Assembly (NCBI GenBank): GCA_016203305.1
Contig: JACQMY010000035.1
Span: 64,574 to 112,799 of the forward strand
Source of the DNA: Candidatus Woesearchaeota archaeon
Lineage (GTDB): Archaea; Nanobdellota; Nanobdellia; Woesearchaeales; ARS49
Reading direction: 5' to 3'
Length of the DNA stretch: 48,226 bases
Shown: positions 1 through 48,226 of the stretch, piece by piece
How the letters are laid out: each line of letters opens with the position of its first letter
Numbering within the stretch: the stretch's first letter is position 1
Notes under the pieces: generated by a model
Seen by the model: only the letters and a program-made list of their open reading frames with translations
Told to the model about the DNA's origin: nothing
The model's database searches: none
Program-made: the position numbers and the translations under genes

Positions 1-927
1 GCCAGCATCAAAAATCTTAGAAGTATACACTCCACTGACATTCTCAAAAAGACCATTACTAGATGACAGTACGATCTTAAACGCACTCGCATTATGCGAA
101 GTATTACCAAAAGACCCAAGATTCCACCCACTGAAAGTACTATTGCTGGCTGCAAACGAACAACTTCCCCCGCTACACGCTAAGCAATTCCACACAAAAG
201 TACGATCCTTAGTCAAACCCCTTGGAAGAAAAGACGAAAGCCTGCGAGAAGTGTTAATGCCCCCACTAGCCGCACCAATAGAAAAAGTTGTATCAGCCAC
301 GAACGAACTGCTAAAATCATGATACAACGTAATATTATCAAGCGTCGTGTCGCTTGTAGCACTACAATTAAACGCAATCGCTTGCTGCAAATTAATCACA
401 TTCGTGTTGTTAATAGGATAGTTAAGCGCCACCCCTGTGACCGCAGAGACTCCAAAGTCGGAAACCTGCTCTGCGGCAGGCTGCGGAGCAATCTCAACAG
501 GCGCAGTTGGTTCAGTTTGAAGCTGCCCACGTAACGGCGGGCTATCAGCCATTGGTTGGCCAGTAGCTTGTACAACAAACGTAACCGGCTTGTAAACCGT
601 ATTCACGCCATCACTAACTTGCACGTTCACAACATAATCACCAGAAAAACCAACAGGAGAAGTGAAAGTCAACATACTGCCATCAAACACCACTGCGGCA
701 TCTTCCACCACAAAAGTCAACAGTTGCCCTTCAGGATCAGAAAAATGCTGCAACAAATCAACAATCAAAGAACCATCCACAACATAAGAGATATCTGCAG
801 ACAAAGGAGGTTGGTCTGCCACTTGCAAGCCAGTCAAACCCTTGAACGGAACAAGCACCAGAACAAGGGCGAAAGCAATAGCTAACAAGGCGACTACTAA
901 CCGTCTATCTATCCCCCCCTTTTTCAT
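1..927 (-). CDS. Partial large secreted/surface protein (signal/TM N-terminus, Ig/cadherin-like repeats); continues off the left edge
   Basis: Manual minus-strand translation from ATG at 927 is open to base 1: MKKGGIDRRLVVALLAIAFALVLVPFKGLTGLQVADQPPLSADISYVVDGSLIVDLLQHFSDPEGQLLTFVVEDAAV... Confidence 0.75.
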   Translation of the reverse strand, partial: MKKGGIDRRLVVALLAIAFALVLVLVPFKGLTGLQVADQPPLSADISYVVDGSLIVDLLQHFSDPEGQLLTFVVEDAAVVFDGSMLTFTSPVGFSGDYVVNVQVSDGVNTVYKPVTFVVQATGQPMADSPPLRGQLQTEPTAPVEIAPQPAAEQVSDFGVSAVTGVALNYPINNTNVINLQQAIAFNCSATSDTTLDNITLYHDFSSSFVADTTFSIGAASGGINTSRRLSSFLPRGLTKDRTFVWNCLACSGGSCSFAASNSTFSGWNLGSFGNTSHNASAFKIVLSSSNGLFENVSGVYTSKIFDAG

Positions 928-987
928 AATGTTAACCAACAGCAAAATCACACTTAGAGTATTTAAAGGTTTTTATATTAGCGAGAG

Positions 988-1075
988 TGAAGGGTGCAGG
1001 TTGTAGGACGAAGGCGGAAGGTATTGGGTTGTAGGTATTAGGCATTAGGTTGTAGGACGAAGGCCATTGGCTGTT
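988..1075 (+). repeat. Heptanucleotide array (GGAYGAA/GGTATTA type)
   Basis: gttgtaggacgaaggcggaaggtattgggttgtaggtattaggcattaggttgtaggacgaaggccattggctgttag. Confidence 0.85.
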
Positions 1076-1131
1076 AGTCAGTGGTTCTCAGAGTGTCGCT
1101 TAGAAGCGTGGCAGTTTTTGAGCAATTCCAT

Positions 1132-1443
1132 TCAACAATTGAGCAATCGCCTTGCAGTCACCCTGCTTTTTTTACCCTGCTCGGATGTTGCGCCCAACTG
1201 TACCCCATGCTTCTCAGCAAGCCGATACACGTCCTGTACTGACGTATTGAGCAATTCTGCGGCTTTCCCTATCGAAATACGCCCTATTTCAACAAGGTGG
1301 AGAACGTATTCTTCTGCTCCACTATAAAGCAATTGCCTGAGCGCGGTTGATTGATCAACATACTCCTCCTTAGCTCGAAGTTTTGCGAGCGCCATAATCT
1401 CTCCAGGAATCCTCAACGGATAGGCCGCTGTTTGCATGTTCAT
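1132..1443 (-). CDS. UPF0175-like antitoxin
   Basis: LRAKEEYVDQSTALRQLLYSGAEEYVLHLVEIGRISIGKAAELLNTSVQDVYRLAEKHGVQLG; adjacent to PIN toxin. Confidence 0.75.
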   Translation of the reverse strand: MNMQTAAYPLRIPGEIMALAKLRAKEEYVDQSTALRQLLYSGAEEYVLHLVEIGRISIGKAAELLNTSVQDVYRLAEKHGVQLGATSEQGKKSRVTARRLLNC

Positions 1444-1919
1444 CCTCCTCCAATCATTTCCTTTGCAGCGAGATAATTTGACTCGCGAACAAACGGTCGA
1501 ATTGCGTCCAAGGCCTCGTGTGCCTGCGCCTTTGTCAAGCGTCTTTTCATCGCCATGACTGCTATCATGTCTGTCGGAATGACATAAGAAATTCCCTCGC
1601 TTTCTAAGACCTTGAGGAATTTCTGATCATCACTTATGACTGCATCAAACCTTGATTTCTTTGCCAGCGCAAGGACGCTACGCTCTCCTTGACCAAGACC
1701 TCCAGCGTCTGAAGATGCAATCTTAACAACCTTAATACTCTTTTCTTCTATCAATCGCTCAATTACAAACGCATCTTCATACATTTTTTCTTTTCCTTTC
1801 ATTACTTCTTGATACACTTGCTCGGGAATTGCGCACTTTGCAAACGCAATAATTGCACTTAACACTCCACTTCGCGCGAGTTTTATCAACCCGTCTGCGT
1901 CAAATACGAAGTTCAACAT
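1440..1919 (-). CDS. PIN-domain (DUF3368-like) toxin
   Basis: FDADGLIKLARSG ... VISDDQKFL acidic PIN motifs; 4-nt overlap with 1132..1443. Confidence 0.75.
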   Translation of the reverse strand: MLNFVFDADGLIKLARSGVLSAIIAFAKCAIPEQVYQEVMKGKEKMYEDAFVIERLIEEKSIKVVKIASSDAGGLGQGERSVLALAKKSRFDAVISDDQKFLKVLESEGISYVIPTDMIAVMAMKRRLTKAQAHEALDAIRPFVRESNYLAAKEMIGGG

Positions 1920-1947
1920 TCTTATACATAATTATACAAACGTATAT

Positions 1948-3249
1948 TTAAGCCTTTCGTCCGGCAAGAAATCGTCTCGTTTCCCTTTTATATTTCTCAA
2001 CACCAGGCTGGTCAAAAGGATTCACGCGCAACAAGCTACCGGCAAGAATAGTTTGCACCATCATAAGCTGCATGAAAGCGCCAACACAGTACGCGTCCTT
2101 GGTTGCCAAACGAGTCTCTAAGAATGGACGCTTGCTCTTGCGATAAGCTGCCTTAACACCATCAGCAATTGCGCGCATAATCTTGCCAAGCTCCTTCTTC
2201 TGCAAGTTAGGAACAAGCCTATCAAACTCAGGATACAAAGGAACCTTCAACTGATGATCAAAATGAGCAACAACAAAATGCGTCAACTTATCACGCGGAC
2301 CAGAAAGGTCAAGCTGGCCCATGCTATGCAAATCAGTACTACCAACACAAACAGTCGGAGTAATGCCAACATTAACTCTCTTTCCGCGCAAATCAAATTC
2401 CTTCCCCAAACTCTCAGCAATCAACTGCCGACACCACTTACCCAAACTCTCCAACTCCTCAGAAAAGAAAAACAAGTCGTACACGTTCATACCCTTCTGC
2501 ATCGAGTCGTACACTGCAGCTGCAGCCAAAGCAGCAGGATTTATTTTAGTATTTGAAGACAAACACTGCTCGCGCATCCAAGCAGCACCAGCCAACAGTT
2601 GACGCAAATCAACACCCAACAAACCAAGCGGAAACAAACCAACAGCAGAAAAAACACTATACCTTCCGCCAACAAGCTTAGGAATTTCCAACAAAGAAAA
2701 ATCCTTCTGCAAAGCAAGATGCCACAAAGCGCTATCCTTATCGGTCGTAGCAACAACATACCGCTCAGCATCCTTACGATGATGACGCAAAACATTATAC
2801 AAAACCTCAAAATTCGCAACAGTCTCAGTCGTTTCACCAGATTTTGAAACCACATTCAACAACACCTGCCTTCCTTGGCGCAAAACGCGCTGCATACCCT
2901 CAACAATAACCTGCAAAGCATCGGGATCAACAGTATCAGCATACAAAACCTTAGGAACGTGATGCAAATTCCACCACCTGCCCAACAAAGCCTCCTGCAC
3001 CGCCATAGTACCAAGATTACTCCCACCAATGCCGACAACAACAATAAGTTCAGGATGCAATTTCTTCTTCAAGTCTATCGCTGCCTCAACAACATGAAGA
3101 ATCCCCCTATCCAGCGGCAAACAAACACTCGCACGAACATCCTGATAAGTTGCATTCGCAAGACGCTTAAGCTCAGGAACACAACGCTTAGCAATAGAAT
3201 GCAGCGTTTTCTTTGCAATAAAAACACTGTCAAATTTTGTTACAATCAT
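1948..3249 (-). CDS. pgi: Glucose-6-phosphate isomerase
   Basis: VVVGIGGSNLGTMAVQEAL, VVSKSGETTET, GGRYSVFSAVGLFPLG PGI motifs. Confidence 0.92.
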   Translation of the reverse strand: MIVTKFDSVFIAKKTLHSIAKRCVPELKRLANATYQDVRASVCLPLDRGILHVVEAAIDLKKKLHPELIVVVGIGGSNLGTMAVQEALLGRWWNLHHVPKVLYADTVDPDALQVIVEGMQRVLRQGRQVLLNVVSKSGETTETVANFEVLYNVLRHHRKDAERYVVATTDKDSALWHLALQKDFSLLEIPKLVGGRYSVFSAVGLFPLGLLGVDLRQLLAGAAWMREQCLSSNTKINPAALAAAAVYDSMQKGMNVYDLFFFSEELESLGKWCRQLIAESLGKEFDLRGKRVNVGITPTVCVGSTDLHSMGQLDLSGPRDKLTHFVVAHFDHQLKVPLYPEFDRLVPNLQKKELGKIMRAIADGVKAAYRKSKRPFLETRLATKDAYCVGAFMQLMMVQTILAGSLLRVNPFDQPGVEKYKRETRRFLAGRKA

Positions 3250-3260
3250 TTTTCCTCGTT

Positions 3261-3330
3261 TTTGGCTGTTGGCGATTAGTTATTAGTTGGTAGTTAGTAG
3301 TGTGTATAGTAGTGTGTAGTTTGTAGTCAG
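3261..3330 (+). repeat. Heptanucleotide array (TTGGCTG + TAGTTTG types)
   Basis: tggctgttggcgattagttattagttggtagttagtagtgtgtatagtagtgtgtagtttgtag. Confidence 0.85.
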
Positions 3331-3719
3331 TGGCCAGGAGGCTTGCCCTTAAGCATGCTGAGATAATTCCTAACAACACTCCTAGGAGTCAAATGATGCT
3401 CCCACGGCAACAACAATGCAACCGCACCAAACAACAAACCAACATCACGCGCAGCAATATCATTCACACCAAGCGTGCTTATAGCGCCAACCAAAATAAC
3501 AACAGCACCCAAAGCGCCAAGACGGAAATAACTCCTAACCAACAACAAAAGACCAATCAAACACTCAATGCCCCCAAGCACGAACATAAAATTCAAACCA
3601 TAAACCCGCAAAAACTCAGGCATTTGCACAAGCCAAACATCCGGACGCGCAAACTTATCAACACCCATGTACAAAAAAACGATCGCCAAACCAGCACGAA
3701 CAAGCCACTGCGCGAACAT
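3327..3719 (-). CDS. DoxX-family membrane protein
   Basis: RAGLAIVFLYMGVDKFARPDVW...GGIECLIGLLLLV; four predicted TM segments. Confidence 0.65.
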   Translation of the reverse strand: MFAQWLVRAGLAIVFLYMGVDKFARPDVWLVQMPEFLRVYGLNFMFVLGGIECLIGLLLLVRSYFRLGALGAVVILVGAISTLGVNDIAARDVGLLFGAVALLLPWEHHLTPRSVVRNYLSMLKGKPPGH

Positions 3720-3887
3720 GAATGCCTGAAATGATGGAGTGTTTATATAATTATCTAAGGCTTTAGGATGAAGGTGGAAGGATGAAGAACTCTTCTACCG
3801 TTGCCCTTCCTACCTTCACCCTCGTTAACCGTAATTCTTTTATAGTCGCCCATACAAAATTAACAAAAAAACAAAAGAGGTGTCATA

Positions 3888-4208
3888 ATGGCAAAAGATT
3901 CGGAAAGCAAACTGTTCGCGTTTTTAGGAGTATTCCTTAGCATAATAGGATTTATCATCGTGATGCTAACTCGCAAAAGCGACAGGTATGCAATGTATTA
4001 TGCAAAGCAAGGACTAGTGCTATTCATCTTAGCAGTAGCAGTAAGCATAATCGGAAGCCTAGTGCCAGTGATCGGGTGGTTCATAATACTCCCAATAGGA
4101 AACCTAATCGTACTAGTGCTGTGGATAATTGGAATCGTTAACTCGCTCAGCGGACAAATGAAGCCAATACCATTGATCGGCAAGTACGCTGAAAAACTCA
4201 ACCTTTAA
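3888..4208 (+). CDS. DUF4870-like membrane protein
   Basis: YYAKQGLVLFILAVAVSIIG...IIGIVNSLSGQMKPIPLIGKYAEKL. Confidence 0.7.
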   Translation: MAKDSESKLFAFLGVFLSIIGFIIVMLTRKSDRYAMYYAKQGLVLFILAVAVSIIGSLVPVIGWFIILPIGNLIVLVLWIIGIVNSLSGQMKPIPLIGKYAEKLNL

Positions 4209-4217
4209 TTTTTTATT

Positions 4218-4369
4218 GTCAAAAACCACCGGTCCATTGGCCGGTGGCATTAAATTATCAGCAGATGAAAACTCGTGGTTTTTGACTTTCGGCATTCCAC
4301 GAGTGACCGGTGGTTTTCGAGCACAACAGCATTCCAGCAAGACCGCTTGTTACACACGAGGGAATGCCG
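4218..4369. repeat. Compound inverted-repeat element (several mutually exclusive stems)
   Basis: GTCAAAAACCAC (4218-4229)/GTGGTTTTTGAC (4275-4286); AAAACCACCGGT (4222-4233)/ACCGGTGGTTTT (4306-4317); CCACCGGtCC/GGCCGGTGG; ACTCGTGG/CCACGAGT; CGGCATTCC (4290-4298)/GGAATGCCG (4361-4369). Confidence 0.8.
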
Positions 4370-4411
4370 TTGTTTCATAGTTTTTTTAAACCCTCACTCT
4401 ATTCTTATGAT

Positions 4412-5116
4412 ATGAATAGAATAATCATGCTCATCCTGCTGCTCGCGCTTCCAGTCAGCGCACTATATGATCGTGTGCAGTACACAACAATAGTCACGCC
4501 AGAACAATACGACTCAGTAACTTGTGAGCGCGAAAAAAGAATAGGAGCGATAAGCGCAATAAAAGAAAGACTATGCTGCATAAACAAAGACAAAAATGCG
4601 TACTGCAGCAATGACGAGCCAGTTCTAGGAACGTGCGACCAAAACCTGTGCGTGCTGCCGACAGCAACGTACAAGCCAGCATATACAACACGCTACACAC
4701 GCTCACCATGCACTGGACTGTCAATACTAACAGGACCGGAACACCACTCACTGCTAACCCATGCAGGATGCGCAAAAACAGGCCAGCACTGGTGCTGCCC
4801 GGCAAACGCATTCCCACCACTAACAGGACTTGCGCAAAAGCCAGGCATGAAAAAACCAGGTCCAAACCCAGAAGGAGCACTCCTAGTAGTCGGAGCGCAA
4901 AAATGGAGAGGACTCGAGCTCGGACTAGTAACTGACAAATACGCACAACGCGCATACGAACACGAACAAGAAAGATGCGCGCAAGGAGGCGGCGAAGTAA
5001 AAATAATAAACAAGAGCTACGGAAGCTTCTTCGCAGACACGAGAAACATAAAGCCCGGAATTCGCGCGTTCTTCATCAAACCAAACCAAATCACACCATT
5101 AATAACCTGGTGTTAG
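4412..5116 (+). CDS. Cys-rich secreted protein of unknown function
   Basis: Start MNRIIMLILLLALPVSALYD is a signal peptide; many Cys including CC pairs; upstream in-frame residues lie in the inverted-repeat element. Confidence 0.7.
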   Translation: MNRIIMLILLLALPVSALYDRVQYTTIVTPEQYDSVTCEREKRIGAISAIKERLCCINKDKNAYCSNDEPVLGTCDQNLCVLPTATYKPAYTTRYTRSPCTGLSILTGPEHHSLLTHAGCAKTGQHWCCPANAFPPLTGLAQKPGMKKPGPNPEGALLVVGAQKWRGLELGLVTDKYAQRAYEHEQERCAQGGGEVKIINKSYGSFFADTRNIKPGIRAFFIKPNQITPLITWC

Positions 5117-5158
5117 GGTGAAGGATGTAGGTATTAGGACGTAGGCGGAAGGAAGAAG
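5113..5158 (+). repeat. Heptanucleotide array directly at the RBS of the ABC ATPase
   Basis: gggtgaaggatgtaggtattaggacgtaggcggaaggaagaag|aATG. Confidence 0.85.
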
Positions 5159-5159
5159 A

Positions 5160-5849
5160 ATGAAACCATTAATACAACTCAAAAACGTCTGGAAAACATA
5201 CCGCATGGGAGACACACAAGTACACGCACTAAAAGGAATAGACCTAACAGTTCATTCAGGAGAATTCATAGCCATACAAGGACCAAGCGGTTCGGGAAAA
5301 AGCACAGCAATGAACCTAGTAGGATGTTTGGACGTGCCAACAAAAGGAGAGGTCTACCTAGACGGACACAACATCAGCCACCTGTCAGAAAGCGACCTTG
5401 CACAAATCAGAGGCAAGAAAATAGGGTTCATCTTCCAAAAATTCAACCTCATCGACTCACTAACGGCACTGGAAAACGTCATGCTGCCAATGACATTCCA
5501 AGGAATACCGGAAGAAGAACGAGAAGAAAGAGCGGAAAAACTATTAACCCAATTTGGACTCGGAGACAGAATGGACCACAAACCAACACAACTCTCAGGA
5601 GGACAACAACAAAGAGTGGCAATAGCCCGCGCACTCGCAATTGATCCTCCAGTAATACTCGCGGACGAACCAACAGGAAACCTAGACAGCAAAACAGGCA
5701 AAGAAGTCCTCGAATTCCTCCGCGAACTACACAAACACCACGACAAAACAATAGTACTCGTCACTCACGACGACGTTCTTGCAAATCGAGCTGACAAAAT
5801 CGCATTCCTCAAAGACGGAAAAATAACCAGCACAAAAATAACGAGGTAA
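5160..5849 (+). CDS. ABC transporter ATPase, MacB/LolD type
   Basis: GPSGSGKST Walker A, LSGGQQQR signature, VILADEPTGNLD Walker B. Confidence 0.95.
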   Translation: MKPLIQLKNVWKTYRMGDTQVHALKGIDLTVHSGEFIAIQGPSGSGKSTAMNLVGCLDVPTKGEVYLDGHNISHLSESDLAQIRGKKIGFIFQKFNLIDSLTALENVMLPMTFQGIPEEEREERAEKLLTQFGLGDRMDHKPTQLSGGQQQRVAIARALAIDPPVILADEPTGNLDSKTGKEVLEFLRELHKHHDKTIVLVTHDDVLANRADKIAFLKDGKITSTKITR

Positions 5850-5854
5850 AAAAA

Positions 5855-7015
5855 ATGAAAGCACTGCTGCTAATACTGCTATTGGCACTAAGCGTACACG
5901 CAATAGGCGGCGCAGAAGTCAAAGCAAGCATACTGCGCTACGAGCCAACACCAGCGGAACAAGGAAACACCGTAGACGCCTGGATGCAACTAAGCAATGC
6001 GGGAACAAAAGCAGATAGAGTGGCGATTAAATTCATACCAGACTATCCGTTCTCACTGCCAGCAGGACAACAAGAAGAAGTCGACGTTGGAATAATCGCT
6101 GCAACAGAAAGCAAAGTCGTCAAATACACAGTATTTGTAGACGGAAACGCGCCAAACGGCGACCGCAACATCACATTCCTATATAAATACGGCAGCTTAA
6201 ACGAATGGACAAAACTAGAAACACCAATAACCCTGCAAACACAAAACGCAGTGCTGATAATAGACCAATACAAAGTAACACCAAGCCCCATATCTCCGGG
6301 ACAAACAGTGAAGTTACAACTCACCCTCCGCAATTCCGGAAAAATCGATGTTAAAAACATAGACGCAAGCATCGACCTCGAAGACGGAAAATTCAGCACA
6401 ATAGGAAGCGGAGCAAAACAACGCATAGACGCCATACCTGCAGGAGAAAGCGAAACAATAACTTTCACCCTTGCATCAGACACGAGCACAGAAGTCAAAG
6501 TTTACGGCGTGCCCGTGACCCTATCGTACCAAGACGCGCGCAACAAACAATACAATGACACTGCAAAAATAAGCCTGGTTGTCAATGCGCAGCCAGAGTT
6601 AAGTTTGACTGTCGACAGCACAGACTTCCCAGACAAAAAAAGCCCAGGAAAAGTAAACCTCAAAGTTGTTAACAAAGGAGTTGTCAACCTCAAATACGTA
6701 ACAATAACGCTCGGAGACCATGCAAGCTACGAGATACTCAGCCCGAGCAACGAGAACTACGTTGGAAATTTGGACAGCGACGACTTTGAAACAGCAGAAT
6801 TCACAATAAAACCACTCACGGAAAAACCCCTATTGCTCGTCAAAGTAGACTTCAAAGACCCCTACAACGTCGACTACAGCAAAACATACGAGCTGCCTAT
6901 GCGCATAATAACAGCAAAAGATCTCGGAAAGGACAAAACACCAGTTAGCCTGATAGTTGGCGCAATAGTCATAATCGCTGCGGCTGCTTGGTACTTCCGC
7001 CGCAAAAAGCGATAA
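5855..7015 (+). CDS. COG1361-like S-layer/CARDB-type membrane-anchored protein
   Basis: Signal peptide, repeated beta domains (PISPGQTVKLQLTLRNSGKIDVKNI), C-terminal TM plus RRKKR; lies between the ATPase and permeases. Confidence 0.75.
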   Translation: MKALLLILLLALSVHAIGGAEVKASILRYEPTPAEQGNTVDAWMQLSNAGTKADRVAIKFIPDYPFSLPAGQQEEVDVGIIAATESKVVKYTVFVDGNAPNGDRNITFLYKYGSLNEWTKLETPITLQTQNAVLIIDQYKVTPSPISPGQTVKLQLTLRNSGKIDVKNIDASIDLEDGKFSTIGSGAKQRIDAIPAGESETITFTLASDTSTEVKVYGVPVTLSYQDARNKQYNDTAKISLVVNAQPELSLTVDSTDFPDKKSPGKVNLKVVNKGVVNLKYVTITLGDHASYEILSPSNENYVGNLDSDDFETAEFTIKPLTEKPLLLVKVDFKDPYNVDYSKTYELPMRIITAKDLGKDKTPVSLIVGAIVIIAAAAWYFRRKKR

Positions 7016-7018
7016 ACC

Positions 7019-8233
7019 ATGCTGAAAGACTACTTCATCCTGGCCCTTGGGAGCCTACGAAAGCGAGTACTGCGCACCTCGCTCACCATGATCGGCATAT
7101 TCATAGGCATCGCGGCAGTTGTCTCATTAATCTCTCTCGGCCAAGGAATGCAAGATGCAATCTCCCAACAATTCACAGCAATAGGAACCGACAAAATCAT
7201 AGTCCAAGGCGCAAGCGCAGGATTCGGACCTCCAGGACAAAACACAGCAGGAAAGGTCAACGAACACGACCTCGAACTTGTCAGACGCATCCCGGGAGTC
7301 AAACGCGCAGCAGGCAGACTCTTCCGAAGCACCAAAATAGAATTCGCAGAAGGAAGCATTGTCACATTTTCCTCAAGCATACCAGAACAAAGCGAAGACC
7401 GAATCCTGGTCAGCGAAGCCAACAACATAAAAGTCAACCAAGGAAGAATCTTGAAACCAAACGACCGAGGAAAAATACTTGTCGGCAACCACCTATGGAC
7501 AACAGACCACTTCCCAAAACCAATAATCCTCGGAAACAAACTTATGATAAACGGCAAAAACTTCGAAGTAGTCGGCTTATTACAAAAAATAGGCGCGGGA
7601 AGAGACGAAGCCATATGGATGAACGAACAAGACCTACGCGACCTTCTAGACGAAAAAGAGGAATACAGCGCAGTATTCGCACAAGTAAACCCGGGAGAAA
7701 AACCAAGCGAAGTAGCAGACAGAATAATGCGAGCAATACGCCACGACCGCCACCAAAAAGAAGGGTTTGAGGACATAACAGTCAGCACCTCAGAAGAGCT
7801 CATCAAGAGCATAGGAACAATTCTTGGAGTAGTATCTGCAGTTTTCATCGGCATAGCAGCCATCTCGCTCATAGTAGGAGGAATAGGAATAATGAACACC
7901 ATGTACACCTCAGTCCTCGAACGCACCAGAGAAATCGGCATAATGAAAGCAATCGGCGCACGCAATTCCGACATCCTATGCATATTTCTCATCGAAAGCG
8001 GGCTTCTAGGCATGGTAGGAGGGCTCATAGGCGTACTAATCGGAATAACACTCAGCAAAATAGTTGAAATCGCAGCACGCGACTCAATCGGCAACGTACT
8101 CCAAGCAAGCTTCCCGCCAACACTAATACTCGGAGCCCTCGCATTCAGCTTCATCATAGGCGCAACAAGCGGCATACTGCCAGCAAGAAGCGCAAGCAAA
8201 CTGCCCCCAGTAGAAGCTCTACGAGGCGACTAA
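7019..8233 (+). CDS. MacB-like ABC permease 1
   Basis: RTSLTMIGIFIGIAAVVSLISLGQGM...GGIGIMNTMYTSVLERTREIGIMKAIGA. Confidence 0.93.
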   Translation: MLKDYFILALGSLRKRVLRTSLTMIGIFIGIAAVVSLISLGQGMQDAISQQFTAIGTDKIIVQGASAGFGPPGQNTAGKVNEHDLELVRRIPGVKRAAGRLFRSTKIEFAEGSIVTFSSSIPEQSEDRILVSEANNIKVNQGRILKPNDRGKILVGNHLWTTDHFPKPIILGNKLMINGKNFEVVGLLQKIGAGRDEAIWMNEQDLRDLLDEKEEYSAVFAQVNPGEKPSEVADRIMRAIRHDRHQKEGFEDITVSTSEELIKSIGTILGVVSAVFIGIAAISLIVGGIGIMNTMYTSVLERTREIGIMKAIGARNSDILCIFLIESGLLGMVGGLIGVLIGITLSKIVEIAARDSIGNVLQASFPPTLILGALAFSFIIGATSGILPARSASKLPPVEALRGD

Positions 8234-8257
8234 AATGCAATTAACACAGGCGACCTA

Positions 8258-9469
8258 ATGGAACCACTCCGCATTGCACTTAGAAACATCATGAAACGCA
8301 AAAAACGAGCGTCTCTAACAATGCTAGGAGTCTTCATCGGCATAGCTGCAGTGGTAGCTTTGATTTCTCTCGGCCAAGGACTCCAACAAACCATCAACGC
8401 ACAGTTTGAAAAAGTAGGCGCGGACAAAATAATGATACAAGCGAAACAAATCGGCTTCGACGACCAAAACGCCCCAGGACAACTCGGAAAACGAGAACTT
8501 AACATTATAAAAGACGTGAACGGAGTCATCAGGGTATCGGGAGTATTATTCCACGCAGGACGCGTCAACTTCAATCGCATCCAACGCACACTATACATAA
8601 TGAGCATGCCTGAAACTCCAGAAGAAGCAGCACTAACCTACACCTTCCACAACCTGGAAGTCGAAAACGGCAGACCACTCTCGCACAAAGACACAGGAAA
8701 AGCGCTTGTAGGCTACAACCTTGCTAACAAAAACTTATTCCAAAAAAACGTCGACACAGGAGACAAAATAACAATAAACGACATAACATTTGACGTCATA
8801 GGAAGACTAAAACGCACAGGCGACCCGGCAATGATGGACAACAGCATAATAATTCCAGAAGCAAACGCCAGAGAAGCCCTCAACACAACAGACGGATACG
8901 CAATGATCGCGGCCCAAACAGCAAAAGGAGAAAACCCAGAAGAAATCGCGGAAAGAATAGAAAAAACAATCAGAAGAGACAGACACCAAAAAGAAGGAAA
9001 AGAAGACTTCAACGTCCAAACAAGTACAGACCTAATAGAAAGTTTTAACGCAGTATTCAACATAATACAAGTAGTCTTTGTAGGAATAGCAGCAATAAGC
9101 CTCTTCGTAGGAGGAATAGGCATAATGAACACAATGTTCACAGCGGTCCTGGAAAGAACACGAGAAATAGGAATAATGAAAGCGATAGGAGCAAGAAACA
9201 AAGACATAATGACCATATTCATGACGGAGAGCAGCATACTAGGCCTGGCAGGAGGCATACTAGGATCCATATTTGGACTGGCAATAAGCAAAATAGCACA
9301 ATACGCAGTCAACAACATTTTTGGAGAAGGAACACTATATGCAGCAATACCACCCGGAATCATAATCGGAGTCCTACTGTTCTCAATATTCACAGGAGCA
9401 ATCAGCGGAATACTGCCAGCAAGAAGAGCAGCACTATTGAAACCGGTAGAAGCACTAAGAGACGAGTAA
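8258..9469 (+). CDS. MacB-like ABC permease 2 (tandem paralogue)
   Basis: RASLTMLGVFIGIAAVVALISLGQGL...GGIGIMNTMFTAVLERTREIGIMKAIGARN. Confidence 0.93.
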   Translation: MEPLRIALRNIMKRKKRASLTMLGVFIGIAAVVALISLGQGLQQTINAQFEKVGADKIMIQAKQIGFDDQNAPGQLGKRELNIIKDVNGVIRVSGVLFHAGRVNFNRIQRTLYIMSMPETPEEAALTYTFHNLEVENGRPLSHKDTGKALVGYNLANKNLFQKNVDTGDKITINDITFDVIGRLKRTGDPAMMDNSIIIPEANAREALNTTDGYAMIAAQTAKGENPEEIAERIEKTIRRDRHQKEGKEDFNVQTSTDLIESFNAVFNIIQVVFVGIAAISLFVGGIGIMNTMFTAVLERTREIGIMKAIGARNKDIMTIFMTESSILGLAGGILGSIFGLAISKIAQYAVNNIFGEGTLYAAIPPGIIIGVLLFSIFTGAISGILPARRAALLKPVEALRDE

Positions 9470-9501
9470 GTCTTTTAAACCCTGTTCTGGAAAACAAGCA
9501 T

Positions 9502-10551
9502 ATGAACAAACTCATCGCAGCACTCGTCATCTTACTGGTGGCATGCACTCAGGCACAGGAGACAAAAGTTCGAGAAACATACTCTGCAACAATCACACTG
9601 ATAACAAAAGGCGTGACTGTAAATGGACTCACTGCAACACTCGGACAAGGACTCAGGGCAGGCGACATAGTAAAAACAGTAGAAAAAGCAGAAACGGCCA
9701 TAGAGTTCTTTGACGGCGGAATACTAAGAATGCGAGAAAACACAGAAATCACAATACAAGAACTAAATGAAGAGAGCAAAAAGATAAGCATCAGACAAGC
9801 AATGGGAGAAACGTGGACAAGACTCCTCAAAATCGCAGGAGTCACCCAATACGACATCGAAACACCAAACGCAGTAGCGAGCGTCAGAGGCACTGGATTC
9901 AAAGTAGAAGTCACTGGTGAAAAAACCGAAGTCAGCGTTGCAGACGGAACAGTACACGTAGCACGAATAGTTGACGAACAAGTAGTTGCCACCGTTGACG
10001 TAAGCGAAGACCAAGAAGCAGTCGTCGAACAGCAAGAAGGCATTGCCGCAGCAGACCTATCAATAAACGTCCACACCGCAGAAGAAGATCCGTGGATAGA
10101 AGAAAACCTGCAAGAAGACGAACAATACATAGAAGAAGTCCAAGAAGAATACATCCAAGAACACCCAGAAATACTAGACGAGTTAAAAGAAAAAGGAATT
10201 GACGAACAACACATCGACGAAGCAATTGAGGACGTTATCAATGGAGAAATCCCTGAAGAAAAACTCGTTCAACACGCAGAATCGTTAGAAAAAGAACCTG
10301 CAGAAATTAAAGAAGAAACCCCTATTCATGAAACAGTAGAACAAATAGATGAAACAATTACCGACCAATCAATAACAGACGTTACGCATGAAATAGTCGC
10401 ACCTGACGAACCAGAAACGCACACTGGTGAAGAACCGCAAACTGAAACGACGCCAGAAGAGCCCCAACCTGCAAATAATATTGAAGAAACTGAAACATCA
10501 CCAGAAACAAAAGAACAGCCAACAGCACCTGCAGACTCAATTAGTGGCTAA
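9502..10551 (+). CDS. FecR-domain secreted protein with long acidic C-terminal tail
   Basis: LIALLVACTQA signal; RMRENTEITIQEL...YDIETPNAVASVRGTGFKVEV FecR-like; E/D/P-rich tail. Confidence 0.75.
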   Translation: MNKLIAALVILLVACTQAQETKVRETYSATITLITKGVTVNGLTATLGQGLRAGDIVKTVEKAETAIEFFDGGILRMRENTEITIQELNEESKKISIRQAMGETWTRLLKIAGVTQYDIETPNAVASVRGTGFKVEVTGEKTEVSVADGTVHVARIVDEQVVATVDVSEDQEAVVEQQEGIAAADLSINVHTAEEDPWIEENLQEDEQYIEEVQEEYIQEHPEILDELKEKGIDEQHIDEAIEDVINGEIPEEKLVQHAESLEKEPAEIKEETPIHETVEQIDETITDQSITDVTHEIVAPDEPETHTGEEPQTETTPEEPQPANNIEETETSPETKEQPTAPADSISG

Positions 10552-11653
10552 CCAAATTCTTATATGCAGGACAACCACGCTCTCTGAAAGGACACTTATA
10601 ACGATCACACACCTCCTTTGACTCGGGAGGACGCGCGCGCTCAGGACTCAAACGAACATCAACCCAACGTTGCAACAAATATTTCGTCAAACCACGCGCA
10701 GCATCATCATACCTGACAGCACTAATCGCCTTGCCGTTCTTCAAAGCAGCGCGCGAAAAACCAGCCATGTCTTTTGCAATTGCAAAATCAAACTCTAAAC
10801 GATCAAAAGGCTTTTGCGCGTCGGTCAGCGTAAGAATGACCGGACGCTCAACGTACGCCTCGCCCATGCCACCATAAAACAAGTCCTGCGCAAGCGCAGC
10901 AAGAACCATCCGCTCAGACATGCCAAAAATGCCATTCTTCGCCTCAGCAATCACAATCGGAGACTTCAATCCAGAACCAATAACCCTGTCAGGATGCCCA
11001 GACATGAACACCTGCCGCTTATCGTTCGTAAACAACACCCCTTCAAATTGCGACTCCTGCACTAAAACCAAATCAGCCTCATGCAGCAAGCCACGCTTAA
11101 CATAATGCACCAACCTGCCCTCGCGCTCATACTGCTGTGCTACCGCACGCTCTGCACTTTCAAGCGCTTTATGAGCATCAGTACCGCGACGCATAGAGTC
11201 TGTACGCCAATCGGCCAACTGAAAATATCTCAGCTTATCCTCAACAGTATGATACAAGTGCTTAAGCTCGCAAATCCCGAAAAAATTCATGGCATCAGAC
11301 GCGCGTAAACGCAAATCACGCAACACCCTTCGCCAGTCATCCGGCCAACCTTGAGGAATCATCGGCACGCCAGAAACAACAGGACGCGGCTCTGGAAGAA
11401 ACATCGGCTGCCACTGAGACATGTAAGCAGCCCAATACCTATTCAATAAAACAGCAAAAGGATTCTGAAACTGCAAAGGAACGGTCTGAGCAATAGCAAG
11501 CGTGCGCTCACGAGAAGGAGGCTCAATACCCCACTTAGCCACACGAGCCTCAAGCTCTGCACGCGAGTCACGTTTTCTTTTTGCTTGTTTCTTCGCACGC
11601 CGTTCACGCTCTTCAGCAGAACGCTTCAAATAGTCATCCATCCAATTAGACAT
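10541..11653 (-). CDS. PD-(D/E)XK nuclease, Cas4/RecB-like with probable Fe-S cysteines
   Basis: SGHPDRV...IVIAEAKN...AQDLFY motifs; Cys in FGICELKHLYH and C-terminal CDRYKCPFRERGC. Confidence 0.65.
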   Translation of the reverse strand: MSNWMDDYLKRSAEERERRAKKQAKRKRDSRAELEARVAKWGIEPPSRERTLAIAQTVPLQFQNPFAVLLNRYWAAYMSQWQPMFLPEPRPVVSGVPMIPQGWPDDWRRVLRDLRLRASDAMNFFGICELKHLYHTVEDKLRYFQLADWRTDSMRRGTDAHKALESAERAVAQQYEREGRLVHYVKRGLLHEADLVLVQESQFEGVLFTNDKRQVFMSGHPDRVIGSGLKSPIVIAEAKNGIFGMSERMVLAALAQDLFYGGMGEAYVERPVILTLTDAQKPFDRLEFDFAIAKDMAGFSRAALKNGKAISAVRYDDAARGLTKYLLQRWVDVRLSPERARPPESKEVCDRYKCPFRERGCPAYKNLVSH

Positions 11654-11663
11654 AAGAAAAAAA

Positions 11664-13865
11664 TTATCCGCCAGCACCAAGCATGGCAGCAGTAAGACCC
11701 TTCCTCTGAACGATCTGCTGAATGATTCTCGGCTGCAGTTCAGCTGGAAGCTTCTCAAAAGTCTGATCCGCAAGAGACGAAATGCCCCTGCCTGCAGTAG
11801 CTGAACGCAAATCACTGCTCCAACCCAACATCTCACCAACAGGAAGCTTGGCTTTCACAACAGACATGTTGCCTTCCTGAGTAAGCTCCAACACTTGGCC
11901 ACGCTTGTTCATCACAAGCTTAGTCATATCACCAGTATACTCAACAGGACCTTCAATCAAATGCACCTGCACTGGCTCGTACATAACCGGACCGGCACCC
12001 ATCATGGCAACCCTAATACCCTCACGAACACACGGGTACATCTGCGCAGGACCACGGTGAATCGCGTCCTCGTGCAACTTAGCATCCATCAAAGTTACTT
12101 TAACACCAACACAAGGCTCGCGCGCCAACGGACCCTCATTCATGACCTGCTCAAAGCCCTCAAGGATGAGCTCGATAGCCTCGTTCAACTGCACAATACC
12201 CCTAGTAGCATCCAAAAGCATGTTGCCATTGTAAATATGCTTCACGCTCAAAGCAGTATCGTTATCCCAGCCAACACCAACAAGCTTGTCACGCATTGCC
12301 AAGTCCTTCTTCTTCAAACGACCCTCAGGAAGATCACCATTCTTAATCAGGGCAGCAACTTCAGGCTCAAGAGGCTCAACAACAAAGTACAACTTATTAT
12401 GCTTGTTCGGAGACTTGCCCTCACCTTCAACAGACTTCTTGGCAACAGTCTCACGATAAACAACAATAGGAGGAGACGTCTTAATCTGCACGCCCTTCTC
12501 AGTAATAATACGATTCTCGATAATCTCCAAGTGCAACTCGCCCATGCCATGCAGCAAGTTCTCACCAGTCTCCTGATTGATCTCAATCTTAACAGAGGGG
12601 TCCTCCTTTGCAACCTTTTTCAAAACCTCGACCAGTTTCGGCAAGTCCTGCGGCTTCATCGGCGAAATTGCCTTACTGATAACCGGCTCAAAAATGTGCT
12701 TAAGCTCCTCAAAAGGCTGCTCAGGCTGAATAGTCAGCGTGTCCCCGGCATTCCCTGAGATACCCGCAATAGCAAGCACGTTCCCTGCAGGAACCTCTTC
12801 CATGATTTCCGTCTTGATACCCTGATACATGAAGACTGTCGAAACACGCTGGTTCTGCTTTGCATTATTCAAATACACCATCATACCGTCACGAATGGTA
12901 CCACTATACAACCTGCCTGCGCTAATCTCACGACCGCTCTTGGGCTCGATGAGAATACGTGTGATAACGAATGCCACCTGACCATTTCGGTCACAAGTCA
13001 GCAGCGACTTTCCAAACGTTGAATCAAGATCGCCACGCCAAATCTTTGGAATACGATACTTCTGCGCATCAACAGGATTCGGCAAGTGCTTGATAACCAT
13101 GTCCAAAATGACTTCATGCAGCGGACACTTCTTACTGATAAACTCCTCCCTCTCCTTCGCCTCAAGCTCGTAAATCTTCAAAATGTCCTTGAAATTCACA
13201 CCCTTCTTCTGCATGAACGGCAAACTAAGCGCCCAGTTGTCACGCGCGCTACCGAACGCAACACTACCGTCTTGGATATTCACTTTCCACTTCTGCTTGA
13301 ACTCAGTCTCAGCGAGGTGTTCAAGATGCTGGTTGAACTGCGCGATAATCTCAATAAAACGCTTCTGCATCTGCTCAGGAGTATACTGCATCTCCTTGAT
13401 AAGACGATCAACCTTGTTGATGAACAAAACAGGCTTCACCCGCTCACGCAATGCCTGCTTCATGACCGCCTCTGTCTGCGGCATAATGCCTTCTGAAGCG
13501 CACACGAGAACAACAGTACCATCAATAGCACGCATCGCTCTTGTAACATTGCCGCCAAAATCAACGTGACCCGGCGTGTCAATAAGATTGATAAGATACT
13601 CTTCACCCTGGAAATCGTGAACCATCGAGACGTTTGCCGAATCAACCGTCATGAGACGCTCTTGCTCATCAGCATGCTGCCACGTCGCCATACCCTTATC
13701 AAGCTCACCCGCTGCCGCCTCTGACATAAAGCCAGCAGCAGCAAGCAAATTATCAGTAAACGCTGTTTTCCCGTGATGAATGTGCGCGCTTGTTGCAATG
13801 TTACGGATAGCTGTCTGCTTTTGCGACAAACGCTTCATTCGTGCTACTCTGTCTTCAGCTGCCAT
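11664..13865 (-). CDS. fusA: Archaeal translation elongation factor 2
   Basis: IATSAHIHHGKTAFTDNLLAAAG, DTPGHVDFGGNVTRAMRAIDG, NKVD, DAKLHEDAIHRGPAQ diphthamide loop. Confidence 0.96.
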   Translation of the reverse strand: MAAEDRVARMKRLSQKQTAIRNIATSAHIHHGKTAFTDNLLAAAGFMSEAAAGELDKGMATWQHADEQERLMTVDSANVSMVHDFQGEEYLINLIDTPGHVDFGGNVTRAMRAIDGTVVLVCASEGIMPQTEAVMKQALRERVKPVLFINKVDRLIKEMQYTPEQMQKRFIEIIAQFNQHLEHLAETEFKQKWKVNIQDGSVAFGSARDNWALSLPFMQKKGVNFKDILKIYELEAKEREEFISKKCPLHEVILDMVIKHLPNPVDAQKYRIPKIWRGDLDSTFGKSLLTCDRNGQVAFVITRILIEPKSGREISAGRLYSGTIRDGMMVYLNNAKQNQRVSTVFMYQGIKTEIMEEVPAGNVLAIAGISGNAGDTLTIQPEQPFEELKHIFEPVISKAISPMKPQDLPKLVEVLKKVAKEDPSVKIEINQETGENLLHGMGELHLEIIENRIITEKGVQIKTSPPIVVYRETVAKKSVEGEGKSPNKHNKLYFVVEPLEPEVAALIKNGDLPEGRLKKKDLAMRDKLVGVGWDNDTALSVKHIYNGNMLLDATRGIVQLNEAIELILEGFEQVMNEGPLAREPCVGVKVTLMDAKLHEDAIHRGPAQMYPCVREGIRVAMMGAGPVMYEPVQVHLIEGPVEYTGDMTKLVMNKRGQVLELTQEGNMSVVKAKLPVGEMLGWSSDLRSATAGRGISSLADQTFEKLPAELQPRIIQQIVQRKGLTAAMLGAGG

Positions 13866-13880
13866 TTGTGTAAACCCCTC

Positions 13881-14453
13881 TTACGTTTTTCTATACAACA
13901 ACGCCTCATCCACCCGCTGGTAAGGATGAATCTCATCAGGCTTGAACCAAACTCCAATCTCTCTTTTTGCAGACTCCTGAGAATCTGAAGCATGAATCAA
14001 ATTCTGGATCGGACGGCCAGAAGTATCAGCCAAGCCATAACTGTCAAACGCAAAATCGCCCCTAATAGTTCCAGGAGCAGCCTTGTTAGGAGCAGTATCA
14101 CCAACAATAACGCGAACCTTACCTATCACGTCATGACCCTCAAGAACCAAAGCAACAATCGGAGACATGCTAATAAAATCCATCAATTGCTGACGGATAC
14201 GCTTGCCAATCGACATCGCATCCTCCTTGACAGCAATTCCCTTTGCCTCGTACGACTTCTTAGTCTTCTCACCAACACTCTTTAACCAAGACTCATCATC
14301 GGCATAATGCTTGCCCGCAGTCTCCTTAGAAGCGTAGCACAACTTCATGCCAACAACCTTGAAACCAGTACGCTCAAAACGCTGAATTATCTCGCCAACA
14401 AGCGCACGCTGCACTGCATCAGGCTTCAACAAAACAAGCGTCCGATCAATCAT
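13881..14453 (-). CDS. ndk: Nucleoside diphosphate kinase
   Basis: RTLVLLKPDAVQRALVGEII...NLIHASDSQESAKREIGVWF. Confidence 0.95.
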   Translation of the reverse strand: MIDRTLVLLKPDAVQRALVGEIIQRFERTGFKVVGMKLCYASKETAGKHYADDESWLKSVGEKTKKSYEAKGIAVKEDAMSIGKRIRQQLMDFISMSPIVALVLEGHDVIGKVRVIVGDTAPNKAAPGTIRGDFAFDSYGLADTSGRPIQNLIHASDSQESAKREIGVWFKPDEIHPYQRVDEALLYRKT

Positions 14454-14761
14454 TTCTTCTCCTTAGCACTAGTTTGTGGTTTGTTGTTTGTAGTTTGTAG
14501 CTTTTCGGCAGGCTTTTCCAGCCTAGCTGGCTGTTGGCTCTTAGCAATTGACTCCTTGCTCTTGGCTGTTGGCTGTTGGCCATTGGCAGTCCCCTTCTCA
14601 AAACCCTTAGTCCAACGAGTGTAACGCGGAACCCTACTCAGCTTAAGCAAGTTCTTCTCACACTTCATCGAACAAAAATACAAAATAGTGCCATCAGTTT
14701 TCACGTACATTGTCCCGGTTGCGGGCTCAAGCGTGTGCTTGCAAAAAGAACAACGCGCCAT
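14450..14761 (-). CDS. rpl24e: Ribosomal protein L24e with repeat-derived C-terminal tail
   Basis: [37 protein letters not shown] zinc motif; tail TANGQQPTAKSKESIAKSQQP...KLQTTNNKPQT. Confidence 0.9.
   Translation of the reverse strand: MARCSFCKHTLEPATGTMYVKTDGTILYFCSMKCEKNLLKLSRVPRYTRWTKGFEKGTANGQQPTAKSKESIAKSQQPARLEKPAEKLQTTNNKPQTSAKEKK
14468..14592 (+). repeat. Heptanucleotide array inside rpl24e (antisense)
   Basis: ttgtggtttgttgtttgtagtttgtag ... ttggctgttggctgttggccattgg. Confidence 0.85.
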
Positions 14762-15069
14762 CAGCTACCACTACTCCGGCCACCAGAACTACTCAAAGGC
14801 CTCGCCTCGATCTCAGTCTCACGCATCATCAAAATATCATCCTTCTGAACCGGGCCCTTAACGTTACGCCTCATAACCTTATCCTTATCACGACCGTCCA
14901 AAATCCGGCAACGAACCTGAATAGCCTCGCCACGCATGCCAGTCCTGCCAATAATCTCCTCAACACGAGCAGGAACAGCCAAAGTAAAACGAACAGCACC
15001 AGACTCCTGCTTCTGCTGCTTCTCCTGTGGAGCACCCATGTCGGTAACTTTCTTTTTTGGATCTCCCAT
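14761..15069 (-). CDS. rps28e: Ribosomal protein S28e
   Basis: [57 protein letters not shown]. Confidence 0.95.
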
Positions 15070-15073
15070 AGTC

Positions 15074-15394
15074 TCAACCCTTCAAATCAGCAATCAACTT
15101 CTTGGCATCGCCCTCTGCAATAACAGCAACAGCGCTCGTAGGAATACCAATACCTGCGGCAGCACCAAGCTCTTCCTTGCTGTTAACCTGCACGCAAGGC
15201 ACACCCTTTTCCTTTGCCAACATAGGCAAATGAATCGTCAACTCAGCAGGCTGAACGTCCTTCGCGAACGCAACCAACTTAGCAGTACCACGCTCAAGAG
15301 CCTTGGTAACCTCATTGATACCCTTCTTTACCTTGCCTGTATTCTTCGCAATCTCAATCGCTTCCAAAGCACGTTGTGCTACATCATCTGCCAT
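15074..15394 (-). CDS. rpl7ae: Ribosomal protein L7Ae
   Basis: [55 protein letters not shown] at 15394 preceded by GGAGG. Confidence 0.95.
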
Positions 15395-15499
15395 TTGATC
15401 CTCCAAGGAGAAGTACTCCCCTCATTCAGCCTTTAATTGGCGTCATCAATCACTGGTTAACACAAAAAGTAAAGAGGGGGTTTATAAAGGTATCGGCAA

Positions 15500-15590
15500 C
15501 GGGAGGATGAAGGACGAAGGTGGAAGGATGAAGGATGTAGATTGGCCATTAGTGGGCAGTGAGTAGTTTGTGGTTGGTAGTGTGCAGTAC
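15500..15590 (+). repeat. Composite heptanucleotide array (all three types)
   Basis: aggatgaaggacgaaggtggaaggatgaaggatgtag...ttggccattag...gtagtttgtggttggtag. Confidence 0.85.
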
Positions 15591-15631
15591 GAAACAAAAG
15601 ATTCTAAAAGGATGCTCTTTAAATTGAGCGC

Positions 15632-16759
15632 ATGATCTGCAAGCAAACACCATTCCATTCATGGTGCACAGGAAAACTCGCAAAAGGATGCCAGGAATGC
15701 GTGCACGGAAGAAAACTCGTTCTCTTCATAACAGGCCTCTGCGCCCAACGATGCTTTTACTGCCCAGTCAGCGAGCACAAATTCGGAAAAGACATCGCAT
15801 ATGCAAACGAGTGGAAAATAGAAGACCCAAAAAATCCAAAAGAACTATTCGCAGAAATACAACTCACAGACGCCAAAGGCGTAGGAATTACAGGAGGAGA
15901 TCCTTTGGTCCACATAGACAGAACCTGCACGTACATCCGCATGCTCAAAGAAAAATACGATAAAAACTTTCACACACACCTATACACCCCACTCAAGCTA
16001 GTTACACGCGAACGCCTGCAAAAACTTTATGATGCAGGACTTGACGAAATACGTTTACATCCAAATCTCGATGACGAAACCCTCTGGCCAAGACTCACGC
16101 TTGCACGGGAATTCAACTGGCAAACAGGAATCGAGATACCCGCAATTCCCGGATACGAGGAAAAAACCAAAAAACTTATCGACTTCATAGCAGGCAAAGT
16201 TGACTTCCTAAACCTCAACGAACTAGAACGCTCTGACACCGCAGCACACCACTACCAGCTGGATGCCAGAGGATACAAACAAAAAACCAGCACTAGTTAC
16301 GGCGTGAAAGGAAGTCAAGAACTCGCATTGAGACTTTTACAATACGCACGCGCAAAAGGAATAAGAGCACACTACTGCACGGCGAAACTCAAAGACTCGG
16401 TACAGATGAAACAACGCCTCATACGCCGCTCGCAAAATGCCGCCTTGCCATTTGACATCAAAACAGACGAGGGCCTTCTAATCAGAGGATGCGTTTACCT
16501 CCCAGAACTAGCACCAGGCTTCAGCTACAAGGAAAGAATCAGAAATGCAGACCATGAACGCACAATAACACAACTCGAACAGAAAAAGAAGATATTTGCC
16601 CCTGACTGTGTAATAGATACAACAAAACTCCGACTAATACTTCCACCAATGTACGTCAAAAAGAATGCAAAACAAATCCGCAAACAAGGACTTATCCCCG
16701 CAATCGTAGAAGAATACCCGACAGCAGACGCAATAGAAGCAAACATCGACTTCTTATGA
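15632..16759 (+). CDS. Radical SAM protein, COG2108-like
   Basis: ITGLCAQRCFYCPVSE CxxxCxxC plus upstream Cys (GCQECVHG); GITGGDPL. Confidence 0.8.
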   Translation: MICKQTPFHSWCTGKLAKGCQECVHGRKLVLFITGLCAQRCFYCPVSEHKFGKDIAYANEWKIEDPKNPKELFAEIQLTDAKGVGITGGDPLVHIDRTCTYIRMLKEKYDKNFHTHLYTPLKLVTRERLQKLYDAGLDEIRLHPNLDDETLWPRLTLAREFNWQTGIEIPAIPGYEEKTKKLIDFIAGKVDFLNLNELERSDTAAHHYQLDARGYKQKTSTSYGVKGSQELALRLLQYARAKGIRAHYCTAKLKDSVQMKQRLIRRSQNAALPFDIKTDEGLLIRGCVYLPELAPGFSYKERIRNADHERTITQLEQKKKIFAPDCVIDTTKLRLILPPMYVKKNAKQIRKQGLIPAIVEEYPTADAIEANIDFL

Positions 16760-17890
16760 ACTAGCAGCGAACGTATCATAGAACTGGAAACAAGACGGCT
16801 GGTCAGACGCGCTGTTGCACAAATCACGCTGTTTCATATTGATAGCTAAAGTCCCCAGACAAATATCATGCTGCTCGTCTGACAATTGCTCGCAAACGGC
16901 AGGATTCTGAGTGTCGACAGCAACGTACGCCAAACAATCATCACGAGAGCCACAACCCTCACCCTGCGCGCCAGAAAAACACCACTGACCATCACGCTCA
17001 ACACAACCAGAATCAGAGGACGTTGCCTGTTGAACACTAGACTCTGCACCAGGAACAGGAGGCGGAGGAATGTTCGCCAAAGCATCGTATGAAGGAGCGG
17101 TTGTTTCCTCAACATATTCAGGAACCGGCATAAGCATTGCCAACAAAAACCCTGCAAACATGGCGAACACCACAAATAAAATGCCGAGCACGACAGATAA
17201 CAAAAGCCATGAAACAAGCGCTCGCAGCCTAGACAAATCGTGCAATGCGGAAACTCCAATTACAAACAGAACAATCGCCCAAACACTCGTGGCAATCGAG
17301 CCAACAAACGGAATGAACATCAACACCATACCTGGAATAAAAACGCCAGACGAGTATGCCAACGCCTTATACGTTTGAACAAAAGAACCCTTCCCGCCAA
17401 GCAGTTTAACTGAAATATGAAACAAGCCGGCAAACACAAACGAGCCAACAATAGAGAAAACCAAAGACCCCACAAAAAGAACTGCCGCAACGAGCAACGG
17501 ACTCAAAGCAGCAACAAGCGAGGAAACATCGGCACCACCCTCTGCAGCCAAACCAATCAAAAATCCGAAGAACACAAACAACATTACGCTCAATAAAACT
17601 CCAACAATAGCAGAACTAATAACAACGAACAACAACGGCTTGCCAACTCCCTGCTCTTCCTTCACGCTCTCAAAAAACTTGGCGGGTGAGAACAAAACTT
17701 CCTTCAATCTGCCAAAATAACCAGCAGGAGCTTCTGACTGCATTGTTCTAGCGGACAACACCTCACCCAAAGCAGCATCAGCATCAGCCTCAGAATAACC
17801 AGACTTCAACAAGCCCTGCTTTACTTCAGCTTCAGAAAAACCCTGAGCGAGAACACTCTTAACGTATGCAATCAGTTGTTCGCTAACCAT
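16754..17890 (-). CDS. Yip1-like multi-TM protein with N-terminal helical domain and Cys-rich C-terminus
   Basis: RLKEVLFSPAKFFESVKEEQGVGKPLLFVVISSAIVGVLL...; TM segments; Cys-rich tail. Confidence 0.6.
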   Translation of the reverse strand: MVSEQLIAYVKSVLAQGFSEAEVKQGLLKSGYSEADADAALGEVLSARTMQSEAPAGYFGRLKEVLFSPAKFFESVKEEQGVGKPLLFVVISSAIVGVLLSVMLFVFFGFLIGLAAEGGADVSSLVAALSPLLVAAVLFVGSLVFSIVGSFVFAGLFHISVKLLGGKGSFVQTYKALAYSSGVFIPGMVLMFIPFVGSIATSVWAIVLFVIGVSALHDLSRLRALVSWLLLSVVLGILFVVFAMFAGFLLAMLMPVPEYVEETTAPSYDALANIPPPPVPGAESSVQQATSSDSGCVERDGQWCFSGAQGEGCGSRDDCLAYVAVDTQNPAVCEQLSDEQHDICLGTLAINMKQRDLCNSASDQPSCFQFYDTFAASS

Positions 17891-17961
17891 TGAGCACCAT
17901 CTTTTACACTATAGCAAGAACGAAGTATATATAAAACTCATCATTCACTCCAGAGTAAACC

Positions 17962-18816
17962 ATGCTACCACTCATCATCACAATAATAGCGCTTGTTGTT
18001 CTCTGCATAGCAGCATACACTGACTTGAAAACTCTCGAAGTACCAGACTGGCTAAACTACGCAGGAATCATTGCAGGAATGCTCATTCATGCAATCTTCT
18101 CAGTCCAGCAATGGAATTACTGGCCAGTATTGTCAAGTTTGATCGGACTTGGAATAGCGTTTGCTCTTGCCTGCCTTATGTTTTACACAGGACAGTGGGG
18201 TGGCGGAGATGCAAAATTACTAATGGCAATGGGTGCACTGGTAGGATTTGAGCCAAACAAGTTCGGAATAGGAGCGAGCTTTTTGATAAATCTTGTTTTC
18301 ATCGGAGGAGCTTGGGGACTCGCATGGACAGTCTATCTAGCAACACGACAACCAAGGCGCGTCATCAGAACCTGCAACGCACTGCTACACCAGAAAGCGT
18401 ATGCACAAACAACACTAATCGCCGTCCTTGCAGGCATAGCAGCGCTCATCGCAGGAATCAGTATCTCCTTCGTGCGCACAGAATTTTTCTTAATCGCAGC
18501 ATTATCGATATTTCTGCCACTCCTTGTGCTGTTTAGCAAAAGCGTAGAACTAGTAGCAATGCACCACTGGGTAACACCAAACAAACTCACAGAAGGAGAC
18601 TGGCTAGTTCACCATATAGAAATCGGCAAAACACACATCACACCACCACGCCTCGGACTGGAGAAACAACACCTCGCACAACTAAACGAACTCTACGCGC
18701 AAAAGAAAATAGACAAAGTACTCGTCAAATACGGAGTTCCATTCACACCAGCATTCCTATTCGCGTTCTTAGCGGCACTGCAATGGGGCAACATAATACT
18801 CGCAGCACTCTTCTGA
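17962..18816 (+). CDS. Prepilin peptidase (A24 family, PibD/FlaK-like)
   Basis: AYTDLKTLEVPDWLN and GGGDAKLLMAMGAL aspartate motifs. Confidence 0.85.
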   Translation: MLPLIITIIALVVLCIAAYTDLKTLEVPDWLNYAGIIAGMLIHAIFSVQQWNYWPVLSSLIGLGIAFALACLMFYTGQWGGGDAKLLMAMGALVGFEPNKFGIGASFLINLVFIGGAWGLAWTVYLATRQPRRVIRTCNALLHQKAYAQTTLIAVLAGIAALIAGISISFVRTEFFLIAALSIFLPLLVLFSKSVELVAMHHWVTPNKLTEGDWLVHHIEIGKTHITPPRLGLEKQHLAQLNELYAQKKIDKVLVKYGVPFTPAFLFAFLAALQWGNIILAALF

Positions 18817-18828
18817 GAAAGATTTAAA

Positions 18829-19965
18829 TTGACCCCACAAACGGCAAAACCAATGGAAGAACCACCCTGCCCCTACTTCGGAACGTGCGGAGGCTGCACA
18901 AGCCAACACATAGAATACGAAGAACAAGTAAAGAAGAAAACAGAATTTGTGCAAAAACTATTCCCAAAAGTCCCAATCAGAACAACCTTCGACCAGCCAT
19001 ACCACTATCGAAACAGAATGGATTTTACATTCACCAAAAAAGGAATTGGCCTACGAGAAAAAGGAAGCTGGGAAAAACTTTTGCCAATCGAACAATGCCC
19101 GATAAGCAACGAGCAACTAAACACGCGCCTGGCAGAAGTACAACAATGGACAAAAAACAATCCAGTTAACCCATTCGACGTTGTAACGCAAACAGGAACG
19201 CTCAAGTACGTAGTCATCCGTACACCAAGGAACACCAACAGCATCACTTTCATCCTAAACAAAGAATCACCAAACATGGAAGAACAGATAATGCTGATCA
19301 AAAAATTTGCAGAAACGACAACCGCAAAAAACATTCTCATAGGAACAATCGGAGCAAAAACAGACATGAGCATCAGCGAAGAACTTACAGTCATCAAAGG
19401 AGACGAAATGCTCTCAGAAACACTATGCAACAAAACAATAACCTACCACAGCCAAGCATTCTTCCAGAACAACACCAAAATGGCAGAGAAAATGATCGAA
19501 CACGTAAAGGAACTGGCCATTGGCAATTCGCAATTAGATGTTCGTAAGACTCTTGTCGACCTATACGGCGGAGCAGGCACATTTGGAATCTGTCTAGCTG
19601 ACCGGTTTGACAAAACCATCATTATCGACAACAGCAAGCAAAACATAACTTGTGCGCAACAAAACATAGTTGCAAACAAACTGACAAACACCTTTGCCAT
19701 CTGCGCAGACGCAAAAGCACTCGCAGACCATACAGAAGAAATCACGCTAATCGTCGACCCGCCACGTGCTGGACTGCATCCAAAAGTCATCAAAACAATA
19801 AACCAACTAAAGCCAAAGACAATCATCTACATCTCCTGCAATCCAAAACAAATGGCACAAGACATCGCACGGTTAACAGAGTACAAAATTGATTCGCTGG
19901 CTGTTTTTGACCTATTTCCGCAGACAGAGCATGTTGAAGCAGTGGCGAAGCTCACCTCTGACTGA
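18829..19965 (+). CDS. TrmA/RlmD-family (uracil-5-)-methyltransferase
   Basis: CPYFGTCGGCTSQHI Fe-S cysteines, DLYGGAGTFGICLA, DPPRAGLHPKVI, IYISCNPKQMAQDI. Confidence 0.9.
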   Translation: MTPQTAKPMEEPPCPYFGTCGGCTSQHIEYEEQVKKKTEFVQKLFPKVPIRTTFDQPYHYRNRMDFTFTKKGIGLREKGSWEKLLPIEQCPISNEQLNTRLAEVQQWTKNNPVNPFDVVTQTGTLKYVVIRTPRNTNSITFILNKESPNMEEQIMLIKKFAETTTAKNILIGTIGAKTDMSISEELTVIKGDEMLSETLCNKTITYHSQAFFQNNTKMAEKMIEHVKELAIGNSQLDVRKTLVDLYGGAGTFGICLADRFDKTIIIDNSKQNITCAQQNIVANKLTNTFAICADAKALADHTEEITLIVDPPRAGLHPKVIKTINQLKPKTIIYISCNPKQMAQDIARLTEYKIDSLAVFDLFPQTEHVEAVAKLTSD

Positions 19966-20473
19966 GAATGTAGTGCATTGCCTCCGCGACATTCGGAACA
20001 ACAACTTCTGGTTTACTTTTTCCTGCACGCGATCCAACGTAGACTGTTCTTGTTCCAGCACGCTGCCCTGCAATTATATCAGAATCCTGATCACCAACCA
20101 TAAAGCTCTGCTCCAAACACACTTCCAAATCCTTCGCTGCACGCAACAAAAGCTCAGGAGAAGGCTTACGACAAGAACAACCATCCTCCTCACGATGCGG
20201 ACAATAATAACAACCGTCAATACGCGCACCATACTCAACTGCTTTGCCGCAAATCGTCTCAAAAACTGCATCAACTTCCTCTTTTGTCATCTCGCCCTTC
20301 CCAATCCATGACTGATTGCTCACAACACATAACGCATAGGGCGCTCCACTCAACAATCGAAATGCCTCAACCGCCTCTGGAAGCAGTTCCGCCTTTGGAG
20401 GCCTCGGATACATCGAGTTATCAACCAACACACCATCCTTATCGAAGAGTATTGCACGTCTCACGTTTCCCAC
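19952..20473 (-). CDS. HAD-family phosphatase (GmhB/histidinol-phosphatase-like)
   Basis: AILFDKDGVLVDN, VVSNQSWIGKGEMT, CYYCPHREEDGCSCRKPSPELLLRAA, MVGDQDSDIIAGQRAGT. Confidence 0.85.
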   Translation of the reverse strand: MGNVRRAILFDKDGVLVDNSMYPRPPKAELLPEAVEAFRLLSGAPYALCVVSNQSWIGKGEMTKEEVDAVFETICGKAVEYGARIDGCYYCPHREEDGCSCRKPSPELLLRAAKDLEVCLEQSFMVGDQDSDIIAGQRAGTRTVYVGSRAGKSKPEVVVPNVAEAMHYILSQR

Positions 20474-21060
20474 CTCCTTATCTCATCCTGCAACATCTCA
20501 AACGCGTACTTGCACATCTCCTGCAATTGCCTCCCTGCTTTATCAAAACATCTGAAATCAACTGCTTGCATTGCACGATGCGCATCATCCATGATCGGAA
20601 GGAAAACATCACGCGTCCAGTCCAAACTATTTTCCTTAATTCTCCTAGATCCAGTCATCATGTTGTCAAACAAGTCAGCCAGCTTAATCAAACACGCTTC
20701 CTCACCAGCAGCAAGCAGTTGCGCATGATATTTCTTTCTAGGCGGATGCTCCTCATCAACAGGCTTGGTCAAAGCTTTCACCCACTCAACAGTCAAAGGC
20801 TTGCAATACTTCAGCAACTCCCTCTCTGTTAATGATGTATCCTCAAGAGAATCGTGCGCGAGTGCTGCCTTTGCGAGCTCTTGCAGATCACACCGCTCAC
20901 CATTCATTTCAACGGCGTGCACAACCAAGTGCGCAACACGATGCAGGTGATGCTTATACGGAATACCGCCCTTATACTCCTGGCCATGATGAGCACGCTC
21001 AATCATAGCTACAAATTCACGGTCCACGGTACGCACCTCTGATGTCCATCGCGATGTCAT
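20461..21060 (-). CDS. HD-domain hydrolase, SpoT/MESH1-like
   Basis: YKHHLHRVAHLV...ALAHDSLEDTSLTERELL...ACLIKLADLFDNMMTG; GTG with GAGGTG SD at about 21027 is an alternative start. Confidence 0.75.
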   Translation of the reverse strand: MTSRWTSEVRTVDREFVAMIERAHHGQEYKGGIPYKHHLHRVAHLVVHAVEMNGERCDLQELAKAALAHDSLEDTSLTERELLKYCKPLTVEWVKALTKPVDEEHPPRKKYHAQLLAAGEEACLIKLADLFDNMMTGSRRIKENSLDWTRDVFLPIMDDAHRAMQAVDFRCFDKAGRQLQEMCKYAFEMLQDEIRRWET

Positions 21061-21709
21061 CCAGCCTTTTTTGCACGATCTCAGGACTAGGACGAGCATC
21101 CACCCTTATTACCTTTGTTCTTTCAAACAAAGCAGGAGGCTTCGCAAAAAACTCATCATACGCACCTTCAAGCTTCTTGAGAAACTCGGTAAATTCCCAT
21201 TTGTCCTCCTTCTTAATACGACCCAATGCACGCTCAGTCTCGCACTCCATATAAACGATAAGGTGCGGTGCGACAAACCGCCCAGCATAAGGTTTGTCCT
21301 CCATTGGCAACTCCCGCCAGTTCAGCAACGTATCACATTCCCTACGAGAGAAACCCTCGGCTGCGAGAAACGTATAAAAATCAATCACTCCCCGCTGTGA
21401 GACAAGAGCATCATGATCAACCCACCATTTCCGCAACAAATACTGCTCGGCACGATGGCTTGTTGCAAAGGTCACTGCATCACTATACGCATCCTTCCCT
21501 TGCTGGTCCTTGCCAAACAAAGCCATCATAGAGCGCACCCAGTCATAATGCGGACTCTTCCAATACTTCGACCTTGGAGCAAGACGAGCAGCCAAGTATT
21601 GCGCGCCGGTTGTCTTACCACAACCGTCCACCCCAGTCATGCAAACCCACAATTTGTTATCATCCACGCCCTGCAATTCCAAGCGTGGAGCCTTTGTTGT
21701 TTCTGTCAT
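21017..21709 (-). CDS. Thymidylate kinase-like NMP kinase (P-loop)
   Basis: MTGVDGCGKTTGAQYLAARL Walker A; DFYTFLAAEGFSRRE; SD GAGGTGG before ATG. Confidence 0.7.
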   Translation of the reverse strand: MTETTKAPRLELQGVDDNKLWVCMTGVDGCGKTTGAQYLAARLAPRSKYWKSPHYDWVRSMMALFGKDQQGKDAYSDAVTFATSHRAEQYLLRKWWVDHDALVSQRGVIDFYTFLAAEGFSRRECDTLLNWRELPMEDKPYAGRFVAPHLIVYMECETERALGRIKKEDKWEFTEFLKKLEGAYDEFFAKPPALFERTKVIRVDARPSPEIVQKRLDDIAMDIRGAYRGP

Positions 21710-21728
21710 TGGTCCACCTCACTACTTT

Positions 21729-22010
21729 TCACGATATCCTATACAGTCGAAACGCGTACGCATCTTCAGGAAGTGTGAATTCCTGAGGGCGAACATCGCT
21801 CGCTGTCTGAATGCGCTCAAACGCGTTTGGCCGCAAACTCCTGTACTTCTGTGCCGCGTTTCTAATTTCATAATCGGGGCCGGCAAGTTCAGACGCGATC
21901 GCCTTGCACAAGGGCCCAACAGGCACTGCAACGCGTAAAGGTCGCGGGTTGTCTTTTCTGACAAACCCTTGCGTCTCATCATTCCAAACAATTTCTTGAA
22001 GTTTGTTCAC
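21729..22010 (-). CDS. Small uncharacterised protein (93 aa)
   Basis: GTG start preceded by strong SD AAGGAGGTGA overlapping the upstream stop; collinear with downstream operon. Confidence 0.6.
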   Translation of the reverse strand: MNKLQEIVWNDETQGFVRKDNPRPLRVAVPVGPLCKAIASELAGPDYEIRNAAQKYRSLRPNAFERIQTASDVRPQEFTLPEDAYAFRLYRIS

Positions 22011-22022
22011 GCTCTCACCTCC

Positions 22023-22145
22023 TTAAACGAAAGCCAGCAAGCTCCCGTTGCGCTCGTCCATCCATCTTCGCTTCCTGATGAATTCCTGCTCTACAAAGTC
22101 CCAAACCATTTCTTCTTTCCACATGCGTATCACCTCGTTTTTCAT
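22023..22145 (-). CDS. Very small ORF (about 40 aa) at head of the operon
   Basis: MKNEVIRMWKEEMVWDFVEQEFIRKRRWMDERNGSLLAFV; lies just downstream of TATA and duplicated palindrome. Confidence 0.5.
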   Translation of the reverse strand: MKNEVIRMWKEEMVWDFVEQEFIRKRRWMDERNGSLLAFV

Positions 22146-22156
22146 ACTCAACGTAT

Positions 22157-22212
22157 AGTGTTGTAGAAAACAAAATTCTTCCTGCACCAAAACATACAAC
22201 AGTGTTGTAGAA
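22157..22212. promoter_or_regulatory. Duplicated operator AGTGTTGTAGAA / palindrome GTGTTGTAGAACAC
   Basis: Copies at 22157-22168 and 22201-22212; the second is a perfect inverted repeat GTGTT-GTAG-AACAC; TATATAT just upstream on the minus strand (about 22223-22232). Confidence 0.6.
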
Positions 22213-22249
22213 CACGCAAAAACATATATAGACCTCGGCTTCATTTGGA

Positions 22250-22325
22250 AAAAGGATGACGGACGGCAGGATGAAGGCGGAAGGAAGAAGGCAATTGGCT
22301 GTTAGGACGAAGGGAGGGCGAAGGG
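22250..22325 (+). repeat. Heptanucleotide array abutting the ATG of the wHTH gene
   Basis: ggacggcaggatgaaggcggaaggaagaaggcaattggctgttaggacgaagggagggcgaaggg|ATG. Confidence 0.8.
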
Positions 22326-23195
22326 ATGTTAACAAAAGATGCTGAGAAAAAAATACTCAACTACGTTTACACACAGCCACGCACGATACAAGAAATCTCC
22401 AAACACCTAGGCAAAAACTGGAGAACAGCAGATTCCTACGTCGACAAAATCATCAAGGAATCTGGCTCGCTGGCAGTAAGAACTTTCAGAGAAGGAACAA
22501 GAGGGGCATTGAAGCTCGTCTATTGGAACAACACAGAACGCATACACAACACAGAATTCCAAGAACGATTGTTCAAACGCATAGAAAGCGGCAGAAGAAA
22601 ACACGACTTCTCACCACTAGACATATACAACTATGTTCCAGAAAACAAACGAAGCGCAAGATGCGGCAGCTACACAGTAAGCAACGAACTATTCAACCAA
22701 GACCTGGTAAGCTTCCTCAAAAGCGCAAAAAAACACGTACTAATATACACGGGCAACTGCAGCTTCGTCAATTTGTATGAAAACGGCACCAACATCCTGA
22801 ACATATTCCAAGAACTGGCAGAAAGGGGAGTGAGCATCAAAGTCCTAACACGAGTAGACTTCAGCAGCCTGAAAAACCTGCAAAAACTGCTGGCAATAAA
22901 CTACAGCATAGGAAAAGAAACAGTAGAAATCAAACACTGCGAACAACCATTAAGAGGATTTCTCGTTGATGAAACATCGCTGCGATTAAAAGAAAGCCTA
23001 GACCCAAGCCTATACTGCAAAGGAGAACTGCCACCAGACATGAATGTCATATTGTACGACATCAGAGACTCAGACTGGGTCAAATGGGGAAAAGACGTCT
23101 TCTACACACTATTCAGAACAAGCATTGCAGGACAAAAAAGACTACAAGACTTAAGAAGCATAGCAAAACAAGACATGCACGCAACACTACACTAG
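22326..23195 (+). CDS. wHTH + PLD-like (TrmB-type) predicted transcription regulator
   Basis: KKILNYVYTQPRTIQEISKHLGKNWRTADSYVDKII wHTH; HVLIYTGNCSF...LAERGVSIKVLTRVD PLD/TrmB effector-like. Confidence 0.6.
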   Translation: MLTKDAEKKILNYVYTQPRTIQEISKHLGKNWRTADSYVDKIIKESGSLAVRTFREGTRGALKLVYWNNTERIHNTEFQERLFKRIESGRRKHDFSPLDIYNYVPENKRSARCGSYTVSNELFNQDLVSFLKSAKKHVLIYTGNCSFVNLYENGTNILNIFQELAERGVSIKVLTRVDFSSLKNLQKLLAINYSIGKETVEIKHCEQPLRGFLVDETSLRLKESLDPSLYCKGELPPDMNVILYDIRDSDWVKWGKDVFYTLFRTSIAGQKRLQDLRSIAKQDMHATLH

Positions 23196-23217
23196 ACGAT
23201 CCAAATCTCATCACCAA

Positions 23218-23895
23218 ATGGCAAAACTCATCCTCAGCGGCGGCGGAAATCCAGACGATGAAAAACCACTTCACATGCTCCTACGCAAAGAGATGACAAA
23301 CAAACGACTACTCTACATCCCGCTTCACTGGAAAAACGCAGACTTTGAAAGCTGCCATGAATGGATAACCCCTATTTTCCCAACGCTCTCAATCGAAATG
23401 TGGACCAGCCTTGAGAAAAAAACCTATGAAGACCTAGCCACATTCGGAGGAATATTCCTCGGAGGAGGAAACACATTCGTACTCCTCAATGCATTCCAAA
23501 AAACAGGATTCCACCACCCTCTATTGCGGTTCATCAACAGCGAAAGACCTGTATTTGGTGGCAGCGCAGGAGCAATCATACTTGGCAAAGACATCAGAAC
23601 AGCAGCGTTCGGCGAAGACTCTGACGAAAACACCCCAAACATAACAAACTTCAACGGGCTCAACCAAGTAAACGGCTACGCCCTACAATGCCATTATAAC
23701 GCTGACCAAGATACTGAGCTGGAAGAATTCGCACGACAAACAGGAATCCCAATCCTGGCACTATCAGAAAAAACCGGAATATTCGTCCACAATGGAACCA
23801 TCACAGTCAAAGGAACACAACCCGCGGCAACATTCACTCCTGAAAAGAAACTCGTTCCAGTAGAAAGTCAAATCACAAAAGAAATAGTTTTATAA
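23218..23895 (+). CDS. Peptidase S51 family (PepE/cyanophycinase-like)
   Basis: LILSGGGN, GGIFLGGGNTFVLL, FGGSAGAIILG nucleophile elbow. Confidence 0.85.
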   Translation: MAKLILSGGGNPDDEKPLHMLLRKEMTNKRLLYIPLHWKNADFESCHEWITPIFPTLSIEMWTSLEKKTYEDLATFGGIFLGGGNTFVLLNAFQKTGFHHPLLRFINSERPVFGGSAGAIILGKDIRTAAFGEDSDENTPNITNFNGLNQVNGYALQCHYNADQDTELEEFARQTGIPILALSEKTGIFVHNGTITVKGTQPAATFTPEKKLVPVESQITKEIVL

Positions 23896-23917
23896 AACAC
23901 AGAACCAACTCAAACAT

Positions 23918-24022
23918 ATGTCATTAGAAACCGAGTTCATCGTCATGATAGGACTACTCACAATGTTCTCAATCGTGGCAATAATTCTAAAGACGTTAAG
24001 ATCAAAGATATTCAGCATTTAG
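23918..24022 (+). CDS. Small single-TM protein (34 aa), absent from the ORF track
   Basis: ATG at 23918: MSLETEFIVMIGLLTMFSIVAIILKTLRSKIFSI*; TATA-like TTTTATAAA about 25 nt upstream. Confidence 0.45.
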   Translation: MSLETEFIVMIGLLTMFSIVAIILKTLRSKIFSI

Positions 24023-24090
24023 TGTTGTAGTTAGTGGTGTGTAGTCTATGACTGTTTTCTGCAAACTACTGACCACACACTGGCCCCTCG

Positions 24091-24597
24091 TTAAGGAATC
24101 CGTCTTAAATGCTTAACCCGCCAGTCATCCTTTATTTCCTTGGGTTTTTCCTGCTCGACTGGCTTGGGTTTTTCCTTCTCGAAAACACCAACACTCTTTG
24201 ATTGCTCCTTGATTAATAACTCTGCCTTTGCCAAGTCCTCATCAGATGCTGGTTTGGGATTCCAACCAAGCTGCAACTTATCATTCTCAAAACGCGGCAC
24301 AACATGAAGCATTGCATGATTGTGCTGCTGGCCAGCAGGAGGTCCATTTTGAATCAAAACATTAGTGCCCTGCGCGCCAACACTCTCAAACAAAACAGTG
24401 CTAACCTTGTTAGCAGCCTTGAACATATCAGCAACAACAGCATCTGGCACAGTCTCCAAAATAGGACTATGATGTTTCGGTAAAACAATGACGTGACCTT
24501 GAACAAAAGGCTCGGGAGAAAGCATAACAAAGACTTTATCGTCCTCATACAACGCGTTCGCCCTCTTCTGAACCAACTCACAAAAAACGCAAGTCAT
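24091..24597 (-). CDS. HIT-family protein 2, His-triad middle residue is Met
   Basis: CVFCELVQKRANALYEDDKVFVML...GHVIVLPKHH...GQQHNHAMLHVVPR. Confidence 0.85.
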   Translation of the reverse strand: MTCVFCELVQKRANALYEDDKVFVMLSPEPFVQGHVIVLPKHHSPILETVPDAVVADMFKAANKVSTVLFESVGAQGTNVLIQNGPPAGQQHNHAMLHVVPRFENDKLQLGWNPKPASDEDLAKAELLIKEQSKSVGVFEKEKPKPVEQEKPKEIKDDWRVKHLRRIP

Positions 24598-25211
24598 TTG
24601 CCACCTGTCAACAAGTCCATGATGGCATCAAGTTTTGACTTGGGCTGTTGACCATTGGCTGTTGGCTTTTGGCCTTTGGCTGTTGGCTCTTGGCCGGTAT
24701 CAGTTGGTAGTGTGTGGTTTGTAGTTTGTAGTTTGTCGTCTTTTGGTTCTTTCTTTGCCTCTGGCTTCGGAGGCTCCTTGCCGAAAGCCTTCGCAACAGA
24801 AGGAACGAGCTTCGAATACAATGCACCCATAGACTTCTCATCAAGACGAACAACAGAAGGCTGCAAAGCAACACCATCCTTCTCCTTGCGAGGCATAACG
24901 TGAAGCATGAAGTGAGGCGCACGCTGGCCAGCAGAAGCGCCATTCGCGACAAAAACAGAGGTGCCTTCACACTTGAAAGCTCGAATAATGGCTTGAGACA
25001 ATTGCTTGGCAACCATGCCAACATGCCCAACAAGAACATCATCCATCTGAGGCATGACAACAACGTGCTTCTTCGTCAAAACAAGAACATGACCCTCAAC
25101 ACCAGGATTAATATCAAGAACAGCAACAACCTGATCGTCCTCATAAACCTTCTTGGTAGGAATCTTACCATTCGCAATATGACAAAAAATACACTGCTCT
25201 TCATCAGCCAT
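24594..25211 (-). CDS. HIT-family protein 1 with repeat-derived tail; His-triad middle residue is Met
   Basis: CIFCHIANGKIPTKKVYEDDQVVAVLDINPGVEGHVLVLTKKH...AGQRAPHFMLHVMPR; tail KLQTTNHTLPTDTGQEPTAKGQKPTANGQQP. Confidence 0.88.
   Translation of the reverse strand: MADEEQCIFCHIANGKIPTKKVYEDDQVVAVLDINPGVEGHVLVLTKKHVVVMPQMDDVLVGHVGMVAKQLSQAIIRAFKCEGTSVFVANGASAGQRAPHFMLHVMPRKEKDGVALQPSVVRLDEKSMGALYSKLVPSVAKAFGKEPPKPEAKKEPKDDKLQTTNHTLPTDTGQEPTAKGQKPTANGQQPKSKLDAIMDLLTGGK
24641..24740 (+). repeat. Heptanucleotide array inside HIT gene 1 (antisense)
   Basis: ttggctgttggcttttggcctttggctgttggctcttggcc...ggtttgtagtttgtagtttgtcg. Confidence 0.9.
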
Positions 25212-25594
25212 AAGAACTTTATAACCCAAAGAATATTAAAAGGTGTCGGAAGCGTGAGCAGTAAGCCTGGCTTCCTCATTTCTCGCCAGACGAAAATACC
25301 TCGCAAGATAAGATGCGGCACGTGATTGATCCCTCTCTAGAATGTCCAAACCATCCCCAACAATCCCTAACACTCTGCTGCCCACTCAAGATTACCGCCC
25401 CTTTCAACCAATAAATTCACCCGCTCCTGGACAGCGTTGTAAAAAAATTGCTTCCTCGCATCACGGCAATGCAAGTCCAGACTGTACAAAAAACGTACTG
25501 CACACTCTCCCATGCTCAAACACTCATCCATGCAGCCAGGCCACACCAAAAAGTATATAAATGCTATCCCTTTAAAAACATAAAAAGAAGGTGT

Positions 25595-26086
25595 ATGATG
25601 TTTGATCAAAGAGGCATAACGCCACTCGTTGCAACAGTTCTCCTAGTAGCATTCTCAATCGGACTTGGTGCGCTAGTCATGAGCTGGGGAGAAGAGTACA
25701 TTGCTGAAAAAGCAGAATTCACACAAGGCACTGCAGAAGTCAAAAATGCCTGCGATGCAGCAGTAATAAACATCATCAAAATCGGAGGCCAACAACAACT
25801 ATGCCTAGGACCACAAGGAGTCCAAGTCTGGCTGGACAACGGACCTGACGTGGACGTTGTCAACGTGCACGCCCGCATGGTAGGACAAAACGGTGTTGAC
25901 GTAAAAGAAGACATCCTACTGACACCATTGCTAAAAGCAAACGCTGCACGAGCACTAGTACCATACAAACAAGAACTCGGACCACTATTGCAGGTAAAGC
26001 TCACACCAAAAATATTGGAAGGAAACAAAGTAGCAATCTGCGCGCAAAACGCGATTACTGTAGAAAGAGTACAGCCCTGTATCTAA
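25595..26086 (+). CDS. Archaeal type IV pilin-like protein
   Basis: MMFDQRGITPLVATVLLVAFSIGLGALVMSWG class III signal/hydrophobic N-terminus. Confidence 0.8.
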   Translation: MMFDQRGITPLVATVLLVAFSIGLGALVMSWGEEYIAEKAEFTQGTAEVKNACDAAVINIIKIGGQQQLCLGPQGVQVWLDNGPDVDVVNVHARMVGQNGVDVKEDILLTPLLKANAARALVPYKQELGPLLQVKLTPKILEGNKVAICAQNAITVERVQPCI

Positions 26087-26125
26087 ATCCAGTTTGTAGT
26101 AAGTAGTTTGTTGTTTGTAGCCAGT

Positions 26126-26740
26126 TCACAACAAGCCCTGCAAAAGAACTTCCCTTAGCCTGTTTGGATTCTTCCCTGTTAACTTTTCAACAAGCCAAGA
26201 ATGCATTTCTATCTGAGAAGTCCTAGGCGCGACAAAAGCATTCAACGCGCTCTTACGCTGGTTACAAAAGTTATCTTTACACAACAAGCCAACAACAGGC
26301 TTATTAGTCAAGGACAACACATTATTCCTACTCCTGCTCACCTCAAAAGCAGAACGCAAGCTAACATCATGATTCAAAGTAGCGCTAGACGAAACATTAA
26401 CCAAACGCACACCCACCTTATTACGCACCAAATGATTCTCCTCAAGAATCACGCCAGAGCTATTACGCACCAAAATGCCAGCATCATAGCTAACCAAACG
26501 ACAATTCTTAACAACAACTCCATTCCTATTCTCAATACGAATTCCAATGCCGCCAGACCAGCTCTTCAACACGGCACCATTACAATCCACCATTACCTGA
26601 TCAGCAACAATTGATACCTCTTTGTTCAAATAGAAAACAGCAGTGCACAAAACAGTATCCTTATCCACGCGCATGCCATCCCGTGGAACAACACAAGCAA
26701 ACACGCCAGGCAAAACCAAAAGAAAAACCAACCATTTCAT
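26126..26740 (-). CDS. Secreted right-handed beta-helix protein (NosD-like)
   Basis: Signal peptide; GIGIRIENRNGVVVKNCRLVSYDAGILVRNSSGVILEENHLVRNKVGVRL repeats. Confidence 0.75.
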   Translation of the reverse strand: MKWLVFLLVLPGVFACVVPRDGMRVDKDTVLCTAVFYLNKEVSIVADQVMVDCNGAVLKSWSGGIGIRIENRNGVVVKNCRLVSYDAGILVRNSSGVILEENHLVRNKVGVRLVNVSSSATLNHDVSLRSAFEVSRSRNNVLSLTNKPVVGLLCKDNFCNQRKSALNAFVAPRTSQIEMHSWLVEKLTGKNPNRLREVLLQGLL

Positions 26741-27558
26741 TTTACAACACGCAAAACCGCCAGCGTAACCAAGTAAAGCAAAACATAAACCAATAATTTA
26801 GCAGGCCAGCTTAGCTTTCTCTGCTCAACTTCCAGAATATCCTGGCCAACAGCGCTCTCCTGAACGACAGCACCAACTGGCGATTGGCCATTATCAGTTG
26901 GTAGTTTGTAGTCAGTAGTTTTTAGAGCATCAGCAGGCGGCGAGTAGTTTGTAGTTTGTAGTTGGTAGTCTGTAGTTTTTAGACCACAATCAGCATCAGT
27001 AACAGGAGAACATTTTGGGCTACAATAGAAATCTCCTGCCTCACAAACATTCATCTCACGGAACTTATTGCACGCGTTCTCCTCACAAAAAGCACGCTCA
27101 ACATTCTTGTTATCCAACATCACAACATTATACTTACTGTTAATAGCGGAAACAGCAAACTGGTAGCTCTTATCACCGTTGTCACGGATCACGTTCTCGA
27201 AAGAGTCAAGCATCCTAATACCAATACGATTCTTCAAAAAAGCATTGTCTTCAACCAAAGAAGAAGTAACATTCTTCAAATACAAACCCTGATTAAATGT
27301 CACAACATTACACTTTCTTATTGTGATATTCGTCGCGTTATCAACACGAACACCAATCTCACTCTGCCCAAGAATTCCACGCAAAACAGCAGTACCGCAG
27401 TCAAAAACAATATTGCTGCCAGCAATCCTGATACCGCTAGGCAAATCATAAGTCTCACTACACAAAGTCATGCTCTCAGTGACAAGCATGCCATCAATCA
27501 CAGGATCGCACGCAAAAACAGCGCTGGCAAACACCAGCAAGAAAAACAACCACTTCAT
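26737..27558 (-). CDS. Paralogous beta-helix protein with repeat-derived linker and C-terminal TM
   Basis: VRVDNATNITIRKCNVVTFNQGLYLKNVTSSLVEDNAFLKNRIGIRML; linker LKTTDYQLQTTNYSPPADALKTTDYKLPTDNGQ; TM LLVYVLLYLVTLAVL. Confidence 0.75.
   Translation of the reverse strand: MKWLFFLLVFASAVFACDPVIDGMLVTESMTLCSETYDLPSGIRIAGSNIVFDCGTAVLRGILGQSEIGVRVDNATNITIRKCNVVTFNQGLYLKNVTSSLVEDNAFLKNRIGIRMLDSFENVIRDNGDKSYQFAVSAINSKYNVVMLDNKNVERAFCEENACNKFREMNVCEAGDFYCSPKCSPVTDADCGLKTTDYQLQTTNYSPPADALKTTDYKLPTDNGQSPVGAVVQESAVGQDILEVEQRKLSWPAKLLVYVLLYLVTLAVLRVVK
26878..26984 (+). repeat. Heptanucleotide array inside the beta-helix gene (antisense)
   Basis: TAGTTTG TAGTTTG TAGTTGG TAGTCTG TAGTTTT TAG: exact 7-nt phasing. 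Confidence 0.92.
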
Positions 27559-27716
27559 GGCCCGCTCCAAAACACTATTAGCACTGGCAACAAAATGAAA
27601 AACAAAACGACACCAATCACAGCGCTGATCCAGTCAAAACCAACCTCGTACAAGCGCAAACCCCAAAAACCATACGGCAGTATAAACAGAGCATCAATGA
27701 ATGCGCGCAATTTCAC
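27555..27716 (-). CDS. Small GTG-start membrane protein (53 aa), absent from the ORF track
   Basis: (V)KLRAFIDALFILPYGFWGLRLYEVGFDWISAVIGVVLFFILLPVLIVFWSGP; TGA overlaps next ATG (ATGA). Confidence 0.5.
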   Translation of the reverse strand: MKLRAFIDALFILPYGFWGLRLYEVGFDWISAVIGVVLFFILLPVLIVFWSGP

Positions 27717-27730
27717 AACACACCTCTTTT

Positions 27731-27890
27731 TGGCTATCGGCCTTTAGCGATTGGCTGTTGGCCTGTAGTTTGTAGTAAGTAGTTTTTAGCTGCTTAAAAA
27801 GGCTTTTGTTCAGCGAACAGTGGTTACGGACGAAGGATGAAGGTAGAAGGACGAAGGTATTAGGCGCTGGACGTTAGGATGAAGGTTCAA
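27731..27890 (+). repeat. Composite heptanucleotide array (all three types)
   Basis: ttggctatcggcctttagcgattggctgttggcctgtagtttgtag ... GGACGAA GGATGAA GGTAGAA GGACGAA GGTATTA GG. Confidence 0.92.
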
Positions 27891-28978
27891 TGGTTTTGAA
27901 CAACCGCCTGCCATTTTCCAGTTTCATATCTGAGCAATGCGATCTCCCGCTCTGCGATCTGAGCCCCATTATAGCGCACATTGCCACTTACGCCAGAGTA
28001 ATCCAGTGCCCGCAGGTTGTCAACCACACAACGGCGGTCATCACAGCCGCGATATGCACTCGCCATCTGCATCAGGACATCATAAAAAAGAGCGCTGCCT
28101 CTCAACTGCGTTATCTCGCCTCTCTCTTTGAGTCGTCGTTCAAAACTCATGAACTCAGGAGACGATTCTGAAAGTGCAATGTCAGACCCATATGCGCCTT
28201 TCAACAAGTTGCCATTTCCTTTTATGCTCTCATCACTCCCGCAACCAAGAGTGCCTGCATGAATGTACAACGTCACGTTAAGCCCCTGTTCGCCCATCTG
28301 CTTGTACATCACCTGGCAATCTCCTGACAACGCAGAAGTAACGAGAGCAGAACTCTTGGACTGCCTTATTTTTGCCAACTGTGTTCTAAAATCGGAATCG
28401 CCAAAGGCATACAATTCAGTGACGCTTAGTTTTCGCACGCGCTTTATTCCCTGCTCGCATAACGTCGTCGACTCAGTTGTTGGTCCAAAAAGAGCGATTT
28501 TCGCATGCCCGTCAACAACAGCTTGACGAGCCAAAACTTCACACAGATCAGCACTATCAACATAATCCTTGAATACGAAAGTCTTGTTCTTCGCAAAAGT
28601 AGAGGTCACGCTCACATAAATAGTTGGTATCTGATGTCCTTCGCCAGCAGAAGAAACAAGCGCGCTCAAAGGTGTTGTTTGCGTGAAAAGCGCATCAACA
28701 TCGTCCAGCTCAACCAGCTTTTTAACAACAGCAGCTGCTTTTACGCTATCCCCTCCGGCATCCTCATAGACCACTTTCAAAAGTCGGCCGTTAATCCCTC
28801 CCCCCTTATTTATGTCCTCCACTGCAAGATCAATACCCTGACGAGCATACTCACCATAAAATGCATTCGTCCCGGTCAATGGCAATACAACTCCAAAAAC
28901 GTATGGATCTACGAATTCTTGCGGCGTGCAAGCTACCACCAACAGCAATATGCACACCATTAATCCCCCGTTACGCAT
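27887..28978 (-). CDS. Periplasmic-binding protein, Leu/Ile/Val (Peripla_BP_6) type lipoprotein
   Basis: VVACTPQ lipobox; FGVVLPLTGTNAFYGEYARQGIDLAVEDINKGGGINGRLLKVVYEDAGGD. Confidence 0.88.
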   Translation of the reverse strand: MRNGGLMVCILLLVVACTPQEFVDPYVFGVVLPLTGTNAFYGEYARQGIDLAVEDINKGGGINGRLLKVVYEDAGGDSVKAAAVVKKLVELDDVDALFTQTTPLSALVSSAGEGHQIPTIYVSVTSTFAKNKTFVFKDYVDSADLCEVLARQAVVDGHAKIALFGPTTESTTLCEQGIKRVRKLSVTELYAFGDSDFRTQLAKIRQSKSSALVTSALSGDCQVMYKQMGEQGLNVTLYIHAGTLGCGSDESIKGNGNLLKGAYGSDIALSESSPEFMSFERRLKERGEITQLRGSALFYDVLMQMASAYRGCDDRRCVVDNLRALDYSGVSGNVRYNGAQIAEREIALLRYETGKWQAVVQNH

Positions 28979-28996
28979 ATCCCCTTGGGAAAAAAT

Positions 28997-29016
28997 AGAA
29001 ACTTTTATAAGTTTCT
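28997..29016. promoter_or_regulatory. Palindrome AGAAACTT-TTAT-AAGTTTCT overlapping the TATA box of the TrmB-like gene
   Basis: 8-bp perfect arms with the TATA core in the centre, in the divergent intergenic gap. Confidence 0.65.
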
Positions 29017-29035
29017 AACAACTTTTAGTGGTTGT

Positions 29036-29785
29036 ATGCTTGAAAGACTCGGAATGCTCGGCCTAGGGAAGTATGAAATCAAGACCTACCAAGCACTCTT
29101 ACAACACGGCCCGCTAAAAGGAGCAGACCTATCGACAGCGGCAGGCGTGCCCTACGGAAAGATCTATCACACCCTCCACCAACTCTCTGAAAAAGGCTTC
29201 ATCAACATTATTGACCAGAAACCCCAACGATTCGCGCCGATAGAACCAGACGTTGCAATTCGCAATGCCGTTCGCCAAAGACAAGAAGATTTAGACCTTG
29301 CCGCAAGAGAATTGCAAGACCAACTTGCCCAGATCAAACGCCTGCCTGGAAAGGAGTCACCGTTGCAAAAGATACAAGTCCTATCAGGAAGATCGCCAAC
29401 CTATGAACTAGGCGAGCTACTATTCCGCAAAGCACAACAACATGTTCGATACATCTTCACCTACGAAGAACGGCCATCATCATTTGTACGTCTCCTTCAC
29501 TCAACTGCCAAACGCGGCGTCAAGATCACCCTGCTCGCAACGCAAAAAACCCCTCAAGCCATCAAGTGGATGAAAGAGGACATCCAGGCAGGAATTGAAG
29601 TCAAATATGCTCCAATTGAGGAAATCAGACTGCAAGTCAGAGACAACCAAGAAGCCAGAATAACCATACGAAACCCGGAAAATCCAACGCAAAAAATAAC
29701 CATCTACTTCCAAAGCCCCGAATTCGCACGCTTTGCAGCAGAATACTTTGACCTCCTCTGGAAAAAAGCACAATCAATACCCTGA
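29036..29785 (+). CDS. TrmB-family transcriptional regulator
   Basis: MLGLGKYEIKTYQALLQHGPLKGADLSTAAGVPYGKIYHTLHQLSEKGFI; PLD-like C-terminal domain. Confidence 0.88.
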   Translation: MLERLGMLGLGKYEIKTYQALLQHGPLKGADLSTAAGVPYGKIYHTLHQLSEKGFINIIDQKPQRFAPIEPDVAIRNAVRQRQEDLDLAARELQDQLAQIKRLPGKESPLQKIQVLSGRSPTYELGELLFRKAQQHVRYIFTYEERPSSFVRLLHSTAKRGVKITLLATQKTPQAIKWMKEDIQAGIEVKYAPIEEIRLQVRDNQEARITIRNPENPTQKITIYFQSPEFARFAAEYFDLLWKKAQSIP

Positions 29786-29821
29786 GGAAAAGTATAAAAA
29801 GCGCACAACAACCCTGCTTTC

Positions 29822-30019
29822 ATGGAAAAAACCGTCAAAATACTCTACACCAACCACAGAGGAGAAACAGCAACACGCACCATCATCCCGAAAGAACTAA
29901 AGTTTGCAGAAAGCGACTACCACAAACCAGCACAATGGCTCCTGGTGGCGCACGACTGCGATAAAAACGCAGAACGGCATTTCGCATGCAAAGACATCAA
30001 AGCGTGGCGGGTGGAATAA
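29822..30019 (+). CDS. Small WYL-like domain protein
   Basis: VKILYTNHRGETATRTIIP...WLLVAHDCDKNAERHFACKDIKAW. Confidence 0.55.
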   Translation: MEKTVKILYTNHRGETATRTIIPKELKFAESDYHKPAQWLLVAHDCDKNAERHFACKDIKAWRVE

Positions 30020-30092
30020 GCTATTGGCAGTTAGCTGTTAGCCAGTAGTTTGTAGGCTGTTGCCTATTAACATGTGGCCATAGGATGGAGAC

Positions 30093-31046
30093 TGTGTTAT
30101 CCCGTTAGTTTTTCTTCTCGATGATTTAAGTCTTGTCATGTTTTTACCTCATTTTGCGCTGGAACGCCTGCCATGGCGTTTCCAGCTCATCGAAGTTTAA
30201 GCTCATGTGGGGTCTGATATGGTTGTACCAGTGTTGGTATGCTTCCGCTGTTGGGAAGGAGTCTCTGTGTCGTTCGTAGGTGTAGAACGAGCGTTCTACT
30301 TTGCCGTTTGATTGGGGATGTTTGATCCGGCAAAGTATTTGTTTGATGCCGTTGTCGTCGAGGAATTTCTTGAAGTTGTTCTCTCCCCCATTGTTGCTGG
30401 TGAACTGGCTTCCGTGGTCGCTTATGCATTCCTTGATTGGGCCGTATTTGAGGGCTTCTTTCATGCCCTCAATGCTTGCTTCTTGTGTTGGGCTGTCGCG
30501 TTCAAGGATTGCGAGCAGTGCTCTGCTCGCGTCGTCGAGTACTTTGAAGACCCAAATACCATCGTTTGGACGTTGGTGCCAGTCGATGTGTACTGCGGTT
30601 AAGCTGTGCCTTCGTTCGTAGCGAATCCAGTTTTTCTTTCGCACCACTGTTTTGTCTCCTTTCTTGGCAAGGCCCTCGCATAACAAGATTTTGTGAATCT
30701 TGTTATGCGGGATGTGTGTTTGGTAGTCTCGGAAAATAAGCTTTTCCAAAGGCGCGGCAGAAACTTTGTATTGTTCGTGCACCTTTTTCACGACGTGAAC
30801 CTCGGCCTGCGTGATTGACTTTGTAGGCGGCCCCATGCGGGCGCCTACAACAGGGATTTCTCCTGTTCGCTGGTACTCGCTCCAGATCTGATCAACCCTT
30901 CGTTGACTCACTCCTGCCTCTTTTCGTGCTTGGTAGCTGCTCATGCCCTTGTTCTTTTTCTCAAGAATCCTCAGGATCTTTGTTTTGTTCAGCTTCATAC
31001 GAAGCGAACAATCCATATCCTGAGGAAATACTTGTGGGATAACACA
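30093..31046 (-). mobile_element. IS481-like insertion sequence, 954 bp, intact
   Basis: Terminal IR TGTGTTATCCC plus further matches (20/25); 15-bp direct repeat CCATAGGATGGAGAC at 30078-30092 and 31047-31061. Confidence 0.93.
30144..31016 (-). CDS. IS481-like DDE transposase
   Basis: HTH N-terminus; AVHIDWHQ..., ISDHGSQFTSNNG, HPQSNGKVERSFYTYE, WYNHIRPHMSL. Confidence 0.93.
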   Translation of the reverse strand: MDCSLRMKLNKTKILRILEKKNKGMSSYQARKEAGVSQRRVDQIWSEYQRTGEIPVVGARMGPPTKSITQAEVHVVKKVHEQYKVSAAPLEKLIFRDYQTHIPHNKIHKILLCEGLAKKGDKTVVRKKNWIRYERRHSLTAVHIDWHQRPNDGIWVFKVLDDASRALLAILERDSPTQEASIEGMKEALKYGPIKECISDHGSQFTSNNGGENNFKKFLDDNGIKQILCRIKHPQSNGKVERSFYTYERHRDSFPTAEAYQHWYNHIRPHMSLNFDELETPWQAFQRKMR

Positions 31047-31097
31047 CCATAGGATGGAGACAGCAGATTTTTAAAGAGAAGTATTCTGATTCGGCAC

Positions 31098-31880
31098 ATG
31101 CAAATCATCCTAAACCTGCGAAAAACACTCGAGCAGAGCGCTAATGAGTCCTTTGAAAAAGCCAAAAAACTCCGCAAAAAAGCAGCAGGAGCTCACGAAA
31201 TCATCAAAAAATTCCAGAAACAGCTAGAAGAACTAGAGAGAAAACAACAACTAGAAGAACAACGAGCAACACCGAAGAAAGAACGCAGAACGCCAGAATG
31301 GTACGAAAAGTTCAGATGGTTTGTATCCAGCGAGGGATTCCTCTGCATTGGCGGAAGAGATGCAACAACAAACGAAATCGTGATAAAAAAACACACTGAT
31401 GCCAACGACATAGTGTTTCACACAGAAATGCCAGGCAGTCCTTTTTTCGTCATCAAAACAGAAGGCAAAAAACCAGGACCTGCAACACTGCAAGAAGTTG
31501 CCGATGCAACAGTCACGTTCAGCAGAGCATGGAAGCTCGGAATGACCGCAGCAGAAGTTTTCAGCGTAACTCCAAACCAGCTAAGCAAAAAAGCACAAAG
31601 CGGAGAATACCTGACAAAAGGAGCATTCATAATCACAGGCAAAAAAACCAGCTACCAAGGAAACATCACAATAGCAGTCTGCAAGCTAGAAGACGGTAAA
31701 ATAATGGCCGGACCAGAGAATGCTGCAAAAGCGCACTCTAAAACAACAATCAAACTACAGCCAGGAAAAGACAAGCCAAGCGATTGCGCCAAAACAATAG
31801 CCAAAAAACTAAACGCAGACGTGGACGACGTACTCCGCGTACTACCTGGAGGAACATGCAGCGTGCCCAAACAGACCTAA
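31098..31880 (+). CDS. Stand-alone coiled-coil + NFACT-R (DUF814) protein (RqcH/NEMF C-terminal half)
   Basis: TPEWYEKFRWFVSSEGFLCIGGRDATTNEIVIKKHTDANDIVFHTEMPGSPFFVIK; no NFACT-N domain. Confidence 0.88.
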   Translation: MQIILNLRKTLEQSANESFEKAKKLRKKAAGAHEIIKKFQKQLEELERKQQLEEQRATPKKERRTPEWYEKFRWFVSSEGFLCIGGRDATTNEIVIKKHTDANDIVFHTEMPGSPFFVIKTEGKKPGPATLQEVADATVTFSRAWKLGMTAAEVFSVTPNQLSKKAQSGEYLTKGAFIITGKKTSYQGNITIAVCKLEDGKIMAGPENAAKAHSKTTIKLQPGKDKPSDCAKTIAKKLNADVDDVLRVLPGGTCSVPKQT

Positions 31881-32083
31881 TAGTTGGAAAACAAGGACTA
31901 ACGGAAAACACGATCAAACAAGCAATCGCACTACTCAAAAAAAGCAAGATCATCAAAGTAAAGTTTCTGCCAACAGCAATACAGGACAATAAGAAGGAAC
32001 TTGCCAAACAACTGGCAGTCAGAACAAAAACCAAAATAGCCCACAGAGTAGGCTTCACAGTCATCCTCGAAAAGATTAAATAA
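31856..32083 (+). CDS. CRM-domain (YhbY-like) RNA-binding protein
   Basis: VGKQGLTENTIKQAIALLKKSKIIKVKFL...KIAHRVGFTVIL; ATG at 31856 overlaps the NFACT-R 3' end by 25 nt. Confidence 0.8.
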   Translation: MQRAQTDLIVGKQGLTENTIKQAIALLKKSKIIKVKFLPTAIQDNKKELAKQLAVRTKTKIAHRVGFTVILEKIK

Positions 32084-32115
32084 GGCCGATATTTAAATGG
32101 TATAAAAAGAGCGAA

Positions 32116-33714
32116 ATGACAAAAAAGAGCGAGTTACTAGTAGCATATGGCTTTGTCAAAGAAGACAAACCCCTAAAAGTAAGTAACCGCACCATAAAGA
32201 TAGAAGGCAAAAAACCAGAAGAAAAACTCAGATTCATCCGCGAAAAGCGAGACGAGCTTGCAAGAGAAAGCGGCGACCTAGCAAATGAATTCGACAAAGA
32301 ACTCGAAAGCCTGGCAGACCACGAACTAGACGAAATAGCAACCAACCAAATGCTTGTGTCTGACTATCCAAAACCAATAAGCACATACAGAGCCAGCATG
32401 GAAAGCTGGCACGACAGCATTGAAAAATACTACTACTGGTGCTTGAACTTCCTAGGAGACGTCGGCTTTGGAGTAGTTGACAAAGTAACAGACACGTTCA
32501 GCGCAGCAGAAAGCAGCAGCTTCTACGGAGCACAAGGACAAAGACTAGGACTAGCACAAGACAAAGTCGGCCAATACTTAGCAACCATAGGCAAAATGGT
32601 CAAAGACCTGTTTCAACTCGTGCGTGAATTAAGATGGATTGACGAACGAGTAGAGATCTACCGCGACGCATTCGGACACGACAAAAACGAGAAAAAAGTA
32701 AAAGAGCCCATCGTCGGAGCAGAAATCGCCCTAAAAGGAATGTGGGTAGACCTTGTCGATGGAGTGGTTGGCGGACAAAGAACGGGAAGCAACCTATTCA
32801 ACATGGCATCACAACTCCAATTCACAGCCCTGCCAGACCTATTCTTCAGCATACACCCACTCAAGCGCGAAGAAGTTGACAAAACAGTTGAAGACCAAGC
32901 AGGCAGCTTTAACCAACAAGTCAAAAACGTGCTCAAAAGGAAACTCGAACAATACCTAGCATGGAAAGAAACAACATACAAAGAAATCATCAGCAGAAGA
33001 CGCTTCACACTGGACTACCTATATCAACACTACCAAGCAATCAAACTATACATCAACTGGATAAAACCATACCTCAGACACATCGAGCGCCTAACCGGAC
33101 AAACAGAGTTGTTAAACAATCCACGCCTAGTATCTGCATTCGAAAGCAACCTGATAGAAATAGAAGTAATCGGCAGAATTCTTCCAAAAGGAAACAGCAA
33201 AACCTTCGCATGCATAATGCTCACATTCGAATACCACACCAAGCCACAAATGCAATACCCAGGAGACTCAGGATACCACAGAGGACCAATACACGTGGGA
33301 ACAACAAGAATCACCTGGAGAAGCTACGCGTGGACAGCCGAGCAAATAAAGAACTACATTTCCATGCGCGGACAAGAAGACCTTGAACTCATCACGCGCA
33401 TTGAAAACAACCTAAAAAGCGCGATGGACACGCTCGGCAACGACGTCCAAAACTATCTCAAAGAAGCAGAAGAAAGAGGCAAACCACCAAAAGAAGAAAA
33501 GGAAGAAAAACAAAAAATAGAACTCATGGAACCATTCACCGCCCTCATGGATGGACTAAAAGAAGCATTCGGAGCACTAATACCAGACATATCGCTAGGT
33601 GGAAAGAAGGCAGTCGGCGGGTCGGACAGAAAAGCAGCAGTTAGCACAGCAAAAACGATGTGCTTCCTTCATTACGACGTGTTCAAGAAAGCGCACCAAT
33701 TATTGTCGTGGTGA
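32116..33714 (+). CDS. Large uncharacterised helical protein (532 aa)
   Basis: Long ORF with coherent composition and TATA upstream (GATATTTAAATGG); no family recognised. Confidence 0.75.
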   Translation: MTKKSELLVAYGFVKEDKPLKVSNRTIKIEGKKPEEKLRFIREKRDELARESGDLANEFDKELESLADHELDEIATNQMLVSDYPKPISTYRASMESWHDSIEKYYYWCLNFLGDVGFGVVDKVTDTFSAAESSSFYGAQGQRLGLAQDKVGQYLATIGKMVKDLFQLVRELRWIDERVEIYRDAFGHDKNEKKVKEPIVGAEIALKGMWVDLVDGVVGGQRTGSNLFNMASQLQFTALPDLFFSIHPLKREEVDKTVEDQAGSFNQQVKNVLKRKLEQYLAWKETTYKEIISRRRFTLDYLYQHYQAIKLYINWIKPYLRHIERLTGQTELLNNPRLVSAFESNLIEIEVIGRILPKGNSKTFACIMLTFEYHTKPQMQYPGDSGYHRGPIHVGTTRITWRSYAWTAEQIKNYISMRGQEDLELITRIENNLKSAMDTLGNDVQNYLKEAEERGKPPKEEKEEKQKIELMEPFTALMDGLKEAFGALIPDISLGGKKAVGGSDRKAAVSTAKTMCFLHYDVFKKAHQLLSW

Positions 33715-33729
33715 GTTTGTAGTGTGTAG

Positions 33730-34099
33730 TTAGTTGTGTGTAGTAACGATCGTAGCATGACTTATTAGCCCTACAAGCATGCGTCCGATTGTATCAAGCA
33801 ACTTAAATGTTTCGGAGAGTTCACCATCGGTTGCGTACTCGAACTCTTTGCTCAACAAAAGAAGCGTCCCGCATTCCTTGCATGAACCAAGCGCATTGTA
33901 TAAAGCTTGCAAAGTCTTTCGACGTTCTTCGCCCGCACCCCTCAGCAATATTGCAAGAAATACTCACCGACGCTCTTCGCAACTGGCTTGTTAACCCATA
34001 ACGCTCATCTTTTGGAAATGATCTTGAGATAAAATAGACTTTCTTGGCAAATAAAATGCTTTGTTTCCACACAATCAGCTCTTTAAAATCACTTGGCAT
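33730..34099 (-). pseudogene. Four-helix bundle (23S rRNA IVS/S23-like) protein broken by a 1-nt frameshift
   Basis: Frame A: FKELIVWKQSILFAKKVYFISRSFPKDERYGLTSQLRRASVSISCNIAEGCGRRTSKDFASFI; continues in frame B: NALGSCKECGTLLLLSKEFEYA...LLDTIGRMLVGLISH. Confidence 0.8.
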
Positions 34100-34196
34100 T
34101 AACTGCCCAACATTTTAGCGGTTAAAATACCCATCGATGAAAAATCCGTAAACTTTCCAACTTAAGACTATACACTACATACTACGATCTACAAAC

Positions 34197-34802
34197 TTAG
34201 TAATGATATGCCCTATCTGAGCCACGGTACATATTCTTAACCAATTGCTCATCCTTGCCACCACGAGCCTCTTCCTGCTTTTGCTGCTGATAAGAAACTT
34301 GCTGGTCCTCACGCTTCCGCTGCTCTTCACGCTGCCGCTGAGACTCATAACCACGCTGTTGAGATTCATAAACACTCTTGCGCTCATCGTAGCCGCGCTG
34401 CTGTTTGTAAAAATCCTCCAAACGAGCCTCTGTCTGCCGCTTCTGCTCCTCAACACGAACAGGTTGCGGGCCTATCAATTGCTCCAAAGGCTTGCGCTCC
34501 TCAGAAGGCTTTTGTTCCTTGACTTCTTCTTTTGCAACGACTTCTTCCAGAACCTTTGTCTCAACCTCAGAAATGCCCAATAATTGCTCGGCTTGAGAAA
34601 GCTCTTTCTGATGATGCGCTATTTCTTTTTGCAGTTCAACAACTTTTTCATCAAGCTCCTTTCCCTTCAACTCTTTACTCGCACGCTGCTCCTCAGCCTT
34701 ATCATCTTGAATGCACTTCTTCAAATGTTCTACTATCTTCTTCAACTCTTTCGCGCGCTGCTCAGGAGGAAGCCGCCGGACTGCATCAAAATCAATAGCC
34801 AT
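34197..34802 (-). CDS. Q/E/K/R-rich coiled-coil protein
   Basis: VRRLPPEQRAKELKKIVEHLKKCIQDDKAEEQRASKEL; repeats YKQQRGYDERKSVYESQQRGYESQRQ. Confidence 0.6.
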   Translation of the reverse strand: MAIDFDAVRRLPPEQRAKELKKIVEHLKKCIQDDKAEEQRASKELKGKELDEKVVELQKEIAHHQKELSQAEQLLGISEVETKVLEEVVAKEEVKEQKPSEERKPLEQLIGPQPVRVEEQKRQTEARLEDFYKQQRGYDERKSVYESQQRGYESQRQREEQRKREDQQVSYQQQKQEEARGGKDEQLVKNMYRGSDRAYHY

Positions 34803-34842
34803 GCACGATATTTAGCTTCTGAAGTATATAAGTTTGGTGTTG

Positions 34843-34935
34843 GGTATTAGGCGGCAGGCATAGGTATTAGGACGAAGGATGTAGGATGAAGATAGTTTGT
34901 AGGCTACTGACTACTTACTACGCTCTACAAACTCG
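34843..34935. repeat. Heptanucleotide array with inverted TAGTTTG-type pair
   Basis: ggtattaggacgaaggatgtaggatgaag; AGTTTGTAG (34894-34902) / CTACAAACT (34925-34933). Confidence 0.8.
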
Positions 34936-34973
34936 AAAGCGGGACGAAGAACGCATAAAGGTTTAAATACTCC

Positions 34974-34993
34974 AGTATACTAAAAAGTATACT
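34974..34993. promoter_or_regulatory. Tandem palindrome AGTATACT-aaaa-AGTATACT abutting the ATG
   Basis: Copies at 34974-34981 and 34986-34993; TTTAAATA box at about 34962-34969. Confidence 0.55.
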
Positions 34994-36952
34994 ATGCCAA
35001 GCTATTACACTCCGATGGACAGGGCGTACCACCAAGCAATAACCGAAGCACCTCCAGATGCAGCACTCGAAGACCCAATACTCCCAATCAACCAACTCGG
35101 AGAAACCGTACCAGAAAGCAACCAACAAGGCAGAAACATAGTCCAAACAACACAAGCAGCCATCAGAGGAGGAGCGGGCACACTACAAATCGTGATGACA
35201 ACAAGCCACCAAGCAGCAATAGGCGGAAGATTCAAAGCAATGGGCAAAGAAGTCAGAGAAGCACTCAGAGAAGTGGCACTCGCAAACAAAGTCAAAATAC
35301 AAGGAGTAGAACTGCCAACCTCCCTCAAGAACTTATCAGGCTTTGACTACCAACAAAACTTCTTCTCAGAAGAAGCAAGAAGAGAAGGCCTAGAAGAAGT
35401 CAAAGACGCCATAAAGTTCACAGGCGACGTAATGGGTGGCGGTGGAGTAGACATAGTCTCATGGGAATTCCCAAGAACAGTAAACGATGCCAAGTGGAAC
35501 GATGACGGCAAAGGCAACCAAATATTCGACAGGGCGGCAACCGATGAGAAATATGCACAACTCATCGACACAAGAAGCGGAAGAGTCCAAAGAATATCAA
35601 AAGAAGAAGCAATCTACCTACCTTACGACAAAGAGAAATTCGCACCAGTGGTAATCGCAGAGGGAGAAGAACTCAGCCTGGAAAAACTAGAAAAGCTCTC
35701 ACAAAAGTTCACCTGGAATGACTTTCTCGGATGGGCAAAACACAACAAAGAGGAAAACGAAAAACGCAAAGGGCAAAAAGATTACAAGCCAGAACCAGAA
35801 ACACCAGAAGAAATCTATGCCAAAGTCCAGCTCGAGTCACAAGCAAAACAAACAGAAGGGGCAGCAACAAGAGACATTGACTTTGCAGAAAGCGAACAAA
35901 ACAGAATAAAAATCTTTGAGAAAGCGCTCAAAGACAAACAAGACCCGGAAACTGGACAAGACCTAACAGATGATCAAGTAAAGCAAATTCAACGCAAAAA
36001 GGACGACGCAGTCTCCAAATACAAATACTACATTGAAGCATACTACGCAAACCTGCAAAACGCGCGAGACATCAAAGAACGAGTCAAAAACTTGGTGCCG
36101 ATACAAAAATTCGGACTCCAAAAAAGCGCGCAAACATACGCAGAAGCAGGAATAGTAGCCATGCGCGAAACAGAAACAGGAATAGAAAAAGGCACGGTAA
36201 CCAAACCACTCTACGTTGGCCCTGAAATAGGATGGCCAGACTACTACGGCAGCCACCCAACAGAATTCGTGGACCTAATAGAGTCAGCAAGAAAACAAAT
36301 GGTAAAACTGCTCACAGACAAAGAAGCATACGGCAAAGACGCCGAAGGAAAAGTCATCACAAACCAATTTTTCGACAAACGACTCGACAAAGAAGAAGCA
36401 GAGAAAAAAGCAGCAGAACACGTCAAAGGACTATTTGATACAAGCCACATGGGAATGTGGCTAGCACACTTCAAACCACAAGTCGATCCAGAAACAAAAA
36501 CACAAGAGACAGAACAAAAAAGACTCGAACGCTTCAACAAATGGTACACCGAACGAGTAAAAGAAATAGCAGAACTAACCAAGAAAAAAGGGCTAGTGGG
36601 CGGCATACAGCTAGTAGACAGTGCAAGCGCAGCACACGGACACCTGCCACCAGGACAAGGAATATTCCCAGTAATAGAAACAGCCAAAATTTTCAAAGAC
36701 GCAGGCTACAAAGGATTCCTAGTCTCAGAAGGCCACGAAGAAGAACGCTTCGGAGTCGACCGCATAAGAACCAAAACCTGGCAAAAAGCAGGAGCAAACA
36801 TCGGAGACAAATACTACTCAGGGGCCCCACCATTACGCTGGAGACAAGTAGAACACAACTACTTCGGAAGAACTTATTCGCCCTTATTCATGTTCGGCAG
36901 CTACTCACCAAGCAACGAATTCAAGCTATGGAGCGAAGTACCGCTAGAATAG
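34994..36952 (+). CDS. Large protein with xylose-isomerase/AP-endonuclease-2-like TIM-barrel features
   Basis: FDTSHMGMW; GGIQLVDSASAAHGHLPPGQGIFPVIETAKIFKDAGYKGFLVSEGHEE; long charged helical insert. Confidence 0.6.
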   Translation: MPSYYTPMDRAYHQAITEAPPDAALEDPILPINQLGETVPESNQQGRNIVQTTQAAIRGGAGTLQIVMTTSHQAAIGGRFKAMGKEVREALREVALANKVKIQGVELPTSLKNLSGFDYQQNFFSEEARREGLEEVKDAIKFTGDVMGGGGVDIVSWEFPRTVNDAKWNDDGKGNQIFDRAATDEKYAQLIDTRSGRVQRISKEEAIYLPYDKEKFAPVVIAEGEELSLEKLEKLSQKFTWNDFLGWAKHNKEENEKRKGQKDYKPEPETPEEIYAKVQLESQAKQTEGAATRDIDFAESEQNRIKIFEKALKDKQDPETGQDLTDDQVKQIQRKKDDAVSKYKYYIEAYYANLQNARDIKERVKNLVPIQKFGLQKSAQTYAEAGIVAMRETETGIEKGTVTKPLYVGPEIGWPDYYGSHPTEFVDLIESARKQMVKLLTDKEAYGKDAEGKVITNQFFDKRLDKEEAEKKAAEHVKGLFDTSHMGMWLAHFKPQVDPETKTQETEQKRLERFNKWYTERVKEIAELTKKKGLVGGIQLVDSASAAHGHLPPGQGIFPVIETAKIFKDAGYKGFLVSEGHEEERFGVDRIRTKTWQKAGANIGDKYYSGAPPLRWRQVEHNYFGRTYSPLFMFGSYSPSNEFKLWSEVPLE

Positions 36953-36988
36953 TCAGTAGTGTTTGGTAAGTAGTTTGTAGAAAAAATA

Positions 36989-37504
36989 CTACAAGAAATC
37001 TATTTTTCCCGCAAGAGCATACATCATCTGCCACAAAGCAACACTACGCATCTTAATCTCCTCCTTTGCAGCCTTCTTCGCAGGGTCAAACTCAGAAGAC
37101 AGGTCAACACGACCCATCATATCAGCAAACTTTTTCGAAGCGCTGATCTCCTGACCCAACGCCATAAGCTCATGCTCCATGTAAGCAGAAGCATCAACCT
37201 CGTAAGAATTCACATTAGCTTCATTGCCAGAAGAATCAAGACCGTGATAATACACAGAAACCTTTTGATCACCATAAGAAGCGCTCACCGAATAACCTGC
37301 AGAAGCGTACACCTCTGGATCAATGTCCTGCTCTATAACCGGCGAGATAGCCTCAAGCTTTTCATCCAGCTTGTCTGCCTGCACTTCCTTCAAAGCATCC
37401 AAAACATCCTTAACAGTCTCATCAAGAGAAGATTCTTCACGCTCAACAGGAAATATAACCAAGTCAGCAGCATGATCACGCGCCAATAATTCCAAATCCC
37501 CCAT
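36989..37504 (-). CDS. Uncharacterised acidic protein (171 aa)
   Basis: Coherent ORF; no family recognised. Confidence 0.55.
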   Translation of the reverse strand: MGDLELLARDHAADLVIFPVEREESSLDETVKDVLDALKEVQADKLDEKLEAISPVIEQDIDPEVYASAGYSVSASYGDQKVSVYYHGLDSSGNEANVNSYEVDASAYMEHELMALGQEISASKKFADMMGRVDLSSEFDPAKKAAKEEIKMRSVALWQMMYALAGKIDFL

Positions 37505-37582
37505 ACAAAAACCAACTCGGACAACCCAGTTATAAAACTTTTGGCTGCACCAGCTGATGATAACAACACAATTAGTAGAATA

Positions 37583-37665
37583 AGGGCGAAGGTTGTAGGT
37601 ATTAGGACGTAGTCTTTAGTTCATAGTACTACACGCCACACACTACTGACTACTTACTATCGTTC
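37583..37665. repeat. Heptanucleotide arrays in opposite orientations
   Basis: gggcgaaggttgtaggtattaggacgtag then ctacacgccacacactactgactacttacta. Confidence 0.75.
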
Positions 37666-37708
37666 AGGAGTGCCAAATGTTTATAACGCTTAGAGGCAGA
37701 CAAAAACC

Positions 37709-38518
37709 ATGGACTTTCGCATTCACCAAAGACAACACCCAAACAAGCCAAGATACCCATCAACAGACTACGACCTTGCCAAAAAGTTCGCGGAAATGCT
37801 CCAAAAAGAACTCGGCAGCTTCCTCAAAGCAGCAGTACTCTTCGGAAGCACGGCCCGAGAAGAAAAACCATTATACGGCGAGCGAGACATCGATGCACTT
37901 ATAATCATTGATGACCTGACAAGTATTCTAAGCAACGAAGTAGTTCAAAGCTACCGCGTAATAACAGAAAACACAGCAGCAAAAGTCAGCGCACGCCTAC
38001 ACATAACCACGCTAAAACTAACCACGTTCTGGGACTACGTGAGAAATGGCGATCCAATCGCGATCAACATGCTCCGCGACGGAGTTCCACTGGTTGATTC
38101 AGGATTTTTTGAGCCGGCACAACACCTCTTGTACCAAGGACGAGTACGCCCAAGCAAAGAAAGCGTCTGGACATACTTCGCAAGAGCACCAGCAACACTC
38201 AACAACGCAGACTGGCACATACTACAAGCAACACTCGACCTATACTGGGCAGTAGTCGACAGCGCGCACGCTGCATTAATGCGCGTAGGAGAAGTGCCGC
38301 CAACACCAGGACACCTAACAGAACTCCTCAACAAACGATTCTGCCAACACGGCACACTCCCAAAAAGATACCCAACCCTGATGGACCAATTCTTCCAACT
38401 ACAGAAAAAAATCATCCACAGAGAAATCCAAAAAGTCACAGGCAGAGAATACGACAATTACAAAAAAGATGCAGAAGACTTCGTCAAAACAATGCAATCC
38501 ATAGTAGAAAGAAAATAG
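37709..38518 (+). CDS. Nucleotidyltransferase (MNT) fused to HEPN-like helical domain
   Basis: AVLFGSTAREEKPLYGERDIDALIII GS...DxD motif; helical C-terminus; TTTATAA about 30 nt upstream. Confidence 0.75.
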   Translation: MDFRIHQRQHPNKPRYPSTDYDLAKKFAEMLQKELGSFLKAAVLFGSTAREEKPLYGERDIDALIIIDDLTSILSNEVVQSYRVITENTAAKVSARLHITTLKLTTFWDYVRNGDPIAINMLRDGVPLVDSGFFEPAQHLLYQGRVRPSKESVWTYFARAPATLNNADWHILQATLDLYWAVVDSAHAALMRVGEVPPTPGHLTELLNKRFCQHGTLPKRYPTLMDQFFQLQKKIIHREIQKVTGREYDNYKKDAEDFVKTMQSIVERK

Positions 38519-39148
38519 TCAAAAACCTGACTCGGGTCTAACCTTTCTAAAAACAAATTTCACATACTCATGAGCATGATCGCCCGGATGAGGACAACTG
38601 CCTGCCCGAATGTTTTTAACCCCGCGCTCCTGCCATTCAACATTACACAAGTTAAAATAACGAACAACATCCTCCCCCCTCAAAAAAGGCTCAACAACAT
38701 CAGCTCTCCTCAAATCAAGATCGGCAGACAGGAAAATATAACCACGCGGCTTGACAACCCTCTGCATCTCACGCGCAGCACGCTCAGGATCCTCACAAAA
38801 ATGCAAAACAGACATGCTCAAAACAGCATCAAAACAACCATTGCCCCAAGGAATGGATTCACACACCCCCTGAGAAACAAAACCATCAAAACGACGCCGT
38901 GCCTTCTCAACAGCAATGCCATTTGGCTCCAGACCCGCAACAAAAAAACCCTCACTTGCCAAAAACTCCAAATGCCTGCCACTCCCGCAACCAACATCCA
39001 AAACAGAAGCGCGCGCAACAAAGCCAGACTCGTACGCTTTTGGCTGTGCAACATAATCTTTCACACGCCTTGCAAAATTACCATGCTCAATCTCCCAAGC
39101 ACCACCACTCGCATAAGTAGCATCCCAATCAACAGTACGGTCAGGCAT
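38519..39148 (-). CDS. SAM-dependent methyltransferase (class I)
   Basis: ASVLDVGCGSGRHLEFLASEGFFVAGLEPN; VLSMSVLHFCEDPERAAREMQRVVKPRGYIF. Confidence 0.88.
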   Translation of the reverse strand: MPDRTVDWDATYASGGAWEIEHGNFARRVKDYVAQPKAYESGFVARASVLDVGCGSGRHLEFLASEGFFVAGLEPNGIAVEKARRRFDGFVSQGVCESIPWGNGCFDAVLSMSVLHFCEDPERAAREMQRVVKPRGYIFLSADLDLRRADVVEPFLRGEDVVRYFNLCNVEWQERGVKNIRAGSCPHPGDHAHEYVKFVFRKVRPESGF

Positions 39149-39179
39149 ACTTTTGCCCACTATCACCAGTATAAAAGAA

Positions 39180-39581
39180 TTACTTCTTCTCTTCCGTCTT
39201 CTCGCCTTCAGCAGCAGGTGCAATCAGCGGTTCTTTGCCCTCAGCGAGAACCTTCAAGTTAACCTGAACAATCTTAGGATGAATAGTGTTGCCACAAACC
39301 GTCTTTCTAACACGAATGCCATTTGCCTTTTTTTTCAAACCAATACCCTCGACTGCCAAGATGCGCTTCCTTCCCATACCCTCAACATCCTTCCTCATCG
39401 GAAAGCCACAATAATCAGAACCTCCAGTAACCTGGAACTCATAACCAGCAAAGCCAAGCGCATCACCCACAATCTTATCACCCAACTTCTTACCAAACAA
39501 AGAATGCGCAGCAGGCTCCTGAACCTCCTTCTGCACACACTTACCCCCCTTAGTACCAATAACCAACTTAAAACTCACCAT
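39180..39581 (-). CDS. rps6e: Ribosomal protein S6e
   Basis: VSFKLVIGTKGGKCVQKEV...FTGGSDYCGFPMRKDVEG; start corrected to 39581 from the TATA position (39604-39611). Confidence 0.9.
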   Translation of the reverse strand: MVSFKLVIGTKGGKCVQKEVQEPAAHSLFGKKLGDKIVGDALGFAGYEFQVTGGSDYCGFPMRKDVEGMGRKRILAVEGIGLKKKANGIRVRKTVCGNTIHPKIVQVNLKVLAEGKEPLIAPAAEGEKTEEKK

Positions 39582-39641
39582 ACAGCCGCAATTCAAGAAG
39601 GGGATTTATAAAGGTTACGTTTGTGATCAGTTAGTTGTACT

Positions 39642-40337
39642 TCACGAAACACGCCTTAACGCATCCGCAAGCTCACGACCAGAAGCATACCTCTCTTTTC
39701 TATCTGCTTGAGCACGCTGAACAACAACGAGCAAACCCGCTGGAATTCTGTCTTTAGGAATTTCCTTGTTAGCACCCCAATCATAACTATGAGTTAGCTC
39801 CTGCAGTAACCTGCCAGCCTGATAAACATCCCACTGAAAGTCAACACGACAAGCACCAGTGCGCGCCTCAGGAGGAACATCATTCCAAGAATCAATACTT
39901 TTTTCCAAAAAATAAGGCTCGCAGGCATTGTCGAAATCAAACAACCTTGCTTGCAAAAAATAAGTAGAAACAAACACATTCTCACCACGAACATCATGAT
40001 GAACAACTCCCTTGCCGTGCAATGCGGCCAACGCCTCTGCGAGCTGGACACCCAGCCCAGAAATCACTTCCAATGGAACATCTTTCTTCACGCGCGACAA
40101 CAACTGCCAATCACAATAAGGAGAAACTTCGACCAATGAGCCGTCATGCATAAAAACGTCACTTGGAACTAGCAGATTCGGATGGTCCAACGCCATGATA
40201 CGAGGCAACAAAGGCGCATGTTTCAAAGACTTATTGAACTTCAACACTGCCGCGCGCCCTGTCGACCTTTCAACTCCATGATAAACCACAGATAAATAAC
40301 TCTGATCAATTCGTTCCCCAAGAACGTAACGGTCCAT
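39642..40337 (-). CDS. Eukaryotic-like protein kinase domain
   Basis: RAAVLKFNKSLKH (Lys), GVVHHDVRGENVFV catalytic loop, RLFDFDNA (DFG-like). Confidence 0.7.
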   Translation of the reverse strand: MDRYVLGERIDQSYLSVVYHGVERSTGRAAVLKFNKSLKHAPLLPRIMALDHPNLLVPSDVFMHDGSLVEVSPYCDWQLLSRVKKDVPLEVISGLGVQLAEALAALHGKGVVHHDVRGENVFVSTYFLQARLFDFDNACEPYFLEKSIDSWNDVPPEARTGACRVDFQWDVYQAGRLLQELTHSYDWGANKEIPKDRIPAGLLVVVQRAQADRKERYASGRELADALRRVS

Positions 40338-40369
40338 AACCCGCGACGAACACACCACGTATATAATTG

Positions 40370-40720
40370 TTAAGAAATGAGCTTCAGGCTTCCAGTAACC
40401 TTGTCAATCTTTGCAGAACTATCAGGACCAATGCCTAGACAAGTAACAGTACCAGGCTCCAACTGAGTATGGCCCGCATCCGTGACCAGAGAAACAACCA
40501 AGCCAGCATCCTCCGCCTTACGCTTGAACGCCAACAATTCGTCCAAATCCTTCACACGCAAAACAACCTTCTTCATGCCCTGATCCTGCCACCTTTTCAC
40601 ATCATCCTTATGCGACTTCAGAACAGCACCAACGGAAGCATGACTCACCTGCGCAGACATCTTACCCTTAGTAAGCTTGAGGTCATCCCTGACGAGAATC
40701 ACTTGTTTGTAATCGGTCAT
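40370..40720 (-). CDS. pth2: Peptidyl-tRNA hydrolase, archaeal type
   Basis: QVILVRDDLKLTKGKMSAQVSHASVGAV...DAGHTQLEPGTVTCLGIGP. Confidence 0.95.
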   Translation of the reverse strand: MTDYKQVILVRDDLKLTKGKMSAQVSHASVGAVLKSHKDDVKRWQDQGMKKVVLRVKDLDELLAFKRKAEDAGLVVSLVTDAGHTQLEPGTVTCLGIGPDSSAKIDKVTGSLKLIS

Positions 40721-40766
40721 AAGAAGAACAAAATAAAGAAGAATATAAAAAATAGTGGTGTAGCTT

Positions 40767-40797
40767 TCGAGAGGGCCTTAACTCCCGGCCCTCTCGA
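40767..40797. terminator. 11-bp perfect GC-rich hairpin TCGAGAGGGCC / GGCCCTCTCGA
   Basis: 9-nt loop; lies 3' of the 40810..41535 stop on the minus strand, followed by TATTTTTTATA. Confidence 0.55.
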
Positions 40798-40809
40798 GCT
40801 CTCCTGAAG

Positions 40810-41535
40810 TCACTGCGGGAATGGGAAGCTTCTGTCGCTAACCCAGCACACAGGAACACTCGCACCATTCACAGTAGCAGTAGTCCAGTCATGAGCCAAA
40901 CCAGAGCGAGGCTGGTTTTCAACCAAGCTACGGATGATGTTCTGACGGATCAACTGCTCGCTGTTCGGCACCTGTTGCTCGGCACCAAGGCTGTTAGCAT
41001 AACAGTACATATCGCCACCAGTCTTTCCCACTGTGTCCTCAGGAGGTCTTTCATAAGCAGAGCTTGCACGCGGGTAGAATCCTTTTACTTCGCCAGAAGT
41101 CGCTCCCTTGTTAGGAACAGCATAACAGTTGAACTGGTCATGCGGAACACCAACAAACGGACCAACAGTCAAATCTGTTTCACAAGCGTACAAGTCTTCA
41201 ATTGACGCATAACCGCCATCAGAAAATCGCGCGCTCACAATAAATGCAGGAGTGCGTGTTCCACGCGTTGACGAAACCTGGTAAGCCCAGCCAGGAGGAG
41301 CCGCATATTGCTTCTCAGGAGCAGCAGGACCAGTCGGCGTCTCGTAAGTATTTGCAATACCTGGACTACCGTCAGGATTCACCGTGCTGTATGAATTACC
41401 AATAGACAAATCTGTCAACAAAGCACCCTGTGCTTCCTTAGACGCACGAGTGAACAACAAAACCAAGCCAATCACGGCAACAATACTAACAACACCAAGA
41501 ATCACCAAACCAATAGACTGCTGACCTTTTTTCAT
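40810..41535 (-). CDS. Pilin-like secreted/membrane-anchored protein
   Basis: MKKGQQSIGLVILGVVSIVAVIGLVLLFTRAS N-terminal signal; Cys-containing ectodomain. Confidence 0.65.
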   Translation of the reverse strand: MKKGQQSIGLVILGVVSIVAVIGLVLLFTRASKEAQGALLTDLSIGNSYSTVNPDGSPGIANTYETPTGPAAPEKQYAAPPGWAYQVSSTRGTRTPAFIVSARFSDGGYASIEDLYACETDLTVGPFVGVPHDQFNCYAVPNKGATSGEVKGFYPRASSAYERPPEDTVGKTGGDMYCYANSLGAEQQVPNSEQLIRQNIIRSLVENQPRSGLAHDWTTATVNGASVPVCWVSDRSFPFPQ

Positions 41536-41658
41536 GCTGACCTCCTTTGAAAATAATAAGAACGAATAAACAAATACTGTATTTAAAGGTTACGTACGGA
41601 CAGAAGTATCTATAGTCGAGCACAAAAGTAAATGAGCAATAGTTGTCCTCGACTCATA

Positions 41659-41702
41659 AGCAAAGGACATAATACTTCTCACTCTTATTCATGTCCTTTG
41701 CT
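41659..41702. terminator. 12-bp perfect inverted repeat AGCAAAGGACAT / ATGTCCTTTGCT spanning the archaemetzincin stop
   Basis: Arms 41659-41670 and 41691-41702. Confidence 0.5.
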
Positions 41703-42293
41703 ATATCGACGCAAATCAACCTGGCACTGGCCACAATACACAGGAGCGCCGCTTCTCGCACGAGCATGCGCATACAGCACAGAATCCTCAATCGTAACCT
41801 GTTGCTGCATTACACAATTATTATTCACACAATGGCTGCCTAACAGTTCGATAGTATTACGCCGTCCAGGAGGGGCAGCACCATACATATGACCAAGCTC
41901 ATGAGCGAACAAGTGGAACAGATGAGTGTAATCCCTAACACGTTTTGTAGAAAGAACAACATAATCAGTACCAGCATGCTTAGTATGTCCGCCAAAACAC
42001 CAATTCAAACCATCAGCAAACAAATCAGGCTCAACAATGACAACACGTTCAGGTTGATTACGGAGTTCAGGCAAGCCGTGGATGTAAGTTAGAAAATCGC
42101 CTAAGTGAACTCGTCCCCGTCTTCCAACACGAGCAACTGCACCCTGCACAAAGTTAAAGCCTTGCACATCTACAGCGCCCGGAGAAGGCGAAACTTCAAC
42201 ACGTTGAAAATTTGCAAGCTCCTGGAGAGCACGCTTTAACACCAATCCAGCTTGCGGAGTTCTAGTTCCATCATACAATTTAATTCTCGCCAT
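41685..42293 (-). CDS. Archaemetzincin-like zinc metalloprotease
   Basis: LNWCFGGHTKHAG...LFAHELGHMYG...CVNNNCVM...CGQC. Confidence 0.75.
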   Translation of the reverse strand: MARIKLYDGTRTPQAGLVLKRALQELANFQRVEVSPSPGAVDVQGFNFVQGAVARVGRRGRVHLGDFLTYIHGLPELRNQPERVVIVEPDLFADGLNWCFGGHTKHAGTDYVVLSTKRVRDYTHLFHLFAHELGHMYGAAPPGRRNTIELLGSHCVNNNCVMQQQVTIEDSVLYAHARARSGAPVYCGQCQVDLRRYSKGHE

Positions 42294-42360
42294 GATTCCT
42301 CACAACACAGTCAGCAAACCAATTTATAAATGTTTCTTCTGGTTACTTGAGAGTAGTAAA

Positions 42361-44259
42361 TTATCGCTTCTCGGCAACTTCCTTCAGAACGTCCTTGACA
42401 AACTGGTCTGTTGATACAGGAGGGAGAACTTTGTTATCTCTTGTTCTAACTGACAACTCTCCTGCCAACTCCTTGTCGCCAAACACAAGAATATAGCTAA
42501 CCTGGTCAACCTGCGCGTTCCTAACTTTCTTAGCAATTGTCTCCATGCTATTGTCCAAAGTAGCCCTGATCTTTTGCTCACGAAGTTTGTCCACCAACTT
42601 TTGAGCATCCTGACCAAAACGCTCGGCAACAGTCAAAACCCGAACTTGTTCAGGAGAAAGCCACAATGGAAATTTACCAGCAAAATGCTCAGTCAACACG
42701 CCAATAAACCTTTCCAACGAGCCGAGCACTGCACGGTGCACCATAACACAAGTATGTCTAGTGTTATCCGCACCTTCATATTCCGCACCCATTCTCAACG
42801 GCATCTGGAAATCCAATTGGACAGTTGCAAGCTGCCACTCACGACCAAGAGCATCCTTCACGTCAACATCAATCTTCGGGCCATAAAACGCGCCCTCGCC
42901 AGCCTTGACCTCGAACGCAACACCCTCCTCCTTCAAAGCAGCAGCAAGAGCAGACTCTGCTTTTTCCCACAAATCAGGAGCGCCCATCGCTTTCTCAGGC
43001 TTTGTGGAAAGCTTCGCACGATAAGACAACTTGAAAACGTCTTGGTACACGTATTTAACAAAGTTCAGTACGCCTTTAATCTCATCCTTAATCTGCTCAG
43101 GCATGCAAAAAATATGCGCGTCATCCTGCGAAAGCTTACGAACTCTCGTCATGCCACCCAACGTGCCACGGACTTCATTCCTATGCAAAAAGCAAAAATC
43201 AGCAACCCGCCACGGCAAGTCACGATAACTCCTTGTCCTGGACTTAAACATCAAAACGTGACTCGGACAGTTCATAGGCTTCAGAGAAAACTCCTCATCA
43301 TCAACATTCAACAAAAACATATTTTCTCGGTAATGCGACCAATGACCACTTGCCTCCCACAAGGCCTTGTTAAACATTTGAGGAGTAATAACCTCCTGAT
43401 ATCCTCGCTTCCAGTACTCATCACGAATGAACTTTTGCAGCTCGCTGTAGATTATCGCGCCCTTAGGTAACAAAAACGGAGAGCCAGGACTCCAATCATG
43501 GAACATGAAAAGATCCAAAGCCTGGCCGATCTTCCGATGATCACGCTTCTCAACCTCTTCCTGCAGTCTTTCAAACTCGTGCAATTCTTTTGTTGACGGG
43601 AAAGAAATACCATACACCCTTGTCAATTGTTTGTTCTTAGAATCACCACGCCAGTGCGCAGCAGCAACCTTAGTCAGCTTGAACGCCTTGATAACACCTG
43701 TCGAAGGAACATGAGGGCCCTCACACAAATCGATGAAATCGCCATCACGATACGCAGTAAGCTTCCAACCTTTTTTCTGGAATTCAGCAGCAAGCTCCAA
43801 CTTGTACTGGTTGTCGCCTTCGTATTTTTTAACATCAGCAAGCGTCCAATCATGACGCTCAAAAACATGGTTCGCGTTCACAATATCCTGCATTGCTGCC
43901 TCTACTTTCGCAAAATCAGCAGGAACCATCTTTAGGTCATCAAAATCGTAGTAAAAACCCTCTTCGACAGGAGGGCCAATAGTAGGTTTAGCGTTTGGAA
44001 AAACCTTCCTCACAGCGTGCGCGAAAATATGAGCAGTAGAGTGACGGAAAACACCCTTTCCCTCATTGTCCTTGAACGTCAGAATCCTTATCTTGGCATC
44101 CTTCTCAATAATTCTGAACAAGTCACGCACTTCACCGTCAACAACAATCGCCAACGCGTCCTGAGCCAACCGCTTCCCTATGGACTCTGCAACTTGCATG
44201 CCAGTGCTACCTAACGGAAGCTGCTTAACGCTGCCATCCGGAAGAGTAATTTTAAGCAT
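42361..44259 (-). CDS. thrS: Threonyl-tRNA synthetase
   Basis: TGS domain; FRHSTAHIFAHAV; KPMNCPSHVLMF; RVRKLSQDDAHIFC. Confidence 0.96.
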   Translation of the reverse strand: MLKITLPDGSVKQLPLGSTGMQVAESIGKRLAQDALAIVVDGEVRDLFRIIEKDAKIRILTFKDNEGKGVFRHSTAHIFAHAVRKVFPNAKPTIGPPVEEGFYYDFDDLKMVPADFAKVEAAMQDIVNANHVFERHDWTLADVKKYEGDNQYKLELAAEFQKKGWKLTAYRDGDFIDLCEGPHVPSTGVIKAFKLTKVAAAHWRGDSKNKQLTRVYGISFPSTKELHEFERLQEEVEKRDHRKIGQALDLFMFHDWSPGSPFLLPKGAIIYSELQKFIRDEYWKRGYQEVITPQMFNKALWEASGHWSHYRENMFLLNVDDEEFSLKPMNCPSHVLMFKSRTRSYRDLPWRVADFCFLHRNEVRGTLGGMTRVRKLSQDDAHIFCMPEQIKDEIKGVLNFVKYVYQDVFKLSYRAKLSTKPEKAMGAPDLWEKAESALAAALKEEGVAFEVKAGEGAFYGPKIDVDVKDALGREWQLATVQLDFQMPLRMGAEYEGADNTRHTCVMVHRAVLGSLERFIGVLTEHFAGKFPLWLSPEQVRVLTVAERFGQDAQKLVDKLREQKIRATLDNSMETIAKKVRNAQVDQVSYILVFGDKELAGELSVRTRDNKVLPPVSTDQFVKDVLKEVAEKR

Positions 44260-44302
44260 AAACAAAGCTGAAAGAAGATTGTTTAAAAACTTTGCTTAGA
44301 AA

Positions 44303-44410
44303 GAAGGGCGAAGGAAGAAGGATTTAGGACGAAGGTATTAGGTTGTAGGATGAAGGAGGTGGAAGAAGGGTGAAGATATTTTGTAGGCTGAAGGTAGAAG
44401 GGCGAAAGAT
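44303..44410 (+). repeat. Heptanucleotide array (GGAYGAA type)
   Basis: gaagggcgaaggaagaaggatttaggacgaaggtattaggttgtaggatgaaggaggtggaagaagggtgaag. Confidence 0.85.
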
Positions 44411-44426
44411 GAGAAACTTAGGCTCG

Positions 44427-45092
44427 TCACCAGCGGGCGCGAGGGTCATCCGCGGGAAGTTTCTTCGCCTGGATCGTGGCGAGCATGTCCTCAATTGACT
44501 CCTTGAGATCCGCAGGACATTTTGAATCATACGAAACACGCAAAACCCGACGCTCACCGGACGCGGCAATGCTAGCATCATGCTCGACAGTTGTATACGG
44601 ACTCTGGCCGACCATGTGAGAATTGAAACGCGCGTGCAGCCATCCAACACTGTAACGAGAATCCAAACGACGGACTTCATTTAGCACATTCCAAATAGCA
44701 TTCCCCTCACCAGCATCCCCCTTAATCTCTTCAAACAAAATCGAGTATGGTTTGCTCCCAAACAGATCACTCGGAGAAGCATTTGCTGTAAAATCGTTTT
44801 CTAACGGCTTCCAGAACTTCCGCGTCATTATTTCAGGAACAAGATCACTACGGTATCTCAAGTCAACAAAAGGAAGAATGCCGCGTGCATGACTGTACAC
44901 TTCTGCCAAACCATCCAGATACGCCCTCTTGCCAGCTTCATCCGTCGGTACGAACTTCCGAATGAGTTCAAAACGCGCGAGCTCCGCGTGCAACTCTTGC
45001 GCTGCAATCACGCGAAGGTGTATGTCAACAACAGCGTTTCTAGTGTTCCATAAAGTCCAACAAGATTGACTGCTGAGAAGACACATATTCAT
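44427..45092 (-). CDS. Uncharacterised protein
   Basis: Coherent ORF, start uncertain; no family recognised. Confidence 0.5.
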   Translation of the reverse strand: MNMCLLSSQSCWTLWNTRNAVVDIHLRVIAAQELHAELARFELIRKFVPTDEAGKRAYLDGLAEVYSHARGILPFVDLRYRSDLVPEIMTRKFWKPLENDFTANASPSDLFGSKPYSILFEEIKGDAGEGNAIWNVLNEVRRLDSRYSVGWLHARFNSHMVGQSPYTTVEHDASIAASGERRVLRVSYDSKCPADLKESIEDMLATIQAKKLPADDPRARW

Positions 45093-45228
45093 ACAGCTCC
45101 TGCGTTGGCGGGACCAAGAGATGATCACTCATGCAGTTGCGGCACTCCTATCAGGTTAAGAACTTTTCGTTCACAAATACACAACTTTTATATACTGTGG
45201 TATAATATACTATACTGGGAGTGGTAAC

Positions 45229-45633
45229 ATGGTAATACTATTCGACCGGTTTAACCTACCAAATGATGTATTTGAAATAATTTTCTCAACAAGCCAGCAA
45301 AAAATCGTGGCAGAAGAACTCATAAAATACATGATAACAAAAAAAGGAGAAATCGACAAACAAGAAATGAGCGAATTCGCAACCAAACTACACGACGGCC
45401 AATACGAATGCATACTAGACGAAGCACCATACAAAGGCAAACGAGTCAAACTGTCATACAACAAACGACAATTCTACGATCGAATCCTGACCCCGATGAA
45501 AGCGATGGGCCTAATCGATTACGACTTGTACAAGAAAACCTACAAGATAAGCACGAAATTCTCAATAGACCTCGTCAAAATCGGCAGCATGTGGAAAGAA
45601 GAGCTAAGAAAGAGAGGAGTACATACTGATTAG
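45229..45633 (+). CDS. Small protein, possibly winged-helix
   Basis: QQKIVAEELIKYMITKKGEI...FYDRILTPMKAMGLIDYDLYKKTYKIS. Confidence 0.6.
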   Translation: MVILFDRFNLPNDVFEIIFSTSQQKIVAEELIKYMITKKGEIDKQEMSEFATKLHDGQYECILDEAPYKGKRVKLSYNKRQFYDRILTPMKAMGLIDYDLYKKTYKISTKFSIDLVKIGSMWKEELRKRGVHTD

Positions 45634-45685
45634 GTTGTAGGCGTTAGGACGTAGGATGAAGGTGGTAGGCATTAGGATGAAAGCG
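45633..45685 (+). repeat. Heptanucleotide array (GGAYGAA type)
   Basis: aggttgtaggcgttaggacgtaggatgaaggtggtaggcattaggatgaaagcgg. Confidence 0.85.
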
Positions 45686-45747
45686 GAAGACAACATATAT
45701 TTTCTTCACAATAAATGCTTATTAATAATTGCTTCTGAAAGAAAAAC

Positions 45748-46704
45748 ATGCCAACACTCGTAGAAAAGCTCAGAACGGCAGCAAGAACGTTCAACAGCAT
45801 AGCCTGCTTTGGAATGGACCCAGTACCAATAAAAATGCCAGAACCAATCTGCAGCGTACAAGACTTTGGCATGTTCTACCGCGCAATATTCGAAGAAATG
45901 CAAAGACAAGGAGTACATCCCGGAGCAGTCAAGCCAAACCAAGGATTCTTCAGCAGATACGACCGCTTAAGTGGAGAACTAAACCTAGAAGGAAGCAGGC
46001 AACTAGCAAAACTCATAGAAGCGGCAAAACAACAAGGATACCCGGTCATCCTCGACAACAAACGAGGAGACATCGGGCCAAGCAGCGAAAATTACGCACG
46101 AGAGCTCACCAACGTCTACGACGCAGATGCTTGCACAATCTCACCATACATGGGCACAGACAGCGTCGAACCATTCCTCAAAGCACGCGCAGCATACGTA
46201 CTCTGCAGAACAAGCAACCCAGGAGGAAAAGAATTGCAGAATTTGCTGACCATAAAACCTGAAGAACTTTCACAATTTGGATTCAGCCAGGGACTTTACT
46301 CCATGGGTGATGCAATCCAAAAAATAGCCCAAGTCGCAAAACCACTCTACCTGCGCGTGGCAGACAAAATCATCGAATGGGACGCACTAAGTCCTGGAAA
46401 TGTTGGAGCAGTCGTGGGAGCAACAAACCTGCCAGAACTCGAAGCAATAGCACGACACTTTGTTGCGTCTGGCAAAACTATTCCCTTGCTAATCCCTGGA
46501 GTAGGAAAGCAAGGCGGCAGCGCAAAAGAAGTTGCAAACATCCTAAGAGCGACCGGATACGACCTCGAAGTCGTCAGAATCAACCAGAGCGGCGACTTAA
46601 ACTACGCGTGGGAGAAAGAAGGCAGACCACTAGAATTCGCACAGGCATCAGTACGCGCGCTCAAGAGACTAAACGACGAGATTGAGTACAAGAGAGCGGC
46701 TTAA
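45748..46704 (+). CDS. pyrF: Orotidine 5'-phosphate decarboxylase (long type)
   Basis: ACFGMDPVP...GAVKPNQGFF...VILDNKRGDIGPSSENYA...LLIPGVGKQGG. Confidence 0.92.
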   Translation: MPTLVEKLRTAARTFNSIACFGMDPVPIKMPEPICSVQDFGMFYRAIFEEMQRQGVHPGAVKPNQGFFSRYDRLSGELNLEGSRQLAKLIEAAKQQGYPVILDNKRGDIGPSSENYARELTNVYDADACTISPYMGTDSVEPFLKARAAYVLCRTSNPGGKELQNLLTIKPEELSQFGFSQGLYSMGDAIQKIAQVAKPLYLRVADKIIEWDALSPGNVGAVVGATNLPELEAIARHFVASGKTIPLLIPGVGKQGGSAKEVANILRATGYDLEVVRINQSGDLNYAWEKEGRPLEFAQASVRALKRLNDEIEYKRAA

Positions 46705-46707
46705 AAC

Positions 46708-47301
46708 TCACTTCTTATTCCTGCCGCGCTTTTGAACAACAGCAAGACGATCAAGAACAACAGAAGCAGTTGGATAAGCGTCTTTGTAACCAGAAATAAC
46801 TTGTTTCAAACATTCTGAATAAATATCATGATGTTTGCTTTCCAACGCTCTGTCCAGCAGGTGCAAATCAACAGCTTTGTCTTCCAATTTAACACTAACA
46901 AAACTCAAACCAAAATCAATCAAGTGCACTTTCTCATTGCACAATATCATATTTGAAGTGGTCAAGTCCGCATGAACAATATCGTTCTTGTGCAGCAAGC
47001 CAACAAGTTTGCCAATCTCAAACGCGAGCACTGGATCAAGGACGTCCCTAACTTTCGGACCATCAAGAAAAGACATCTCAATCCTCATCGAACGATCATC
47101 AGAATCTAACAATCTAGGAGCAGGAATGCCAAGCTCTTCCAATTTTTCCAACAAGTTAGCTTCCTTACGAGTACGCTGCTTACGAAGCTTCTCATCAATA
47201 ACCGAAAGACGATAACCCTTACAAGGACGCTCCTTCACAACAGCACCAGCAACTTTAGTTATAATTGCTTCCGCGCCCCGCCCAATAACTATGCTTCCCA
47301 T
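46708..47301 (-). CDS. bud32: KEOPS kinase Bud32 (stand-alone)
   Basis: GRGAEAIITK, R-KxYR-like KGYRLSVIDEKLRKQRTRKEANLL, NDIVHADLTTSNMI, HLIDFGLSF. Confidence 0.93.
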   Translation of the reverse strand: MGSIVIGRGAEAIITKVAGAVVKERPCKGYRLSVIDEKLRKQRTRKEANLLEKLEELGIPAPRLLDSDDRSMRIEMSFLDGPKVRDVLDPVLAFEIGKLVGLLHKNDIVHADLTTSNMILCNEKVHLIDFGLSFVSVKLEDKAVDLHLLDRALESKHHDIYSECLKQVISGYKDAYPTASVVLDRLAVVQKRGRNKK

Positions 47302-47343
47302 AATTATAAACCCAAGAAGACCATTTTTAAAGTTTTCCAAGAA

Positions 47344-48066
47344 TCATGCAGACTGCTCAAGACTATCTGCCTGCACAGGCTGCGGTTGCTCAGAAGGCGT
47401 TTCAGACTGTTCCTGCTGCCTCTTCCGCGGAACATAATCCGGCAAGTTAGTAGGCGGCAACATAACCTTAATGCCCAGTTCCTTAACCTTTTCCTGCGAA
47501 ATAAGCTCAAACATTCGAATCTCGCAAACACCAACAGGGTACAAACGACGCAACGTCTGGCCAAGAGAAGACTGCAACTTCTTCTGCACAACATCACGAA
47601 CAAAGCCATCAAAATCAAGCTTTGAAATGGCCTTAGCAATAAACGCGCGCTCCAACTTCTGCATGGAAGCCATCACGCTACCCTTCGCATGAGACCTTGC
47701 AATAATCAACGGCTTAACACGAAGAACCTTCTTGTCCGCAGTCTCAACAACAAAAGAATCCTCAATCTTACTACGACGACGACGCATCAACTTCTTAGCA
47801 GCAGCAGGAAGCATACGATAGCTAACAAGCTCAGTCATAGCACGCTCGTTCTCAACACTCTTAACAACAAACGAAACGCTGATCGCCTGCTTCTGAGGAT
47901 CATTAGTCAAAACCATCAAGCTAACACTCGCACGCCTGCCAACCAAGCTCCCTGACTCCTCAACAAAACTCTCACCAAGCATCTGCTCGTTAAACAATTT
48001 AGGAGCGAGAATAGGAACCCACTTCTTCTTTTTCACAACAACCGCAGTGCTTTTCGGAGCTGCCAT
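47344..48066 (-). CDS. rps3ae: Ribosomal protein S3Ae (eS1)
   Basis: KKKKWVPILAPKLFNEQMLGESFVEESGSLVGRRASVSLMVLTNDPQKQ. Confidence 0.93.
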   Translation of the reverse strand: MAAPKSTAVVVKKKKWVPILAPKLFNEQMLGESFVEESGSLVGRRASVSLMVLTNDPQKQAISVSFVVKSVENERAMTELVSYRMLPAAAKKLMRRRRSKIEDSFVVETADKKVLRVKPLIIARSHAKGSVMASMQKLERAFIAKAISKLDFDGFVRDVVQKKLQSSLGQTLRRLYPVGVCEIRMFELISQEKVKELGIKVMLPPTNLPDYVPRKRQQEQSETPSEQPQPVQADSLEQSA

Positions 48067-48116
48067 TTAACGAACAGCACAGGAAGGGGTTTATAAAGAT
48101 ATCGGAAGCCATCTCG

Positions 48117-48160
48117 CAGTTTGTAGTTGGTAGTATGTAGTTTGTAGGGCGAAGGCGGAA
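48117..48160 (+). repeat. Heptanucleotide array
   Basis: cagtttgtagttggtagtatgtagtttgtagggcgaaggcggaa. Confidence 0.85.
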
Positions 48161-48226
48161 AGAAGAAGAAAACGGGCTCGCTGGGATCCCTCCGAAGCTC
48201 GCGAAGCTGAGCGAGGAGGGACAGCC

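Follow-up and report, generated by a model that had tools for sequence, protein, structure and literature searches.

The window, a stretch of 48,226 nucleotides from the genome of a Candidatus Woesearchaeota archaeon, contains a minus-strand operon of five genes located between the RlmD gene (18829-19965), with which it is convergent, and a divergent gene (22326..23195, plus strand) that encodes a TrmB-like regulator of 289 amino acids with an N-terminal winged HTH and a PLD-like C-terminal domain. The first gene of the operon (22023..22124) encodes 33 amino acids behind the SD sequence GAGGTGAT, and the second (21729..22010) encodes 93 amino acids, its SD sequence AAGGAGGTGA overlying the stop codon of the first. 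Neither small protein matched any family in profile searches; in G018, one of the two nearest relatives, the corresponding position (L089:6167-6574) encodes a distant relative of the 93-aa protein. There follow a P-loop nucleoside/nucleotide kinase of the dNK/thymidylate kinase type (21017..21709, 230 aa) with the SD sequence GAGGTGG, an RSH-type HD phosphohydrolase that consists of the hydrolase domain only (20461..21027, 188 aa) and a HAD phosphatase of the GmhB/HisB-N type (19952..20464, 170 aa). The sequence-only reading of this DNA identified the three enzymes rightly, and the compact order of five open reading frames with their coupling signals, including the SD sequence over the first stop codon and that of the kinase, is as it described. 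The overlap that it proposed between the HD and HAD genes also stands, at four nucleotides (GTGA) instead of 13, with translation of the HAD phosphatase most likely starting from GTG 20464 behind AAGGAGGTGG. The start of the HD protein is most likely GTG 21027, not ATG 21099, with the SD sequence AGAGGTG and an 11-nt overlap with the kinase gene. Judged by composition, recent transfer was rejected, as the GC and GC3 of the operon resemble those of neighbouring genes. Searches of the window found no RNA families and no tRNAs. Elsewhere in the window are a peptidase S51 gene and two tandem HIT-like genes (23218-25229, 3' of the regulator), an open reading frame resembling an integrase-type transposase (30144-31016) and two coupled small open reading frames resembling a toxin-antitoxin pair (1132-1919).

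The kinase belongs to the dNK/dTMP kinase superfamily, with an intact P-loop (GVDGCGKTT) and matches to PF01712 (32.5 bits, E 9.5e-8) and PF02223 (30.9 bits, E 2.6e-7) above the gathering score of 27. It differs from known members in having SQRG where the DRY/DRS-type motif stands and in falling far under the cut-off of the dTMP kinase equivalog profile TIGR00041 (41 versus 83.25 bits). A structure model of the kinase, built from two sequences, was set aside for its low confidence (pLDDT 63). No canonical thymidylate kinase above the Pfam cut-off was found in the window genome; one is present in 17 of 26 genomes of the family, including G021 of the same genus, and eight other relatives are also without one. 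The window kinase might fill this role, a possibility that the distribution does no more than suggest. In the alignment of the HD protein, residues H51, H82-D83, E86, D142 and N146 are invariant and D87 is nearly so; thus all catalytic residues of RSH hydrolases are kept, in agreement with the SpoT-type motifs reported earlier. Among solved proteins the HD protein comes closest to small alarmone hydrolases (E 7e-8), with which, as with MESH1, it shares the catalytic residues of the HD domain and a single-domain length. It differs from them in its low identity, in having kinase and HAD phosphatase genes as operon partners, and in that the genome has no synthetase domain, and its scores are under the cut-offs of TIGR00691, a full-length model (32 bits, E 4e-8, versus 499 bits), and PF13328 (15.9 versus 27.2 bits). 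A second RSH-like HD protein of the same genome (PF13328; L063:6803-7387, G000:C19:24793) is encoded near dnaK/dnaJ/grpE-like genes and a methyltransferase, and in many genomes of the phylum (for example L015, L021, L024 and L026) HD matches lie in open frames about as long as complete RelA/SpoT proteins (approximately 620-755 aa). The HAD phosphatase is assigned to the HAD-IIIA histidinol-phosphatase/GmhB type by its score above the TIGR01656 subfamily cut-off (118.2 versus 84.15 bits), its DxD motif (FDKDG) and its Cys/His zinc motif (CPHREEDGCSC), features that it shares with GmhB and HisB-N. It differs from these in being below the GmhB cut-offs (118 versus 178 bits for NF006506; 94 versus 149.6 bits for TIGR00213), and HAD phosphatases of its type are encoded in regulator-facing operons of three families.

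Among the genomes searched, the trio of kinase, HD and HAD genes was found only in the window genome, and the five-gene cassette had no exact match in any other. Within 371 genomes of the phylum, the kinase is represented elsewhere by a lone relative with 30% identity in G034 and by weak matches, and an exact-pattern scan of GTDB contigs did not find it. The closest relatives of the HD protein (in G371 and G001, about 30% identity) adjoin neither a kinase nor a HAD gene. In G018 the prepilin peptidase, RlmD and regulator genes are kept, and the two genes that they flank are different, one encoding a CYTH protein and the other that distant relative of the 93-aa protein. The sequence-only reading put the operon itself forward as its best candidate for an undescribed gene system, to be refuted if the neighbourhood recurred in no relative; as the trio was found in just one of the genomes searched, that proposal is refuted for the trio, and the conserved part is the regulator with its twin boxes. 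A viral or plasmid origin was rejected: viral contigs yielded no relatives of the HD protein, kinase or regulator, phage records yielded none of the HD protein or kinase, and in plasmids no match to the kinase and only four weak matches to the HD protein. The HD relative in G001 (L046:5541-6868) faces a different gene, which resembles an ordinary TrmB regulator.

The regulator gene was omitted from the earlier reading, which ended at the operator. Its AF2 model is confident (pLDDT 92), and the best Foldseek match is TrmBL2 (5bpd, E 1e-8), followed by PLD-fold proteins, which places a winged HTH before a PLD-like domain as in TrmB, TrmBL1 and TrmBL2. The TM score over the whole chain is just 0.34-0.45, so the arrangement of domains may differ. 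Against Pfam, the sequence matched no TrmB model and gave only weak matches to PLDc_2, Sigma70_r4 and HTH_5; a profile search of the PDB did not match solved TrmB proteins and returned only PH1932 (E 0.03). It is therefore filed as TrmB-like, not as TrmB. TrmB regulators have sugar genes as their known neighbours, whereas this regulator, besides lying outside the Pfam TrmB models, has nucleotide enzymes as neighbours and an operator of twin boxes at 44 bp. Relatives are present at every rank examined: family (9 of 26 genomes), order (73 of 353) and phylum (85 of 343 sampled).

The intergenic region shared by the operon and the regulator gene contains two copies of TGTTGTA on the plus strand, box A (22159..22165), within the imperfect 14-bp repeat GTGTTGTAGAAAAC (22158-22171), and box B (22203..22209), located 44 bp from box A and conserved in relatives. 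Box B is the right half of a perfect palindrome, TACAACA-G-TGTTGTA (22195-22209), and also lies inside GTGTT-GTAG-AACAC (22202-22215, GTGTTGTAGAACAC). The window contains three matches to the operator repeat, of which one is an already counted site read from the opposite strand, compared to 0.30 expected by chance. The duplication of the operator claimed from the sequence holds. What relatives conserve as its core is TGTTGTA in two direct copies at a distance of 44 bp, the palindromic half being weakly conserved among them. The sequence ACATATATAG (22220..22229, plus strand) probably serves the regulator gene as its TATA element, to judge by its position 10-20 bp past box B; in relatives, a tally of positions places a TATA-like element at this distance too.

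A pair at 44 bp, one mismatch at most being allowed per box, is located upstream of 21 of 68 regulators in a set from the order and, in an independent set taken from the class's other orders, upstream of 11 of 36, a total of 32 of 104; other spacings average 0.41 and 0.16 with maxima of 5 and 2. The regulators and operons share ancestry, so that neither these counts nor those of facing genes given below are fully independent. Control upstream regions from the same loci contain the pair in 8 of 716 cases (Fisher p 6e-24), some of which proved on inspection to be genuine sites. By the same measure about two thirds of regulators are without the pair, and the nearest relatives, G018 and G004, have a single box. 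Box pairs also occur away from the regulator gene: one (L208:3515-3565) precedes a gene pair for AAA_28 and CYTH proteins, a second (L211:8327-8377) precedes a radical SAM/SPASM operon of which the radical SAM gene is 62-66% identical to regulator-facing ones, and a third (L139:3416-3466) lies between an AAA_28 operon and an operon of adenylosuccinate lyase and regulator. In G394 a 44-bp pair with a similar spacer (L206:4632-4682) and the regulator gene are separated by about 7 kb, and the gene downstream of it resembles no other facing gene.

Residue 33 of the regulator stands where the recognition helix begins, and it covaries with base five of the box: Arg33 is found with TGTTGTA in 44 of 44 cases and Val33 or Leu33 with TGTTTTA in 7 of 7, giving a mutual information of 0.58 compared to at most 0.42 in label shuffles. 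On the maximum-likelihood tree the non-Arg state requires at least two changes, and in an isolated non-Arg regulator inside an Arg clade (L092 in G009) the box is changed to match. The cases with T are few and come from essentially two lineages, and this comparison of sequences is strong support for a code between residue 33 and the box, short of proof.

The Pfam families of up to three genes facing the regulator and up to three genes downstream of it were tallied in the two sets. AAA_28 kinases account for 18 of 132 facing versus at most 1 of 148 downstream genes in one set and 11 of 71 versus at most 2 of 96 in the other (combined p 4e-8), the downstream counts being upper bounds from the 25 commonest families listed. 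Radical SAM proteins account for 22 of 203 facing versus at most 4 of 244 downstream genes (p 5e-5; 17 versus 2 and 5 versus at most 2 by set). CYTH proteins by themselves are not significantly enriched on the facing side (p 0.31) and were dropped as separate evidence. Thymidine kinase, dTMP kinase, dCTP deaminase, MazG, NUDIX, NMN adenylyltransferase, dihydroorotate dehydrogenase (DHODH) and AICARFT/IMPCHase each face the regulator in one or a few cases, and many facing genes encode non-nucleotide enzymes or other proteins (radical SAM, topoisomerase, unknowns). In G074 and G118 the facing operon begins with the gene of a HAD phosphatase 40-42% identical to that of the window, followed in each by the same protein of 227-229 aa. 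The latter proteins (L161:3721-4404, L225:3773-4462; 40% identical) belong to no known family; their motif VDGMHRSY or LDGIHRSY recalls ParB-like folds, and one has a weak match to Parb-CE. Another such family, with the motif MGGCY near its start, is encoded beside P-loop kinases in operons that face the regulator (L093:4500-5513, L139:1772-2692, L152:2747-3712, L183:3194-4249, L238:6034-7086); against Pfam, the L139 member had no match and the L093 member a weak one. Further proteins of regulator-facing operons (L218:5236-5871 and its relatives in L221, L126 and L133) have an N-terminal part of no known family; the L218 protein has a PEP-utiliser mobile domain and an adjoining thymidine kinase.

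These data bear on whether the boxes serve only for autoregulation of the regulator gene, the facing operons being chance neighbours brought there by genome shuffling. The restriction of the trio to the window genome speaks for this explanation, as does the great diversity of facing genes, of which 73 in set 1 are singletons outside any cluster. Against it stand the facing-side enrichment of AAA_28 and radical SAM proteins in both sets, box pairs away from the regulator that precede the same kinds of gene, and the recurrence of the HAD phosphatase in facing operons of three families, and it is considered rather unlikely.

The sequence-only reading had offered three functions for the operon. 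Hydrolysis of (p)ppGpp-like nucleotides or NADPH by the HD protein, in the manner of SpoT or MESH1, is in keeping with its complete set of RSH catalytic residues and its closest solved homologs, and some archaea have hydrolase-only RSH proteins and no synthetase (PMC3153485). The profile match of the HD protein is nevertheless far under the family cut-off, and the RelA_SpoT synthetase domain was not found in the window genome by a search that found it in 11 of 14 genomes as a control; a self-contained (p)ppGpp cycle is therefore unlikely in this genome, and an alarmone or NADPH phosphatase module is an unlikely function of the operon. The least probable function is that of a defence or conflict cassette, in which changeable enzymes that deplete or modify nucleotides would stand under a conserved regulator. 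In its favour, the content behind the conserved regulator does change rapidly, and PADLOC comparisons gave weak matches to VakA for the kinase (1e-6) and to pVip for some of the radical SAM neighbours. Against it, the PADLOC core proteins of known anti-phage systems gave weak partial matches only and no complete system; viperin-type partners were rejected, the radical SAM proteins scoring at least as well against maturases or MoaA as against viperin; the absence of relatives from the viral contigs and of the HD protein and kinase from the phage records gives no support; and housekeeping enzymes occur as partners (adenylosuccinate lyase, DHODH, thymidine kinase, NMN adenylyltransferase), in keeping with metabolism. 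The third function, a pathway of nucleotide modification or turnover, is retained as to turnover, which fits the wider pattern of facing genes, and not as to a conserved pairing of kinase and phosphohydrolases.

The window operon combines a dNK/TMPK-type kinase, an RSH-type HD protein and a GmhB-type HAD phosphatase, and therefore nucleotide salvage or turnover is its most likely function. The explanation preferred here is that the TrmB-like regulator and its 44-bp twin boxes control the facing operon for nucleotide salvage or turnover, the window being one version of a unit found throughout DPANN archaea; this is probably correct. For the regulator, the box pair with its exact spacing, the covariation of residue and box, the enrichment of facing enzymes and the boxes before like genes elsewhere, the support is comparative. 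The divergently encoded regulator is predicted to bind the two TGTTGTA boxes, about four helical turns apart, and so to control the operon opposite and probably also itself: box A would suit a repressor of the operon, and box B would suit an activator acting on the regulator gene, the sign of regulation being conjectural. The PLD-like domain would bind a metabolite ligand. The facing operons vary by genome, drawn from a common pool rich in nucleotide-phosphate enzymes. In the window's version, with substrates predicted from the families of the three enzymes and the company that they keep, the kinase would phosphorylate a (deoxy)nucleoside or the corresponding monophosphate, the HD enzyme would take phosphate or pyrophosphate off a nucleotide, and the HAD phosphatase would remove a phosphomonoester. 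A more specific proposal, advanced tentatively as a possibility, is that a phylum-wide family of DPANN regulators senses a nucleotide-type metabolite through the PLD-like domain and switches exchangeable nucleotide-processing modules through the 44-bp operator, the module of the window making and removing a phosphorylated nucleotide.

The open-access literature searched contained no description of the regulator/twin-box system, papers elsewhere being possible; a regulator with twin boxes and changeable operons, widespread in these tiny DPANN archaea, is apparently so far undescribed. DPANN archaea are mostly uncultured, and the symbionts among them rely on outside nucleotides; to our knowledge, little has been learned of their gene regulation. 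A regulator whose operator code can be read from one residue, Arg33 going with G and Val33 or Leu33 with T, would allow targets to be predicted from sequence alone, and the code may offer a route to finding which metabolite controls the nucleotide enzymes of DPANN cells.
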